Positions 1 to 43,883 of a DNA stretch of 43,883 nucleotides are shown here, piece by piece. The stretch lies in assembly GCA_025935755.1 (NCBI GenBank), contig JAICUQ010000011.1, positions 1 through 43,883 on the forward strand. Reading direction: 5' to 3'. The position numbers and the translations under genes are program-made. Source of the stretch: Chthoniobacterales bacterium (GTDB lineage Bacteria; Verrucomicrobiota; Verrucomicrobiia; Chthoniobacterales; UBA10450). Below the pieces are notes generated by a model. The model did no database searches, was not told where the DNA came from, and was given only the letters and a program-made list of their open reading frames with translations. Numbering within the stretch: the stretch's first letter is position 1; each line of letters opens with the position of its first letter.

Positions 1-11
1 TGAAAGCGCGT

Positions 12-118
12 GTCATCCCGAACGCAGTGAGGGACCTCCCAATGGGTGATAGATCACACATGCTAACCTGCTTAACGCGCGCTGCGTGGGCGAGATCCCT
101 CGCTTTGCTCGGGATGAC
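12..118. repeat. REP-like inverted repeat, copy 1
   Basis: The arms at 12-34 and 96-118 are imperfect reverse complements (about 20 of 23 positions pair), separated by a 61-base loop. The arm sequence (gtcatcccgaacgcagtgag) is the widespread dispersed repeat type that translates as VIPNAVRDL and SLALLGMT in many soil bacterial genomes. It lies inside the truncated pbpC copy. Confidence 0.7.
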
Positions 119-245
119 CGCGTGGTTTGTTTGGTGGTTCTTACCCAAGCCGCCATTGCTTGATGGGATTTCATCTTCTCAAGGCGTTCGTGACTGCAAC
201 ATCAAGGGCTGCCGTGCGGGCGGAAAGATCACGGTGACTGAATAG
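27..245 (+). pseudogene. Truncated duplicate of the pbpC 5' end
   Basis: This frame reads the same REP-derived hydrophobic segment as pbpC (SLALLGMTAWFVWWFLPKPP), then leaves the homology and stops after 72 codons at most. There is no transglycosylase or transpeptidase domain. It is best read as a duplicated gene fragment, not a functional protein. Because it precedes the real gene, it could still act as an upstream reading frame that affects pbpC translation. Confidence 0.6.
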
Positions 246-253
246 CCCGAGAC

Positions 254-2611
254 GTGAAAGCGCGTGTCATCCCGAACGCAGTGAGGGACCTCCCAATGGG
301 TGATAGATCACACATGCTAACCTGCTTAACGCGCGCTGCGTGGGCGAGATCCCTCGCTTTGCTCGGGATGACGGCGTGGTTTGTTTGGTGGTTCTTACCG
401 AAGCCGCCATTGCTTGATGGGATTTCATTTTCTCAATCGGTGCGTGACCGCAACGGCAAATTGCTTCGAGTTACCCTCAGCGCGGATCAAAAATTTCGAA
501 TTTGGACGCCGCTGAAAGAAATTTCTCCGGACTTGATCGACGCGACTCTCCGGTACGAAGACAAATATTATGCGCGTCATCCGGGGGTGAACCCGATCGC
601 ACTAGCCCGCGGGGCGGCTGAGCTCCTGCGTTTTCATCGAGCTACCACCGGCGGTTCGACCATCACAATGCAACTGGCCCGGCTTCGGTTTCACCTTCAC
701 ACACGGACGATTTCCGGAAAGCTCGAGCAAATCCTGCGCGCATTCGAGTTGGAACGGCATTACTCGAAGAATGAAATCCTCGAAGCCTATCTGAATCTCG
801 CGCCATACGGGCGCAACATCGAAGGCATTGGTGCCGCGAGTGAAATGTATTTCGATAGACCTGCTTCCAAGTTGAGCCGGCCTGAAGCAGTCGCGCTCAG
901 CGTGATCCCGCAAAGCCCGAGCCGCCGCGGCCTACATCGTGATCGCGATAATCATTCGGTGAACCTCGCCCAATCCGGTTGGTATGATCGCGCCGGCGTC
1001 GCCCGCGACGGCGAATTTTCGATGCGCGAATTTCGGCCGCGGATACAAACGGATCGGAGATACCTTGCTCCCCATTTCGTTGTCGAGGTGCTGCAAACGT
1101 CGAAGGGCCGGAATCAAATCACCACCACACTCGATTTGGAAAAGCAGAGAGCGATCGAGAAACGAGTAAGCGACTACGTCGCGAATAATCGCAATCGCGG
1201 CATCGAAAACGCAGCGGTGTTTCTGATCGACACCCGCACAATGGACGTGCTCGCACAGGTTGGTTCGGCCGATTTTTACAAGGTTGATATCAACGGCCAG
1301 GTCGACGGAACGCGCAGTCCGCGCTCACCTGGTTCGACGTTGAAACCATTCGTTTACGCATTGGCGCTCGAGCAGGGATTGATTCATCCGTTATCGATTC
1401 TGGCAGACGCATCGCGCAGTTTCGGCGAATACAATCCAGAAAATTTCGATCGCGAATTTCTCGGACCGATTCGCGCGTGCGACGCACTAGCGCGCAGCCG
1501 AAATGTGCCTGCAGTCGAACTCGCGTCGCGCCTTTCGCATCCCACGCTGTATCAGTTTCTGAGCACAGCCGAGGTGCGTCTGCCGAAAGCCGAATCGTTC
1601 TATGGTCTCGCGCTTCCACTGGGTGGAGCGGAGGTTTCGCTGCAGGATCTGGTGCGACTCTATGCTGCGCTTGCAAACGACGGCGAATTGCGACCGCTGC
1701 GATTCACGACACGCGATCTTAACACAAAGCCAAAAAGAATCCTTTCGCCGGAAGCCGCGTTTTTGACTCTCGAAATGCTCGGCAACGTGCCGCGACCGGA
1801 AATGAATTGTGCCGACGGCAATCATAGCCCACAGGTTTTTTGGAAGACTGGAACGTCACATGGTTTTCGGGACGCATGGTCGATCGCGGTGTTCGATCAT
1901 TACGTGCTCGGAGTCTGGGTTGGAAATTTCGATGGACACGCCAACCCGGCATTCGTCGGCCGTACTGCGGCGGCGCCGCTGCTATTTCAGATCATCGACA
2001 GTCTCCGCGCCGCATGGCCGGAATCATCCGTAGTGCATCAACCTCCGCCGGGAGCAAACTTGAAGCGCGTAGAGTTTTGCGCGTTATCAGGAGATCTTCC
2101 GAACCAGTTCTGCACCCAACGCGTTGAAGGCTGGTTCATTCCCGGCGTGTCGCCTATCAAGACGTGCGATGTGCATCGCGAAGTGCTTGTCGATGTAGCG
2201 ACGGGTTTGCGTGTTCCAGCTGACGACGGCAAACGCATTTTAAGACGCGAAGTTTACGAATTCTGGCCCGGCGACTTTGTTACGCTGTTCGAGCAAGCTG
2301 GAATTCCTCGCAGAGTGCCGCCTCCCTTCCTGCCGGACACTGGCAGCGAACTGGCGAGTCGGACCGGACAGAAGCCGGTAATTTTATCTCCAAACAGCAA
2401 GGAAATTCTGCTCGCTTCGAAAAAGATAATCCCGCTCCGCGCCAAAGCCGATGCTGACGTACGTGAAATTTTCTGGTTCGCCGGCAAGCAATTCGTTGGC
2501 AAAGCAGCGCCGAATCAGGTTCTCGAGTGGGCCGCGACGGTCGGCGATTACGAAGTTACGGCGCTGGACGACCATGGCCGGGCTGGTTCGCATAGCCTCG
2601 TGGTGCGATGA
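254..2611 (+). CDS. pbpC: Penicillin-binding protein 1C (bifunctional transglycosylase/transpeptidase)
   Basis: Polymerises lipid II into glycan strands and crosslinks stem peptides in the periplasm. Domains in order, numbered from the GTG at 254: a single membrane anchor at about 32-50; a GT51 transglycosylase with catalytic Glu102 in YEDKYYARHPG and GGSTITMQ at 133-140; a transpeptidase with SxxK at Ser361-Lys364, SRN at 415-417 and KTGT at 531-534; and a C-terminal BiPBP_C-like domain from about 695. All key residues are present, and 785 residues is normal for PBP1C. The start is uncertain: GTG 254, ATG 296 and ATG 314 are all in frame, and the later two give a more typical short cytoplasmic tail. 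The N-terminal 40 codons coincide with a REP-like repeat. The usual alpha-2-macroglobulin partner gene is not seen, but upstream sequence is cut off by the window edge. Confidence 0.95.
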   Translation: MKARVIPNAVRDLPMGDRSHMLTCLTRAAWARSLALLGMTAWFVWWFLPKPPLLDGISFSQSVRDRNGKLLRVTLSADQKFRIWTPLKEISPDLIDATLRYEDKYYARHPGVNPIALARGAAELLRFHRATTGGSTITMQLARLRFHLHTRTISGKLEQILRAFELERHYSKNEILEAYLNLAPYGRNIEGIGAASEMYFDRPASKLSRPEAVALSVIPQSPSRRGLHRDRDNHSVNLAQSGWYDRAGVARDGEFSMREFRPRIQTDRRYLAPHFVVEVLQTSKGRNQITTTLDLEKQRAIEKRVSDYVANNRNRGIENAAVFLIDTRTMDVLAQVGSADFYKVDINGQVDGTRSPRSPGSTLKPFVYALALEQGLIHPLSILADASRSFGEYNPENFDREFLGPIRACDALARSRNVPAVELASRLSHPTLYQFLSTAEVRLPKAESFYGLALPLGGAEVSLQDLVRLYAALANDGELRPLRFTTRDLNTKPKRILSPEAAFLTLEMLGNVPRPEMNCADGNHSPQVFWKTGTSHGFRDAWSIAVFDHYVLGVWVGNFDGHANPAFVGRTAAAPLLFQIIDSLRAAWPESSVVHQPPPGANLKRVEFCALSGDLPNQFCTQRVEGWFIPGVSPIKTCDVHREVLVDVATGLRVPADDGKRILRREVYEFWPGDFVTLFEQAGIPRRVPPPFLPDTGSELASRTGQKPVILSPNSKEILLASKKIIPLRAKADADVREIFWFAGKQFVGKAAPNQVLEWAATVGDYEVTALDDHGRAGSHSLVVR
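266..372. repeat. REP-like inverted repeat, copy 2, inside pbpC
   Basis: Arms at 266-288 and 350-372 match those of copy 1. This copy is read in frame as the first 40 codons of the pbpC frame, so the membrane anchor region is built partly from repeat sequence. Confidence 0.7.
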
Positions 2612-3490
2612 AAACGCCCGGAAGTGAGCGTGTCGTGCGCCAAGGGTGCCCAGCTGTGAGTGGAAAACGTAGCTCTGTTTCCTTAGCTCAATAGGCAGAG
2701 CAAGTGACTGTTAATTGAGGTCATTACTGATGACGCTTCAATGCCGATTTGGATTCTCATCGGGCACAGGCGCTAACGATAATCCCGGATCAAGTTGGGA
2801 GAAATACGCATTAGAAACAGACCACGATGCCAGGAGTTGACAAACGTCCTTCTCACGACAATGCCGAAATTGGCCATCGCTCGCCGGGCCTAACGAGGTA
2901 GTCGGCCTAACGAAAAGTTTTTCGTAATACAAAAACTCGGAGGCGGCACGCTCGAAGCGTCGCCGATCCCGATCTCAATGGATGAACGCCGGCGAACCAC
3001 CGCTCCCCGGCGGCAAACACCGACCGGGCCGAACACTCCGGCAACAGCAAGTGATTATGAAGGCACTGGGGATAGTGATCATTGCGGTCAAGCAAGCCGA
3101 TGCACTCGGAGCAGGAAAAGATGGAGCGAAAACTTTGGTAAGAAGACTGCTGGTTAGGAAAGCAGCGGTCAGCGTATTAGCTCCTGGCACGCAATCTCTC
3201 GTTGCAAAGTATTTCACGCAATCAAGCAGACAGCGGCCGCCAAGGATTTGTTGACTTCATTCTGTCCGGGATTCGCAAGACAACAAACGGTGACTCTTTC
3301 GGAAAATACGCTGAGCATCAGGCTTCGTACAGATTCTATCTTCGGGCAAGCCCGCAACACCACCGTGCAAGTCTGGAAAGTTGGAAAGGACTTGGGATTG
3401 GAAGCGGGTTCTCTCAGACATGCAGCGCGGCTAATAACCACTGGGTAAACGCGCGGACCGTTCCGCACGCTCACCGTCAGTGTTGGAGCA
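2612..3490. other. Gene-poor gap
   Basis: This 879-base stretch has no reading frame I can tie to a protein family. The small open frames on both strands (for example 2907-3095 and 2975-3217 minus, 2982-3254 plus) overlap each other and show no recognisable motif. The only recognisable element is the tRNA-Asn 5' half at 2677-2719. It may hold decayed genes. Confidence 0.5.
2677..2719 (+). pseudogene. tRNA-Asn 5' half (truncated tRNA)
   Basis: The 5' half of a tRNA is readable: a possible acceptor strand at 2677-2683, TA at positions 8-9, D stem GCTC/GAGC (2686-2689 and 2698-2701) closing the loop AATAGGCA, anticodon stem start AGTGA (2703-2707) and loop CTGTTAA (2708-2714) with anticodon GTT. 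The 3' anticodon strand (ttgag) does not pair with AGTGA, and no T arm of the GGTTCGAATCC type follows. It is therefore a fragment, not a working tRNA. Such half tRNAs often mark old integration or recombination endpoints. Confidence 0.6.
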
Positions 3491-3958
3491 TTACGCTACT
3501 TTAACCTGGATAGCTTTTGATTTTGGAGTCGCCGTTGTCGGGAGGTGCACTTTCAGCACGCCGTCGCGGAACTCTGCCGTCACTTTCGTGCTATCGGCAT
3601 CTTCAGGCAGCGTGAAGCTGCGTCGGAAAGTGCCAAAGGATCGCTCGATGCGATGGAATTTCTTTTTCTGATCTTCCTTCTGACATTTGCGTTCTCCGGA
3701 AACGCTTAGAATGCCATCTTCCAGTGTTACCCTAACGTCATCCTTTTTCATTTCAGGCAGGTCAGCTTTGAGGAGATACCCTTGATCATCCTCACTGATG
3801 TCAACCTCCGGTGACCAATCTGCGACCGCGAGGCTGTGGATCTCGCCACCGCCTGGTGTGATGGGAAAGCCGCCCACGAAGAATCGATGTAAGCGATTCT
3901 GCGCTTCCTCCATCTCTCTAAGCGGATTCCATGTTGTTACTTTATTCAATGTATTCAT
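3491..3958 (-). CDS. Small heat-shock protein, Hsp20/alpha-crystallin family
   Basis: An ATP-independent holdase chaperone that binds unfolding proteins in the cytoplasm as an oligomer. The 155-residue product has a short N-terminal arm (WNPLREMEEAQNRL), an alpha-crystallin domain at about 48-143 with the family signature ending GVLKVHLP (residues 133-140), and a C-terminal IxV-type tail (IQVKV) used in oligomer assembly. The start at 3958 is preceded by AAAGGC and gives the standard family length. A longer in-frame opening to 4168 exists but runs into a LysR remnant and is rejected. The gene appears monocistronic; no CIRCE-like operator was recognised. Confidence 0.93.
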   Translation of the reverse strand: MNTLNKVTTWNPLREMEEAQNRLHRFFVGGFPITPGGGEIHSLAVADWSPEVDISEDDQGYLLKADLPEMKKDDVRVTLEDGILSVSGERKCQKEDQKKKFHRIERSFGTFRRSFTLPEDADSTKVTAEFRDGVLKVHLPTTATPKSKAIQVKVA

Positions 3959-4072
3959 TTGTTTTGCCTTTCTGGGTTGAGTTAAAGCTGTGTTGGCACA
4001 TCGTGCTAACCGCTTATTGTCAGGCTCGACCCCGATCTTCCGCACCTTGATGAGGAGGGCGAAACACCACAT

Positions 4073-4168
4073 TGTTGTGCGGGCGGCGATGTGCAGCTTT
4101 TTGGCGGTTTTTGTGAAGCTCAGCGCCTCCGCAACGCCGACGAAGTAGCGCAGATGACGAAGTTCCAT
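4073..4168 (-). pseudogene. LysR-type regulator 5' remnant
   Basis: The first 30 or so residues read from 4168 (MELRHLRYFVGVAEALSFTK, then TAKKLHIA) are the hallmark start of a LysR helix-turn-helix. The match stops where the recognition helix (QPPLSRQI-like) should begin and is followed by unrelated residues. Only this stub remains. The frame happens to stay open into hsp20, which could mislead automated annotation into calling a fusion. Confidence 0.65.
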
Positions 4169-4253
4169 CGAGCGATACTTAAAAAGTATGACGTGCTACC
4201 AAGAACATATTGGCCGGGCAACGAGCGGAGGGGCAGGCTTTGCTTCGCCATTT

Positions 4254-4679
4254 ATGAACCGACACGCTTCAGCTCTTTGGAAAGGAAACCTTCATGAGGG
4301 CGGAGGGACCTTGACCACCGAAAGCGGCGTTCTTGCTGAAACGCAATATTCCTTTCGGACGCGATTTGCGGAAGGCCGGGGCACCAACCCGGACGAACTG
4401 ATCGCGGCTTCGTTAGGCGGCTGTTTTTCGATGGCTCTCTCCAATGAGCTTGGTCTTTGCGGTTTCCACCCGCAGCAAATTGAAACCACCGCCACCGCAA
4501 CGCTGGAAGATTTAGCCGCGGGCTGGACGGTCACGCACATCCAACTCGACGTTCATGCGAACGTTCCGGACGCCTCTCAAGCGGGTTTCATGGATGCGGC
4601 GATCGCGGCAAAAACAAACTGTCCCATCTCCCGCCTGCTCAAAACAAATATCTCAATGACAGCGAGTCTGCACCGATGA
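4254..4679 (+). CDS. osmC: OsmC-family peroxiredoxin
   Basis: A thiol peroxidase that reduces organic hydroperoxides, typically induced by osmotic or oxidative stress. The 141-residue product has the peroxidatic cysteine Cys57 in GGCFSMAL and the resolving cysteine Cys123 in NCPISRLL. The N-terminal KRHASALWKGNL-type strand and the GTNPDELIAASLGGCF helix are classic OsmC rather than Ohr. I chose ATG 4254 because it gives the family length. An upstream in-frame ATG at 4188 would add 22 residues with no family match. A weak or absent Shine-Dalgarno at 4254 leaves the start somewhat open. A third cysteine (Cys69) is not a family catalytic residue. Confidence 0.92.
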   Translation: MNRHASALWKGNLHEGGGTLTTESGVLAETQYSFRTRFAEGRGTNPDELIAASLGGCFSMALSNELGLCGFHPQQIETTATATLEDLAAGWTVTHIQLDVHANVPDASQAGFMDAAIAAKTNCPISRLLKTNISMTASLHR

Positions 4680-4715
4680 CACCGGCCGCTTTCGAAAAGC
4701 TTCAAATAAACGATT

Positions 4716-5072
4716 ATGGAACTAACAATCACACAAAATGGCGCCCTGTTCGCCATGCAACACAGCCCGAGAAAAAGAAATCATTCCCAGCATCATCACC
4801 GACAGATCGCAAGCGCTAATAAAACGACCTCTACCTTACGAACCTCTGTCGGAGAATTTGTCTTTCGCCAAACTCCGCTCGGCTGTCATCTCGAGCTTGT
4901 CGTTGGCAATGCTCGTTGGGCACTCGGACTATATGGGACGAATGAGGCGGCTATCAGCGCGTTGAAAAGCGGCAGGACGGGTTTCCGCACGTGGGATAAG
5001 CTGGGTCGCAGGACCGCCGCCAATCAAATCGACACGCTGAGCCGCTGGAACAAGGGAGAGCAGACGATATGA
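4716..5072 (+). CDS. Hypothetical small protein coupled to the desaturase gene
   Basis: I do not recognise this 118-residue product. Its last 75 residues (from about TSVGEFVFRQTPLG) look like a compact folded domain with alternating hydrophobic residues, including HLELVVGNARWALGLYGT. The first 40 are basic, His-rich and low in hydrophobics, so the true start may be internal (for example ATG 4755). The stop codon overlaps the desaturase start as ATGA (5069-5072), which suggests translational coupling and a shared role. No signal peptide or membrane segment. It is 36 bases downstream of osmC. Confidence 0.55.
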   Translation: MELTITQNGALFAMQHSPRKRNHSQHHHRQIASANKTTSTLRTSVGEFVFRQTPLGCHLELVVGNARWALGLYGTNEAAISALKSGRTGFRTWDKLGRRTAANQIDTLSRWNKGEQTI

Positions 5073-6031
5073 ACGAAAGTTCCTTTATCGCCAACGGAGG
5101 GAACTTCAAATTTCCCGATAAAGCGAACGTGCGGCCGGAGCGCCTGTTTTTCCGGTTGCCACTGGATCGCATCAATTGGCTAACCAGTTCCTTTCTCATC
5201 GGTACGCTGGCTCTCACATTGACCGCCGTCCCGCTCTATCTCTGGTTTTTCGGGCTCGATTGGTTTCAGGTCGTGCTCTTCTTCGCGATGCTGGCCGCCT
5301 GCGGATTTAGCGTCACGTTAGGGTATCATCGGCTTTTTTCGCACATTACTTTTCAGGCGAGCTGGCCGATCCGGCTTTTCACACTTATTTTTGGCGCCGG
5401 CGCGTTTGAAAATTCAGTCTTGATGTGGGCGAGCGAACATCGCCGTCATCATAAGCATGTGGATCACGACGATGATCCGTACTGTATTTCGAAAGGTTTC
5501 TTTTACGCGCATATCGGTTGGCTGCTTTTCAAGCTGGATAACGATCAGCCGTACGACAACGTAGCCGACCTGCAGAAAGACAAGCTCGTTTGTTGGCAAG
5601 ATCGATACGTCCAGTGGATCGCGGTCCTGGTCAGTTTCGGCATCCCGGGCATCCTCGGCTTTTTATGGAATGGGTGGCAGGGAGCGCTGGGCGCTTTCCT
5701 GATTGCAGGGGTTGCGCGAATCGTAGTGCTGCAGCATTGCACATTCTTTATTAACAGCGCGTGTCATACGATCGGACGACAGCCGTATTCAACCAGGTGC
5801 AGTGCGCGCGACTCTTTCCTTCTCGCCCTTTTCACCATGGGCGAAGGCTATCACAACTACCACCACGAATTTCAGCATGACTACCGTAACGGAGTGAAGC
5901 CATGGCAATTCGATCCGACCAAGTGGCTCATCTGGACGCTGTCGAAACTAAGACTTGTTCGAAATCTGCGCCGCGTTCCGGCAGATAAGATTGAGTCCGC
6001 GCAACGACAAACCCGAAACGCGAGTTGCTGA
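5069..6031 (+). CDS. Acyl-lipid/acyl-CoA delta-9-type fatty acid desaturase
   Basis: A membrane di-iron enzyme that puts a cis double bond in fatty acyl chains using O2 and reduced electron carrier, which tunes membrane fluidity. The 320-residue product has the three histidine boxes of the stearoyl-CoA desaturase family: HRLFSH (87-92), HRRHH (124-128) and HNYHH (near 260). Hydrophobic segments lie at about 40-60, 66-84 and 105-120 and again around 175-220. The C-terminal part is typical of bacterial DesC-like enzymes. It is translationally coupled to the preceding small gene by a 4-base overlap. The electron donor (ferredoxin or cytochrome b5-like) is not encoded nearby. Confidence 0.93.
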   Translation: MNESSFIANGGNFKFPDKANVRPERLFFRLPLDRINWLTSSFLIGTLALTLTAVPLYLWFFGLDWFQVVLFFAMLAACGFSVTLGYHRLFSHITFQASWPIRLFTLIFGAGAFENSVLMWASEHRRHHKHVDHDDDPYCISKGFFYAHIGWLLFKLDNDQPYDNVADLQKDKLVCWQDRYVQWIAVLVSFGIPGILGFLWNGWQGALGAFLIAGVARIVVLQHCTFFINSACHTIGRQPYSTRCSARDSFLLALFTMGEGYHNYHHEFQHDYRNGVKPWQFDPTKWLIWTLSKLRLVRNLRRVPADKIESAQRQTRNASC

Positions 6032-6226
6032 TGTGCCACTGAGCATAAAGGTGCGTACGGCATCGAGGACGTAGGTCAGTCGGTTTAGTTGAGTAAGGGC
6101 CTTCAGCCCCCCGGCATGAACTCTTTATCGTTGTCCGGTCTGGATGGAAGAAATCGAAAGCTCGATGAATTTTACCGGGATTAAAAGGCCTTGCTGACGG
6201 CCCTGATCGCTTCAGGAGGTGATACG

Positions 6227-6301
6227 ATGGCGTACTGCAGCGGCATTTTGGGCCAGCGCGTGCGAATCCAAGTGCCTGATCGCATTCTCTGGATAGATTA
6301 A
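6227..6301 (+). CDS. Possible 24-residue micro-ORF with a perfect Shine-Dalgarno
   Basis: An ATG at 6227 is preceded by aggaggtgat (6215-6224), a perfect complement of the 16S rRNA 3' end, at close spacing. The reading frame is MAYCSGILGQRVR then IQVPDRILWID and a stop. It matches nothing I know. It lies 26 bases before the PRC-barrel gene and could be a leader peptide or a translational coupler. The ribosome-binding site is the strongest in this part of the window, which is the main argument for translation. Confidence 0.4.
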   Translation: MAYCSGILGQRVRIQVPDRILWID

Positions 6302-6326
6302 AGCCGTCATTGGAAAGGCTAAAGTT

Positions 6327-7007
6327 ATGTTGCTAGGCCTTAGGTCGTTTTACGGAAAACAACTTGGCGCCTCTGATGGCGACATCGGCCATGTGAAGGA
6401 CTTCTATTTTAATGACCAACAATGGGCTATCCGCTATGTTGTCGCGGACACAGGTGCATGGTTACCAGGCCGCCTGGTGCTGCTTCCTTCCCGTGCTTTC
6501 GGAAACCTGCGTCAAGACGACGACTGCCTGCTCGTGAATCTGACTCGGCAACAGATTGAAAACAGTCCCGCGATTGAGTCGCACAAGCCAGTCTCGCTGC
6601 AATATCAAGCATACTGGGACGGAGTCGAAACGTGGGGCCCGGGGGGTTTTCCCGAGGCGCCGCCGCCGCCGCATCTTATGCCCAGTGAACCAGGAAGCGA
6701 CGATCTTCATCTGCAAAGCGCGCAGGCTCTCAGCGGTTATTCCATCCAAACTAGCGAAGGAGCGATTGGCCATGTCATTGATTTTATCATGGACGACAGG
6801 AGTTGGACGATTTGTCGCCTGGTGGTTGAGACCGGCCATTGGTATTCCCACAAGGAGATCGTGATTTCACCGAAACATATCGACCGGATCAGTTATCAGG
6901 AATCCAAGGTATTTGTGAACGTGAGCAAGGAAGCCATCCGGGAAGCGCCGCAATACCATGTTTCTCCGCTCGGCGAGGAATATGGCGATACCCGGAATTT
7001 TGATTGA
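6327..7007 (+). CDS. Double PRC-barrel domain protein
   Basis: The 226-residue product contains two PRC-barrel modules, at about 3-78 (LGASDGDIGHVKDFYFND) and 128-205 (IQTSEGAIGHVIDFIMDD), joined by a Pro-rich linker (EAPPPPHL). Each has the expected G-x-(I/V)-GxVxDF strand pattern. PRC-barrels occur in RimM, in photosynthetic reaction-centre subunit H, and in many stress-associated proteins of unknown function in soil bacteria. There is no signal peptide or transmembrane segment, so it is probably cytoplasmic. The role is not determined. Confidence 0.85.
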   Translation: MLLGLRSFYGKQLGASDGDIGHVKDFYFNDQQWAIRYVVADTGAWLPGRLVLLPSRAFGNLRQDDDCLLVNLTRQQIENSPAIESHKPVSLQYQAYWDGVETWGPGGFPEAPPPPHLMPSEPGSDDLHLQSAQALSGYSIQTSEGAIGHVIDFIMDDRSWTICRLVVETGHWYSHKEIVISPKHIDRISYQESKVFVNVSKEAIREAPQYHVSPLGEEYGDTRNFD

Positions 7008-7193
7008 TGGATTATACCTAGCCGTGGAGTCCTCTACCAAGCGGCACTTTTTCACGGCGGACGCTAAGCGGCACGTTCTTATTAGCGAAATAAGGCATTT
7101 CCAGTCTTCAAATCGAAATTATTCCCACGACGAACAACCTTGAATCCAAAGTTACAGCGCGCTGCATCTCAATGAAAACAAAGAAGGATTCTT

Positions 7194-9737
7194 ATGATGC
7201 AGGATTTCAGATTTGCTGTCCGGCAGCTTTTGAAGACGCCGGGATTCACGAGTGTGGCGGTGTTGACGCTCGCGCTGGCGATTGGAGTTAACTCGGCCAT
7301 TTTTGCCCTGATCAATGGGGTGCTACTAAAACCCATTGTGCCCGTTCGCCCTGCCGAGGTCGTGAATGTCTTCACTGCTCGACAGAATGCGAGCCATGAT
7401 TATCGCCAGTTTTCCTATAACGAGTACCGCGATCTGCGCCAGAATGGCGGCGACGTGTTTGTCGATGTGGCCGCGCTCGAGTTTGCCGTTGCCGGCATTG
7501 GGCGCGATCACGATATGCGGCGCAGCTTCGCATTCCTGACTTCGGAGAATTACTTTCCGATGCTGGGCGTGCAGGCGTTTCGCGGTCGCTTTTATAACGC
7601 TGAGGAATGTAAGCCGAATGCGAACCTGCCTGTCGTGGTGGCAAGCTACGGCTTTTGGAAACGCAACGGCGGCCACGGCGATTTTGTCGGCAGTACTCTT
7701 CAAATTAACGGCCAGCCATACACTGTGATCGGTATCGCGCCGGATGGATTCAGCGGCGCGAACGCTTTGATCGCACCCGATATCTGGCTGCCGCTCGGCA
7801 TTCGGTCGCAATTCGGTTCGGCGTTCGGTGATTCGGAAACTACGCACGACCTGCTGGACCCGAAAAATTACACGTTCAATCTGGTGGCGCGAATGCGTTC
7901 GGGCCTAACCATGGACGCGGCGAAAGCCCGGTTACCGGTGGTGGCGCAACGGTTAAATGCGATTCAACCGGACGCCAGCGAAGCTACACGGGAGCTACAG
8001 ATTCAAAAACCTGCGCGGTTTGGCTTAAGCACACAACCGGAGAATGATGGTCCGCTCGCGCTGATCGCGACGTTGCTCATGGCAATGGCCGGAGCCGTCC
8101 TGCTCATCGCCTGTTTGAATCTCGCGAACATGCTGCTCGCGCGCGGTACTTCCCGCTCGAAGGAAATCGCGGTGCGACTCGCTGTTGGGGCATCACGCTG
8201 GCAGATCGTTAGGCAATTATTGTGCGAAGGGTTTTTGCTGGCCGTGTGCGGCGGCCTCATCGGTCTGATTCTCAGCGCCTGGTGCAATGATGTTTTACTC
8301 GAACAACTGCGCGGTCTGCTCGCGTCCGTAAATTTCTCATTTGTGGTGAAATTGCGGCCCGATTTCACCGTGCTTGCAACGACGTTGTTGTTTTGTCTTA
8401 TTGCGACAATGCTTTTCAGCCTCGGCCCGGCGTTGAAGGCAACAAAGGCCGATCTCGTTAAGGACCTGAAAGAACAAGTCGGCGAACCCGCGCGCGTCGG
8501 CCGTTTGAGTCGCTTTTTCGCGCCGCGTCATATTTCGGTCATGGCCCAAATCGCCCTTTCGCTAATGCTACTGTTCGCGGCCGGATTATTTTTCCGTGGT
8601 GCACTCAAAGCAGCCCGGCTCAATCCGGGGTTTGTCGCGCGCGGCGATATTATCAGTGAGTTCGATTTCAGTTTAATCAAGAAAAAGCCGGCCGATTCGC
8701 GCCTGTTGATCTTCGACATCGTGCGCCGGGTGCGCCAGTTGCCTGGAGTAACGGTCTCTGCAACAGGCACCATGCTGCCGTATTCTGACTTCACCAGCGC
8801 CCGCCGCGTTCTCCGTGCCAAGGATGCGATGCCTAACGATCCGAAAGCGCCGGACCCGAGTGTCAATTCGTTGTTCACTGCGATCACGCCGGGCTATTGC
8901 GAGGCACTCGGTATAAAGCTGCTGCGTGGTCGCGATTTCACCCAGAGCGAATGCGAAAACAAGGATGGCCGGCGTGTTGCGATGATCGACGAAGAGATGG
9001 TGAAAAAACTTTTTCCTAACGAAGATCCGATCGGTCAGCATATTCGGTATACCAATCCGCCAAAAGATGGCGCGCCTAACGACATCGAAATCGTGGGGGT
9101 GGTGAGCAAGCACCGGCATAGTGTTGATAATGATTCGCTGGTCTGCCGCTTGTTCGTGCCGTTGGCGCAGGGGTATACCGGCCAGACATACCTGCATGTG
9201 CGACTAAGCACACAGGACCCTCATTCGGTCGCCGCGTTTATTCCGACACTGCGACAAACATTGCGCCAGATCGATCCCGACCTGCCGCTGTTGCAGATCA
9301 CGCCGTTTGCCGATTTGATCGAGAGATCGCCAAATCTTTGGATTGTGAAATTGGGCGCAACCCTCTTCGGCGCTTTTGGTGCGATCGCACTGATCCTGGC
9401 GGTCGTCGGCGTTTATGGTGTGAAAGCTTACGCCGTGGCGTGTCGCACTCGCGAAATCGGTATCCGTATGGCGTTGGGCGCGCATCGCCGTGACGTGTTC
9501 GCGCTCATTATGCGACAGGGGGTGTTGCAAACGGCTCTCGCCGTAGCCGGTGGCCTCCTGCTTTCACTCGCGGCTGGACGGGTGCTTGCAAAAATCCTGT
9601 ACGATGTGAGTCCAAGTGATCCGCTGGCGCTTATCACCGCAACTGTAATGCTGGCGAGCGCAGCGCTCCTCGCTTGTTTCTTCCCTGCAAATCGCGCCAC
9701 TCGTGTGGATCCTCTCACCGCACTGCGAACTGAATGA
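7194..9737 (+). CDS. Orphan duplicated MacB/FtsX-type permease (ADOP family)
   Basis: The 847-residue product has two MacB periplasmic core plus FtsX-like permease halves in one chain. The N-terminus is MMQDFRFAVRQLLKTPGFTS followed by a membrane helix at about 20-40, the family hallmark. A periplasmic domain spans about 50-280. Membrane helices at about 285-310, 340-360 and 395-415 are followed by a second periplasmic domain and three helices near the C-terminus. No ATPase gene is adjacent, as is usual for these permeases in Acidobacteriota and Verrucomicrobiota, so substrate and energy source are unknown. The start has AAGGA upstream; ATG 7194 or 7197 are both possible. Confidence 0.92.
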   Translation: MMQDFRFAVRQLLKTPGFTSVAVLTLALAIGVNSAIFALINGVLLKPIVPVRPAEVVNVFTARQNASHDYRQFSYNEYRDLRQNGGDVFVDVAALEFAVAGIGRDHDMRRSFAFLTSENYFPMLGVQAFRGRFYNAEECKPNANLPVVVASYGFWKRNGGHGDFVGSTLQINGQPYTVIGIAPDGFSGANALIAPDIWLPLGIRSQFGSAFGDSETTHDLLDPKNYTFNLVARMRSGLTMDAAKARLPVVAQRLNAIQPDASEATRELQIQKPARFGLSTQPENDGPLALIATLLMAMAGAVLLIACLNLANMLLARGTSRSKEIAVRLAVGASRWQIVRQLLCEGFLLAVCGGLIGLILSAWCNDVLLEQLRGLLASVNFSFVVKLRPDFTVLATTLLFCLIATMLFSLGPALKATKADLVKDLKEQVGEPARVGRLSRFFAPRHISVMAQIALSLMLLFAAGLFFRGALKAARLNPGFVARGDIISEFDFSLIKKKPADSRLLIFDIVRRVRQLPGVTVSATGTMLPYSDFTSARRVLRAKDAMPNDPKAPDPSVNSLFTAITPGYCEALGIKLLRGRDFTQSECENKDGRRVAMIDEEMVKKLFPNEDPIGQHIRYTNPPKDGAPNDIEIVGVVSKHRHSVDNDSLVCRLFVPLAQGYTGQTYLHVRLSTQDPHSVAAFIPTLRQTLRQIDPDLPLLQITPFADLIERSPNLWIVKLGATLFGAFGAIALILAVVGVYGVKAYAVACRTREIGIRMALGAHRRDVFALIMRQGVLQTALAVAGGLLLSLAAGRVLAKILYDVSPSDPLALITATVMLASAALLACFFPANRATRVDPLTALRTE

Positions 9738-9825
9738 TGGCCGTGTGACGAGGTGCGTGCATTTCGTATATTCGGTTGCGTTACTACGCATCGGTTGCGA
9801 TAAGCATTGGCGAAAAGATTCCTCA

Positions 9826-10470
9826 ATGAAGAAGTGTTTTTCTATTTTTACGATGTGTTGCCTGGGAGTGGCGATGGCTCACGCCACCGAACAGGACACT
9901 GTGAATCGATGCGCCGCGATCATCAGCCAGTTTCAGCAAATGCCCGAGAAAGCCATTCCACGGGATGTGCTGCGGCAGGCAAAAGGCCTCGCAATCATGA
10001 GTGTGGTCAAAGCAGGATTTATTTTCAGCGCCAAAGGTGGACAAGGCGTCGTGGTTGCCCGCACGCCTCATGGCTGGTCGGGCCCGTCATTTATTGCGAC
10101 AGGCGGTGGAGGGTGGGGCCTGCAGGCTGGTGCCCAGATAACTGATTTCGTGATCGTCCTCAATACCGATGCTGCTGTGAGAGCGTTTTCCCGCGGAGGA
10201 AACGTAACCATCGGGGTGGATCTCAGCGCTGCGGCTGGACCGGTCGGTCGCACCGCGGCAGGCGCAGTCATGCCAACGGCAGCTGTTTACACCTACAGCC
10301 GAAGCAAAGGCCTTTTTGTTGGGGTGTCGCTGGAAGGCGCGGTGATTGGAACGCAAAGACAATCGAATTTTAATTATTACGAGCGGCTTGTCAGGGCCGA
10401 TTCGATTTTGAGTGGAGTCATCAAGCCACCGCCCGGCGCTGCCGCACTGCGTCGCGCACTTGGTCCGTAA
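9826..10470 (+). CDS. Exported SYLF (Ysc84-like) domain protein
   Basis: The 214-residue product starts with a signal peptide (MKKCFSIFTMCCLGVAMAHA) followed by a full SYLF domain: AIPRDVLRQAKGLAIMSVVKAGFIFS, then GGQGVVVART and GPSFIATGGGGWGLQAGAQ, ending with the YERL region. SYLF domains bind lipids or actin in eukaryotes; in bacteria they are exported proteins of unknown function. I chose ATG 9826 because it places the signal peptide at the N-terminus. The longer opening from 9703 begins inside the previous gene. Confidence 0.9.
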   Translation: MKKCFSIFTMCCLGVAMAHATEQDTVNRCAAIISQFQQMPEKAIPRDVLRQAKGLAIMSVVKAGFIFSAKGGQGVVVARTPHGWSGPSFIATGGGGWGLQAGAQITDFVIVLNTDAAVRAFSRGGNVTIGVDLSAAAGPVGRTAAGAVMPTAAVYTYSRSKGLFVGVSLEGAVIGTQRQSNFNYYERLVRADSILSGVIKPPPGAAALRRALGP

Positions 10471-10502
10471 GGCCGGAGCTTCGAAAATCGGCGGTGGCGG
10501 TT

Positions 10503-10934
10503 TCAGGGAATCCTGGCCAGGATCTTATCCATTTCGGCGGCCGTGAAAGCGCGCATCGTCTGGCTGCGGATGTTCCCAAGCATGTCGGCTGCGAGTAGCA
10601 CGCTGGCGGCGGTCTCATCGTCCGGAGCCTCGAAGATGCACACCTGGTCGTACTCGCCGAGCGTCCAGTACATCTGCTTGATGGTGACGCCCATCGACTG
10701 CACCTTGGCGGACCAATCGGCCAGCCGCTGAGTGGTTTGCCTGGCGTTCTGGATTCCCTTCTCGGTGAATTTTACCAAACTGATGTATGTCGGCTTAACT
10801 TTGTCTGTTCCAACAATAAGCTTTGATTTGGACTCGCCCGATTTGGAGGTGTTCATCTGTGGGTCATCAGCGAAACAGAATGCCATTCCAACAAAGCAAA
10901 GTGCGAAAATCAGTCCAGTCGTTTTTGTTTTCAT
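10503..10934 (-). CDS. Exported GYD-domain protein
   Basis: The 143-residue product has a signal peptide (about 1-22, ending AFCFA) and then a GYD domain from about 48: TYISLVKFTEKGIQNARQTT, YWTLGEYDQVCIFEAPDDE, LGNIRSQTMRAF. GYD proteins are small alpha-beta barrels of unknown function that are usually cytoplasmic, so the export signal is unusual. It is convergent with the SYLF gene, with 32 bases between the stops. Confidence 0.85.
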   Translation of the reverse strand: MKTKTTGLIFALCFVGMAFCFADDPQMNTSKSGESKSKLIVGTDKVKPTYISLVKFTEKGIQNARQTTQRLADWSAKVQSMGVTIKQMYWTLGEYDQVCIFEAPDDETAASVLLAADMLGNIRSQTMRAFTAAEMDKILARIP

Positions 10935-11101
10935 AAAGCGATCGAATCTGGATCGTCATTTGTCGTCAACCCTTCTTGTTTCTGCGCTCGTATTTGACGC
11001 GTTGCGGGTGTATTGCTTTGATCCGGTTGCGTGGGTGTTTGTGTGTTCGGGAAATTCAGGTCTTGCCTTCCTGAGCTCAATCCGGCATCAACCTGTCCCT
11101 T

Positions 11102-11485
11102 ATGAAACGTGTTCTACTGTTGTTTATCTTCTCCGCAGCCGTCCCGTGTTGTCTTTTCGCAAGTGATTCGCTTCCATTTCTCGTGAGTGTCGGTGGTCAG
11201 GCCGCCAAGGACGGAACGCCGTTCGCGAAAATCGAAAGTCCAGTGTCAGCCGATGCGGAAATATCGGTTCAATCGAAGGACGCTATGATCATCGTCAATG
11301 TGAACGCCGTGAACGCGAAAAACGAGCCGGTAGCCGGCTCAACGCCAGCAGTGATTTTGCTGCAGGGTAAAAACAAAACAAATCTCGACAAAACGATGGA
11401 TGGAAAAAAGCTCGCACCCGGCAATTACGTCATGAGTGTGGTAAGCGAAGGAAAAACTGCCAGCATCTTTCTCACCATCAAATAG
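11102..11485 (+). CDS. Hypothetical exported protein
   Basis: A 127-residue product with a signal peptide (MKRVLLLFIFSAAVPCCLFA) and a short mature domain rich in alternating beta-type residues (AEISVQSKDAMIIVNVNAVN, GNYVMSVVSEGKTASIFLTI), suggesting a small Ig-like or transthyretin-like beta sandwich. A Cys pair in the signal region does not fit a standard lipobox. I cannot assign a function. A REP-like repeat follows the stop. Confidence 0.7.
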   Translation: MKRVLLLFIFSAAVPCCLFASDSLPFLVSVGGQAAKDGTPFAKIESPVSADAEISVQSKDAMIIVNVNAVNAKNEPVAGSTPAVILLQGKNKTNLDKTMDGKKLAPGNYVMSVVSEGKTASIFLTIK

Positions 11486-11530
11486 GGTTGCTGGCGAAGC
11501 CGATCTTTGTTCGCACTTAAACACCGATCT

Positions 11531-11619
11531 GTCATTCTGAGCGAAGCGAAGGATCTCTGGCGATTGTTCTATCCGCCGGCACCAGGTCCAGAGATATTTC
11601 GCGTCGCTCAACACGGCAG
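11531..11619. repeat. REP-like inverted repeat
   Basis: The arm at 11531-11560 (gtcattctgagcgaagcgaa...) and the degenerate arm at 11588-11619 form an imperfect hairpin of the common VILSEAKDL/LRFAQND type. It lies between the exported protein gene and peptide gene 1, and explains the spurious open frames 11507-11815 plus and 11339-11614 minus. Confidence 0.7.
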
Positions 11620-11729
11620 CAGGCGTGTACGTGGATTCACCTATTTCAGGAGGGAAGATCTATCTCACCGTGAGAGTATGCCGGATTCCAGCGAAGCTGG
11701 TCCAATTACCACCGCGATGAACGCCAGGC

Positions 11730-11909
11730 CTAATGGTTGCCCCTGTTTTCCGTGCTGCCTGTGCCGCCCTTGCCGGTGGGTGTTGATGTGCCGGCAATAC
11801 TGCCTCCACCTTTGACGTCCTTTCTCGGCTCCAAGTCACGAAATTTAGCTTTCTTAAGTCGGCGCCAAACGGATTGAACTACATGGATGTTAGGCGTTTG
11901 CTCCTCCAT
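11730..11909 (-). CDS. Peptide 1: GG-leader peptide precursor (59 residues)
   Basis: A predicted substrate of the C39 exporter encoded next door, divergent from it. The leader is basic (VWRRLKKAK) and carries RDLEPRKDVKGG, with GG at residues 34-35. The remaining 24-residue tail (starts GSIAGTSTPTGKGG, ends TENRGNH) is Gly/Thr-rich with no cysteine. The motif matches those of peptides 2 and 3 at every conserved position. The start at 11909 is fixed because an in-frame TAA lies 12 bases upstream; only a weak AAGGG precedes it. The stop TAG occupies 11732-11730. The gap to the exporter operon start (12052) is 142 bases. A 5-bp hairpin (11688-11700) follows but has no T run. The gene is easily missed because of its size. 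Confidence 0.75.
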   Translation of the reverse strand: MEEQTPNIHVVQSVWRRLKKAKFRDLEPRKDVKGGGSIAGTSTPTGKGGTGSTENRGNH

Positions 11910-12051
11910 GGCCCTTATAGGTTAACGAACCGAAAGATTACTCGCAAACATTTAGTTCCATCGTTCACAAAAAACGCGGCTGTCAGGCTCCAGGAACCCC
12001 TTAGGGAGAGCTCGACTTTCTTGCTAGAATGCTGTAGAAAGCTGCTCTCCA

Positions 12052-13140
12052 ATGTCCAGCACAGAGTCAGTTTCGCCTCACGACGTAATCGTGTGCGCGT
12101 GCGGAACTCGGGAGTACACAGCGCGCGATGCGATTGATGCGGCTATGTTTCGGGGCGAACTCAAGGAAAAATGGCAGACATTTCTCCGAAACGTCGCGGC
12201 GCAAGACCGTGCAGACGAACTGGAGCTGGAGTTGGACGAGTCGGCTATTTCTAAAGCGGCGGAAGAGTTTCGGTATGGCCACGATTTAATCACTGCGGAA
12301 GAAACCGAAACATGGCTGGCGAATCGTGGCCTTACGTTTGATGACTTCAGCGATTACTTCGCGCGTCAATATTGCGCCGGTGCGGTTAAGGACGGCTTTT
12401 CTCCCGAGCAAATAGCATACAACTCGGCAGATCCAGAGCTGCGGGGCATGTTCGTGGCAGAGTTGATTATGTCCGGCGCGTTGGACAATATGACCGTCGA
12501 ACTGATGAGGCGTCTGGCCGCACGTTGCGCTGGAGAGGAACCTGCGTCAGAAGCGATCGCGGCCGAAAAGCAGAATTTTTTGCATCGAACTTGCATTGAG
12601 CCTGGGCAATTAGCCGATTGGTTGGAACAATCGGGGCGCGGTTTGCAGTGGTTGGAAGAAATGCTGGCGATGGAGGCGGCGTACACACTACTTTGTGCGA
12701 CTCTGCTGGTTCCTGAAGCACGCCAACGGGCCTTAATGGCTCTGCGTTTGCGCCTGACACGATTTGAAATCGAACGCATTGAGTTAGAATCGCACGATGC
12801 TGCGAAGGAAGCGCTGTTTTGTGTCCGTGAAGACGGGATGTCGATGGAGGAAGTTGCGACTGAAGGCGGATATCCTTACCGGCGCGCGGAGTTTCTCATG
12901 GAAGATGTCCCGGCGGATGCGCAACAGAAATACTTCAGCATTTCGCAAGGGGACCTGCTGGCACCGATGCCCCACGGCGATGGATTCGAACTGTGCCGGG
13001 TCATAAAGAAAGTCGAGCCGCAATTACAGGACCCGATCGTCAGATCGCGCGTCGACCGGCGGCTACTTGACCATTACTTTGCAGACCTGACGACCAAGTA
13101 TACCCATGCGCGCTTGAGCGTTCCTGTTCCAGTGGAATGA
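12052..13140 (+). CDS. Cytoplasmic parvulin/SurA-like peptide-maturation protein
   Basis: The 362-residue product is mostly helical in its first 240 residues and resembles the chaperone part of SurA/PrsA. A C-terminal segment (about 255-350) matches parvulin-type PpiC organisation: ALFCVREDGMSMEEVATEGG, FSISQGDLLAPMPHGDGFEL, then a closing helix. Unlike SurA it has no signal peptide, so it should act in the cytoplasm, perhaps holding precursor peptides unfolded for the exporter. Whether it has prolyl-isomerase activity is unclear; canonical active-site residues are not obvious. Proteins of this general type occur beside peptide-export ABC transporters. Its stop overlaps the next start as ATGA (13137-13140). 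Confidence 0.75.
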   Translation: MSSTESVSPHDVIVCACGTREYTARDAIDAAMFRGELKEKWQTFLRNVAAQDRADELELELDESAISKAAEEFRYGHDLITAEETETWLANRGLTFDDFSDYFARQYCAGAVKDGFSPEQIAYNSADPELRGMFVAELIMSGALDNMTVELMRRLAARCAGEEPASEAIAAEKQNFLHRTCIEPGQLADWLEQSGRGLQWLEEMLAMEAAYTLLCATLLVPEARQRALMALRLRLTRFEIERIELESHDAAKEALFCVREDGMSMEEVATEGGYPYRRAEFLMEDVPADAQQKYFSISQGDLLAPMPHGDGFELCRVIKKVEPQLQDPIVRSRVDRRLLDHYFADLTTKYTHARLSVPVPVE

Positions 13141-16100
13141 AAATCCAAGACAGCGAAGTTTTACGACGCTCATCGATGTTCCGGTTCGTTTCCGATGAAC
13201 ATTTTGCCGCGATCGAGCCGCTTCTTCAGGAAGAACATTACGAGTTTGGCGAGATCATCGTGAAACAGGGCGATCCCGCCGATTCGTTTTACGTCCTGAC
13301 AAAAGGGCGGGCGCGTGCCCTGAAAATCAAAGCCGATGGTGAAGAGATCCCGTTGGGAGTACTCAAGCCGGGAGATTCTTTCGGCGAGGCTGCATTAGCC
13401 GAAGGCGGAACGCGAAATGCAACCGTGCGCTGTAGCACCGCGGTGGATGTTTTACGGATCGATCGCGATGACTTTCTTCAACTTATCCGCCGCGTACCAG
13501 ACCTAAAACAATATATCGAAACAACCGGCCGCAACCGCGCCCTTCAAAGCTTCCTTTATCAATTCAGCAACTTCGGCCGGTTGCCGACCGCGGTGTTGCG
13601 CGGAGTGCTCGACAAGCTAACGCCCGTCACATTCGAAAAAGGCAATCTGATCATTAAAGAAGGGGATAGCGCCGGGCCCCTTTATGTGATCGAGAAAGGA
13701 CGAGCGCGCGCATTCTCCGGGTTGAACGGACGGGAGCGCAATCTCGCGTTCTACCGCGAGGGGGATTTTTTTGGTGAATTGTCGATCTTGAACGACTCAG
13801 CCCGCGCGGCATCCGTGGAAGCATTCACAGACTGCCAACTCCTTTCGTTGGAACCAAAATCTGTGCGAGACCTTCGCCGTCGATTTCCTGAATTCGACAA
13901 ACTGTTAAGCGAGCGGTTAGCGCGATACGAGGCGAAAACCGAAGCGCGTGTCCCGCTCGATTTCGCGAACGAGCTGCTCCCTGCCGAAACACAAGTGCAC
14001 GATAAAGTGCAACTCGACGGCCAACATCCGGTTCAGCAGCCAAGTGGGGAAACGCAGACCCAGGAAGAACCGTTCGCCGACGATCGAGGTGTTTTCCGCA
14101 AACGCGGTAAACACGTCCGCAAGATCGATCACATCATGCAGATCGATGAGATGGATTGCGGTGCCGCCTGTCTCGGAATGATCTGCAGGCATTTTGGTCG
14201 CAAGGTGAGCCTGGCAAGGATTCGACAGCTTTGTCACACAGCGACCGACGGTACGAGCCTGAAAGCGATTTCTCGCGCGGCGACCGAACTCGGATTGGCG
14301 GCGCGTCCATTGAAGATTTCGTACAGGCATCTGCCGCAGATGCCGCTTCCAGCGATTGTTCACTGGGAAGGTAATCATTGGATCGTTCTCTACGATGTGG
14401 AGGAGCAATTTGTGCGCGTTGCCGATCCCGCGCGGGGACTGCGTAAGATCTCGCGAAGCGAATTTGAGACGAACTGGACCGGTTACGCGGCGCTGTTCGA
14501 TTACACACCAGCGTTCGAACAAGCCCCGGAAAGCAGGCCAACGCTGGCCTGGGTCCTGCCGTTTCTCTCACGATTTAAAGGGATTTTGCTGCAGGCTCTT
14601 GGACTGGCGGTTGCTGTCAGTTTCCTGCAATTATTGTTCCCCGTATTTACCCAAATCGTCGTCGACAAAGTGATCGTCGAAAACGACATCGGCTTGCTGA
14701 AAATCATTCTGCTGGGGATGTTTGCCGCGCTTATTTTCGTACAGCTCGCCACACTTGCGCAGGAATACCTGCTCTCATTTGCCGCAGTACGTCTCGATAC
14801 GGCGATTCTCGATTTTTTGAGCCGGAAACTTTTGTCGCTTCCGATGAGTTATTTTACAAGCCGTCGAACCGGCGACATCCAGCGCAGGCTGGAAGGGGCG
14901 AGACAAGTTCGGCAATTGGCCGTGCAACAGGGGGTTGGCGCGTTACTGGCAGCGGTTTTTCTAGTCGGCGCAATCATTTTGATGGCAATTTACAGTCCAC
15001 TGCTGACTGTCGCGTTCCTGGCGACAACGCCTTTGTACGTGGGACTGATGATCTTTTCGGTAAAGGTGCTGCGTCCGTTGTATCACGGGGTGGAAGAAAG
15101 CCAGGGCAAATACAGCTCGCATCAAATCGATGCCATCAAAGGGATCGAGGCTGTAAAGGCGGCAGCGGCTGAAGGCTCATTTCGCGATGCCATGCTGAAT
15201 GAGTTTCTTTCGGTCTCGCAAAAACTTTTCAAGGCGACGTTCATCGTGATGTCGTGGGACAGCGTCCTGCAAACAATCGGTTTATTGTCTACTGCCATTT
15301 TCCTGTGGGTCGGCGCACTGCAAGTGATTCACGGCGACTTGAGTGTCGGTGGTTTTGTCGCTTTCAGTTCGCTCACGGCCATGGCATACGCGGGGATTTT
15401 GCGCGCCCTTGGAGTTTGGGACAACGTGCAACTCGCTTCTGTCCTGCTAAACCGGTTGAATGACATTTTTGAGCAGGAACCAGAGCAGGGTCATGATCGC
15501 TCGCGGCTCGTTCCGGTGCGCAGTCTCGAGGGACACATCGAGTTGCGCGGAGTCAGCTTCAAATATGGCGGCCCTGAATCGCCTGACATCCTAAAGAATA
15601 TCACGCTCAATCTGTTGCCCGGACGCACAGTGGCATTCGTTGGCCGGAGTGGAAGCGGCAAAACAACGCTGATCAAATTGATCGCAGGCCTGCTCGAGCC
15701 TACTGAGGGAACGATCTTCTTCGATCACGTCGATTTAAAGACTCTGAACTATCGCGACGTGCGACGGCACATCGGCACTGTTCTCCAGGAAAACCACATG
15801 TTTAACGAGACGATCGCGCGTAATATTTCATTCGGCGATGCGGAACCGGATCTCGATCGCGTGCTAGCCGCCGCCCAGGCTGCGGCCGCCCACGATTTCA
15901 TTATGCGTTTACCGCTCGGTTATGAGACAAAGATCGGAGAATCAGGTCTCTCGCTCTCGGGCGGTCAAAAGCAGCGCATCGCGATCGCGCGAGCCATTTA
16001 CAACAATCCACCTGTGTTGATCTTTGATGAGGCAACGAGTGCGCTCGACACAGAATCCGAACGCGCGATCCAGGACAATCTCGCCCGATTGCTGGCCGGC

Positions 16101-16262
16101 CGTACCACCATCGTAATCGCACATCGATTGAGCACCATTCGAGAAGCGCATTCTATTGTTGTGCTGGAGAAGGGTAGCGTTGCCGAGATTGGCACTCATG
16201 ATGAGCTGATGGCGCAGCGCGGTTTGTATTACTACCTTTCGAGCCAGCAACTCGGAATCTAA
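13137..16262 (+). CDS. Peptidase-containing ABC exporter with two cyclic-nucleotide-binding domains
   Basis: A 1041-residue inner-membrane exporter expected to cut precursor peptides after GG and export them using ATP. Domain order: cNMP-binding domain 1 (about 14-125, cassette FGEAALAEGGTRNATV), cNMP-binding domain 2 (about 145-262, FGELSILNDSARAASV), acidic linker, C39 peptidase (about 328-455) with Gln335, Cys341, His414 and Asp430 all present, ABC membrane domain (about 470-770), and nucleotide-binding domain from about 800 with Walker A GRSGSGKT, signature LSGGQKQR, Walker B LIFDEATSALD and H-loop AHRLS. Both cNMP cassettes keep the Gly-Glu and Arg residues that contact the ligand. This architecture resembles bacteriocin-type exporters such as cyanobacterial HetC-like proteins. 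It is translationally coupled to the parvulin-like gene. No TolC-like outer-membrane channel gene is in the window. Confidence 0.95.
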   Translation: MKIQDSEVLRRSSMFRFVSDEHFAAIEPLLQEEHYEFGEIIVKQGDPADSFYVLTKGRARALKIKADGEEIPLGVLKPGDSFGEAALAEGGTRNATVRCSTAVDVLRIDRDDFLQLIRRVPDLKQYIETTGRNRALQSFLYQFSNFGRLPTAVLRGVLDKLTPVTFEKGNLIIKEGDSAGPLYVIEKGRARAFSGLNGRERNLAFYREGDFFGELSILNDSARAASVEAFTDCQLLSLEPKSVRDLRRRFPEFDKLLSERLARYEAKTEARVPLDFANELLPAETQVHDKVQLDGQHPVQQPSGETQTQEEPFADDRGVFRKRGKHVRKIDHIMQIDEMDCGAACLGMICRHFGRKVSLARIRQLCHTATDGTSLKAISRAATELGLAARPLKISYRHLPQMPLPAIVHWEGNHWIVLYDVEEQFVRVADPARGLRKISRSEFETNWTGYAALFDYTPAFEQAPESRPTLAWVLPFLSRFKGILLQALGLAVAVSFLQLLFPVFTQIVVDKVIVENDIGLLKIILLGMFAALIFVQLATLAQEYLLSFAAVRLDTAILDFLSRKLLSLPMSYFTSRRTGDIQRRLEGARQVRQLAVQQGVGALLAAVFLVGAIILMAIYSPLLTVAFLATTPLYVGLMIFSVKVLRPLYHGVEESQGKYSSHQIDAIKGIEAVKAAAAEGSFRDAMLNEFLSVSQKLFKATFIVMSWDSVLQTIGLLSTAIFLWVGALQVIHGDLSVGGFVAFSSLTAMAYAGILRALGVWDNVQLASVLLNRLNDIFEQEPEQGHDRSRLVPVRSLEGHIELRGVSFKYGGPESPDILKNITLNLLPGRTVAFVGRSGSGKTTLIKLIAGLLEPTEGTIFFDHVDLKTLNYRDVRRHIGTVLQENHMFNETIARNISFGDAEPDLDRVLAAAQAAAAHDFIMRLPLGYETKIGESGLSLSGGQKQRIAIARAIYNNPPVLIFDEATSALDTESERAIQDNLARLLAGRTTIVIAHRLSTIREAHSIVVLEKGSVAEIGTHDELMAQRGLYYYLSSQQLGI

Positions 16263-16269
16263 GATTTCG

Positions 16270-17457
16270 ATGAGCGCGCAATGGACTCAACGTGATTCAG
16301 TCGAAAAGGAATCCGAGTTGTTACCTCAGGAACCGCCTCCCTGGATCATTCGCTGGACAGCGTGGCTCTTAATTGCGGCATTTATCTTTGCGTTTGTAAT
16401 CGCGATCGTGGTGCGATTGCCGGAGACAGTTGATTGCCATTTCGTTCTCATACCCGCTACAGGCGCGGATCCGATTCAATCGCCGCGGCAGGCCACAATC
16501 AGCCGGGTGCTGGCTGAGGAAGGCCAGCCGGTAAAACGGGGTGATGAGTTGTTTGTTCTGCGCTCTGACGAGATCGGCGGTTGGGATACGCAGTTCCGCA
16601 CCCTCAGCGAAGACTTACGGACCAAGCAAGGGAGCCTGAAGAGGAATGAGAGCGCTTACACCGCGCAACTTGGAATTAAAAGCGCGGAGATCGAGCAGGC
16701 CAAAAGCGAAGTGCAGTTTCGCGAAAATCATGCGCGGACCAGCCGGGAGTTAGTTACTCGAATGGAAAAACTCGCCAAACAGGGTGGGGAGTCGGAGGTC
16801 GACCTGATAAAATTGAAACTCGACTTGGCCGGGTCAGAAAAAGATTTGAGCGTCGCCCAAAGAACCTTGCAGCAAGTCACTCTTGATCGTGAGCGAATGG
16901 AAACGGAACACGCGCGGCAGCGCGGGGAAGACGAGGGTGAAGTTGAAAAATTAAAAGTGCGTATTGCGGCTCTGAGAAAAGACCTGGAAAATGCTCAGCA
17001 AAACCTGTTGATGGTCCGCAGTCCATATGAGGGCGTAGTGATTTCCGTGGACCAGCGCACTCCAGGGAGTTTTGTTCAGCAGGGACAAGTACTTTGCCAG
17101 TTGGCGCCGAAAGGATCGAAGCCGCGCGCTCGCATGACTTTAAGTGAAGCCGGTCTCCCGAGGCTCGCCGTGGCTCAGCGCGTCCGCTACTTCTTTGAAG
17201 CGTTCCCTTATCAACGTTACGGGACTGTCACTGGAAAGGTCGCCTGGATCAGTCCATCGGCGGTTACCAGTACGGACGGATCGCGTTTTGTTGCGTTAGG
17301 ATCACTCGATCGTTATGAAATGTCTTCACGAGCAGGACGCTCTCTGCCTCTGCGCGTTGGAATGAAAGGCGATGCACACATCATAGTCGGAGGCCGGACG
17401 CTGATTGAATATGCATTCGAGCCGATCCGGCAATTGCGCGAAAGCATCAAGCAATAA
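16270..17457 (+). CDS. HlyD-family membrane-fusion (adaptor) protein
   Basis: The periplasmic adaptor that links the ABC exporter to an outer-membrane channel. The 395-residue product has one membrane helix (about 26-47), a first half of a lipoyl/biotinyl-like domain (QATISRVLAEEGQPVKRGDEL), a long coiled coil (about 105-245), and the second lipoyl half (VRSPYEGVVISVDQRTPGSFVQQGQ), followed by a beta-barrel region. It begins 7 bases after the exporter stop, so it belongs to the same operon. Confidence 0.93.
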   Translation: MSAQWTQRDSVEKESELLPQEPPPWIIRWTAWLLIAAFIFAFVIAIVVRLPETVDCHFVLIPATGADPIQSPRQATISRVLAEEGQPVKRGDELFVLRSDEIGGWDTQFRTLSEDLRTKQGSLKRNESAYTAQLGIKSAEIEQAKSEVQFRENHARTSRELVTRMEKLAKQGGESEVDLIKLKLDLAGSEKDLSVAQRTLQQVTLDRERMETEHARQRGEDEGEVEKLKVRIAALRKDLENAQQNLLMVRSPYEGVVISVDQRTPGSFVQQGQVLCQLAPKGSKPRARMTLSEAGLPRLAVAQRVRYFFEAFPYQRYGTVTGKVAWISPSAVTSTDGSRFVALGSLDRYEMSSRAGRSLPLRVGMKGDAHIIVGGRTLIEYAFEPIRQLRESIKQ

Positions 17458-17463
17458 CCACCG

Positions 17464-18483
17464 ATGCAGCCGCGGCCGTCCAAGTTAAGACTCCAACACC
17501 TAACGACCAACAATGAGGCAATGGCGCGTTGTCTTCAATTGGCCGGACTCGCTGCGCGATCCGATGTGCCCGTGGTACTGCTCGGCGAGACTGGCACGGG
17601 GAAAACATTGCTGGCGCAGGCTATCCATAATTCATCAAAGCGGGGAAATGGGCCTTTCATCTCATTTAACGCGGCGGCAATCAGCGACACTTTGCTCGAG
17701 AGTCAGTTGTTCGGTCACGAACGGGGAGCATTCACCGGCGCGCAACAAACGATTAAAGGAAAGTTCGAACTGGCCGACCAAGGCACGCTTTTTTTGGATG
17801 AGATCTCGGAGATGAGTCCTCTGGCACAGGTAAAAGTCTTGCGCGTTCTGGAGTATGGCGAATTCGAGCGTTTGGGCTCTGAGCGAATGCTCACCTCCAA
17901 CGCACGAATCATTTGTGCGGCCAATTGTTCGCTGCGAGAACGTGTGCGATTGGGAAAACTTCGGGAGGATCTCTATCAGCGACTCAATGGCCTTACGCTT
18001 CTTATCCCTCCGCTTCGAGAACGGCTGGAAGAATTGCCGGCATTGATCGCCACGGAATTGCAAATTGCCGCAACGAAAGAAGGCAAATCAATCACGGCAA
18101 TTCATCCGGAAGCGATGGATAAGCTGCTTCGTCACGACTGGCCGGGTAATCTGCGCGAACTGAGTCACACGGTGCGGACGATGACTCTCTTTTGCGATGA
18201 TTCGGTGATTCTCCCTGAGCATGTTGTATTTCCCGCGGATCTCGAACCGGATCGGGCAGCATCAGCAACCCAACAGCCAGAGCCGCTGCCCGCGAGCAAT
18301 CACCAGGAAGCTGATGCGGTTGTCGATCTCTCACTGGAATGCGCAATCCAAAAGCATGTTCGGCTGGTTTATGAACAGACAAATCGGAACCAGCGACGCG
18401 CCGCCCGATTACTTGGTATTTCTCGTTCGACTCTCGCCCGGTATCTGCGCGAGGTGCTTAAAAATAAATCACCCTCGGCCTAA
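17464..18483 (+). CDS. Sigma-54-dependent activator without receiver domain
   Basis: A PspF-like bacterial enhancer-binding protein of 339 residues. Only about 20 residues precede the AAA+ domain: Walker A GETGTGKT (41-48), sigma-54-contact motif GAFTGA (88-93), Walker B TLFLDE (108-113), and the arginine-finger region around LREDLYQRLNGLTL. A Fis-type helix-turn-helix ends the protein (QRRAARLLGISRSTLARYLRE). The missing N-terminal domain means its activity is not set by phosphorylation or ligand binding within the protein itself. It starts 6 bases after the HlyD gene. The likely targets are the peptide genes that follow; see the sigma-54-like site at 18635. Confidence 0.93.
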   Translation: MQPRPSKLRLQHLTTNNEAMARCLQLAGLAARSDVPVVLLGETGTGKTLLAQAIHNSSKRGNGPFISFNAAAISDTLLESQLFGHERGAFTGAQQTIKGKFELADQGTLFLDEISEMSPLAQVKVLRVLEYGEFERLGSERMLTSNARIICAANCSLRERVRLGKLREDLYQRLNGLTLLIPPLRERLEELPALIATELQIAATKEGKSITAIHPEAMDKLLRHDWPGNLRELSHTVRTMTLFCDDSVILPEHVVFPADLEPDRAASATQQPEPLPASNHQEADAVVDLSLECAIQKHVRLVYEQTNRNQRRAARLLGISRSTLARYLREVLKNKSPSA

Positions 18484-18519
18484 ATTTGAGGCCAGTTGGT
18501 CCAATAATGCAGTTGGAAT

Positions 18520-18537
18520 GTTGCTTCACGGAGCAAC
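18520..18537. promoter_or_regulatory. 18-bp palindrome, candidate activator binding site
   Basis: GTTGCT-tcacgg-AGCAAC is a perfect 6+6 inverted repeat. It lies 98 bases upstream of the candidate -24 element, a normal distance for an upstream activating sequence bound by a Fis-type enhancer-binding protein. No T run follows, so it is not an obvious terminator of the activator gene. Confidence 0.45.
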
Positions 18538-18634
18538 GATTTCACCGGGATTGAGAAATCCTTACCGGCATAAGTGCTTCCATCTCAATCGTAAACGGTA
18601 GCGTGATCACGGTTTTTTCTGTGGCCACGGAGAC

Positions 18635-18651
18635 TTGGCACGAATGCTGAT
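18635..18651 (+). promoter_or_regulatory. Sigma-54-like promoter upstream of peptide genes 2 and 3
   Basis: TTGGCACGAATGCTGAT fits the consensus YTGGCACGN4TTGCW. The -24 half is perfect, and the -12 half reads CTGAT in place of TTGCW, so the invariant C is A. The expected start of transcription is near 18661, very close to the GTG of peptide 2 (18669), which would leave its Shine-Dalgarno (18657-18660) at or before the transcript start. That conflict lowers confidence. Confidence 0.45.
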
Positions 18652-18668
18652 ATCATCGGAGAACCAAG

Positions 18669-18854
18669 GTGAATACACCGAGCAATAAAAAGAATGCGCC
18701 CGCCGTGCAGTCAGACGGTAAAAGGCGCAGGCGCACCAAGGATAAGTTGATTCGCCTTAACGACCTCATTCCAGAAAAGGACGTCAAGGGTGGGCACCAA
18801 GTGCTCTTCGGTGTCAGTGACACAACTCAAACTAACAACCCGAAAAATAAATAG
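18669..18854 (+). CDS. Peptide 2: GG-leader peptide precursor (61 residues)
   Basis: A predicted exporter substrate. The basic leader (GKRRRRTKDK) carries NDLIPEKDVKGG with GG at residues 41-42, then a 19-residue tail HQVLFGVSDTTQTNNPKNK. No cysteine anywhere. It starts with GTG preceded by GGAG at 7-base spacing. It lies 185 bases downstream of the sigma-54 activator and 14 bases before peptide 3, with which it is presumably co-transcribed. The leader motif is shared with peptides 1 and 3. I do not recognise the tail. Confidence 0.75.
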   Translation: MNTPSNKKNAPAVQSDGKRRRRTKDKLIRLNDLIPEKDVKGGHQVLFGVSDTTQTNNPKNK

Positions 18855-18868
18855 TCAGGAAACGCAAA

Positions 18869-19042
18869 ATGGCACAAAGAAAAGAAAGCAAACCGAAAAT
18901 CAAAGTCCGCGATCTGAAACCGAAAAAAGATACCAGGGGTGGCGTCGTCGCTGACGTCAACGCCCAGGCGCACCAACAGAACCACAGTGTTCAAACCCGT
19001 GGCACCCAGGGAAAAGGACACAGCGTAGATAGGTGGATTTAG
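18869..19042 (+). CDS. Peptide 3: GG-leader peptide precursor (57 residues)
   Basis: ATG at 18869 is preceded by AGGA (18857-18860) at good spacing. The short Lys-rich leader (MAQRKESKPKIKV) ends in RDLKPKKDTRGG with GG at residues 24-25. The 32-residue tail begins VVADVNAQAHQQNHSV and ends GHSVDRWI. It is hydrophilic, Gln/His-rich and without cysteine. A strong hairpin with a T run follows the stop by 5 bases, closing the transcript. The gene is under 60 codons and easily missed. Confidence 0.78.
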   Translation: MAQRKESKPKIKVRDLKPKKDTRGGVVADVNAQAHQQNHSVQTRGTQGKGHSVDRWI

Positions 19043-19047
19043 TGCCA

Positions 19048-19086
19048 GGCAACGCATCGCGGTTCGATCCCGCGAATGCGCCTTTT
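19048..19086 (+). terminator. Intrinsic terminator of the peptide operon
   Basis: GGC-aac-GCAT-CGCGG, loop ttcgatc-type, CCGCG-a-ATGC-GCC, then TTTT. The stem has 12 pairs with two small bulges. The loop and inner stem (cgcggttcgatcccgcg) look like a tRNA T arm, so it may derive from a tRNA 3' end, but there is no 5' half nearby. Confidence 0.65.
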
Positions 19087-19544
19087 ATGTTCGTCTCGGA
19101 TGTATCGATCAAAAGAATATCGCTCCCGCACCAGAACCCATATCGCCGGCGGTTGTTCCTCCCCAGAACGCCCCCCAAATTTCAGCGGTAGTTGATCAAA
19201 AAATGACCGCCCCCCATACCCGAGCAGGTATGAGAGGCGGCTGTTCCCCCCAGAACAATCTTCAAAAACTTCGACGGTACTAAACGAGCTTGCAGCCAAT
19301 AGCAACAAATTTGTTCGGGCCCGATATCGTGATCGTCAGTTGTTGTTGGATGCCCTGAGTGGGGCAACTCTTCGGGCCTAACGAATCGTTGGGATCTGGG
19401 TGCCGTTCTTCAGCTTCGATTAGCCCCGCCTCCCAGCGAAGTCTTCTTTTCAGCCCGGCGACAGCATTTCGGGGCGACATTCTTTGGAGCTCGCTGGTAA
19501 AACTGTTTGTTAATTCCACGCAATTTCCTGCAATACTGCACGCA
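19087..19544. other. Non-coding or decayed stretch with a short repeat pair
   Basis: No convincing gene in these 458 bases. Two related segments of about 50 bases start at 19148 and 19236 (ggcggttgttcctccccagaac / ggcggctgttccccccagaac). Between them lies a hairpin, ccgcc-cccc-atacc / ggtat-gaga-ggcgg (about 19207-19240). Open frames on the minus strand across it have no recognisable motif. Confidence 0.5.
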
Positions 19545-20006
19545 TCACCTCGGTATTGAAGGTTGGGCAATGTCGGATGAGAGCGGAGTGGGCATTGGGC
19601 TCGAACCTGGCGCCAATTCCGGACTTGGGGTTGGAGTTTCCTCCGGAGTTGGAGTCGGAGTGGTATCTGCCTGGGAGTGATTGCCATGTTTGCCAGCGGT
19701 CGAATTCCATTTGTGTGTGCCTGCCTGCTGCGCGCCTTGCCGCCCATGTTTGTGGGACTTTACGGCTTGTTTGCCTGGATGATGACCGGCACGCTGCCCA
19801 TGTCGCGTCGATGGCGGTTTGACGTGCAACAATCTTGGTTGCGGCGCCTTAACCTGGATCTCGGCCCTTGTCGCAGTAGTACGGCTTGCCGCCCACGCCA
19901 GCGCAAAAGTTGAGGTCAAGATTAATACGACTGCCGTTACTCTCGCCAGGCAGATCGCCACCCGTGCGACCGTCCCCATATTTCTGTTTGTCTCGCTTGA
20001 GTTCAT
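19545..20006 (-). CDS. Exported Lys/His- and Pro/Thr-rich low-complexity protein
   Basis: The 153-residue product begins with a signal peptide or anchor (VAICLARVTAVVLILTSTFALAWA), followed by a basic, His/Lys/Gln-rich region (GQRAGHHPGKQAVKSHKHG) and a C-terminal Thr-Pro tract (TPTPTPEETPTPSPE). No domain is recognised. ATG 20006 has GGGGGA about 8 bases upstream and is preferred over the longer opening to 20249, which would overlap the divergent phospholipid operon. Cell-surface or wall-associated function is only a guess. Confidence 0.6.
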   Translation of the reverse strand: MNSSETNRNMGTVARVAICLARVTAVVLILTSTFALAWAASRTTATRAEIQVKAPQPRLLHVKPPSTRHGQRAGHHPGKQAVKSHKHGRQGAQQAGTHKWNSTAGKHGNHSQADTTPTPTPEETPTPSPELAPGSSPMPTPLSSDIAQPSIPR

Positions 20007-20141
20007 AACGCATTCCCCCGTTCGTATTATGGAAATCGCACCGGGCGCGGCGTTCACGTGCCAAAGCCGAAATAGCGGCTGAGTGGAGCTGCGCGAAACT
20101 TGTCTTTGTTTTGTTGCCAGACAGCATCGCTGCTTTACAAA

Positions 20142-20792
20142 ATGGCAGCGATGTCGGGTTACGAACCAACTTCGCGGCGTCCGATTGCGTCTTTGTTTCG
20201 ACGAACGGCGGGCACCGCCACGCGGTTCTGTTTGCGCTATGGAATTCATCCGGATGTGATTTCGTACTTGTCCATCGTGGCCGCGCTGATCGCCGCGATT
20301 TGTTTTTGGAAATCGGGAGGGACCCGTTGGCTATTGCTCATCGCGCCGCTTTTTTGTTATTTGCGGCTCTGGTTCAACATGCTCGACGGCATGGTCGCGT
20401 TCGCGGCAAGGAATGCGAGTCGGCGTGGTGAAATCCTGAACGATCTGCCCGATCGGGTTTCGGACGTCGTGATCTTCGCCGGCGTAGCACATAGCGGGCT
20501 GATGAATCCGTTAATTGGTTACTGGGCGGCAATTTTTGCCGTGCTCACCGCATACGTCGGCCTGTTTGGACAAGCTCTCGGTGTCCAGCGCCAATTTGGG
20601 GGACTCATGTCGAAGCCGTGGCGCATGGTTGCGCTGCACTGCGGCGCATGGCTCACATTTTTTCTCGCGCAGCAGTCGTTCGCGACCCTCACCATTTTGG
20701 ATTGGACGTGCCTTGTGGTGATCGGTGGTTGCATTGAAACAATCGTTGTTCGCTTGAAACACATCACCGCCGCGCTGCAAGATAAAGGTTGA
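20142..20792 (+). CDS. CDP-alcohol phosphatidyltransferase (YnbA-like)
   Basis: Expected to swap CMP of CDP-diacylglycerol for an alcohol head group in the inner membrane. The membrane protein of about 216 residues carries a variant of the family motif DxxDGxxAR(x8)GxxxDxxxD: here NMLDGMVA and GEILNDLPD, so two of the four metal-binding aspartates (first and third) are Asn. The same kind of departure is expected for the YnbA branch, but it makes the activity less certain. ATG 20142 or 20151 is likely; a TTG at 20100 is possible. It is the first gene of a five-gene run with overlapping ends; the next gene starts inside its stop codon (TGATG). Confidence 0.85.
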   Translation: MAAMSGYEPTSRRPIASLFRRTAGTATRFCLRYGIHPDVISYLSIVAALIAAICFWKSGGTRWLLLIAPLFCYLRLWFNMLDGMVAFAARNASRRGEILNDLPDRVSDVVIFAGVAHSGLMNPLIGYWAAIFAVLTAYVGLFGQALGVQRQFGGLMSKPWRMVALHCGAWLTFFLAQQSFATLTILDWTCLVVIGGCIETIVVRLKHITAALQDKG

Positions 20793-21745
20793 TGTCGCCG
20801 CACATCGCGCTGCACGATCCTGTTTTTCGCAATTACTTCTGGATCGTTCTGATTTCGCTCGCCATCGCCGGTGCGGTGCTCGCGTTTCTGCGGTTCGTCT
20901 GGAAAAAGGAAACGACGTCAATGTTCAAGACGTATTACTCATGGATTCTCATTGCCGGGCTCGGTTTCATGGTTGTTTTTTTAGGGCGCATTCCAACGAT
21001 CGTTGGCATCACGTTGCTTGCGATCTGCGCGTTCAAGGAATTCGCGCACGCATCGGGGCTGTGTCGTGACTCGTTTATGACCGGTGCGGTCTATGCCGGT
21101 ATCGTTACTGCCGGAATTGCCTCATTGATTTCGCGACCGGGTGGCGACGAAACAGGCCAGGGCTGGTACGGATTGTTTGTCGCCTTGCCAGCGTTCGGGA
21201 TCGCATCGATTCTGCTGATTCCGATTTTGCGCAATCGCGCTCGCGGCGAGCTGCAACGCATATCGCTCGCCATTATCGGCTTTGTTTACATCGGTTGGAT
21301 GTTCGGTCACCTCGCATTCATGGCGAATAGTCGGAACGCCTATGGCTACATTTGCTACATCATTTTCGCGACGGCATTGACTGACGTTGCGGCATTTACT
21401 TTCGGGAACACGTTTGGCCGCCATCCGCTGCGCAGTGAAATCAGCCCGAAGAAGACATGGGAAGGTGCCATCGGAGCGTTTGTTATCGCTATGATCCTTC
21501 CGTGGGTTCTTCGATTCTCCTTTCCGTTTTTCGGCCCGTTACAACTATTTTCGACCGGGTTGATCGTTGGAATTGGCGGGCAACTCGGCGATCTTTCGAT
21601 TAGCCTCATCAAGCGCGACATCGGGATAAAAGACATGGCTGCAACTATTCCTGGTCACGGCGGGATTCTGGACAGGATCGATAGTTTGGTTTATGCCGCG
21701 CCATTGTTCATGTACATGGCTGCATATTATTATCCGCTCCGATGA
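20792..21745 (+). CDS. cdsA: Phosphatidate cytidylyltransferase (CDP-diacylglycerol synthase, YnbB-like)
   Basis: Converts phosphatidic acid and CTP to CDP-diacylglycerol, the substrate of the upstream gene product. The 317-residue polytopic protein has the CdsA signature near its C-terminus: SLIKRDIGIKDMA, then PGHGGILDRIDS. At least seven hydrophobic segments are visible. The ATG at 20792 shares a base with the preceding stop. Being embedded in a specialised cluster, it is more likely a pathway-dedicated paralogue than the housekeeping CdsA. Confidence 0.92.
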   Translation: MSPHIALHDPVFRNYFWIVLISLAIAGAVLAFLRFVWKKETTSMFKTYYSWILIAGLGFMVVFLGRIPTIVGITLLAICAFKEFAHASGLCRDSFMTGAVYAGIVTAGIASLISRPGGDETGQGWYGLFVALPAFGIASILLIPILRNRARGELQRISLAIIGFVYIGWMFGHLAFMANSRNAYGYICYIIFATALTDVAAFTFGNTFGRHPLRSEISPKKTWEGAIGAFVIAMILPWVLRFSFPFFGPLQLFSTGLIVGIGGQLGDLSISLIKRDIGIKDMAATIPGHGGILDRIDSLVYAAPLFMYMAAYYYPLR

Positions 21746-22470
21746 AAAAATGGCTGTACGATCCGGTGCGCGATCTCGATCAAGCGCCGGCCGATTCTTC
21801 CTGTCAGTTTCCGCGCGAGCCGGACATGATTGTTCAAGGATTGCGATCGTTCAGCGCGTTGATCATTCGGGGTCTGCTGCGCATCTATAATCGTTTTGAA
21901 ATTGTCGGGCACGAAAATCTCCGCACAAACCGGTCCCTGGTCATTGTCGCCAATCATTGCAGTCATCTCGACACTGTTTGTCTGCTTGCGGCGTTGCCAC
22001 TGTCCAAATTGCATCGCGCGTTTCCAGCCGCGGCATCTGATTATTTCTTCCAAAGCGTTCCGCGGCTTTGGGCTGCTGAGATACTGGTGAACGCACTGCC
22101 GTTTGCGAGACAAGCGCGGGTGCGTCAGAGCCTGGCCCTTTGCCGGGCATTGCTCGCCAATCCAGGAACCATCCTGATTATGTTCCCGGAAGGGACCAGG
22201 TCGATAAACGGCGAAGTTGGTGAATTCAAATCCGGCATCGGGGCTCTTGTTGCAGGACGCGATCTGGAAGTCGCTCCTTGCTTCATTGACGGATCGTTTC
22301 AAGCGTGGCCGAAAGGCAAACGATTCCCGCGCCCACGAAAACTTCGACTGATCGTCGGAAGACCTCGGGCTTATTGCGATCGTGGCACAGATAAGAATGA
22401 CATTGGCGCGATTGCCGCCGAATTACGCGATGCGGTGAACGAATTGCGCCCGACAAATGGAACCCGTTGA
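21742..22470 (+). CDS. PlsC-type 1-acyl-glycerol-3-phosphate acyltransferase
   Basis: Transfers an acyl chain to a lysophospholipid, probably lysophosphatidate. The 242-residue product has the HX4D catalytic motif (His72 to Asp77, NHCSHLD) and the acceptor-binding motif FPEGTRS (about 148-154). It overlaps the preceding gene by ATGA and the next by 14 bases. As I recall it, the E. coli ynbABCD cluster has no such gene, so this is an added step. Confidence 0.9.
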   Translation: MKKWLYDPVRDLDQAPADSSCQFPREPDMIVQGLRSFSALIIRGLLRIYNRFEIVGHENLRTNRSLVIVANHCSHLDTVCLLAALPLSKLHRAFPAAASDYFFQSVPRLWAAEILVNALPFARQARVRQSLALCRALLANPGTILIMFPEGTRSINGEVGEFKSGIGALVAGRDLEVAPCFIDGSFQAWPKGKRFPRPRKLRLIVGRPRAYCDRGTDKNDIGAIAAELRDAVNELRPTNGTR

Positions 22471-24166
22471 AACGACTTTCACGACCTGGGACGGTTCCGA
22501 GCTGTTTTTCCGAGCGTGGATGCCAAATGATCCGACAAACAAGGCGCTGCTGCTTTTTCATCGTGGCCACGAGCATTCGGGACGGTGGCAGGAAACGGTC
22601 GACTCGTTAGGCCTTGAGGATGTTGCAATCTTCGCGTGGGATGCGCGTGGCCATGGCCGTTCCCCGGAAGATCGCGGCGCGGCAAAAAGTCTTCACGACG
22701 TGATCAAAGATGTGGACGCTTTTGGGCGTCATGTCTCAGCCCGCTTCGGCATCCCGATCGAAAACATGATTCTGCTTGCGCACAGTCTCGCCGCCGTCAC
22801 CGTCACGGCCTGGGTGCACGATTACGCGCCGCCAATCCGTGCGATGATTTTGGCGACGGCCGCATTTCACGTGAAGCTCTATGTTCCTTTCGCTATTCCG
22901 TCCCTGCGAATTCTGCGACCGCGATTCGTAAAAAGCTATGTAAAGCCGAAAATGCTCACACACGATCATGAGCAAGCTGCGCGGTACGGTTCCGATCCGC
23001 TGATCTTCCGGCAAATCGCCGTGAACGTGCTTCTGGACCTACACGATACTGCGAAACGGTTGGTTGCCGATGCCGGTGCGATCCAAACCCCCACGCTGAT
23101 GATCGGCGCGGGAAAGGATCGGGTCGTGAGTCTCAAGGCGCAGCAAATTTTTTTCGATCGCCTTTCGTCAATTGACAAACGCCTCGACATTTTCCCGGAT
23201 GCTTATCACGCGATTTTTCATGAGACGAATCGTCACGATGTTATCGGAATCATCCGGGAGTTCGTTCGAGATTGCTTCTCGAAACCGGCAGCAAAGCTTT
23301 CCCTGCTACACGCCGATAAGACCGGGTACACGGCTCACGAACATGAGCAGTTAAAAAATAACGGCAGCGGAAGATTCGCAGTCGCGCGTACCGCCCTGAG
23401 ATTCGCCGGTCGATTGAGTCGTGGCATCGAGATCGGTTGGCGTTCCGGTTTCGATTCCGGTCTTTCGCTCGATTACGTTTACAAGAATGAACCAACCGGC
23501 TGGAGCCCATTCGGTCGGATGATCGACAAATCGTACCTGAATAGCATCGGTTGGCGCGGCATCCGCCAACGCAAAGAGAATCTAAACAAAATTCTGCGTG
23601 ATTTAATTCTGAGAGTGCATCGCGAGAACAAGCCAGTGAGAATCCTCGATATCGCCGCGGGTGCAGGGCGCTACGTGATCGAAACGATCCGCGACATGCC
23701 CAGGATTCCAATCGACGCCACGCTTTGCGATTATAAGGAGGAAAATGTCGACGCCATGTGCGCTCTGGCCGATGAGCTAAACGTCAATGGCGCCGTGGTG
23801 GCGCGCCGCGGCGACGCGTTCGATCGGGAGTCTCTGGCCAAAATTCAGGCGCGCGCGACGATCGGAATCGTTTCAGGCCTCTATGAATTGATTCCGTCCA
23901 ACGAATCGGTTCTGAATTCGTTGGGCGGCTTGGCCGATGCCATACAGCCTGGCGGTTATCTCATTTACACCAATCAACCCTGGCATCCGCAGCTTGAATT
24001 CATTGCGCATGTCCTCGTGAACAGGGAAGGAGAACCCTGGATTATGCGGCGGCGGACAACGGCCGAAATGGACGAACTCGTTCGCGCCGCCGGGTTCGAG
24101 AAGATCGATATGGAAATCGACCGGTGGGGACTGTTCACGGTTTCAGTGGCACGCCGTGGGCGTTAA
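22457..24166 (+). CDS. Alpha/beta hydrolase fused to SAM methyltransferase (YnbC-like)
   Basis: A 569-residue two-domain protein. The N-terminal half (about 1-280) is a lysophospholipase-like alpha/beta hydrolase: oxyanion HRGHEHSGRW, WDARGHGRSP, nucleophile Ser110 in LLAHSLAAV (AHSLA in place of the usual GHSxG), acid region GAGKDRVV and catalytic His in YHAIFHE. The C-terminal half (about 390-569) has class I methyltransferase motif I, ILDIAAGAGRY. This fusion is the hallmark of E. coli YnbC. The chemistry is unproven: deacylation of a lipid and methylation of a head group or acyl product are reasonable guesses. Confidence 0.88.
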   Translation: MEPVETTFTTWDGSELFFRAWMPNDPTNKALLLFHRGHEHSGRWQETVDSLGLEDVAIFAWDARGHGRSPEDRGAAKSLHDVIKDVDAFGRHVSARFGIPIENMILLAHSLAAVTVTAWVHDYAPPIRAMILATAAFHVKLYVPFAIPSLRILRPRFVKSYVKPKMLTHDHEQAARYGSDPLIFRQIAVNVLLDLHDTAKRLVADAGAIQTPTLMIGAGKDRVVSLKAQQIFFDRLSSIDKRLDIFPDAYHAIFHETNRHDVIGIIREFVRDCFSKPAAKLSLLHADKTGYTAHEHEQLKNNGSGRFAVARTALRFAGRLSRGIEIGWRSGFDSGLSLDYVYKNEPTGWSPFGRMIDKSYLNSIGWRGIRQRKENLNKILRDLILRVHRENKPVRILDIAAGAGRYVIETIRDMPRIPIDATLCDYKEENVDAMCALADELNVNGAVVARRGDAFDRESLAKIQARATIGIVSGLYELIPSNESVLNSLGGLADAIQPGGYLIYTNQPWHPQLEFIAHVLVNREGEPWIMRRRTTAEMDELVRAAGFEKIDMEIDRWGLFTVSVARRGR

Positions 24167-25484
24167 ACGCAGCAAAGCGCTGGTCGTCTCGATCGGGTTG
24201 TCCGTCTTGTTCCTGATCGTTTATGGCAGTTGCAATTGGATCACTGCGCATCGCGCGAATGTCGGCACGTTTTACTTCGAATGGGAACGCAAGATTCCGT
24301 TCGTGCCGTTTTTCATCCTGCCCTATATGTCGATCGATATTTTCTTTGTTGTCGCGCCGTTTCTTTGCCGTCCTGATCACGAATTGTCGGTGTTAACAAA
24401 ACGAATCGCGGCAGCGATTATCGTCGCTGGAATATGTTTCCTCATATTTCCGCTGCGATTCGCGTTTCCGCGACCCCACACTGACGGGTGGCTCGGCGTT
24501 CTGTTCGATTGGTTCCGAGGAATGGACGCGCCGTACAATCTGTTTCCATCGCTTCATGCGGCGTTCACCCTCATTCTTTGCAATGTTTATTTTCGTCATA
24601 CCCGCGGTTTTCTTCGCGCAGCGATCATGATCTGGTTCGCACTGATCGCGTTGTCGCCGCTTCTCACATATCAACATCACTTGATCGATATCGTTGGCGG
24701 CTTTGTCCTCGCGGGATATTGCTTCTATCTCTTTCGGGAGCGTACGCCTGCGCTGCCGGTTATTGCCAACCGGCGTATTGGCTCGTATTACGCAGGCGGA
24801 GTTGCGGTTGCCGTAATTTTGGGTGCGATCCTTTGGCCGTGGGGAGTTCTGCTTATTTGGCCGGCGATTGCTCTCAGTATCATGGCGACTGCGTATTTCG
24901 GAGCTGGCCCGATTGTTTATCGCAAGACTGAGGGAAAGCTGCCGTGGAGCACCCGGTTTGTGCTGGCGCCCTGTCTAACCGGTCAATACTTGTCGTTGTT
25001 GTATTATCGCAGGCAATGCCGATCCTGGGACAAGGTCACACCAGACATTTGGATCGGAGGCAAATTGGATTCCCGTGCTGCCAAGAAAACTTTGTGCTCA
25101 GGAGTCGTGTCTGTACTTGATCTGACCGCTGAATTTTCCGAAGCGACACCATTCCGCAAGATCAAGTATCACAACATTCCCGTAATGGACCTGACTGCTC
25201 CAACCCATGCGCAACTTCTCGAGGCGAGCGAATTCATCAGCAATCACTCCCGAGATGGCGCCGTGTATGTTCACTGCAAGATTGGTTATTCGCGAAGTGC
25301 AGCTGCAGTAGCCGCTTATTTGATCATGAGTGGGGATGCGAAAACCGCAGAAGAGGCATTCGCGAAGATTCGTCGCGTTCGACCGTCTGTTGTTATTCGA
25401 CCCGAAGTGCTTTCCGCTTTGTCCGAATTCGAACGTCAAGTTCGTCCTTCTCGAAGTGTCGCGACGCTTTTGTTCTCGCGTTGA
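24156..25484 (+). CDS. PAP2-like membrane phosphatase fused to dual-specificity phosphatase (YnbD-like)
   Basis: The 442-residue product has an N-terminal PAP2-type membrane domain with PSLHAAF (about 131-137) and HHLIDIVGG, plus FPRP earlier as the first motif. After several more membrane helices comes a C-terminal dual-specificity phosphatase with the P-loop HCKIGYSRS and catalytic Cys374. The C-terminal domain is of the type that acts on phosphoinositides or phosphatidylglycerophosphate in PTPMT1, which fits a lipid-phosphate intermediate made upstream. It starts with GTG inside the end of the previous gene (11-base overlap). Confidence 0.88.
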   Translation: MGVKRSKALVVSIGLSVLFLIVYGSCNWITAHRANVGTFYFEWERKIPFVPFFILPYMSIDIFFVVAPFLCRPDHELSVLTKRIAAAIIVAGICFLIFPLRFAFPRPHTDGWLGVLFDWFRGMDAPYNLFPSLHAAFTLILCNVYFRHTRGFLRAAIMIWFALIALSPLLTYQHHLIDIVGGFVLAGYCFYLFRERTPALPVIANRRIGSYYAGGVAVAVILGAILWPWGVLLIWPAIALSIMATAYFGAGPIVYRKTEGKLPWSTRFVLAPCLTGQYLSLLYYRRQCRSWDKVTPDIWIGGKLDSRAAKKTLCSGVVSVLDLTAEFSEATPFRKIKYHNIPVMDLTAPTHAQLLEASEFISNHSRDGAVYVHCKIGYSRSAAAVAAYLIMSGDAKTAEEAFAKIRRVRPSVVIRPEVLSALSEFERQVRPSRSVATLLFSR

Positions 25485-25516
25485 ATCAGTGCGATTTCGC
25501 ATAATCGCAACGCTTT

Positions 25517-25945
25517 ATGAATTATAACGAACTGATTCAGCTTTATTTCGAGCGTTCGACGGCGATGCAGCAGTATTGGAACCTCTATGTCATTATCGTC
25601 GGCGGCGTTCTGGCGTTCTCCTCACTTCGTAAACAGCCGGCTGCGATTACTACCGCGTTGGTTTGCATCTTATTTGTGTTATTTGCCTATAATAATCTTG
25701 ACGCGATGAAAGATACGACGGCGCAACGCTTCGCGACGCTCAACGCGATCAAACAATTCGATTCTAGCACCGCGGCTGCCGCTCCTTCGAAACAGGTGCG
25801 CGAGTTGCTCGAGCCGACGCTCACGCCTGCGACTTATAACAGTGTGCGCTCCACACACGTAATTAGTGACATTCTTACGATCGCCGCACTCTGGGCGATG
25901 GAATTGCGTCGGCGCAGGCTGAGGAACACAATGCCCGCGCAATAA
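25517..25945 (+). CDS. Hypothetical small membrane protein
   Basis: The 142-residue product has about three hydrophobic segments: WNLYVIIVGGVLAFSS, AITTALVCILFVLFAY and HVISDILTIAALWAM. It ends in a basic tail (ELRRRRLRN). No family is recognised. It follows the phospholipid operon by 32 bases in the same direction and may be transcribed with it. Confidence 0.7.
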   Translation: MNYNELIQLYFERSTAMQQYWNLYVIIVGGVLAFSSLRKQPAAITTALVCILFVLFAYNNLDAMKDTTAQRFATLNAIKQFDSSTAAAAPSKQVRELLEPTLTPATYNSVRSTHVISDILTIAALWAMELRRRRLRNTMPAQ

Positions 25946-26136
25946 CAGCGTGACTACAAATAATAGTGCCACGCACGATATCTCTTGGTTCAGATAATCC
26001 TGGTGTTCGAAAACACGATCTGTAATTTCGCGTCGGAATGCTGGCAACACTTTGCGTGTGTGCGCCAGGAAACCTCGCGTGAGCGTATTCTCAGGTCGAG
26101 TGCGCCGAAACGAAATTCCGCTCCATCGGATGCGGC

Positions 26137-26685
26137 CTAAACCGCGTCCACCTCGGAATTGAGCATTTGCCTGTCTTTGGCGACCTTGAGAATCCGTGTC
26201 CGAAGCGCAGCGCGAAATCCCGCTTGATCTTCTAATCCGCGCCGGAGCGATTTGTCATAGTTGCAGTAGACGATTCCCTGAAGATTACTGGGCCACGGTT
26301 CGTTTTTTGGCTTCAGGATAATTAGCGCGCCTGATTCTCCTTTGTACATGGCAACAGCCATTCCGACTTCGATCAAAACGTTCGAGTTATGACCGGCAAG
26401 GTCCATCACAAGAGCATCTGCGCGTTCGATCCGATCGCGTAACGTTGAAAGCAGGTGCATGCCTTGTCGTCCTCGCAATCGATGAAGGCGGATGTCGAGT
26501 TTGTATTCACCGGGTGACGCCTGGGCACGTGAACGGCACTCGTCGATGACCGTCTTTATCAGGCTCCGCAGGAACGCCCATCGTCGGTCCTGTAGAATAG
26601 GAACGGTGGATTTGCCTCTCTTCGTCCATGGGGACGAGACATAGATCTCGATTGGTTTCTGCGTGCTGGGGCGGGTGTTCTCCAC
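26137..26685 (-). CDS. TIR/nucleoside 2-deoxyribosyltransferase-like protein
   Basis: I see a Rossmann-like layout: an N-terminal strand IEIYVSSPW; a middle region RIERADALVMDLAGHNSNVLIEVGMA containing the D-x-[TS/A]-G...NV..E.G.A pattern typical of the deoxyribosyltransferase/TIR-like superfamily; then GALIILKP. The Glu in IEVGMA corresponds to the catalytic Glu of these families. Such proteins hydrolyse NAD or nucleotides in defence systems or salvage. No companion gene (cyclase, SIR2, Thoeris-type partner) is adjacent. Family assignment is by pattern only. Confidence 0.55.
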   Translation of the reverse strand: MENTRPSTQKPIEIYVSSPWTKRGKSTVPILQDRRWAFLRSLIKTVIDECRSRAQASPGEYKLDIRLHRLRGRQGMHLLSTLRDRIERADALVMDLAGHNSNVLIEVGMAVAMYKGESGALIILKPKNEPWPSNLQGIVYCNYDKSLRRGLEDQAGFRAALRTRILKVAKDRQMLNSEVDAV

Positions 26686-26781
26686 GTCTTCAGTGGCTTA
26701 AATCGGCAAAGTGCGTGAACTGCACGCGTAGATTCTTAGTCGATGTGACGCGAACCGGGCATCGACGAAGTATGCAAAGGC

Positions 26782-27237
26782 TTAGTGTCGTTTTTTCCGG
26801 GTGCTTCCGCGCTTTTTAGAAGTTCGCGACGAGGAAGACGCTCGCTTCGCGCGCGCCTTGCTACCTGATTTTTTCGGCTTCGATCGACTGGAGGCTCGTC
26901 GCTTCACTGCATTCCGGGAAGGCGTGGTTTTTTTGCGCGACCGGCTCCGTGATCTTGTAGTCAGTTGCCGCTTCGCGCTTCCTGCCGCGCTTTTCGCCTT
27001 GCTAGCCACTGTTCGGAGAGTTCTCGCACTTGCCTGCCTCACGCGTGGACTCCTGCTAGCTCTTCCCGCAACAGCGCCAGCGACTCCGCCTACGACGGCG
27101 CCGATTGGTCCCGCGATACTGCCTACCGCCGCTCCTGCGACGGCACCAGCAGTGGTTTTCGGAATCGGTGGAATTTCAATGTTTTCTGAAGACCGTGATG
27201 TCTCCTCGTTTCGCTGATCTGAATTCGGGGTGCTCAT
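26782..27237 (-). CDS. Histone H1-like Lys/Arg/Ser-rich protein with glycine-zipper segment
   Basis: The 151-residue product begins with an acidic/polar stretch, then a Gly/Ala/Val-rich segment (AGAVAGAAVGSIAGPIGAVV) of the glycine-zipper type, then about 75 residues dominated by Lys, Arg, Ser and Thr (SRSRSRKKTTPSRNAVKRRA), as in bacterial H1-like nucleoid proteins. The combination could place a DNA-binding tail at the membrane. ATG 27237 is preferred over the longer opening to 27384. It is divergent from typA, with 146 bases between the starts. Confidence 0.7.
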   Translation of the reverse strand: MSTPNSDQRNEETSRSSENIEIPPIPKTTAGAVAGAAVGSIAGPIGAVVGGVAGAVAGRASRSPRVRQASARTLRTVASKAKSAAGSAKRQLTTRSRSRSRKKTTPSRNAVKRRASSRSKPKKSGSKARAKRASSSSRTSKKRGSTRKKRH

Positions 27238-27383
27238 GGAAGTTCGTAATGGTTTGATTCGACTACAGATATAGTTCGCAGCGGAAGGATGAAATACGCG
27301 TAACAAACAGTCGATATCGTTTGACTTGGCCGTTCTATCCCATACTGTTCGCAGTTTTCGCACTCGCGAGAATATCCCCGTCA

Positions 27384-29186
27384 ATGAGTAAGATCCGTAA
27401 CATCGCTATCATTGCGCACGTCGATCATGGTAAGACCACGCTCGTCGATCAATTACTGCGTCAATCGGGGACGTTTCGTTCGAACCAGCAGATCGAAGAA
27501 CGCGTAATGGATTCGATGGATCTCGAGCGGGAAAAAGGGATCACGATTCGCGCGAAAAACGCGGCCGTTCAGTGGAAAGATTATCGGATCAATATTGTCG
27601 ACACACCCGGCCACGCCGACTTCGGCGGCGAGGTTGAGCGGATCATGAAAATGGTGGATGGCGTGTTGCTTGTTGTTGACGCGCACGATGGCCCCCAGGC
27701 CCAGACACGTTTCGTCCTGCGCAAGGCGTTGGAGAACAAAGTCAAGCCGATCGTTGTCATTAACAAGATCGACAGAGAAAACGCACGGCCGCACCAAGTC
27801 GTGGACATGGTTTTCGATCTTTTTGTCGAACTGAAAGCAACCGATGACCAGCTCGATTTTCCAATCGTCTACGCGAGCGCGAAGAACGGATTTGCCGTTC
27901 GCGAACTGCAGGAACACAACGAGGACATGACGCCTCTTTTTGACGTCATTGTGAGGGACGTTCCCGCGCCAAAGATCTCTACAGAGCCGTTCTTCCAGAT
28001 GCTGGTGTCGAACCTGGACTACAGCGATTATCTTGGACGGATTGCGTTGGGCCGCATCGTGAGCGGGAGCGTTAGCGTGGGGGACTCGATCGTCTGTATT
28101 CACCGAAACGGCCATGCCGAACGAGCTGCAATCACTGCGCTTTTTACTTACGAAGGGCTGGAGCAGGTCCAAATCAAGCAGGCGAACGCGGGTGACATCG
28201 TTGGGATCACGGGCTTTGAGGACGTTTACATCGGCGAAACATTAACCGATAGCGAAGAGCGCGCACCGCTTCAGTTCGTCGATATCGATCCGCCAACGAT
28301 TCGGATGCAAATTCTCGTTAACGATTCGCCGTTTGCCGGGCGCGACGGGAAATTTGTGACGGCGCGGCATATTCGCGAACGCCTCGTTCGTGAAACGCGA
28401 GGCAACGTTTCTCTTCAAGTGCGGGATACCGAAACGGCAGGCGCATTCGAGATCAGTGCGCGCGGAGAAATGCAAATCGCCATCCTCGTGGAGCAGATGC
28501 GACGCGAAGGCTACGAAGTCATGGTGTCCCGGCCGGAAGTGATTTTTCATCGAGGTGAGGACGGCGAGCTGCTTGAGCCGCTTGAAAATTTGTATGTCGA
28601 TCTGCCTGATGACAATCTCGGCCAAATTCTACAGTCTGTTGCCAATCGGAAAGGTGAAGTTGTGGCGATAAATCATCACGCCTCGCGCGTATCGATCGAA
28701 GCAATTATTCCGACGCGCGGCTTGATCGGGTTCGAGACCGACTTGGTGAACGCAACTCGCGGTGAGGGATTCATGAGTCATCTTTTTCGCGAATACGCGC
28801 CGTTCAAAGGCGAGATAGGCGGACGTGGACGCGGCGTAATGGTATCGATGGAACCCGGGGTGAGTACGGCTTATGCATTGAATAATATCCAGGAGCGCGG
28901 CCGGCTTTTTATCGGGCCGCAAGAGGATATTTACGAAGGAATGATCGTGGGTGAAAACGCGCGTCCTGAAGATTTGCCGGTCAACCCATGCAAGCAAAAA
29001 CATCTTACCAACATGCGCAGCCAGGGTGAGGGCAAGGGAATACAACTTGAAGCGCCGCTGCGAATGACCTTGGAGCGAGCCATCGAATACATCGAGCTCG
29101 ATGAGTACGTGGAAGCCACGCCGAAATCTCTTCGCCTGCGCAAACGGATCCTGGATGCGATCGCTCGAAAACGAGCTGCAGCGTAA
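27384..29186 (+). CDS. typA: Ribosome-associated translational GTPase TypA/BipA
   Basis: A GTPase that binds ribosomes under stress and low temperature and helps 50S assembly. The 600-residue product begins [20 protein letters not shown] (G1 at 11-19), followed by the switch [10 protein letters not shown]3 DTPGHADF and G4 NKID. Domain II, the EF-G-like domains III and V, and the BipA-specific C-terminal domain ([21 protein letters not shown]) follow. ATG 27384 is preferred because it opens directly on the G domain; the upstream opening from 27321 has no match. Confidence 0.97.
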
Positions 29187-29203
29187 GAAATGACTCCTGC
29201 CGG

Positions 29204-29836
29204 TCACGCCACCAACGCGGCGTGTAACCATCCGATCAGCAGGAAAACGATTGCGAATGCGCCGGCTACCAACCAGCGAAGGTCGGGGATGATCATGCGG
29301 CGCGAAACGGGTACCAAGTCAAGCTCTACGCCAATAAACTTGTAGCCCGCGAGACGCGCATAGCAGGGGTGCGAAATCAGTTTCAAGAATGTACGCCGGT
29401 TGGGATAGCGGACGACGGTCATATTCTCCCAGGTTCTTTCCGGTTCCATATTGACAAGGCCGGCTTGGGGGACTCCTACGAAGGTCGGATACGACGCGTG
29501 ACTCAACCACAGCCAGGTCAGGCCTTTTTCATAATGTGCGTTGGCCTGTTTTGGCGTGCCTTGAAACTCCGGCCCACCTGCAAACGTCCGCAGCTTCGGG
29601 AAAAAATTCATGAGGTTAAACATATAGACGGGCTTTCCATCATCCGCTTCGGCCCATGGGCGGAGACGGGCAATGAACGCCTGAACTGCCTTCTCGGGCA
29701 GTGGTAGCTTTTCGATACTGGCTATGTAGGTATCGATCTCCGGCTCAGTGAGCTTGCCCCCTCCTTGGGAATGCCAGACCCAGAAAGCCACATACAAAAT
29801 GATGAGCGCGGCGGCAACAAACAACTCAAACCACAT
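29204..29836 (-). CDS. DUF1330/NIPSNAP-like membrane protein
   Basis: The 210-residue product has an N-terminal membrane helix (about 3-22) and a C-terminal one (about 188-208) around a soluble domain with the ferredoxin-like barrel pattern PVYMFNLMNFFP and ENMTVVRYPNRRTFLKLISHPCY, as in DUF1330 and NIPSNAP-like small barrels. The function is unknown. It is convergent with typA; the stops are 17 bases apart. Confidence 0.65.
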   Translation of the reverse strand: MWFELFVAAALIILYVAFWVWHSQGGGKLTEPEIDTYIASIEKLPLPEKAVQAFIARLRPWAEADDGKPVYMFNLMNFFPKLRTFAGGPEFQGTPKQANAHYEKGLTWLWLSHASYPTFVGVPQAGLVNMEPERTWENMTVVRYPNRRTFLKLISHPCYARLAGYKFIGVELDLVPVSRRMIIPDLRWLVAGAFAIVFLLIGWLHAALVA

Positions 29837-29892
29837 TCTTGTTCCTTGTTGAATGTTGTGTCGCTCCGCCGACTCGCATCATGTTGCACAAC

Positions 29893-30777
29893 TCAGGCAA
29901 AGAATTTCAATAATAGTTTGTTCAGCTTCTCTGGATGTTCATGTTGGACCCAATGGCTGGCATTCTCAAATATTTCAACATGGCCATCATCACAATACCG
30001 AAGACTTTCTTTTGCCATCGCCTCGACGGCAAACTGGTCATCCTTTCCCCAGATCAGCAGCGCCGGCACTCGCACGCGCGAAGCTTCAGAATGACGTGCC
30101 CATTTGGAGGGACGGAGCATGGCGCCTCGGTATGAATTGAGCATAGCGGTTACTGCGCCGTCCTTGGCCCAGGACTCCTTATACTGCTCGAGATCAGACT
30201 CGGAAAAAACGCCGGCGACTGAAGTATTCTGCAACACTTGAACGAGCAGCGCCCAGTCTCGACTGCGTAGAAGGAATTCGGGTAACCGCGGCAATTGAAA
30301 AAGGAATATGTACCAGCTCTTCCGCAACTGCGCGGGGTTCCTGAAAAGATGCTTTATGAAAACGCGAGGATGCGGCACGCTCAACATTGCCGCGCGCCGA
30401 ATCCGATTCGGAAAATGGGCCGCCAAGTGCCAGGTAACAGCAGCTCCCCAGTCGTGTCCGACGACGAACGTCTGTGGAATTGCCAGGGCACCCAAAACAC
30501 CAAGAATATCTCCAGCGAGCACATCAATGGAATAGTTGGTAACACCTGCCGGTTTGTCGCTTAAGTTATAACCGCGTAGGTCTGGTATGATCACTCGATA
30601 ACCAGACGAGACGAAGTAATCAATCTGCCGGCGCCACGCGAACCAGAACTCAGGAAATCCGTGGATGAACGTTATTGGTCTGCCTTCTGCAGGGCCGGCA
30701 ACAACGACATGTATCGCAGTGCCGTTAATGTGAAGCACACGAGATTCAAGAGGCGCGCGGATGCCAGACACGTTCAT
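29893..30777 (-). CDS. Alpha/beta hydrolase, epoxide hydrolase-like
   Basis: A soluble enzyme of about 294 residues with the epoxide hydrolase/haloalkane dehalogenase layout: oxyanion loop HGFPEFWFAW, nucleophile Asp in GHDWGAAV, acid in IWGKDDQF and base His in NASHWVQHEHP. The nucleophile being Asp in an HDWG elbow favours epoxide hydrolase over esterase. Two Tyr residues expected in the cap domain were not placed with certainty. The start is uncertain: ATG 30777 or ATG 30804, both in frame. It lies 57 bases downstream of the DUF1330-like gene and on the same strand. Confidence 0.85.
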   Translation of the reverse strand: MNVSGIRAPLESRVLHINGTAIHVVVAGPAEGRPITFIHGFPEFWFAWRRQIDYFVSSGYRVIIPDLRGYNLSDKPAGVTNYSIDVLAGDILGVLGALAIPQTFVVGHDWGAAVTWHLAAHFPNRIRRAAMLSVPHPRVFIKHLFRNPAQLRKSWYIFLFQLPRLPEFLLRSRDWALLVQVLQNTSVAGVFSESDLEQYKESWAKDGAVTAMLNSYRGAMLRPSKWARHSEASRVRVPALLIWGKDDQFAVEAMAKESLRYCDDGHVEIFENASHWVQHEHPEKLNKLLLKFFA

Positions 30778-30872
30778 GAAAGTACCTGGTACGCGCCATC
30801 TCATTCACGAATCCGCACAATTGTCCGCACCCCGTCCGAATCTTACCAGCGTCATACCGGGGACTCGCCGGA

Positions 30873-32873
30873 TCAATGAATCTGGTTCGTCGGCGGCACT
30901 GCGAGCCCGACAAAAATAATGATGCCGTCGCCGCCAGGATTGCCACCCGCGGTGTCGATGTCGAAATCGGGTTTCCAATTATTGATGGACCAAATGTTTC
31001 CTGCCTGATCGATGACCACCGCCGTCTGACGCATCATCGGGATGAAACAGGGCGGTCCCGGGGGTTGACCAAGACTATACAAAGGCGCCCCGTTATGGAG
31101 TAACACTTCGCTGCCAGCCGATGGCACCGTGTAGCCTGTGGGCGGTGATATCGGATCGCCGACGTTGTGACCCGGAGGCGCATGAATGCCCCACAGCTTT
31201 GTTAGTCTTCCAGTGAAATTGCTTCCCGGTTCGAGCGGACCAAAGTTTGCGACCCACACGTTATCTTCACCGTCGACCGCCGTGTCCCACGGGGCGTCCA
31301 TACCACCTCCAGTAAATTGCCCGATCTCTGTTCCGTCAGGCCGAAACGCATAAATGACATTACTACCCAAAGCAGCGAGCCATGCGTTTCCCTGGGAGTC
31401 GAGCGACAAAGCCCTGAGTCCATGTGCATCAGGCAAGAAATGTAGAAATTGTTGTTGCAACGTTCCGTTCACCAGCGCGTACTTCGCAATACTCCTCGGA
31501 AACACATCCAGGAGAAGTCCTCCAGTGTAAGACACCCAGGTGCTTCCATCATTGCCAACGGCAACGTCGAACGGAGCAGCGCCGTCGTAGGGGTGAACAC
31601 CCACGGACTGATGTGGGTTGCCATGTTTGAATACATACACGGAGTCGTTAGCGAAGCTGGAGATCCAGATGTTACCATCCGCGTCCGAGCCGAGCCCCTG
31701 CGCCCGCAGTGGGCCGCCTTGATATCCGTTCGGTTGGGACATTGCTGCGCCTGACAAGGTAAAACGTGACATGCTTCCATTTCCACCTAACGATGGATTG
31801 CAGCCCTCGCAGTCGCCCCAGCCGAAGTTGCCGAACCATGCGGAATTTCGCGGGTCGATGGTAACACCAAAGCCCGCACCGAGTGCACCGCCCGCGGTGA
31901 CAGGAGACCGCGGCGTGCCGTTCCCACCGTCGGCCGGTTGGCCGTTAGGTTTAAATACCAGGTTGAATTGGCAGGAGTACGGTGTGCCTTGAACGGTGTT
32001 GTTCGTGACCCACGCGTAACCTCGTTTGTCGAACGCCAGGTTCCCGGGACCGCTAATCAGAAAGGCAGGGTCATCGCTACCTGAATCGTTGATCTTCACC
32101 GTAACGGTCCAGGCATCCGGCATGGTAACAAGTGGCGGCGCATACATGTTACTCAGCAAGGTCAGCGCGAAGATTCCATTCACGTTTCGCCCTGGATCGC
32201 GAGCGAGGTTCGCCAGCGCTTGCGCGGTATTGATTGGCGACGGGCCGCCGGGCGCTGTAGTCAGATCAAAAAGCGTTGTAGTAACATCGGAGTGATGCAC
32301 ACACGCGGCTAAAAGGTTTGCAAGCGATCGCGTCGAGCGCAGTGAATTGGTTTCATCGGCATTCGGAGAGTTCAACAGAACAGACGACGATTGACCGGCC
32401 ACGACATCCACGATGTTGTTGTTCATACCTGCCGCGATCTGTAGCGCGAACGAATTTCCCGAGATCACGCCGGTCCTGAAAAATTGCGCCAGCGAATAGC
32501 TGGCCGCTACGGTGGTTAGTTCGTTGATCGTCGCCGTTTCCGGTAAGTTTGCGCCAAGAACAGTGACGAACTCCACACCTTCGCCAATGCCTGCTTTCAA
32601 AAAGAAAATGCTCGATGAGCTTTTTTTCTTGTACGGAATAGTAAACTGACCTGAACCATTTGTTATGGCCTCACCAACCGTCGTCGGAAGCCCTTGTGTC
32701 GCTTCGAACAACACGACGCGGACATTCGGTAACGGGTCGCTTGCACTCGTTCCGCCGGTTTGAACAAATCCACTCAGCGACTTGACATTGGCCGGTAAGA
32801 CTTCGCCAGCGAACAGCAGGATCGCCGCTACGCTCAGCAATACCCGCCTAATCCCGAATACGAAATTTCTCAT
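30873..32873 (-). CDS. Exported beta-propeller (NHL/streptogramin-lyase-like) protein
   Basis: The 666-residue product has a signal peptide (ending about GEVLPA), an N-terminal carboxypeptidase-regulatory/CNA-B-like beta sandwich (about 30-100), a helical middle, and a C-terminal beta-propeller. Repeated blades read like GNLAFDKRGYAWVTN, LGSDADGNIWISS, SLDSQGNAWLAA, AVDGEDNVWVAN and VIDQAGNIWSIN. Blade repeats of this kind occur in Vgb/NHL propellers. The catalytic residues of streptogramin lyase were not identified, so a binding role is as likely. Confidence 0.85.
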   Translation of the reverse strand: MRNFVFGIRRVLLSVAAILLFAGEVLPANVKSLSGFVQTGGTSASDPLPNVRVVLFEATQGLPTTVGEAITNGSGQFTIPYKKKSSSSIFFLKAGIGEGVEFVTVLGANLPETATINELTTVAASYSLAQFFRTGVISGNSFALQIAAGMNNNIVDVVAGQSSSVLLNSPNADETNSLRSTRSLANLLAACVHHSDVTTTLFDLTTAPGGPSPINTAQALANLARDPGRNVNGIFALTLLSNMYAPPLVTMPDAWTVTVKINDSGSDDPAFLISGPGNLAFDKRGYAWVTNNTVQGTPYSCQFNLVFKPNGQPADGGNGTPRSPVTAGGALGAGFGVTIDPRNSAWFGNFGWGDCEGCNPSLGGNGSMSRFTLSGAAMSQPNGYQGGPLRAQGLGSDADGNIWISSFANDSVYVFKHGNPHQSVGVHPYDGAAPFDVAVGNDGSTWVSYTGGLLLDVFPRSIAKYALVNGTLQQQFLHFLPDAHGLRALSLDSQGNAWLAALGSNVIYAFRPDGTEIGQFTGGGMDAPWDTAVDGEDNVWVANFGPLEPGSNFTGRLTKLWGIHAPPGHNVGDPISPPTGYTVPSAGSEVLLHNGAPLYSLGQPPGPPCFIPMMRQTAVVIDQAGNIWSINNWKPDFDIDTAGGNPGGDGIIIFVGLAVPPTNQIH

Positions 32874-33095
32874 TTAGCCTCGCGCTATCTTAAGTGCCCT
32901 CTCATGAGAAGTGGTTTCATGCAGAGCGCGCACACTATAAAGAGATGTCACAAAAGCCAGCCATTTTTCGATAGTGGGCGGCATTTTTCTGACCGCAGCG
33001 GCTCTGGAACGAAAGAGCTCGCCGCGCTCAGCGCCAGACGAACAGGTCAAGGCAGCGGCTGGATGCCTCAGCTGCAAGACCGCCCATTCAATCTC

Positions 33096-35858
33096 CTATT
33101 GCTCATCGTTAATGGCATGCGAAATCGCCGCATCCAGATACAGGTAAGTCCAGGTGGTAGGATCCGAAGGGGTCGGTGGTTTAGGATGGAGAGTTGCCCA
33201 ACCAGGAATGAAGGGTCTGGTCATTGGTGTAAATCCAAAATCCGGAAATACTGTTTGCTCAAAGCTGATTGGCAGCGCATTCGAACCGCTGGTTCCTGAG
33301 TAGGGCGTACGAACAGGTTTAATCTGCCTATTCTGTCTAAGCATGGACATTTGTTTATCTGAGTAGCGCAAGAAATATCCTCCCCAATCTATATTAAAAG
33401 TGAAAGGGGAAACTCGATTTCCGTGCCTATCAACAAGGTTGTTCGAAGTACTTGTTTGATTGTTATTTGAGGGGAAACTATTGGAGACGGATATAAAGCT
33501 AAATTCCCGTCCATCCAAGCAGCCAACAATTGAAGCTTGAGTGCCGTTGCCCAGGTCTCCTGCACGGTTACCTTCACCAATGAAGTAATTTGGCGCAATG
33601 TCTCCCGCGCTTCGCGAAAAGATATCTGATACAAAAACCACTTTCTTCCCTCTAAAGACCGAACCAGGGTAAAGCTTTTCATTCAACGAAACATTGAGGT
33701 ATTGCGAACCTTGAAATTGCCTGGCCGCTTGAGCCACCGTATCTGATCTCAGATAATTGCGAGGCTGCCTTTTCGGATCCTTGAAAACATTATACGTAAA
33801 ATAGAGCTGTCGATCCGAGCCCATAAATTCCGCAATCGATAGCACGTCAGGTTCTCCTCCCAAATTGCCGGTTTGATCGATAATGATCGCTTCGCAGCCG
33901 ATCGAGTTGAACCACTGCATCATTTTACTATAAACAGTCGATAAAGATTCGCGGAAAATGCGCGGATTTGTTGATGTGTTCGGATTCTCTGGCGCATAAA
34001 CGCCACGGGTATCCATGTAAACATTGGGATCCATAAATCTGGAGTCCCTCTTATATAGATAGCCAATTATTTTCCCCCCTGTGAGGGCCGGATTGATTTG
34101 GCCGAAGTAGTGGGCATTTAAATTCAGTGCGTTATCATGGTACGAACCCATGGTGGCATAGTTCCGAGGGATATTGGGTCGAATAACTCCATTGACCACG
34201 TTTGCAGGAATGACAAGACCTTCAAAATGAGCTCTGCCGGCTGACGGATCCCTGATGAATGGATAACCAAGGGTCGTGACTGGATCTGGTTGATCCGGTT
34301 CAAGCACACCACGGATCGTAAAGACTAAATTATGAACGTTAACCAGATAATTACCTAGAGCAGTATCATAGCGAAACAGGCGATTGTAGTAATTAACTGG
34401 GTAAGGACAGTTAACCATATTTTGCAGCCCGCCAGTTTTCTCGATGCCCAGGCCTGAAATCACAGGTCCGTAATCAAAGAAATTATGGTAGTACCAATTC
34501 ACAAAAGGTTGTCCGTATCGTACGCTGTCCCCGAATGACACGTTAGCAGATCCGTTCCTGAGCGCCGTTTGCAAGTTACCGAAGGTATCGATCAATCGGC
34601 AACTCCCCGGTTTCGTATAGATATTTCTTTCCACATGGGTTGCGGTGCGAAAAACGGCATAGAACCATGCGGCACAGGAAGCACAGAACTCGTTATACGT
34701 CGAGCGAGACGATATCGAATGATTCACAGTGACGGTAATACCAGGCGGAAGATCAATCCATCCAGTGGCAGGATCAGCTAACGATTGCAGACTCGATGTG
34801 TCTAGATTCAATAGGAAACTATAGAAAAGGTCGTTATAACTTCCATGTGGTCCCTTATCAACAAAGCTCGGTTTTAGGTAGAGGTTCGCTCCCGCGTTGA
34901 GTAACCCTACTCCATTGGTGTAAGTTCCGTTCAGAATAGATAAAGCGCCGGTTGCACCTTGTATCCTCACGTTCGATCCAGGGGTCACATAACTAAAGAC
35001 TCCATTGTCGATCTCAGGGTCTCCGGTATAGATCGTGGTCCACTTATCGTTTGGTATCCCGATCATTGAGTAGTAAGCGGTATTGGTGACCCGGATTTTT
35101 CTTAAACGAGTTTTCTTCGTAAATGTTCCACTCAAAAATTGCCTCGTTATTTCCTTTTCCATCTCTTTCCCCACATAATTCAGAGCCCCTGTATGGTGAC
35201 TGGTTGATAAATTCGAGAAGGTATTGGCCGAGGTGTAATATTTAAACAAGTTGACCGGGTCATTCCAATCTAGCCCGCTTGTATCTCTCGGCGGGTGCTC
35301 CATTTTTTTATAGATGGCTAAACCTGCCAAGGTCGTTTGTCCGGAATAGTGGTAGTTGTAGTACTTAAATGCGCTGATCGTTCGATCATCGATTAACTTT
35401 AGAGTGTCACTATTAATAACGGACAAAATCGGGTCATAAGAACCCTCGAAAGGAGGATTATAGCCGTTTACCAATTCGTCCGGGTGGCTATAGAAAAAGG
35501 AATTAGTGGTGGGTACTCCCGGTACGCGAGGAAGCGGAATTGGGCGGGAATCAAACACATCGGGTTGCAACCTCGGAAACCGATCTGTTCCATAGGTAGT
35601 GAAGATTTGTACGGGATAGACGGAAGTATCAATATAGATGTACTGATCTTGTAGTGCCGAATAAGGTCCGCCTGCATTAAACCCATTCATTGCTCCAATC
35701 ATTGTATTACGCCACCACCCATGAAACTTAGAATTGTTAACGTTGTAAGTGGCACTTGAATTGTTGAGGGGGACAGCTTGCACCTGTGACAATAGTACCA
35801 ATGACGCAAGGACCACGGCTGTAAGTATCAGATAATGGATTCGATTAATTGGAGCCAT
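33096..35858 (-). CDS. Exported S41-peptidase-like protein
   Basis: The 920-residue product has a signal peptide (LILTAVVLASLVLLSQVQA) and a large extracytoplasmic body. Near residues 640-820 it has an S41/C-terminal-processing-protease-like core: GCEAIIIDQTGNLGGEPD (the lIiDlRgNgGG strand) and GKKVVFVSDIFSRSAGDIA with a candidate nucleophile Ser in SRSAG. The usual lysine base in the following G-x-x-T-x-G-K segment appears as Asn (GNGTQASIVG), so activity is doubtful. No PDZ domain is evident. Base composition is AT-rich compared with neighbours. The assignment to S41 is by pattern only. Confidence 0.6.
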   Translation of the reverse strand: MAPINRIHYLILTAVVLASLVLLSQVQAVPLNNSSATYNVNNSKFHGWWRNTMIGAMNGFNAGGPYSALQDQYIYIDTSVYPVQIFTTYGTDRFPRLQPDVFDSRPIPLPRVPGVPTTNSFFYSHPDELVNGYNPPFEGSYDPILSVINSDTLKLIDDRTISAFKYYNYHYSGQTTLAGLAIYKKMEHPPRDTSGLDWNDPVNLFKYYTSANTFSNLSTSHHTGALNYVGKEMEKEITRQFLSGTFTKKTRLRKIRVTNTAYYSMIGIPNDKWTTIYTGDPEIDNGVFSYVTPGSNVRIQGATGALSILNGTYTNGVGLLNAGANLYLKPSFVDKGPHGSYNDLFYSFLLNLDTSSLQSLADPATGWIDLPPGITVTVNHSISSRSTYNEFCASCAAWFYAVFRTATHVERNIYTKPGSCRLIDTFGNLQTALRNGSANVSFGDSVRYGQPFVNWYYHNFFDYGPVISGLGIEKTGGLQNMVNCPYPVNYYNRLFRYDTALGNYLVNVHNLVFTIRGVLEPDQPDPVTTLGYPFIRDPSAGRAHFEGLVIPANVVNGVIRPNIPRNYATMGSYHDNALNLNAHYFGQINPALTGGKIIGYLYKRDSRFMDPNVYMDTRGVYAPENPNTSTNPRIFRESLSTVYSKMMQWFNSIGCEAIIIDQTGNLGGEPDVLSIAEFMGSDRQLYFTYNVFKDPKRQPRNYLRSDTVAQAARQFQGSQYLNVSLNEKLYPGSVFRGKKVVFVSDIFSRSAGDIAPNYFIGEGNRAGDLGNGTQASIVGCLDGREFSFISVSNSFPSNNNQTSTSNNLVDRHGNRVSPFTFNIDWGGYFLRYSDKQMSMLRQNRQIKPVRTPYSGTSGSNALPISFEQTVFPDFGFTPMTRPFIPGWATLHPKPPTPSDPTTWTYLYLDAAISHAINDEQ

Positions 35859-36344
35859 GTGTTCCTAGGTTCTAATTTACAAGGCCTCGTTCACGTCCGA
35901 CTGTGCGAAAGAGATTCACGCGAAGCTCTGGGTAGAGACGCCCGAAGGACTCAACACGCGCGAGTCTGCCAACTACCGGGGTGGAATGTCAATGCTATTT
36001 TGCCATTTGCCGATTGTTACGCCGCATCGGATGACGCTAGAATCGTTGGCTGGTTGAAGGAGTCTTACTTGTCAGCGCTCTAACCAGTGTTGTTTTCGCC
36101 TTTCGCTACCGCGATAAGTCTGATTCGAGTGATAATGCGCTTTGGCCGGTTTGTCAAAAGTAGGCCAGAACTGCTTAGGCGAGAAACCTTCTCGCCGACA
36201 CGAGCGACTTTGTAACATCATGCAGTTCCGCAAAACGCCGAGCGAGGATTCCTCATCTCAAGAACATATCCTGCCGCTTCATGCCGCACGAGCGGCGCGA
36301 CAAAATGAATGGTACAGTCACTTGTCGGCGGCAAGGCGGGTTTG
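35859..36344. other. Gap between two exported-protein genes
   Basis: This stretch of 486 bases carries only small unmatched open frames. It should hold the promoter of the minus-strand S41-like gene (starting at 35858). No clear -35/-10 pair, hairpin or repeat was found. Confidence 0.4.
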
Positions 36345-38201
36345 CTATTGTTTCATCGCAGTCGGCGTAGCAGCGACGCCTGGAGATTCAGTCGGCATCG
36401 GCGGGGCGCCCGCTGATAAGGTGAGAGGATGTGGATGAGGATAAGGAGTTCCGTAAGAAAAGCTGGGCGGCGGGGTAGCGTCATTGTGATAGTAACATGG
36501 CGAAGGAGCCGGGCTGGCACCGCAATTGGCGATCAACGGCGTGTTAGAATTCGCGAACTGTATGTTATTGCCGCCGCTGTCCTTGTTCGCCCATTCCCAG
36601 CACCCAACGTTGATTTGGTCGTTCTTGCCACCAGGATACTTGGGGTCGGAAGTATCTGGAAAACTAACATTCGCAATGCGGCTCCCGGTGTTTTGCAGTG
36701 TGCCGCCAGTAACTCCGGTCATGTCTACGGCTTGAAGTACTCGCGTGATTTTAAAGTGTTGCCCTTCGGTAAAAGCGAGACTCCCACCAAAGCCTCCGTG
36801 GAAAGTAATATTATCCTTTCCGTTGTTGGTAATGACGGAGAAGTAAACGCTTCGTGGTTGTCTGGGACGGTCCGTGTTTACCAGTGTGTATCCTTTCCAT
36901 TGCCCCGGGGTCCAAGCCGGCGAGGGGGCAGGAGAAGCAGTCATTACCAGGCCGTTGCTGGCCTTCGCAGTGCCCGTGGCAAATGGTGTTGGATCTTTGT
37001 TGGTTCCACCGCGAGAAAAATCGTTTCTGTCCAGCTGATTCGATCCATCCGCGCCACCCCAGTTCTTGATACTCATGTAGGTGCGGTAAGTGGCGAGAGC
37101 TATCCGGGCGTTTGGCCAATTGTGGGTACGATTGTCGTGCACCACAGCTACACCTGAACGCATCAAAAGCATGGCATCGCCGGTGTTATGGATTGTATAA
37201 AAATCATTGGAGTACATGTCGATGGCCGTCACGCCGCGCCCCTTCGGTCCGGCTCCGGTTTCGGTGCCGTGAGTTTGAACCGAGACATCATAGAAGCTGT
37301 TGTAACGAAAAACAGCTCTGGCTCCCCAGTAGGCGTCACAAATCCCATACCCGTACTTGGAAGTAGCGGTAATCTTGTTGTCCTCAAAGAAAAGCCAGTC
37401 TTCGCCTCCCCAGTGCAGGGGAGAGTTCCATGATTGCTGTCCGCTCCTGGTTGGATCTCCGTTCCACTGCTTGTCGTAAATGTGCGACCAGGGCGGACGA
37501 AAATACATCGTGCAATGATCAATCACGCCCACCACGGTATCGAAGTTGTGCGTCCCGTTGAGTTGTTGCGACCCGTCACTGTTGCCAAACTGACAATGAT
37601 CCATTCTGAAACGCCCATCGTAACGCTGATCTGCGCCGTGGACCTGGATGATGCCGTTATTCCCTCCCATTGTACCTGTCCTGCCGGCGTCGATAAATTT
37701 GATCCCGGTAATCCGGGTTACTTTTGAAGTGGAAGGTGACCGGGCGGTTCCGGCTCTTAAGCTAACCTTGATCAGATTTGCTCCTTTGGCCGCGCGTTTT
37801 TGTGGGTGGACGTTGAATCCTTTTCGCGCGGGAGCGGCCATCGAGTCGGACTGTGGAACGATCGTAGAGCCTCCGCTGTCGCGAGTGCCAACAGCATCTC
37901 CTAGAATGGTGGAGGAAATTCCGGCTCCCTGAACCGTGATGGCCTTAGTGTTGGGAATGATGATCGTAGAACTGATGGTAGCGTTAGTCGGCGGTATAAG
38001 TACGGTGTCGCCGTCAACAGCTTGTCTTATTGCGGCGTTAATGGTTTCGGCCGTCACAGGTGTTTGAACTTTTATATCAGTCGCCAACCCGCTTAGTGGC
38101 AGTAGCAGCAATATTACAGACAGCCAAAAAACCCGCGCTATCTTCCCTGAGATTTCGCCAAAGCCTATGCGTTCGAAGCGACTAGTCCCGGGATTACTCA
38201 C
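36345..38201 (-). CDS. Exported right-handed beta-helix protein
   Basis: About 618 residues from a candidate GTG at 38201. The N-terminus is a signal peptide (VFWLSVILLLLPLSGLA), then a pectate-lyase-like parallel beta-helix body: AINAAIRQAVDGDTVLIPPT (the common periplasmic entry motif), ITVQGAGISSTILG, then coil repeats such as DHCQFGN, DHCTMYFRP, FEDNKITATSKYG and FRYNSFYDVSV. The C-terminus is Pro-rich. Substrate is unknown; such folds are polysaccharide lyases or adhesins. The open frame reaches to 38570, but that part overlaps the antiporter gene and has no family match. A second start candidate is ATG 38354. Confidence 0.8.
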   Translation of the reverse strand: MSNPGTSRFERIGFGEISGKIARVFWLSVILLLLPLSGLATDIKVQTPVTAETINAAIRQAVDGDTVLIPPTNATISSTIIIPNTKAITVQGAGISSTILGDAVGTRDSGGSTIVPQSDSMAAPARKGFNVHPQKRAAKGANLIKVSLRAGTARSPSTSKVTRITGIKFIDAGRTGTMGGNNGIIQVHGADQRYDGRFRMDHCQFGNSDGSQQLNGTHNFDTVVGVIDHCTMYFRPPWSHIYDKQWNGDPTRSGQQSWNSPLHWGGEDWLFFEDNKITATSKYGYGICDAYWGARAVFRYNSFYDVSVQTHGTETGAGPKGRGVTAIDMYSNDFYTIHNTGDAMLLMRSGVAVVHDNRTHNWPNARIALATYRTYMSIKNWGGADGSNQLDRNDFSRGGTNKDPTPFATGTAKASNGLVMTASPAPSPAWTPGQWKGYTLVNTDRPRQPRSVYFSVITNNGKDNITFHGGFGGSLAFTEGQHFKITRVLQAVDMTGVTGGTLQNTGSRIANVSFPDTSDPKYPGGKNDQINVGCWEWANKDSGGNNIQFANSNTPLIANCGASPAPSPCYYHNDATPPPSFSYGTPYPHPHPLTLSAGAPPMPTESPGVAATPTAMKQ

Positions 38202-38475
38202 CTCAGCCGTTGTGACGAATTTGGCCAGGAGCGCCACGGTCGATCTACATTCGAGCTCTAACAGGTCGGGTACTCCTCGTCTATAATCACAAAACTGTTC
38301 GTGCACCTCGACAGGATAACACGCCGTTATGCTGCGGCGACGGTGCTCAAGCATCTTCCCATAAAACGAAACCTGCGCACCTCGGCGATGCCTCGGATTG
38401 CGCTGGGTTCTCATACAATCCGACATTTCAAACCCGAGCACCAAATTCGCGAAGCCAAGGAAGTATCGGTGTTGC

Positions 38476-40209
38476 TCAGGCGAGCACTTCGCGCCGATCG
38501 AGCAGCATCTGGCGCAATACAGCCCGCTTTTCATCGAGTACCCCATCCCGGGCAGCGCGCACAGCTTCAACCAAATCGCCAGCTTGACGCAGACGCGGAA
38601 CGTTCACGTAATCAGCGCCCGCATCGAGAAGCTCGCTCGCTTGTGCAAGGATGTCGACAGTAGCAATGATTTTTGCGGTCGGGTTCAATTCGCGCAAAAG
38701 ACGAACCAGCCTCGCGTTTGTTGTACCTTTGAGCAGTGAATCTGGTACGGTGGAGATGAGCACCTCGGCTTTATCCACGCCAGCATGGACAAGCGTATCC
38801 CGGTGCGAAACGTCCCCATAGATTACAGGCACGTTTAGCTTGAGAAGACCATCTCGCGCCACCGGGCTGAAATCCACGACCGCCACTTCCGCAGCCAATT
38901 CAGGGTAACGACGTTGCAATTCTTGCAGCAGAGAACTGGCGGTCCGGAAAAACCCAACAAACACGATGCGAGCGCTGTAATTATGGCCGACACCTGCGGC
39001 TGCGTCGATCTCGGCGGACACGTCATCGAGATCGCGGAAACCGAATTTTTTCAAAAGCGGTATGAGCCATCGCGCCAGACTGTCGGACTTGGCCATGGCG
39101 AATGTAGAAACAACCGCAAGCAGAGTGAATGCGAGCGCGACGATGCCGCGGCTGTCCGAACTGGCAAGGTGGGCTGCCTGAGCGCCCAGGGCGAGCACGA
39201 CCAGCGAGAATTCGCTGACCTGGCAAAGATTCAAGGCCGGGATGATGCTCGTCCGCAATCCCTGGCGCATTAGATAAAGTGGCGTGAACACAGTGGCCAC
39301 TCGAGTGACCACAACAAACGCAGCGAAGATCAGCGCCCAACCAATCAGGGTGCCCGTCGGTAAGGGAATTTGCATCCCAATCGCGACGAAAAAAAGCGTC
39401 ACGAAAAAGTCGCGCAAACTGATCACCTTCGCGGTCACATCGAGCGCGTACGGGAAGGTGGAAAGCGCCACTCCCGCGACCAAGGCGCCCATCTCACGGG
39501 AGAGATGCAACTGCTGACCAAATTCGCCAATGAGAAAGCACCATGCGATCGCGCCAACTTGCATTAATTCCGGGACGCGCGCCACACCGCGAAAGATAGC
39601 TGGCAACACGTAACGGCTGACCGTAAACGTCGCAACCACCAGAACTATGACGCGCACTAACGAGAGAAGCAGCAGACCCGGGGCGAGGTTTCCGAGATTA
39701 GGCTGGATCGCGAGAAAAAGAATGACCGCCAAATCCTGGAGTACGAGAACGCCGAGCGTCACACGTCCGGTCAGGCTGTCGAGCTCCTGCTTGTCATAGA
39801 GCATTTTGACTACGATGACAGTGCTGCTGAGGGTGGCGGCGACGGCCAGATATAGGGCATCCCATTTTCCTCCTCCCAGCGCGAATCCGCAGAGCCGGAA
39901 AAAAATTATACCAAGGATAATTCCACCGACGATCTGTACCAAGGCGGTCAGTGTGATGGAACGGCCCGCACTGGCGATCTTCTTCAGATCGATCTCCAGT
40001 CCGATCATGAAGAGCAGGAAGATCAGTCCCAATTCTGCAATCGCTGAGATCGATTCGGCGGACTGGATAAATCCAAATCCCATGGGGCCTAGCGCGAAGC
40101 CGCCGGCAAGGTATGCAAGGAGAAGGGGTTGCCGCGCAAATTGCGCGCCCAAGCCAAGCAACCACGCGGCCACGGTGCAATAGGTGATGTCGCGGATCAG
40201 CTCATGCAT
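38476..40209 (-). CDS. Monovalent cation:proton antiporter (CPA2, KefB-like) with TrkA-N domain
   Basis: The 577-residue inner-membrane protein exchanges K+ or Na+ for protons. It has about 11-12 membrane segments in the first 400 residues (LAYLAGGFALGPMGFGF, GLIFLLFMIGLEID, VLVLQDLAVILFLA) including the family QDxx motif, then a C-terminal Rossmann-like TrkA-N domain (about 415-530). The expected GxGxxG in this domain is degenerate (VGFFRTAS), so nucleotide binding may be weak or absent. The start ATG 40209 gives a normal N-terminus. Confidence 0.92.
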   Translation of the reverse strand: MHELIRDITYCTVAAWLLGLGAQFARQPLLLAYLAGGFALGPMGFGFIQSAESISAIAELGLIFLLFMIGLEIDLKKIASAGRSITLTALVQIVGGIILGIIFFRLCGFALGGGKWDALYLAVAATLSSTVIVVKMLYDKQELDSLTGRVTLGVLVLQDLAVILFLAIQPNLGNLAPGLLLLSLVRVIVLVVATFTVSRYVLPAIFRGVARVPELMQVGAIAWCFLIGEFGQQLHLSREMGALVAGVALSTFPYALDVTAKVISLRDFFVTLFFVAIGMQIPLPTGTLIGWALIFAAFVVVTRVATVFTPLYLMRQGLRTSIIPALNLCQVSEFSLVVLALGAQAAHLASSDSRGIVALAFTLLAVVSTFAMAKSDSLARWLIPLLKKFGFRDLDDVSAEIDAAAGVGHNYSARIVFVGFFRTASSLLQELQRRYPELAAEVAVVDFSPVARDGLLKLNVPVIYGDVSHRDTLVHAGVDKAEVLISTVPDSLLKGTTNARLVRLLRELNPTAKIIATVDILAQASELLDAGADYVNVPRLRQAGDLVEAVRAARDGVLDEKRAVLRQMLLDRREVLA

Positions 40210-40498
40210 GTAAAAGTTCGCTTGCTGTTCGGAATCGGCCGGCGCGAATCAGGATCCAGCCACGGTGCGATGTCTTGGAGAATCAGTTCGTAAACGGAAA
40301 CGCTTACCAGTTTCACATCCGATGACTCGCCTCTCGCCATATGCCGCGTAAGTCTGCCGATCCGCGACGCAAACACAAGGAAATCGCACTGCGGGCAAAT
40401 CTTTTCGCCGCGTCAATTTCGCATTATAGAATTACGCAGGATTCTCAGCCAGCTGCTGAAGCGTGATTAATTGCGTTGGAAGCTTGGCAATGGCGCAG

Positions 40499-41482
40499 CT
40501 AGTCCCATTGCTTCGGTGGCTTTGTCCACGTTCCGCTCACCACCACTTCCGTGTCGTCGACCAGCGAGTTGTCTTGAATGAGTCGCGCCACATTTACCGA
40601 CTCGATCCGTACACAGCCGTGGGAAGCTGCGTACTCGGGCACACTCGGAAAATAATGAAGCGCTATGCCCCGGCTTTGCATAAACCATGTGACGTATGTT
40701 GCGCGCGAATCGCTGTTAAGTCTTCGTGCGAAACCTTGCACCGGACGCGCTCCTTTCGGTGTACATTTGGACCCGGATCGCCGACTTGTGGCCTCATCAT
40801 CGCAATTGAGACCTTTTAATCCTGCACCAGGTGACGTTCTGAATGGCCCTGTCTGCTGACTATCAGCCTTCGGTCCCGCCCAGGTCAGTGTGAGCGAATG
40901 ATCAGGATCGTCCAGGCTTACTGAAATTTCCCGTATGTACGTCTGTGGAAAATCTTCATTGCGGAATGGATGCGACGGGTCCGCAGGCGGACTGCCAGCT
41001 TGCAGAAGTGCCTGCCATGTGGGACCGGTGGGTTCAATTAGTCCGTCCACGGAAAGATTGGAACGGCTCTGAAAAGCCTCGATGGCAGCAACAGTGTTCG
41101 AATGACGTGGCGGTTGCGCAATTTTTCCATCAACGCCTTTCGGGTCCAGCTCCGGAGCTTGTAGTTTTTGCGCCGCCGTTTCCAACAGGCGTTGTACCGT
41201 TTTCACGTCTTCCGGGAGATTGCGCGCATTTTTTTCCCACCGGCCAACCGAATCACTAATTGCCGGCGACGCAGCGCTCCTACTCTGCGGCTGCGAGCTT
41301 AGCGCTCTTACTCGCGAGGTCTCGACGACAGGCTTCTTTGCATCTAACGCTTCCAGTCTCCTTGCTCGCGCCAGTCTTTGTTTCAAAGTCAGTTTTCGTT
41401 TCGCTGATCTCTCTCGTTTTGCTTTTTTAGAACCGATCGACCGTGCGCTCCGACGTTTCCGCTGAGGTCTTTTCTTTGCCAT
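40499..41482 (-). CDS. L,D-transpeptidase (YkuD) with peptidoglycan-binding domain
   Basis: The 327-residue product has a very basic N-terminus (about 20 Lys/Arg in the first 42 residues), a peptidoglycan-binding repeat region (about 90-160, DVKTVQRLLETAAQKL and AAIEAFQSRSNLSVDGLI) and a YkuD catalytic domain with Ser287-His288-Gly289-Cys290-Val-Arg292. It should form 3-3 crosslinks or attach proteins to peptidoglycan in the periplasm. No signal peptide or membrane helix is visible, so export is unexplained: the start may be wrong or the protein leaves by a non-classical route. Confidence 0.9.
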   Translation of the reverse strand: MAKKRPQRKRRSARSIGSKKAKRERSAKRKLTLKQRLARARRLEALDAKKPVVETSRVRALSSQPQSRSAASPAISDSVGRWEKNARNLPEDVKTVQRLLETAAQKLQAPELDPKGVDGKIAQPPRHSNTVAAIEAFQSRSNLSVDGLIEPTGPTWQALLQAGSPPADPSHPFRNEDFPQTYIREISVSLDDPDHSLTLTWAGPKADSQQTGPFRTSPGAGLKGLNCDDEATSRRSGSKCTPKGARPVQGFARRLNSDSRATYVTWFMQSRGIALHYFPSVPEYAASHGCVRIESVNVARLIQDNSLVDDTEVVVSGTWTKPPKQWD

Positions 41483-42044
41483 AGATGTGTCACCTGTTTG
41501 CTTCTACACGACTTTGAAATCCGTAAATCCAGCGCCTTTGAATCCGACTTTTGAGCGCCAGCAAGCCCTCTGCAATTTCAGCGGTAGCTCGGGCGCGTTG
41601 CATAACGTTGGAATCGGAAGCTGCAGTGTGTAGAAACATGCCACATGCTGGCAAGCCGTTTTTACTCCGTCAGCTGAGAAAGATCTCTGGTAGATCTAGT
41701 CCAGATGGCACAACGATACATTTCATGCATGGAGTTGCGAAAATGGTTTAGCCACGATCCAAAAAAGTAGCGGATTTTTCGCAGCCGCTTTCGGACCTAA
41801 AACAGCACAGCGCTGCGCTGGTGATCTGATCCCTTCGGTTTCGATTTATGGCCTGTGCAGCGTTGGGTTCCGTTACGATAACCTGGACAGCTTCGAGCGA
41901 TCTAACCCAACCTCCCTCCGAGTGCCCTCATGAAATTATAGCGATAAGTTATGTGTTTGATCGAATCAAAGTATTTATTGTAATTGAGCACAGTGCCTAG
42001 ATTCCCTTCGGCGGGACATATCAACCTTCTCGCCTAAAATTAAT
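41483..42044. other. Gap before the tail-anchored protein gene
   Basis: No family-matching frame in these 562 bases. The stretch 41935-42000 is AT-rich, so promoters for the divergent genes may lie here. Confidence 0.4.
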
Positions 42045-42248
42045 ATGCAAACTACAACATTGAACAGCTCGGAAGCAGCGCAGGGAGCTCAGGTAGTCCG
42101 AATTTGGCGACCTCCAACAAGGAATCGGCCGCATCCGAGACGCGTTGCATCGTCCGCAACGGCGTACGAATCGCCGAGTAAATGGACAGTCGTCGCAGCA
42201 TTTATTCTTGCTGTGGTGCTGGTTGCGGGCGCTGTGGTGTGGTTCTAG
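42045..42248 (+). CDS. Small protein with C-terminal membrane helix
   Basis: 67 residues: a polar, Pro/Arg-containing head and a single hydrophobic C-terminal segment (WTVVAAFILAVVLVAGAVVWF) that ends at the stop. The layout is that of a tail-anchored or bitopic protein. No Shine-Dalgarno is evident. Unknown function. Confidence 0.45.
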   Translation: MQTTTLNSSEAAQGAQVVRIWRPPTRNRPHPRRVASSATAYESPSKWTVVAAFILAVVLVAGAVVWF

Positions 42249-42486
42249 AGGCAGCAAGGAAGAACTTACTCGAAGTCGGCGCGCCTTGTTCCCATCCATT
42301 CGGTGGAGAAGTCGACCTTCCGAACGGGCCGCCAAAACGATACAGCCGGCTCGTGCCCGACGAAGAACCAATGCTGATTGACGCTCCAGCACCGGAGTTT
42401 ATCGAAGGAACCTCCCCGAGCTCCGTAGTCTAAAGAAATTCCAGGCTGTCAGAATGGACCTGCTAATCGAACATCTGCACGGACCC

Positions 42487-43386
42487 CTAAGCGAACAGAT
42501 TCGAATACGCGTGTTCGGTGATGGCCATGGCTGCCGGGTTTTTCACTCGCCGCTCGGCGGTGATCGCGTAGAATTCCGTCCCGCACTCGTCGACATTCGC
42601 GATAACTTTCAGGCTCCAATGTTTCAGGACTTCTCGAGCAACAACCGTAGGCACGACCGTAAAGCCGCGTCCGGCCGTGGCACAAAATACCATCAGGGCG
42701 GAGTCCTCGTACTCTCCGAGGAGACGCGGATGAATTCCCTTAGTATCGAACCAAGTCTCTAGCACCGCTCGCATGCCCATGTTTTCTGTCGGCAGCAATG
42801 CATTAGCCCCATTCAAAGATTGTGGGAAATTGCGTCGGAGCTTCTTAGCCATGGCCGGCACCGCACAAAAAGTGACACCGGAACGTCCGAGCCGATGGTT
42901 AAAAGTCTTTGCTTTCAGGCTGCTCGAAGCTGGTTCGTCAGCGAGCACAATGTCGAGCCGGTGCGCCTGCAATTGATTGACTAAAACCTCGATCGCAGCC
43001 ATGCGGCAAACGACATGAACCGGCTCGGAAAACCTGATCGCAGGTTTGAGGAACTCAAAACCCATCAGCTTGGAAATCGAGTCCGTCATTCCGACATTTA
43101 GTCGAAGCAAACGCCCGCCAGGGCGCTGTTTCACGGCATTCATCAGTTCACGGCCCGCGGAAAAGATTTCGTCTGCGTAGGTAAGCACCAACTGCCCCAT
43201 TTCGGTAAGCACGAGACTGCGGCCGCTGCGCTTGAAAAGTTTTTCACCGAGCGAGTCTTCTAAAAGTCTGAGCTGAGCGCTGATCGAAGGCTGCGACACG
43301 TGAAGTTCGTCAGCCGCTCTTCGTACGCCTCCCTTTCTGGCGACGCTCCAGAAGTAGCGCAGATGATGAAAATTCAACCATTCCAC
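42487..43386 (-). CDS. nhaR: LysR-family regulator, NhaR-like
   Basis: The 299-residue product has an N-terminal winged helix-turn-helix (about 5-64: FHHLRYFWSVARKGGVRRAA, SQPSISAQLRLLED) and a type 2 periplasmic-binding-protein-like effector domain. It aligns by eye with E. coli NhaR over its length (the HLRYFW start, KLFKRSGRSL, LGEYEDSALM, the GTEFYAITAERRV end). NhaR activates nhaA in response to Na+. No nhaA is adjacent, so its target here is unknown; the next minus-strand genes upstream in the window are the transpeptidase and the CPA2 antiporter. Confidence 0.85.
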   Translation of the reverse strand: MEWLNFHHLRYFWSVARKGGVRRAADELHVSQPSISAQLRLLEDSLGEKLFKRSGRSLVLTEMGQLVLTYADEIFSAGRELMNAVKQRPGGRLLRLNVGMTDSISKLMGFEFLKPAIRFSEPVHVVCRMAAIEVLVNQLQAHRLDIVLADEPASSSLKAKTFNHRLGRSGVTFCAVPAMAKKLRRNFPQSLNGANALLPTENMGMRAVLETWFDTKGIHPRLLGEYEDSALMVFCATAGRGFTVVPTVVAREVLKHWSLKVIANVDECGTEFYAITAERRVKNPAAMAITEHAYSNLFA

Positions 43387-43852
43387 GCCGGAAACGATAC
43401 ATAACGAAAATCTAACGGTCTAATCGAATGTGAATCTTCGTCGTTTACGGCGCGAGCAATAGATTCTTGGCGTCGACGAGCGAACTTGGTCGTCGGGCGG
43501 AACTCCTCCTAACTCGACCCATGATCGCACTGCTCACATATCCGACGCGTGTCGAGTCCCCCAGCTGGCCGAGGCATTCGGCCATCAGACGTTAGTTCGG
43601 CTGCAACTCGCACCTCGTCGTGGCTGGCACCTTTCGTCGCCGGCTTAAAGGCGTCGAACGGCGAAACGTCGTTTTTCGGAGCTACCATGTCGTTTTCAAG
43701 TCGCCCGGTTGGCTCCGCGTCACGATTCACCTACATAGCATAATACTATCGAAGCGATCCAATCTGAGTCTTAGTCACAAGACCGCCTGATGATAAACTG
43801 GCGATATGACCAAACCAAAAACAAACCAACAAAAAAACAGGAGAATCTTCCC
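43387..43852. other. Gap before the last gene
   Basis: 466 bases with no family-matching frame. The open frames 43509-43730 minus and 43549-43743 plus overlap each other and neither is supported. A promoter for the final gene is expected near its 5' end. Confidence 0.4.
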
Positions 43853-43883
43853 ATGCTAAAGATTATTGCACTCACGATTACCA
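43853..43883 (+). CDS. Start of an exported protein gene (partial)
   Basis: ATG 43853 is preceded by AGGAG (43839-43843) at a 9-base spacing. Only ten codons are visible, MLKIIALTIT, which look like the beginning of a signal peptide. The gene runs out of the window. Confidence 0.6.
   Translation, partial: MLKIIALTIT

Follow-up and report, generated by a model that had tools for sequence, protein, structure and literature searches.

A predicted double-glycine-type peptide precursor with a non-canonical leader beside a C39 exporter cassette in a Chthoniobacterales bacterium

We analysed a stretch of 43,883 nucleotides from a Chthoniobacterales bacterium (assembly GCA_025935755.1, contig JAICUQ010000011.1), referred to here as the window. 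A first-pass annotation had claimed a 59-codon minus-strand gene at 11730-11909, and an open reading frame with an ATG start is present at exactly those coordinates. Its product starts MEEQTPNIHVVQSVWRRLKKAKFRDLEPRKDVKGGG and reads MEEQTPNIHVVQSVWRRLKKAKFRDLEPRKDVKGGGSIAGTSTPTGKGGTGSTENRGNH in full. The frame is intergenic, flanked by 11102-11485 (+) and 12052-13140 (+), and, as had also been claimed, overlaps no other gene; the only overlapping frames are mechanical ORFs, none of them a credible gene. The start codon diverges from that of a SurA-like gene, the two being 142 bases apart. The features of the locus are as follows.

11730-11909, minus strand: putative SxWRR-type precursor gene, 59 codons plus stop (11732-11730); leader aa 1-35, predicted core aa 36-59
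11733-11804, minus strand: predicted released peptide GSIAGTSTPTGKGGTGSTENRGNH, Gly/Thr-rich, no Cys
11805-11909, minus strand: predicted leader MEEQTPNIHVVQSVWRRLKKAKFRDLEPRKDVKGG
11806-11837, minus strand: DLxPxKDxKGG motif, proposed signal for recognition and for cleavage after GG
11910-12051, no strand: intergenic region between the peptide gene and the SurA-like gene
12052-13140, plus strand: SurA/PrsA-like foldase, 362 aa
13137-16262, plus strand: peptide exporter, 1041 aa
16270-17457, plus strand: HlyD-type adaptor
17464-18483, plus strand: sigma-54-dependent activator
18669-18854, plus strand: precursor-like peptide 1, KLIRLNDLIPEKDVKGG leader, GTG start
18869-19042, plus strand: precursor-like peptide 2, IKVRDLKPKKDTRGG leader

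A scan of 11480-12100 for promoters and terminators returned none, with no sigma-70-like promoter match in 11910-12051, and no repeats were found around the ORF. The RDLEPRKDVKGG leader contains the only helix of the AlphaFold model (aa 8-25, pLDDT of about 70, a modest confidence). The rest of the model is of low confidence, and the predicted released peptide (aa 36-59) is disordered in it. Comparison of the three window peptides with Pfam, NCBIfam and PADLOC gave a single weak and meaningless match, and no precursor model was matched.

The 362-aa protein encoded next to the ORF shows weak similarity to parvulins and to the peptide maturation protein model TIGR04500 (49.8 bits, below the curated cut-off of 180), while its AlphaFold model (pLDDT 83.6) is matched by Foldseek to SurA and PrsA with E values of 1e-5 to 1e-4. 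The exporter combines two cNMP-binding domains with a C39 peptidase and an ABC permease/ATPase. Residues Gln335, Cys341, His414 and Asp430 of its C39 domain align with their PCAT1 counterparts, and the catalytic residues are, judged by this alignment, intact. The adaptor matches TIGR01843 (4e-41, below the curated cut-off) and HlyD_3 (7.5e-18). The activator, fourth gene of the conserved cassette, has AAA+ and Fis-type HTH domains and no receiver domain. Both rpoN, the sigma-54 gene, and TolC-like proteins are present in the genome of the window, which carries one strong C39 exporter. A second, weak and short C39-like peptidase was seen elsewhere in this genome (226-aa frame, G000:C205:1983-2312), with similar weak matches in many genomes of the genus; this could be a separate processing enzyme.

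Peptide 1 (NDLIPEKDVKGG) follows directly after the activator in relatives as well, and peptide 2 (RDLKPKKDTRGG) is likewise conserved in the cassette order. The GTG start of peptide 1, whose frame begins V-S-A-P-K-N, appears conserved in relatives, and gene callers may therefore miss or shift this peptide. All three window peptides have D-L-x-P-x-K-D-x-[KR]-G-G in common. The minus-strand leader had been said to match those of the two downstream peptides at all conserved positions; this holds for the core motif, but peptide 1 has N instead of the R that precedes DL, and peptide 2 has T and R instead of the V and K that precede GG.

We searched for DLxPxKDxxGG with a degenerate DNA pattern that allows every codon, using the reversed pattern as a control. 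The 3.67 Mb genome of the window itself yielded 9 matches, each within an open frame (eight of these are short, and the ninth encodes 110 aa from a likely ATG), and 78 relatives yielded 74 matches in 29 genomes. The reversed control gave 0 in both cases, which bears out the earlier remark that finding the motif in a third frame was unlikely by chance. Across a phylum-wide sample the motif was found in 4 of 388 genomes, all from Chthoniobacterales, with two matches to the control. A stricter pattern, run on the genomes of 84,980 species of bacteria and archaea, matched 49 stretches, 48 of which are labelled Verrucomicrobia, Spartobacteria, Chthoniobacterales or Ca. Udaeobacter and one Acidobacteria. 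As far as these sequences indicate, the peptide family is so far almost confined to one order of soil Verrucomicrobia. The SxWRR gene on the contig labelled Acidobacteria gp1 AA150 (QHZR01000089.1, L151) is almost the same as a Verrucomicrobia copy (L129), and this contig is therefore likely to be misassigned or to reflect a transfer.

The gene order foldase, exporter, HlyD, activator, peptide 1 and peptide 2 recurs, whole or in part, in some 20 genomes of the genus. Among the 78 relatives, the foldase gene occurs together with the motif in 26 and without it in 5, the motif alone in 3 and neither in 44 (Fisher p = 1.3e-12, in a test that treats related genomes as independent). Most of these genomes are drafts and absence is weak evidence, including for the three peptide-positive genomes with no detected cassette. 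Cassette and peptides also occur together in a genome from another family of the order (G051). Direct control of the peptide genes by the adjacent sigma-54 activator was considered and is not supported: upstream -24/-12 sites were found for 2 of 24 SxWRR, 2 of 15 type-1 and 1 of 47 type-2 genes, counts that shuffles reach as well.

With an SxWRR peptide from another genome as query, the window ORF was recovered at full length with E = 1.2e-14 and 62% identity. The same query matched 22 of the 83 genomes searched in the family, with internal stops in none. Two further genes in the window's genome, on contigs C100 and C250, carry the V-x-S-V-W-R-R-x-x-K N-terminal block together with the motif, and about 25 such genes, the window gene included, occur in the genus and family, a typical sequence in relatives being MKTQIPNINVVRSAWRRVKKDIKDAIIRDLKPVKDVKGGGGVTGESKPTTGGTGTTGTTGDH. 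By its conserved N-terminal block and the Gly/Thr-rich tail common to these genes, the window gene is assigned to an SxWRR sub-family of its own. In three members (L069 5853-6185, L080 7097-7339 and L081 1903-2265) a long basic C-terminal extension (...ERKAQAERIAKTKQLVLRWLKKG) replaces the Gly/Thr tail, a sequence difference hinting at a different released product in this sub-group.

The first-pass annotation had proposed looking for the same small gene at the equivalent site in related genomes, and it was found in one relative, a different species. This near-ortholog, MEEQTPNINVVHSVWRRLKKAKIRDLQPVKDVKGGRGVAGKSEPTAGGTGITGITGKHR, lies at 13529-13708 (+) of the contig designated L078, upstream of the same exporter cassette and in divergent orientation to it; the cassette is on the minus strand of that contig, and two other peptide genes lie between. 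The same sequence was also found on contig QHOX01000151 of isolate AV42. Window positions 11954-11748 align with L078 at 81% identity over 211 alignment columns, the conservation extending into the peptide-proximal part of the intergenic region. The dN/dS between the two genes is 0.23 overall, 0.12 for the leader and 0.42 for the tail, with an excess of synonymous change (p = 5e-4) and third-position differences at 10/16 within the first 35 codons. Against most other members the tail gives a dN/dS of about 0.6-1.4, and pooled pN/pS over all pairs is 0.37 for the leader and 0.78 for the tail; these pairs mix orthologs and paralogs, and only the L078 comparison can be read as a rate. These estimates indicate that purifying selection on the window gene is concentrated in the leader. 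A constrained leader followed by a variable tail is the pattern that would be expected of an exported precursor.

The comparisons also dispose of the notion that the frame is open by chance. The ORF is short, as such a reading would have it, but the full-length homolog match, the motif controls and the dN/dS all contradict it; the homologs refute a chance frame, to which we attach next to no probability. Taken together, the sequence comparisons indicate that the ORF at 11909-11730 is a real protein-coding gene.

Most SxWRR genes lie far from any exporter, and no neighbouring gene is common to most of these orphan loci. In relatives (L074, L079, L082, L083, L085, L086, L088 and others) orphan SxWRR genes are surrounded by scattered and frequently degenerate copies of a gene that is small, has no Pfam match, ends ...SHDAVIRVYDEAGNVIETHEHAGDFKEW and is located at about -115 and +250 nt; this is possibly a repeated element that helps to spread the precursors. 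Such surroundings lend something to the view that SxWRR genes spread within small repeated elements and that the window copy is a decayed or selfish one, out of use, as does the divergent and apparently frame-shifted tail of L119. However, the window copy and its near-ortholog retain frame, position and a dN/dS of 0.23, and no fragments of the small gene were detected around the window copy. We therefore regard decay as improbable for the gene studied here.

In the leader, counting back from the predicted cut, D-11, L-10 and P-8 are invariant, D-5 is nearly so, and -4 is mostly V or A, after which the Gly-Gly pair follows. Hydrophobic residues occupy -4, -10, -13 and mostly -15, while -12 is a non-hydrophobic R, D or S, and -7 is hydrophobic in 62% of SxWRR peptides and rarely in other sub-types. 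The locus has Gly-Gly at the leader/core boundary of a short precursor and a C39-ABC exporter with intact catalytic residues, whereas the canonical leader M(R/K)ELX3E(I/L)X2(I/V)XG(G/A) is not present, only -4 and GG agreeing with it throughout.

This departure gives some weight to an intracellular interpretation, in which these are small proteins that stay inside the cell, for example as regulators or adaptors of the exporter or its cNMP-binding domains, with DLxPxKDxKGG acting as an uncleaved binding motif. An invariant Pro and charged residues in a non-canonical motif would suit such a role, as would the many orphan copies and the basic N-termini of several sub-types. It accounts poorly for a motif that always ends in Gly-Gly, precisely where the constrained part meets the variable part, and whose distribution follows that of a C39 exporter with its catalytic residues intact. 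We consider an intracellular role unlikely, if less so than decay. The best reading of the window peptide is that of a predicted double-glycine-type precursor with a lineage-specific, non-canonical leader.

Related export systems have been described in other bacteria. Among the cyanobacterial 'bacteriocin' clusters, groups I, II and VI contain SurA (rotamase), a 'long type' C39-ABC transporter with an N-terminal CAP_ED (cNMP) domain, and HlyD, and their precursors are short, often unannotated, with a leader ending in Gly-Gly and Gly/Ser/Thr-rich cores (Wang, Fewer and Sivonen 2011, PMC3140520). The same trio of SurA-like protein, CAP_ED-C39-ABC exporter and HlyD is found in the window cassette, which differs in belonging to another phylum, in having a sigma-54 activator as a fourth gene, in its RDLxPxKDxKGG leader in place of the canonical one, and in predicted cores without Cys. 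In Pfam and NCBIfam the window peptides match none of the cyanobacterial precursor families NHLP, N11P, HetP and DUF37 (PMC3140520). The C39-ABC and HlyD export logic is also common to the NHLP/Nif11-type systems (TIGR03796, TIGR03794). In NCBIfam the window exporter is matched best by TIGR03796, though exporter and HlyD both fall below the curated cut-offs, and unlike in those systems the peptides match no NCBIfam precursor model. In Synechococcus elongatus, the small Gly-Gly proteins EbfG1-4 leave the cell through PteB, a C39-domain transporter that needs its Cys, and serve biofilm formation and not killing (PMC4997328); here the likeness is one of description (small Gly-Gly proteins with a C39-domain transporter). 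Among the papers listed for Verrucomicrobia C39/double-glycine peptides, Udaeobacter bacteriocins or cNMP-C39-SurA cassettes, a set in which subscription journals are thinly covered, we found no description of the present system, so that one could have been missed.

A precursor gene with the leader of the two downstream peptides, as first suggested, is best supported because the frame is conserved, a syntenic near-ortholog exists, purifying selection centres on the leader and the motif tracks the exporter cassette. At a probability of roughly three in four, we propose that the ORF encodes a double-glycine-type precursor whose leader is read by the adjacent C39 exporter and cut after GG, the Gly/Thr-rich peptide then being exported. 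Residues 1-35 would form the leader, with the N-terminal SxWRR helix followed by RDLxPxKDxKGG, probably a previously undescribed address tag for cutting and export by the neighbouring exporter. The C39 domain of the 13137-16262 exporter would recognise this leader, with the SurA-like foldase assisting, and cleavage after Gly-Gly would free a peptide of roughly 24 residues that could leave via an ABC-HlyD-TolC route. With most precursors encoded at a distance from it, a single exporter in each genome would handle several scattered precursors, mostly in trans. Competition, signalling and a surface or biofilm function are all candidate roles for the released peptide; the EbfG proteins of Synechococcus have a role in forming biofilms, and killing is therefore not to be assumed.

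Little is known of secreted peptides in the Chthoniobacterales soil lineage. The present family adds an overlooked group of small genes to a dominant soil lineage, with records that include Ca. Udaeobacter and other Chthoniobacterales, and a simple DNA pattern is now usable for finding further members. With a leader unlike the textbook double-glycine consensus, the family also makes substrate choice by C39 domains directly testable. More tentatively, and with rather less than even confidence, we suggest a set of exported peptides restricted to Chthoniobacterales and marked by RDLxPxKDxKGG as a new leader code, in which one C39 exporter reads many dispersed genes to give a combinatorial signalling or competition repertoire under an operon-encoded activator. 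If this is true, abundant and hard-to-culture soil bacteria would hold combinatorial secreted peptides for signalling or competition.
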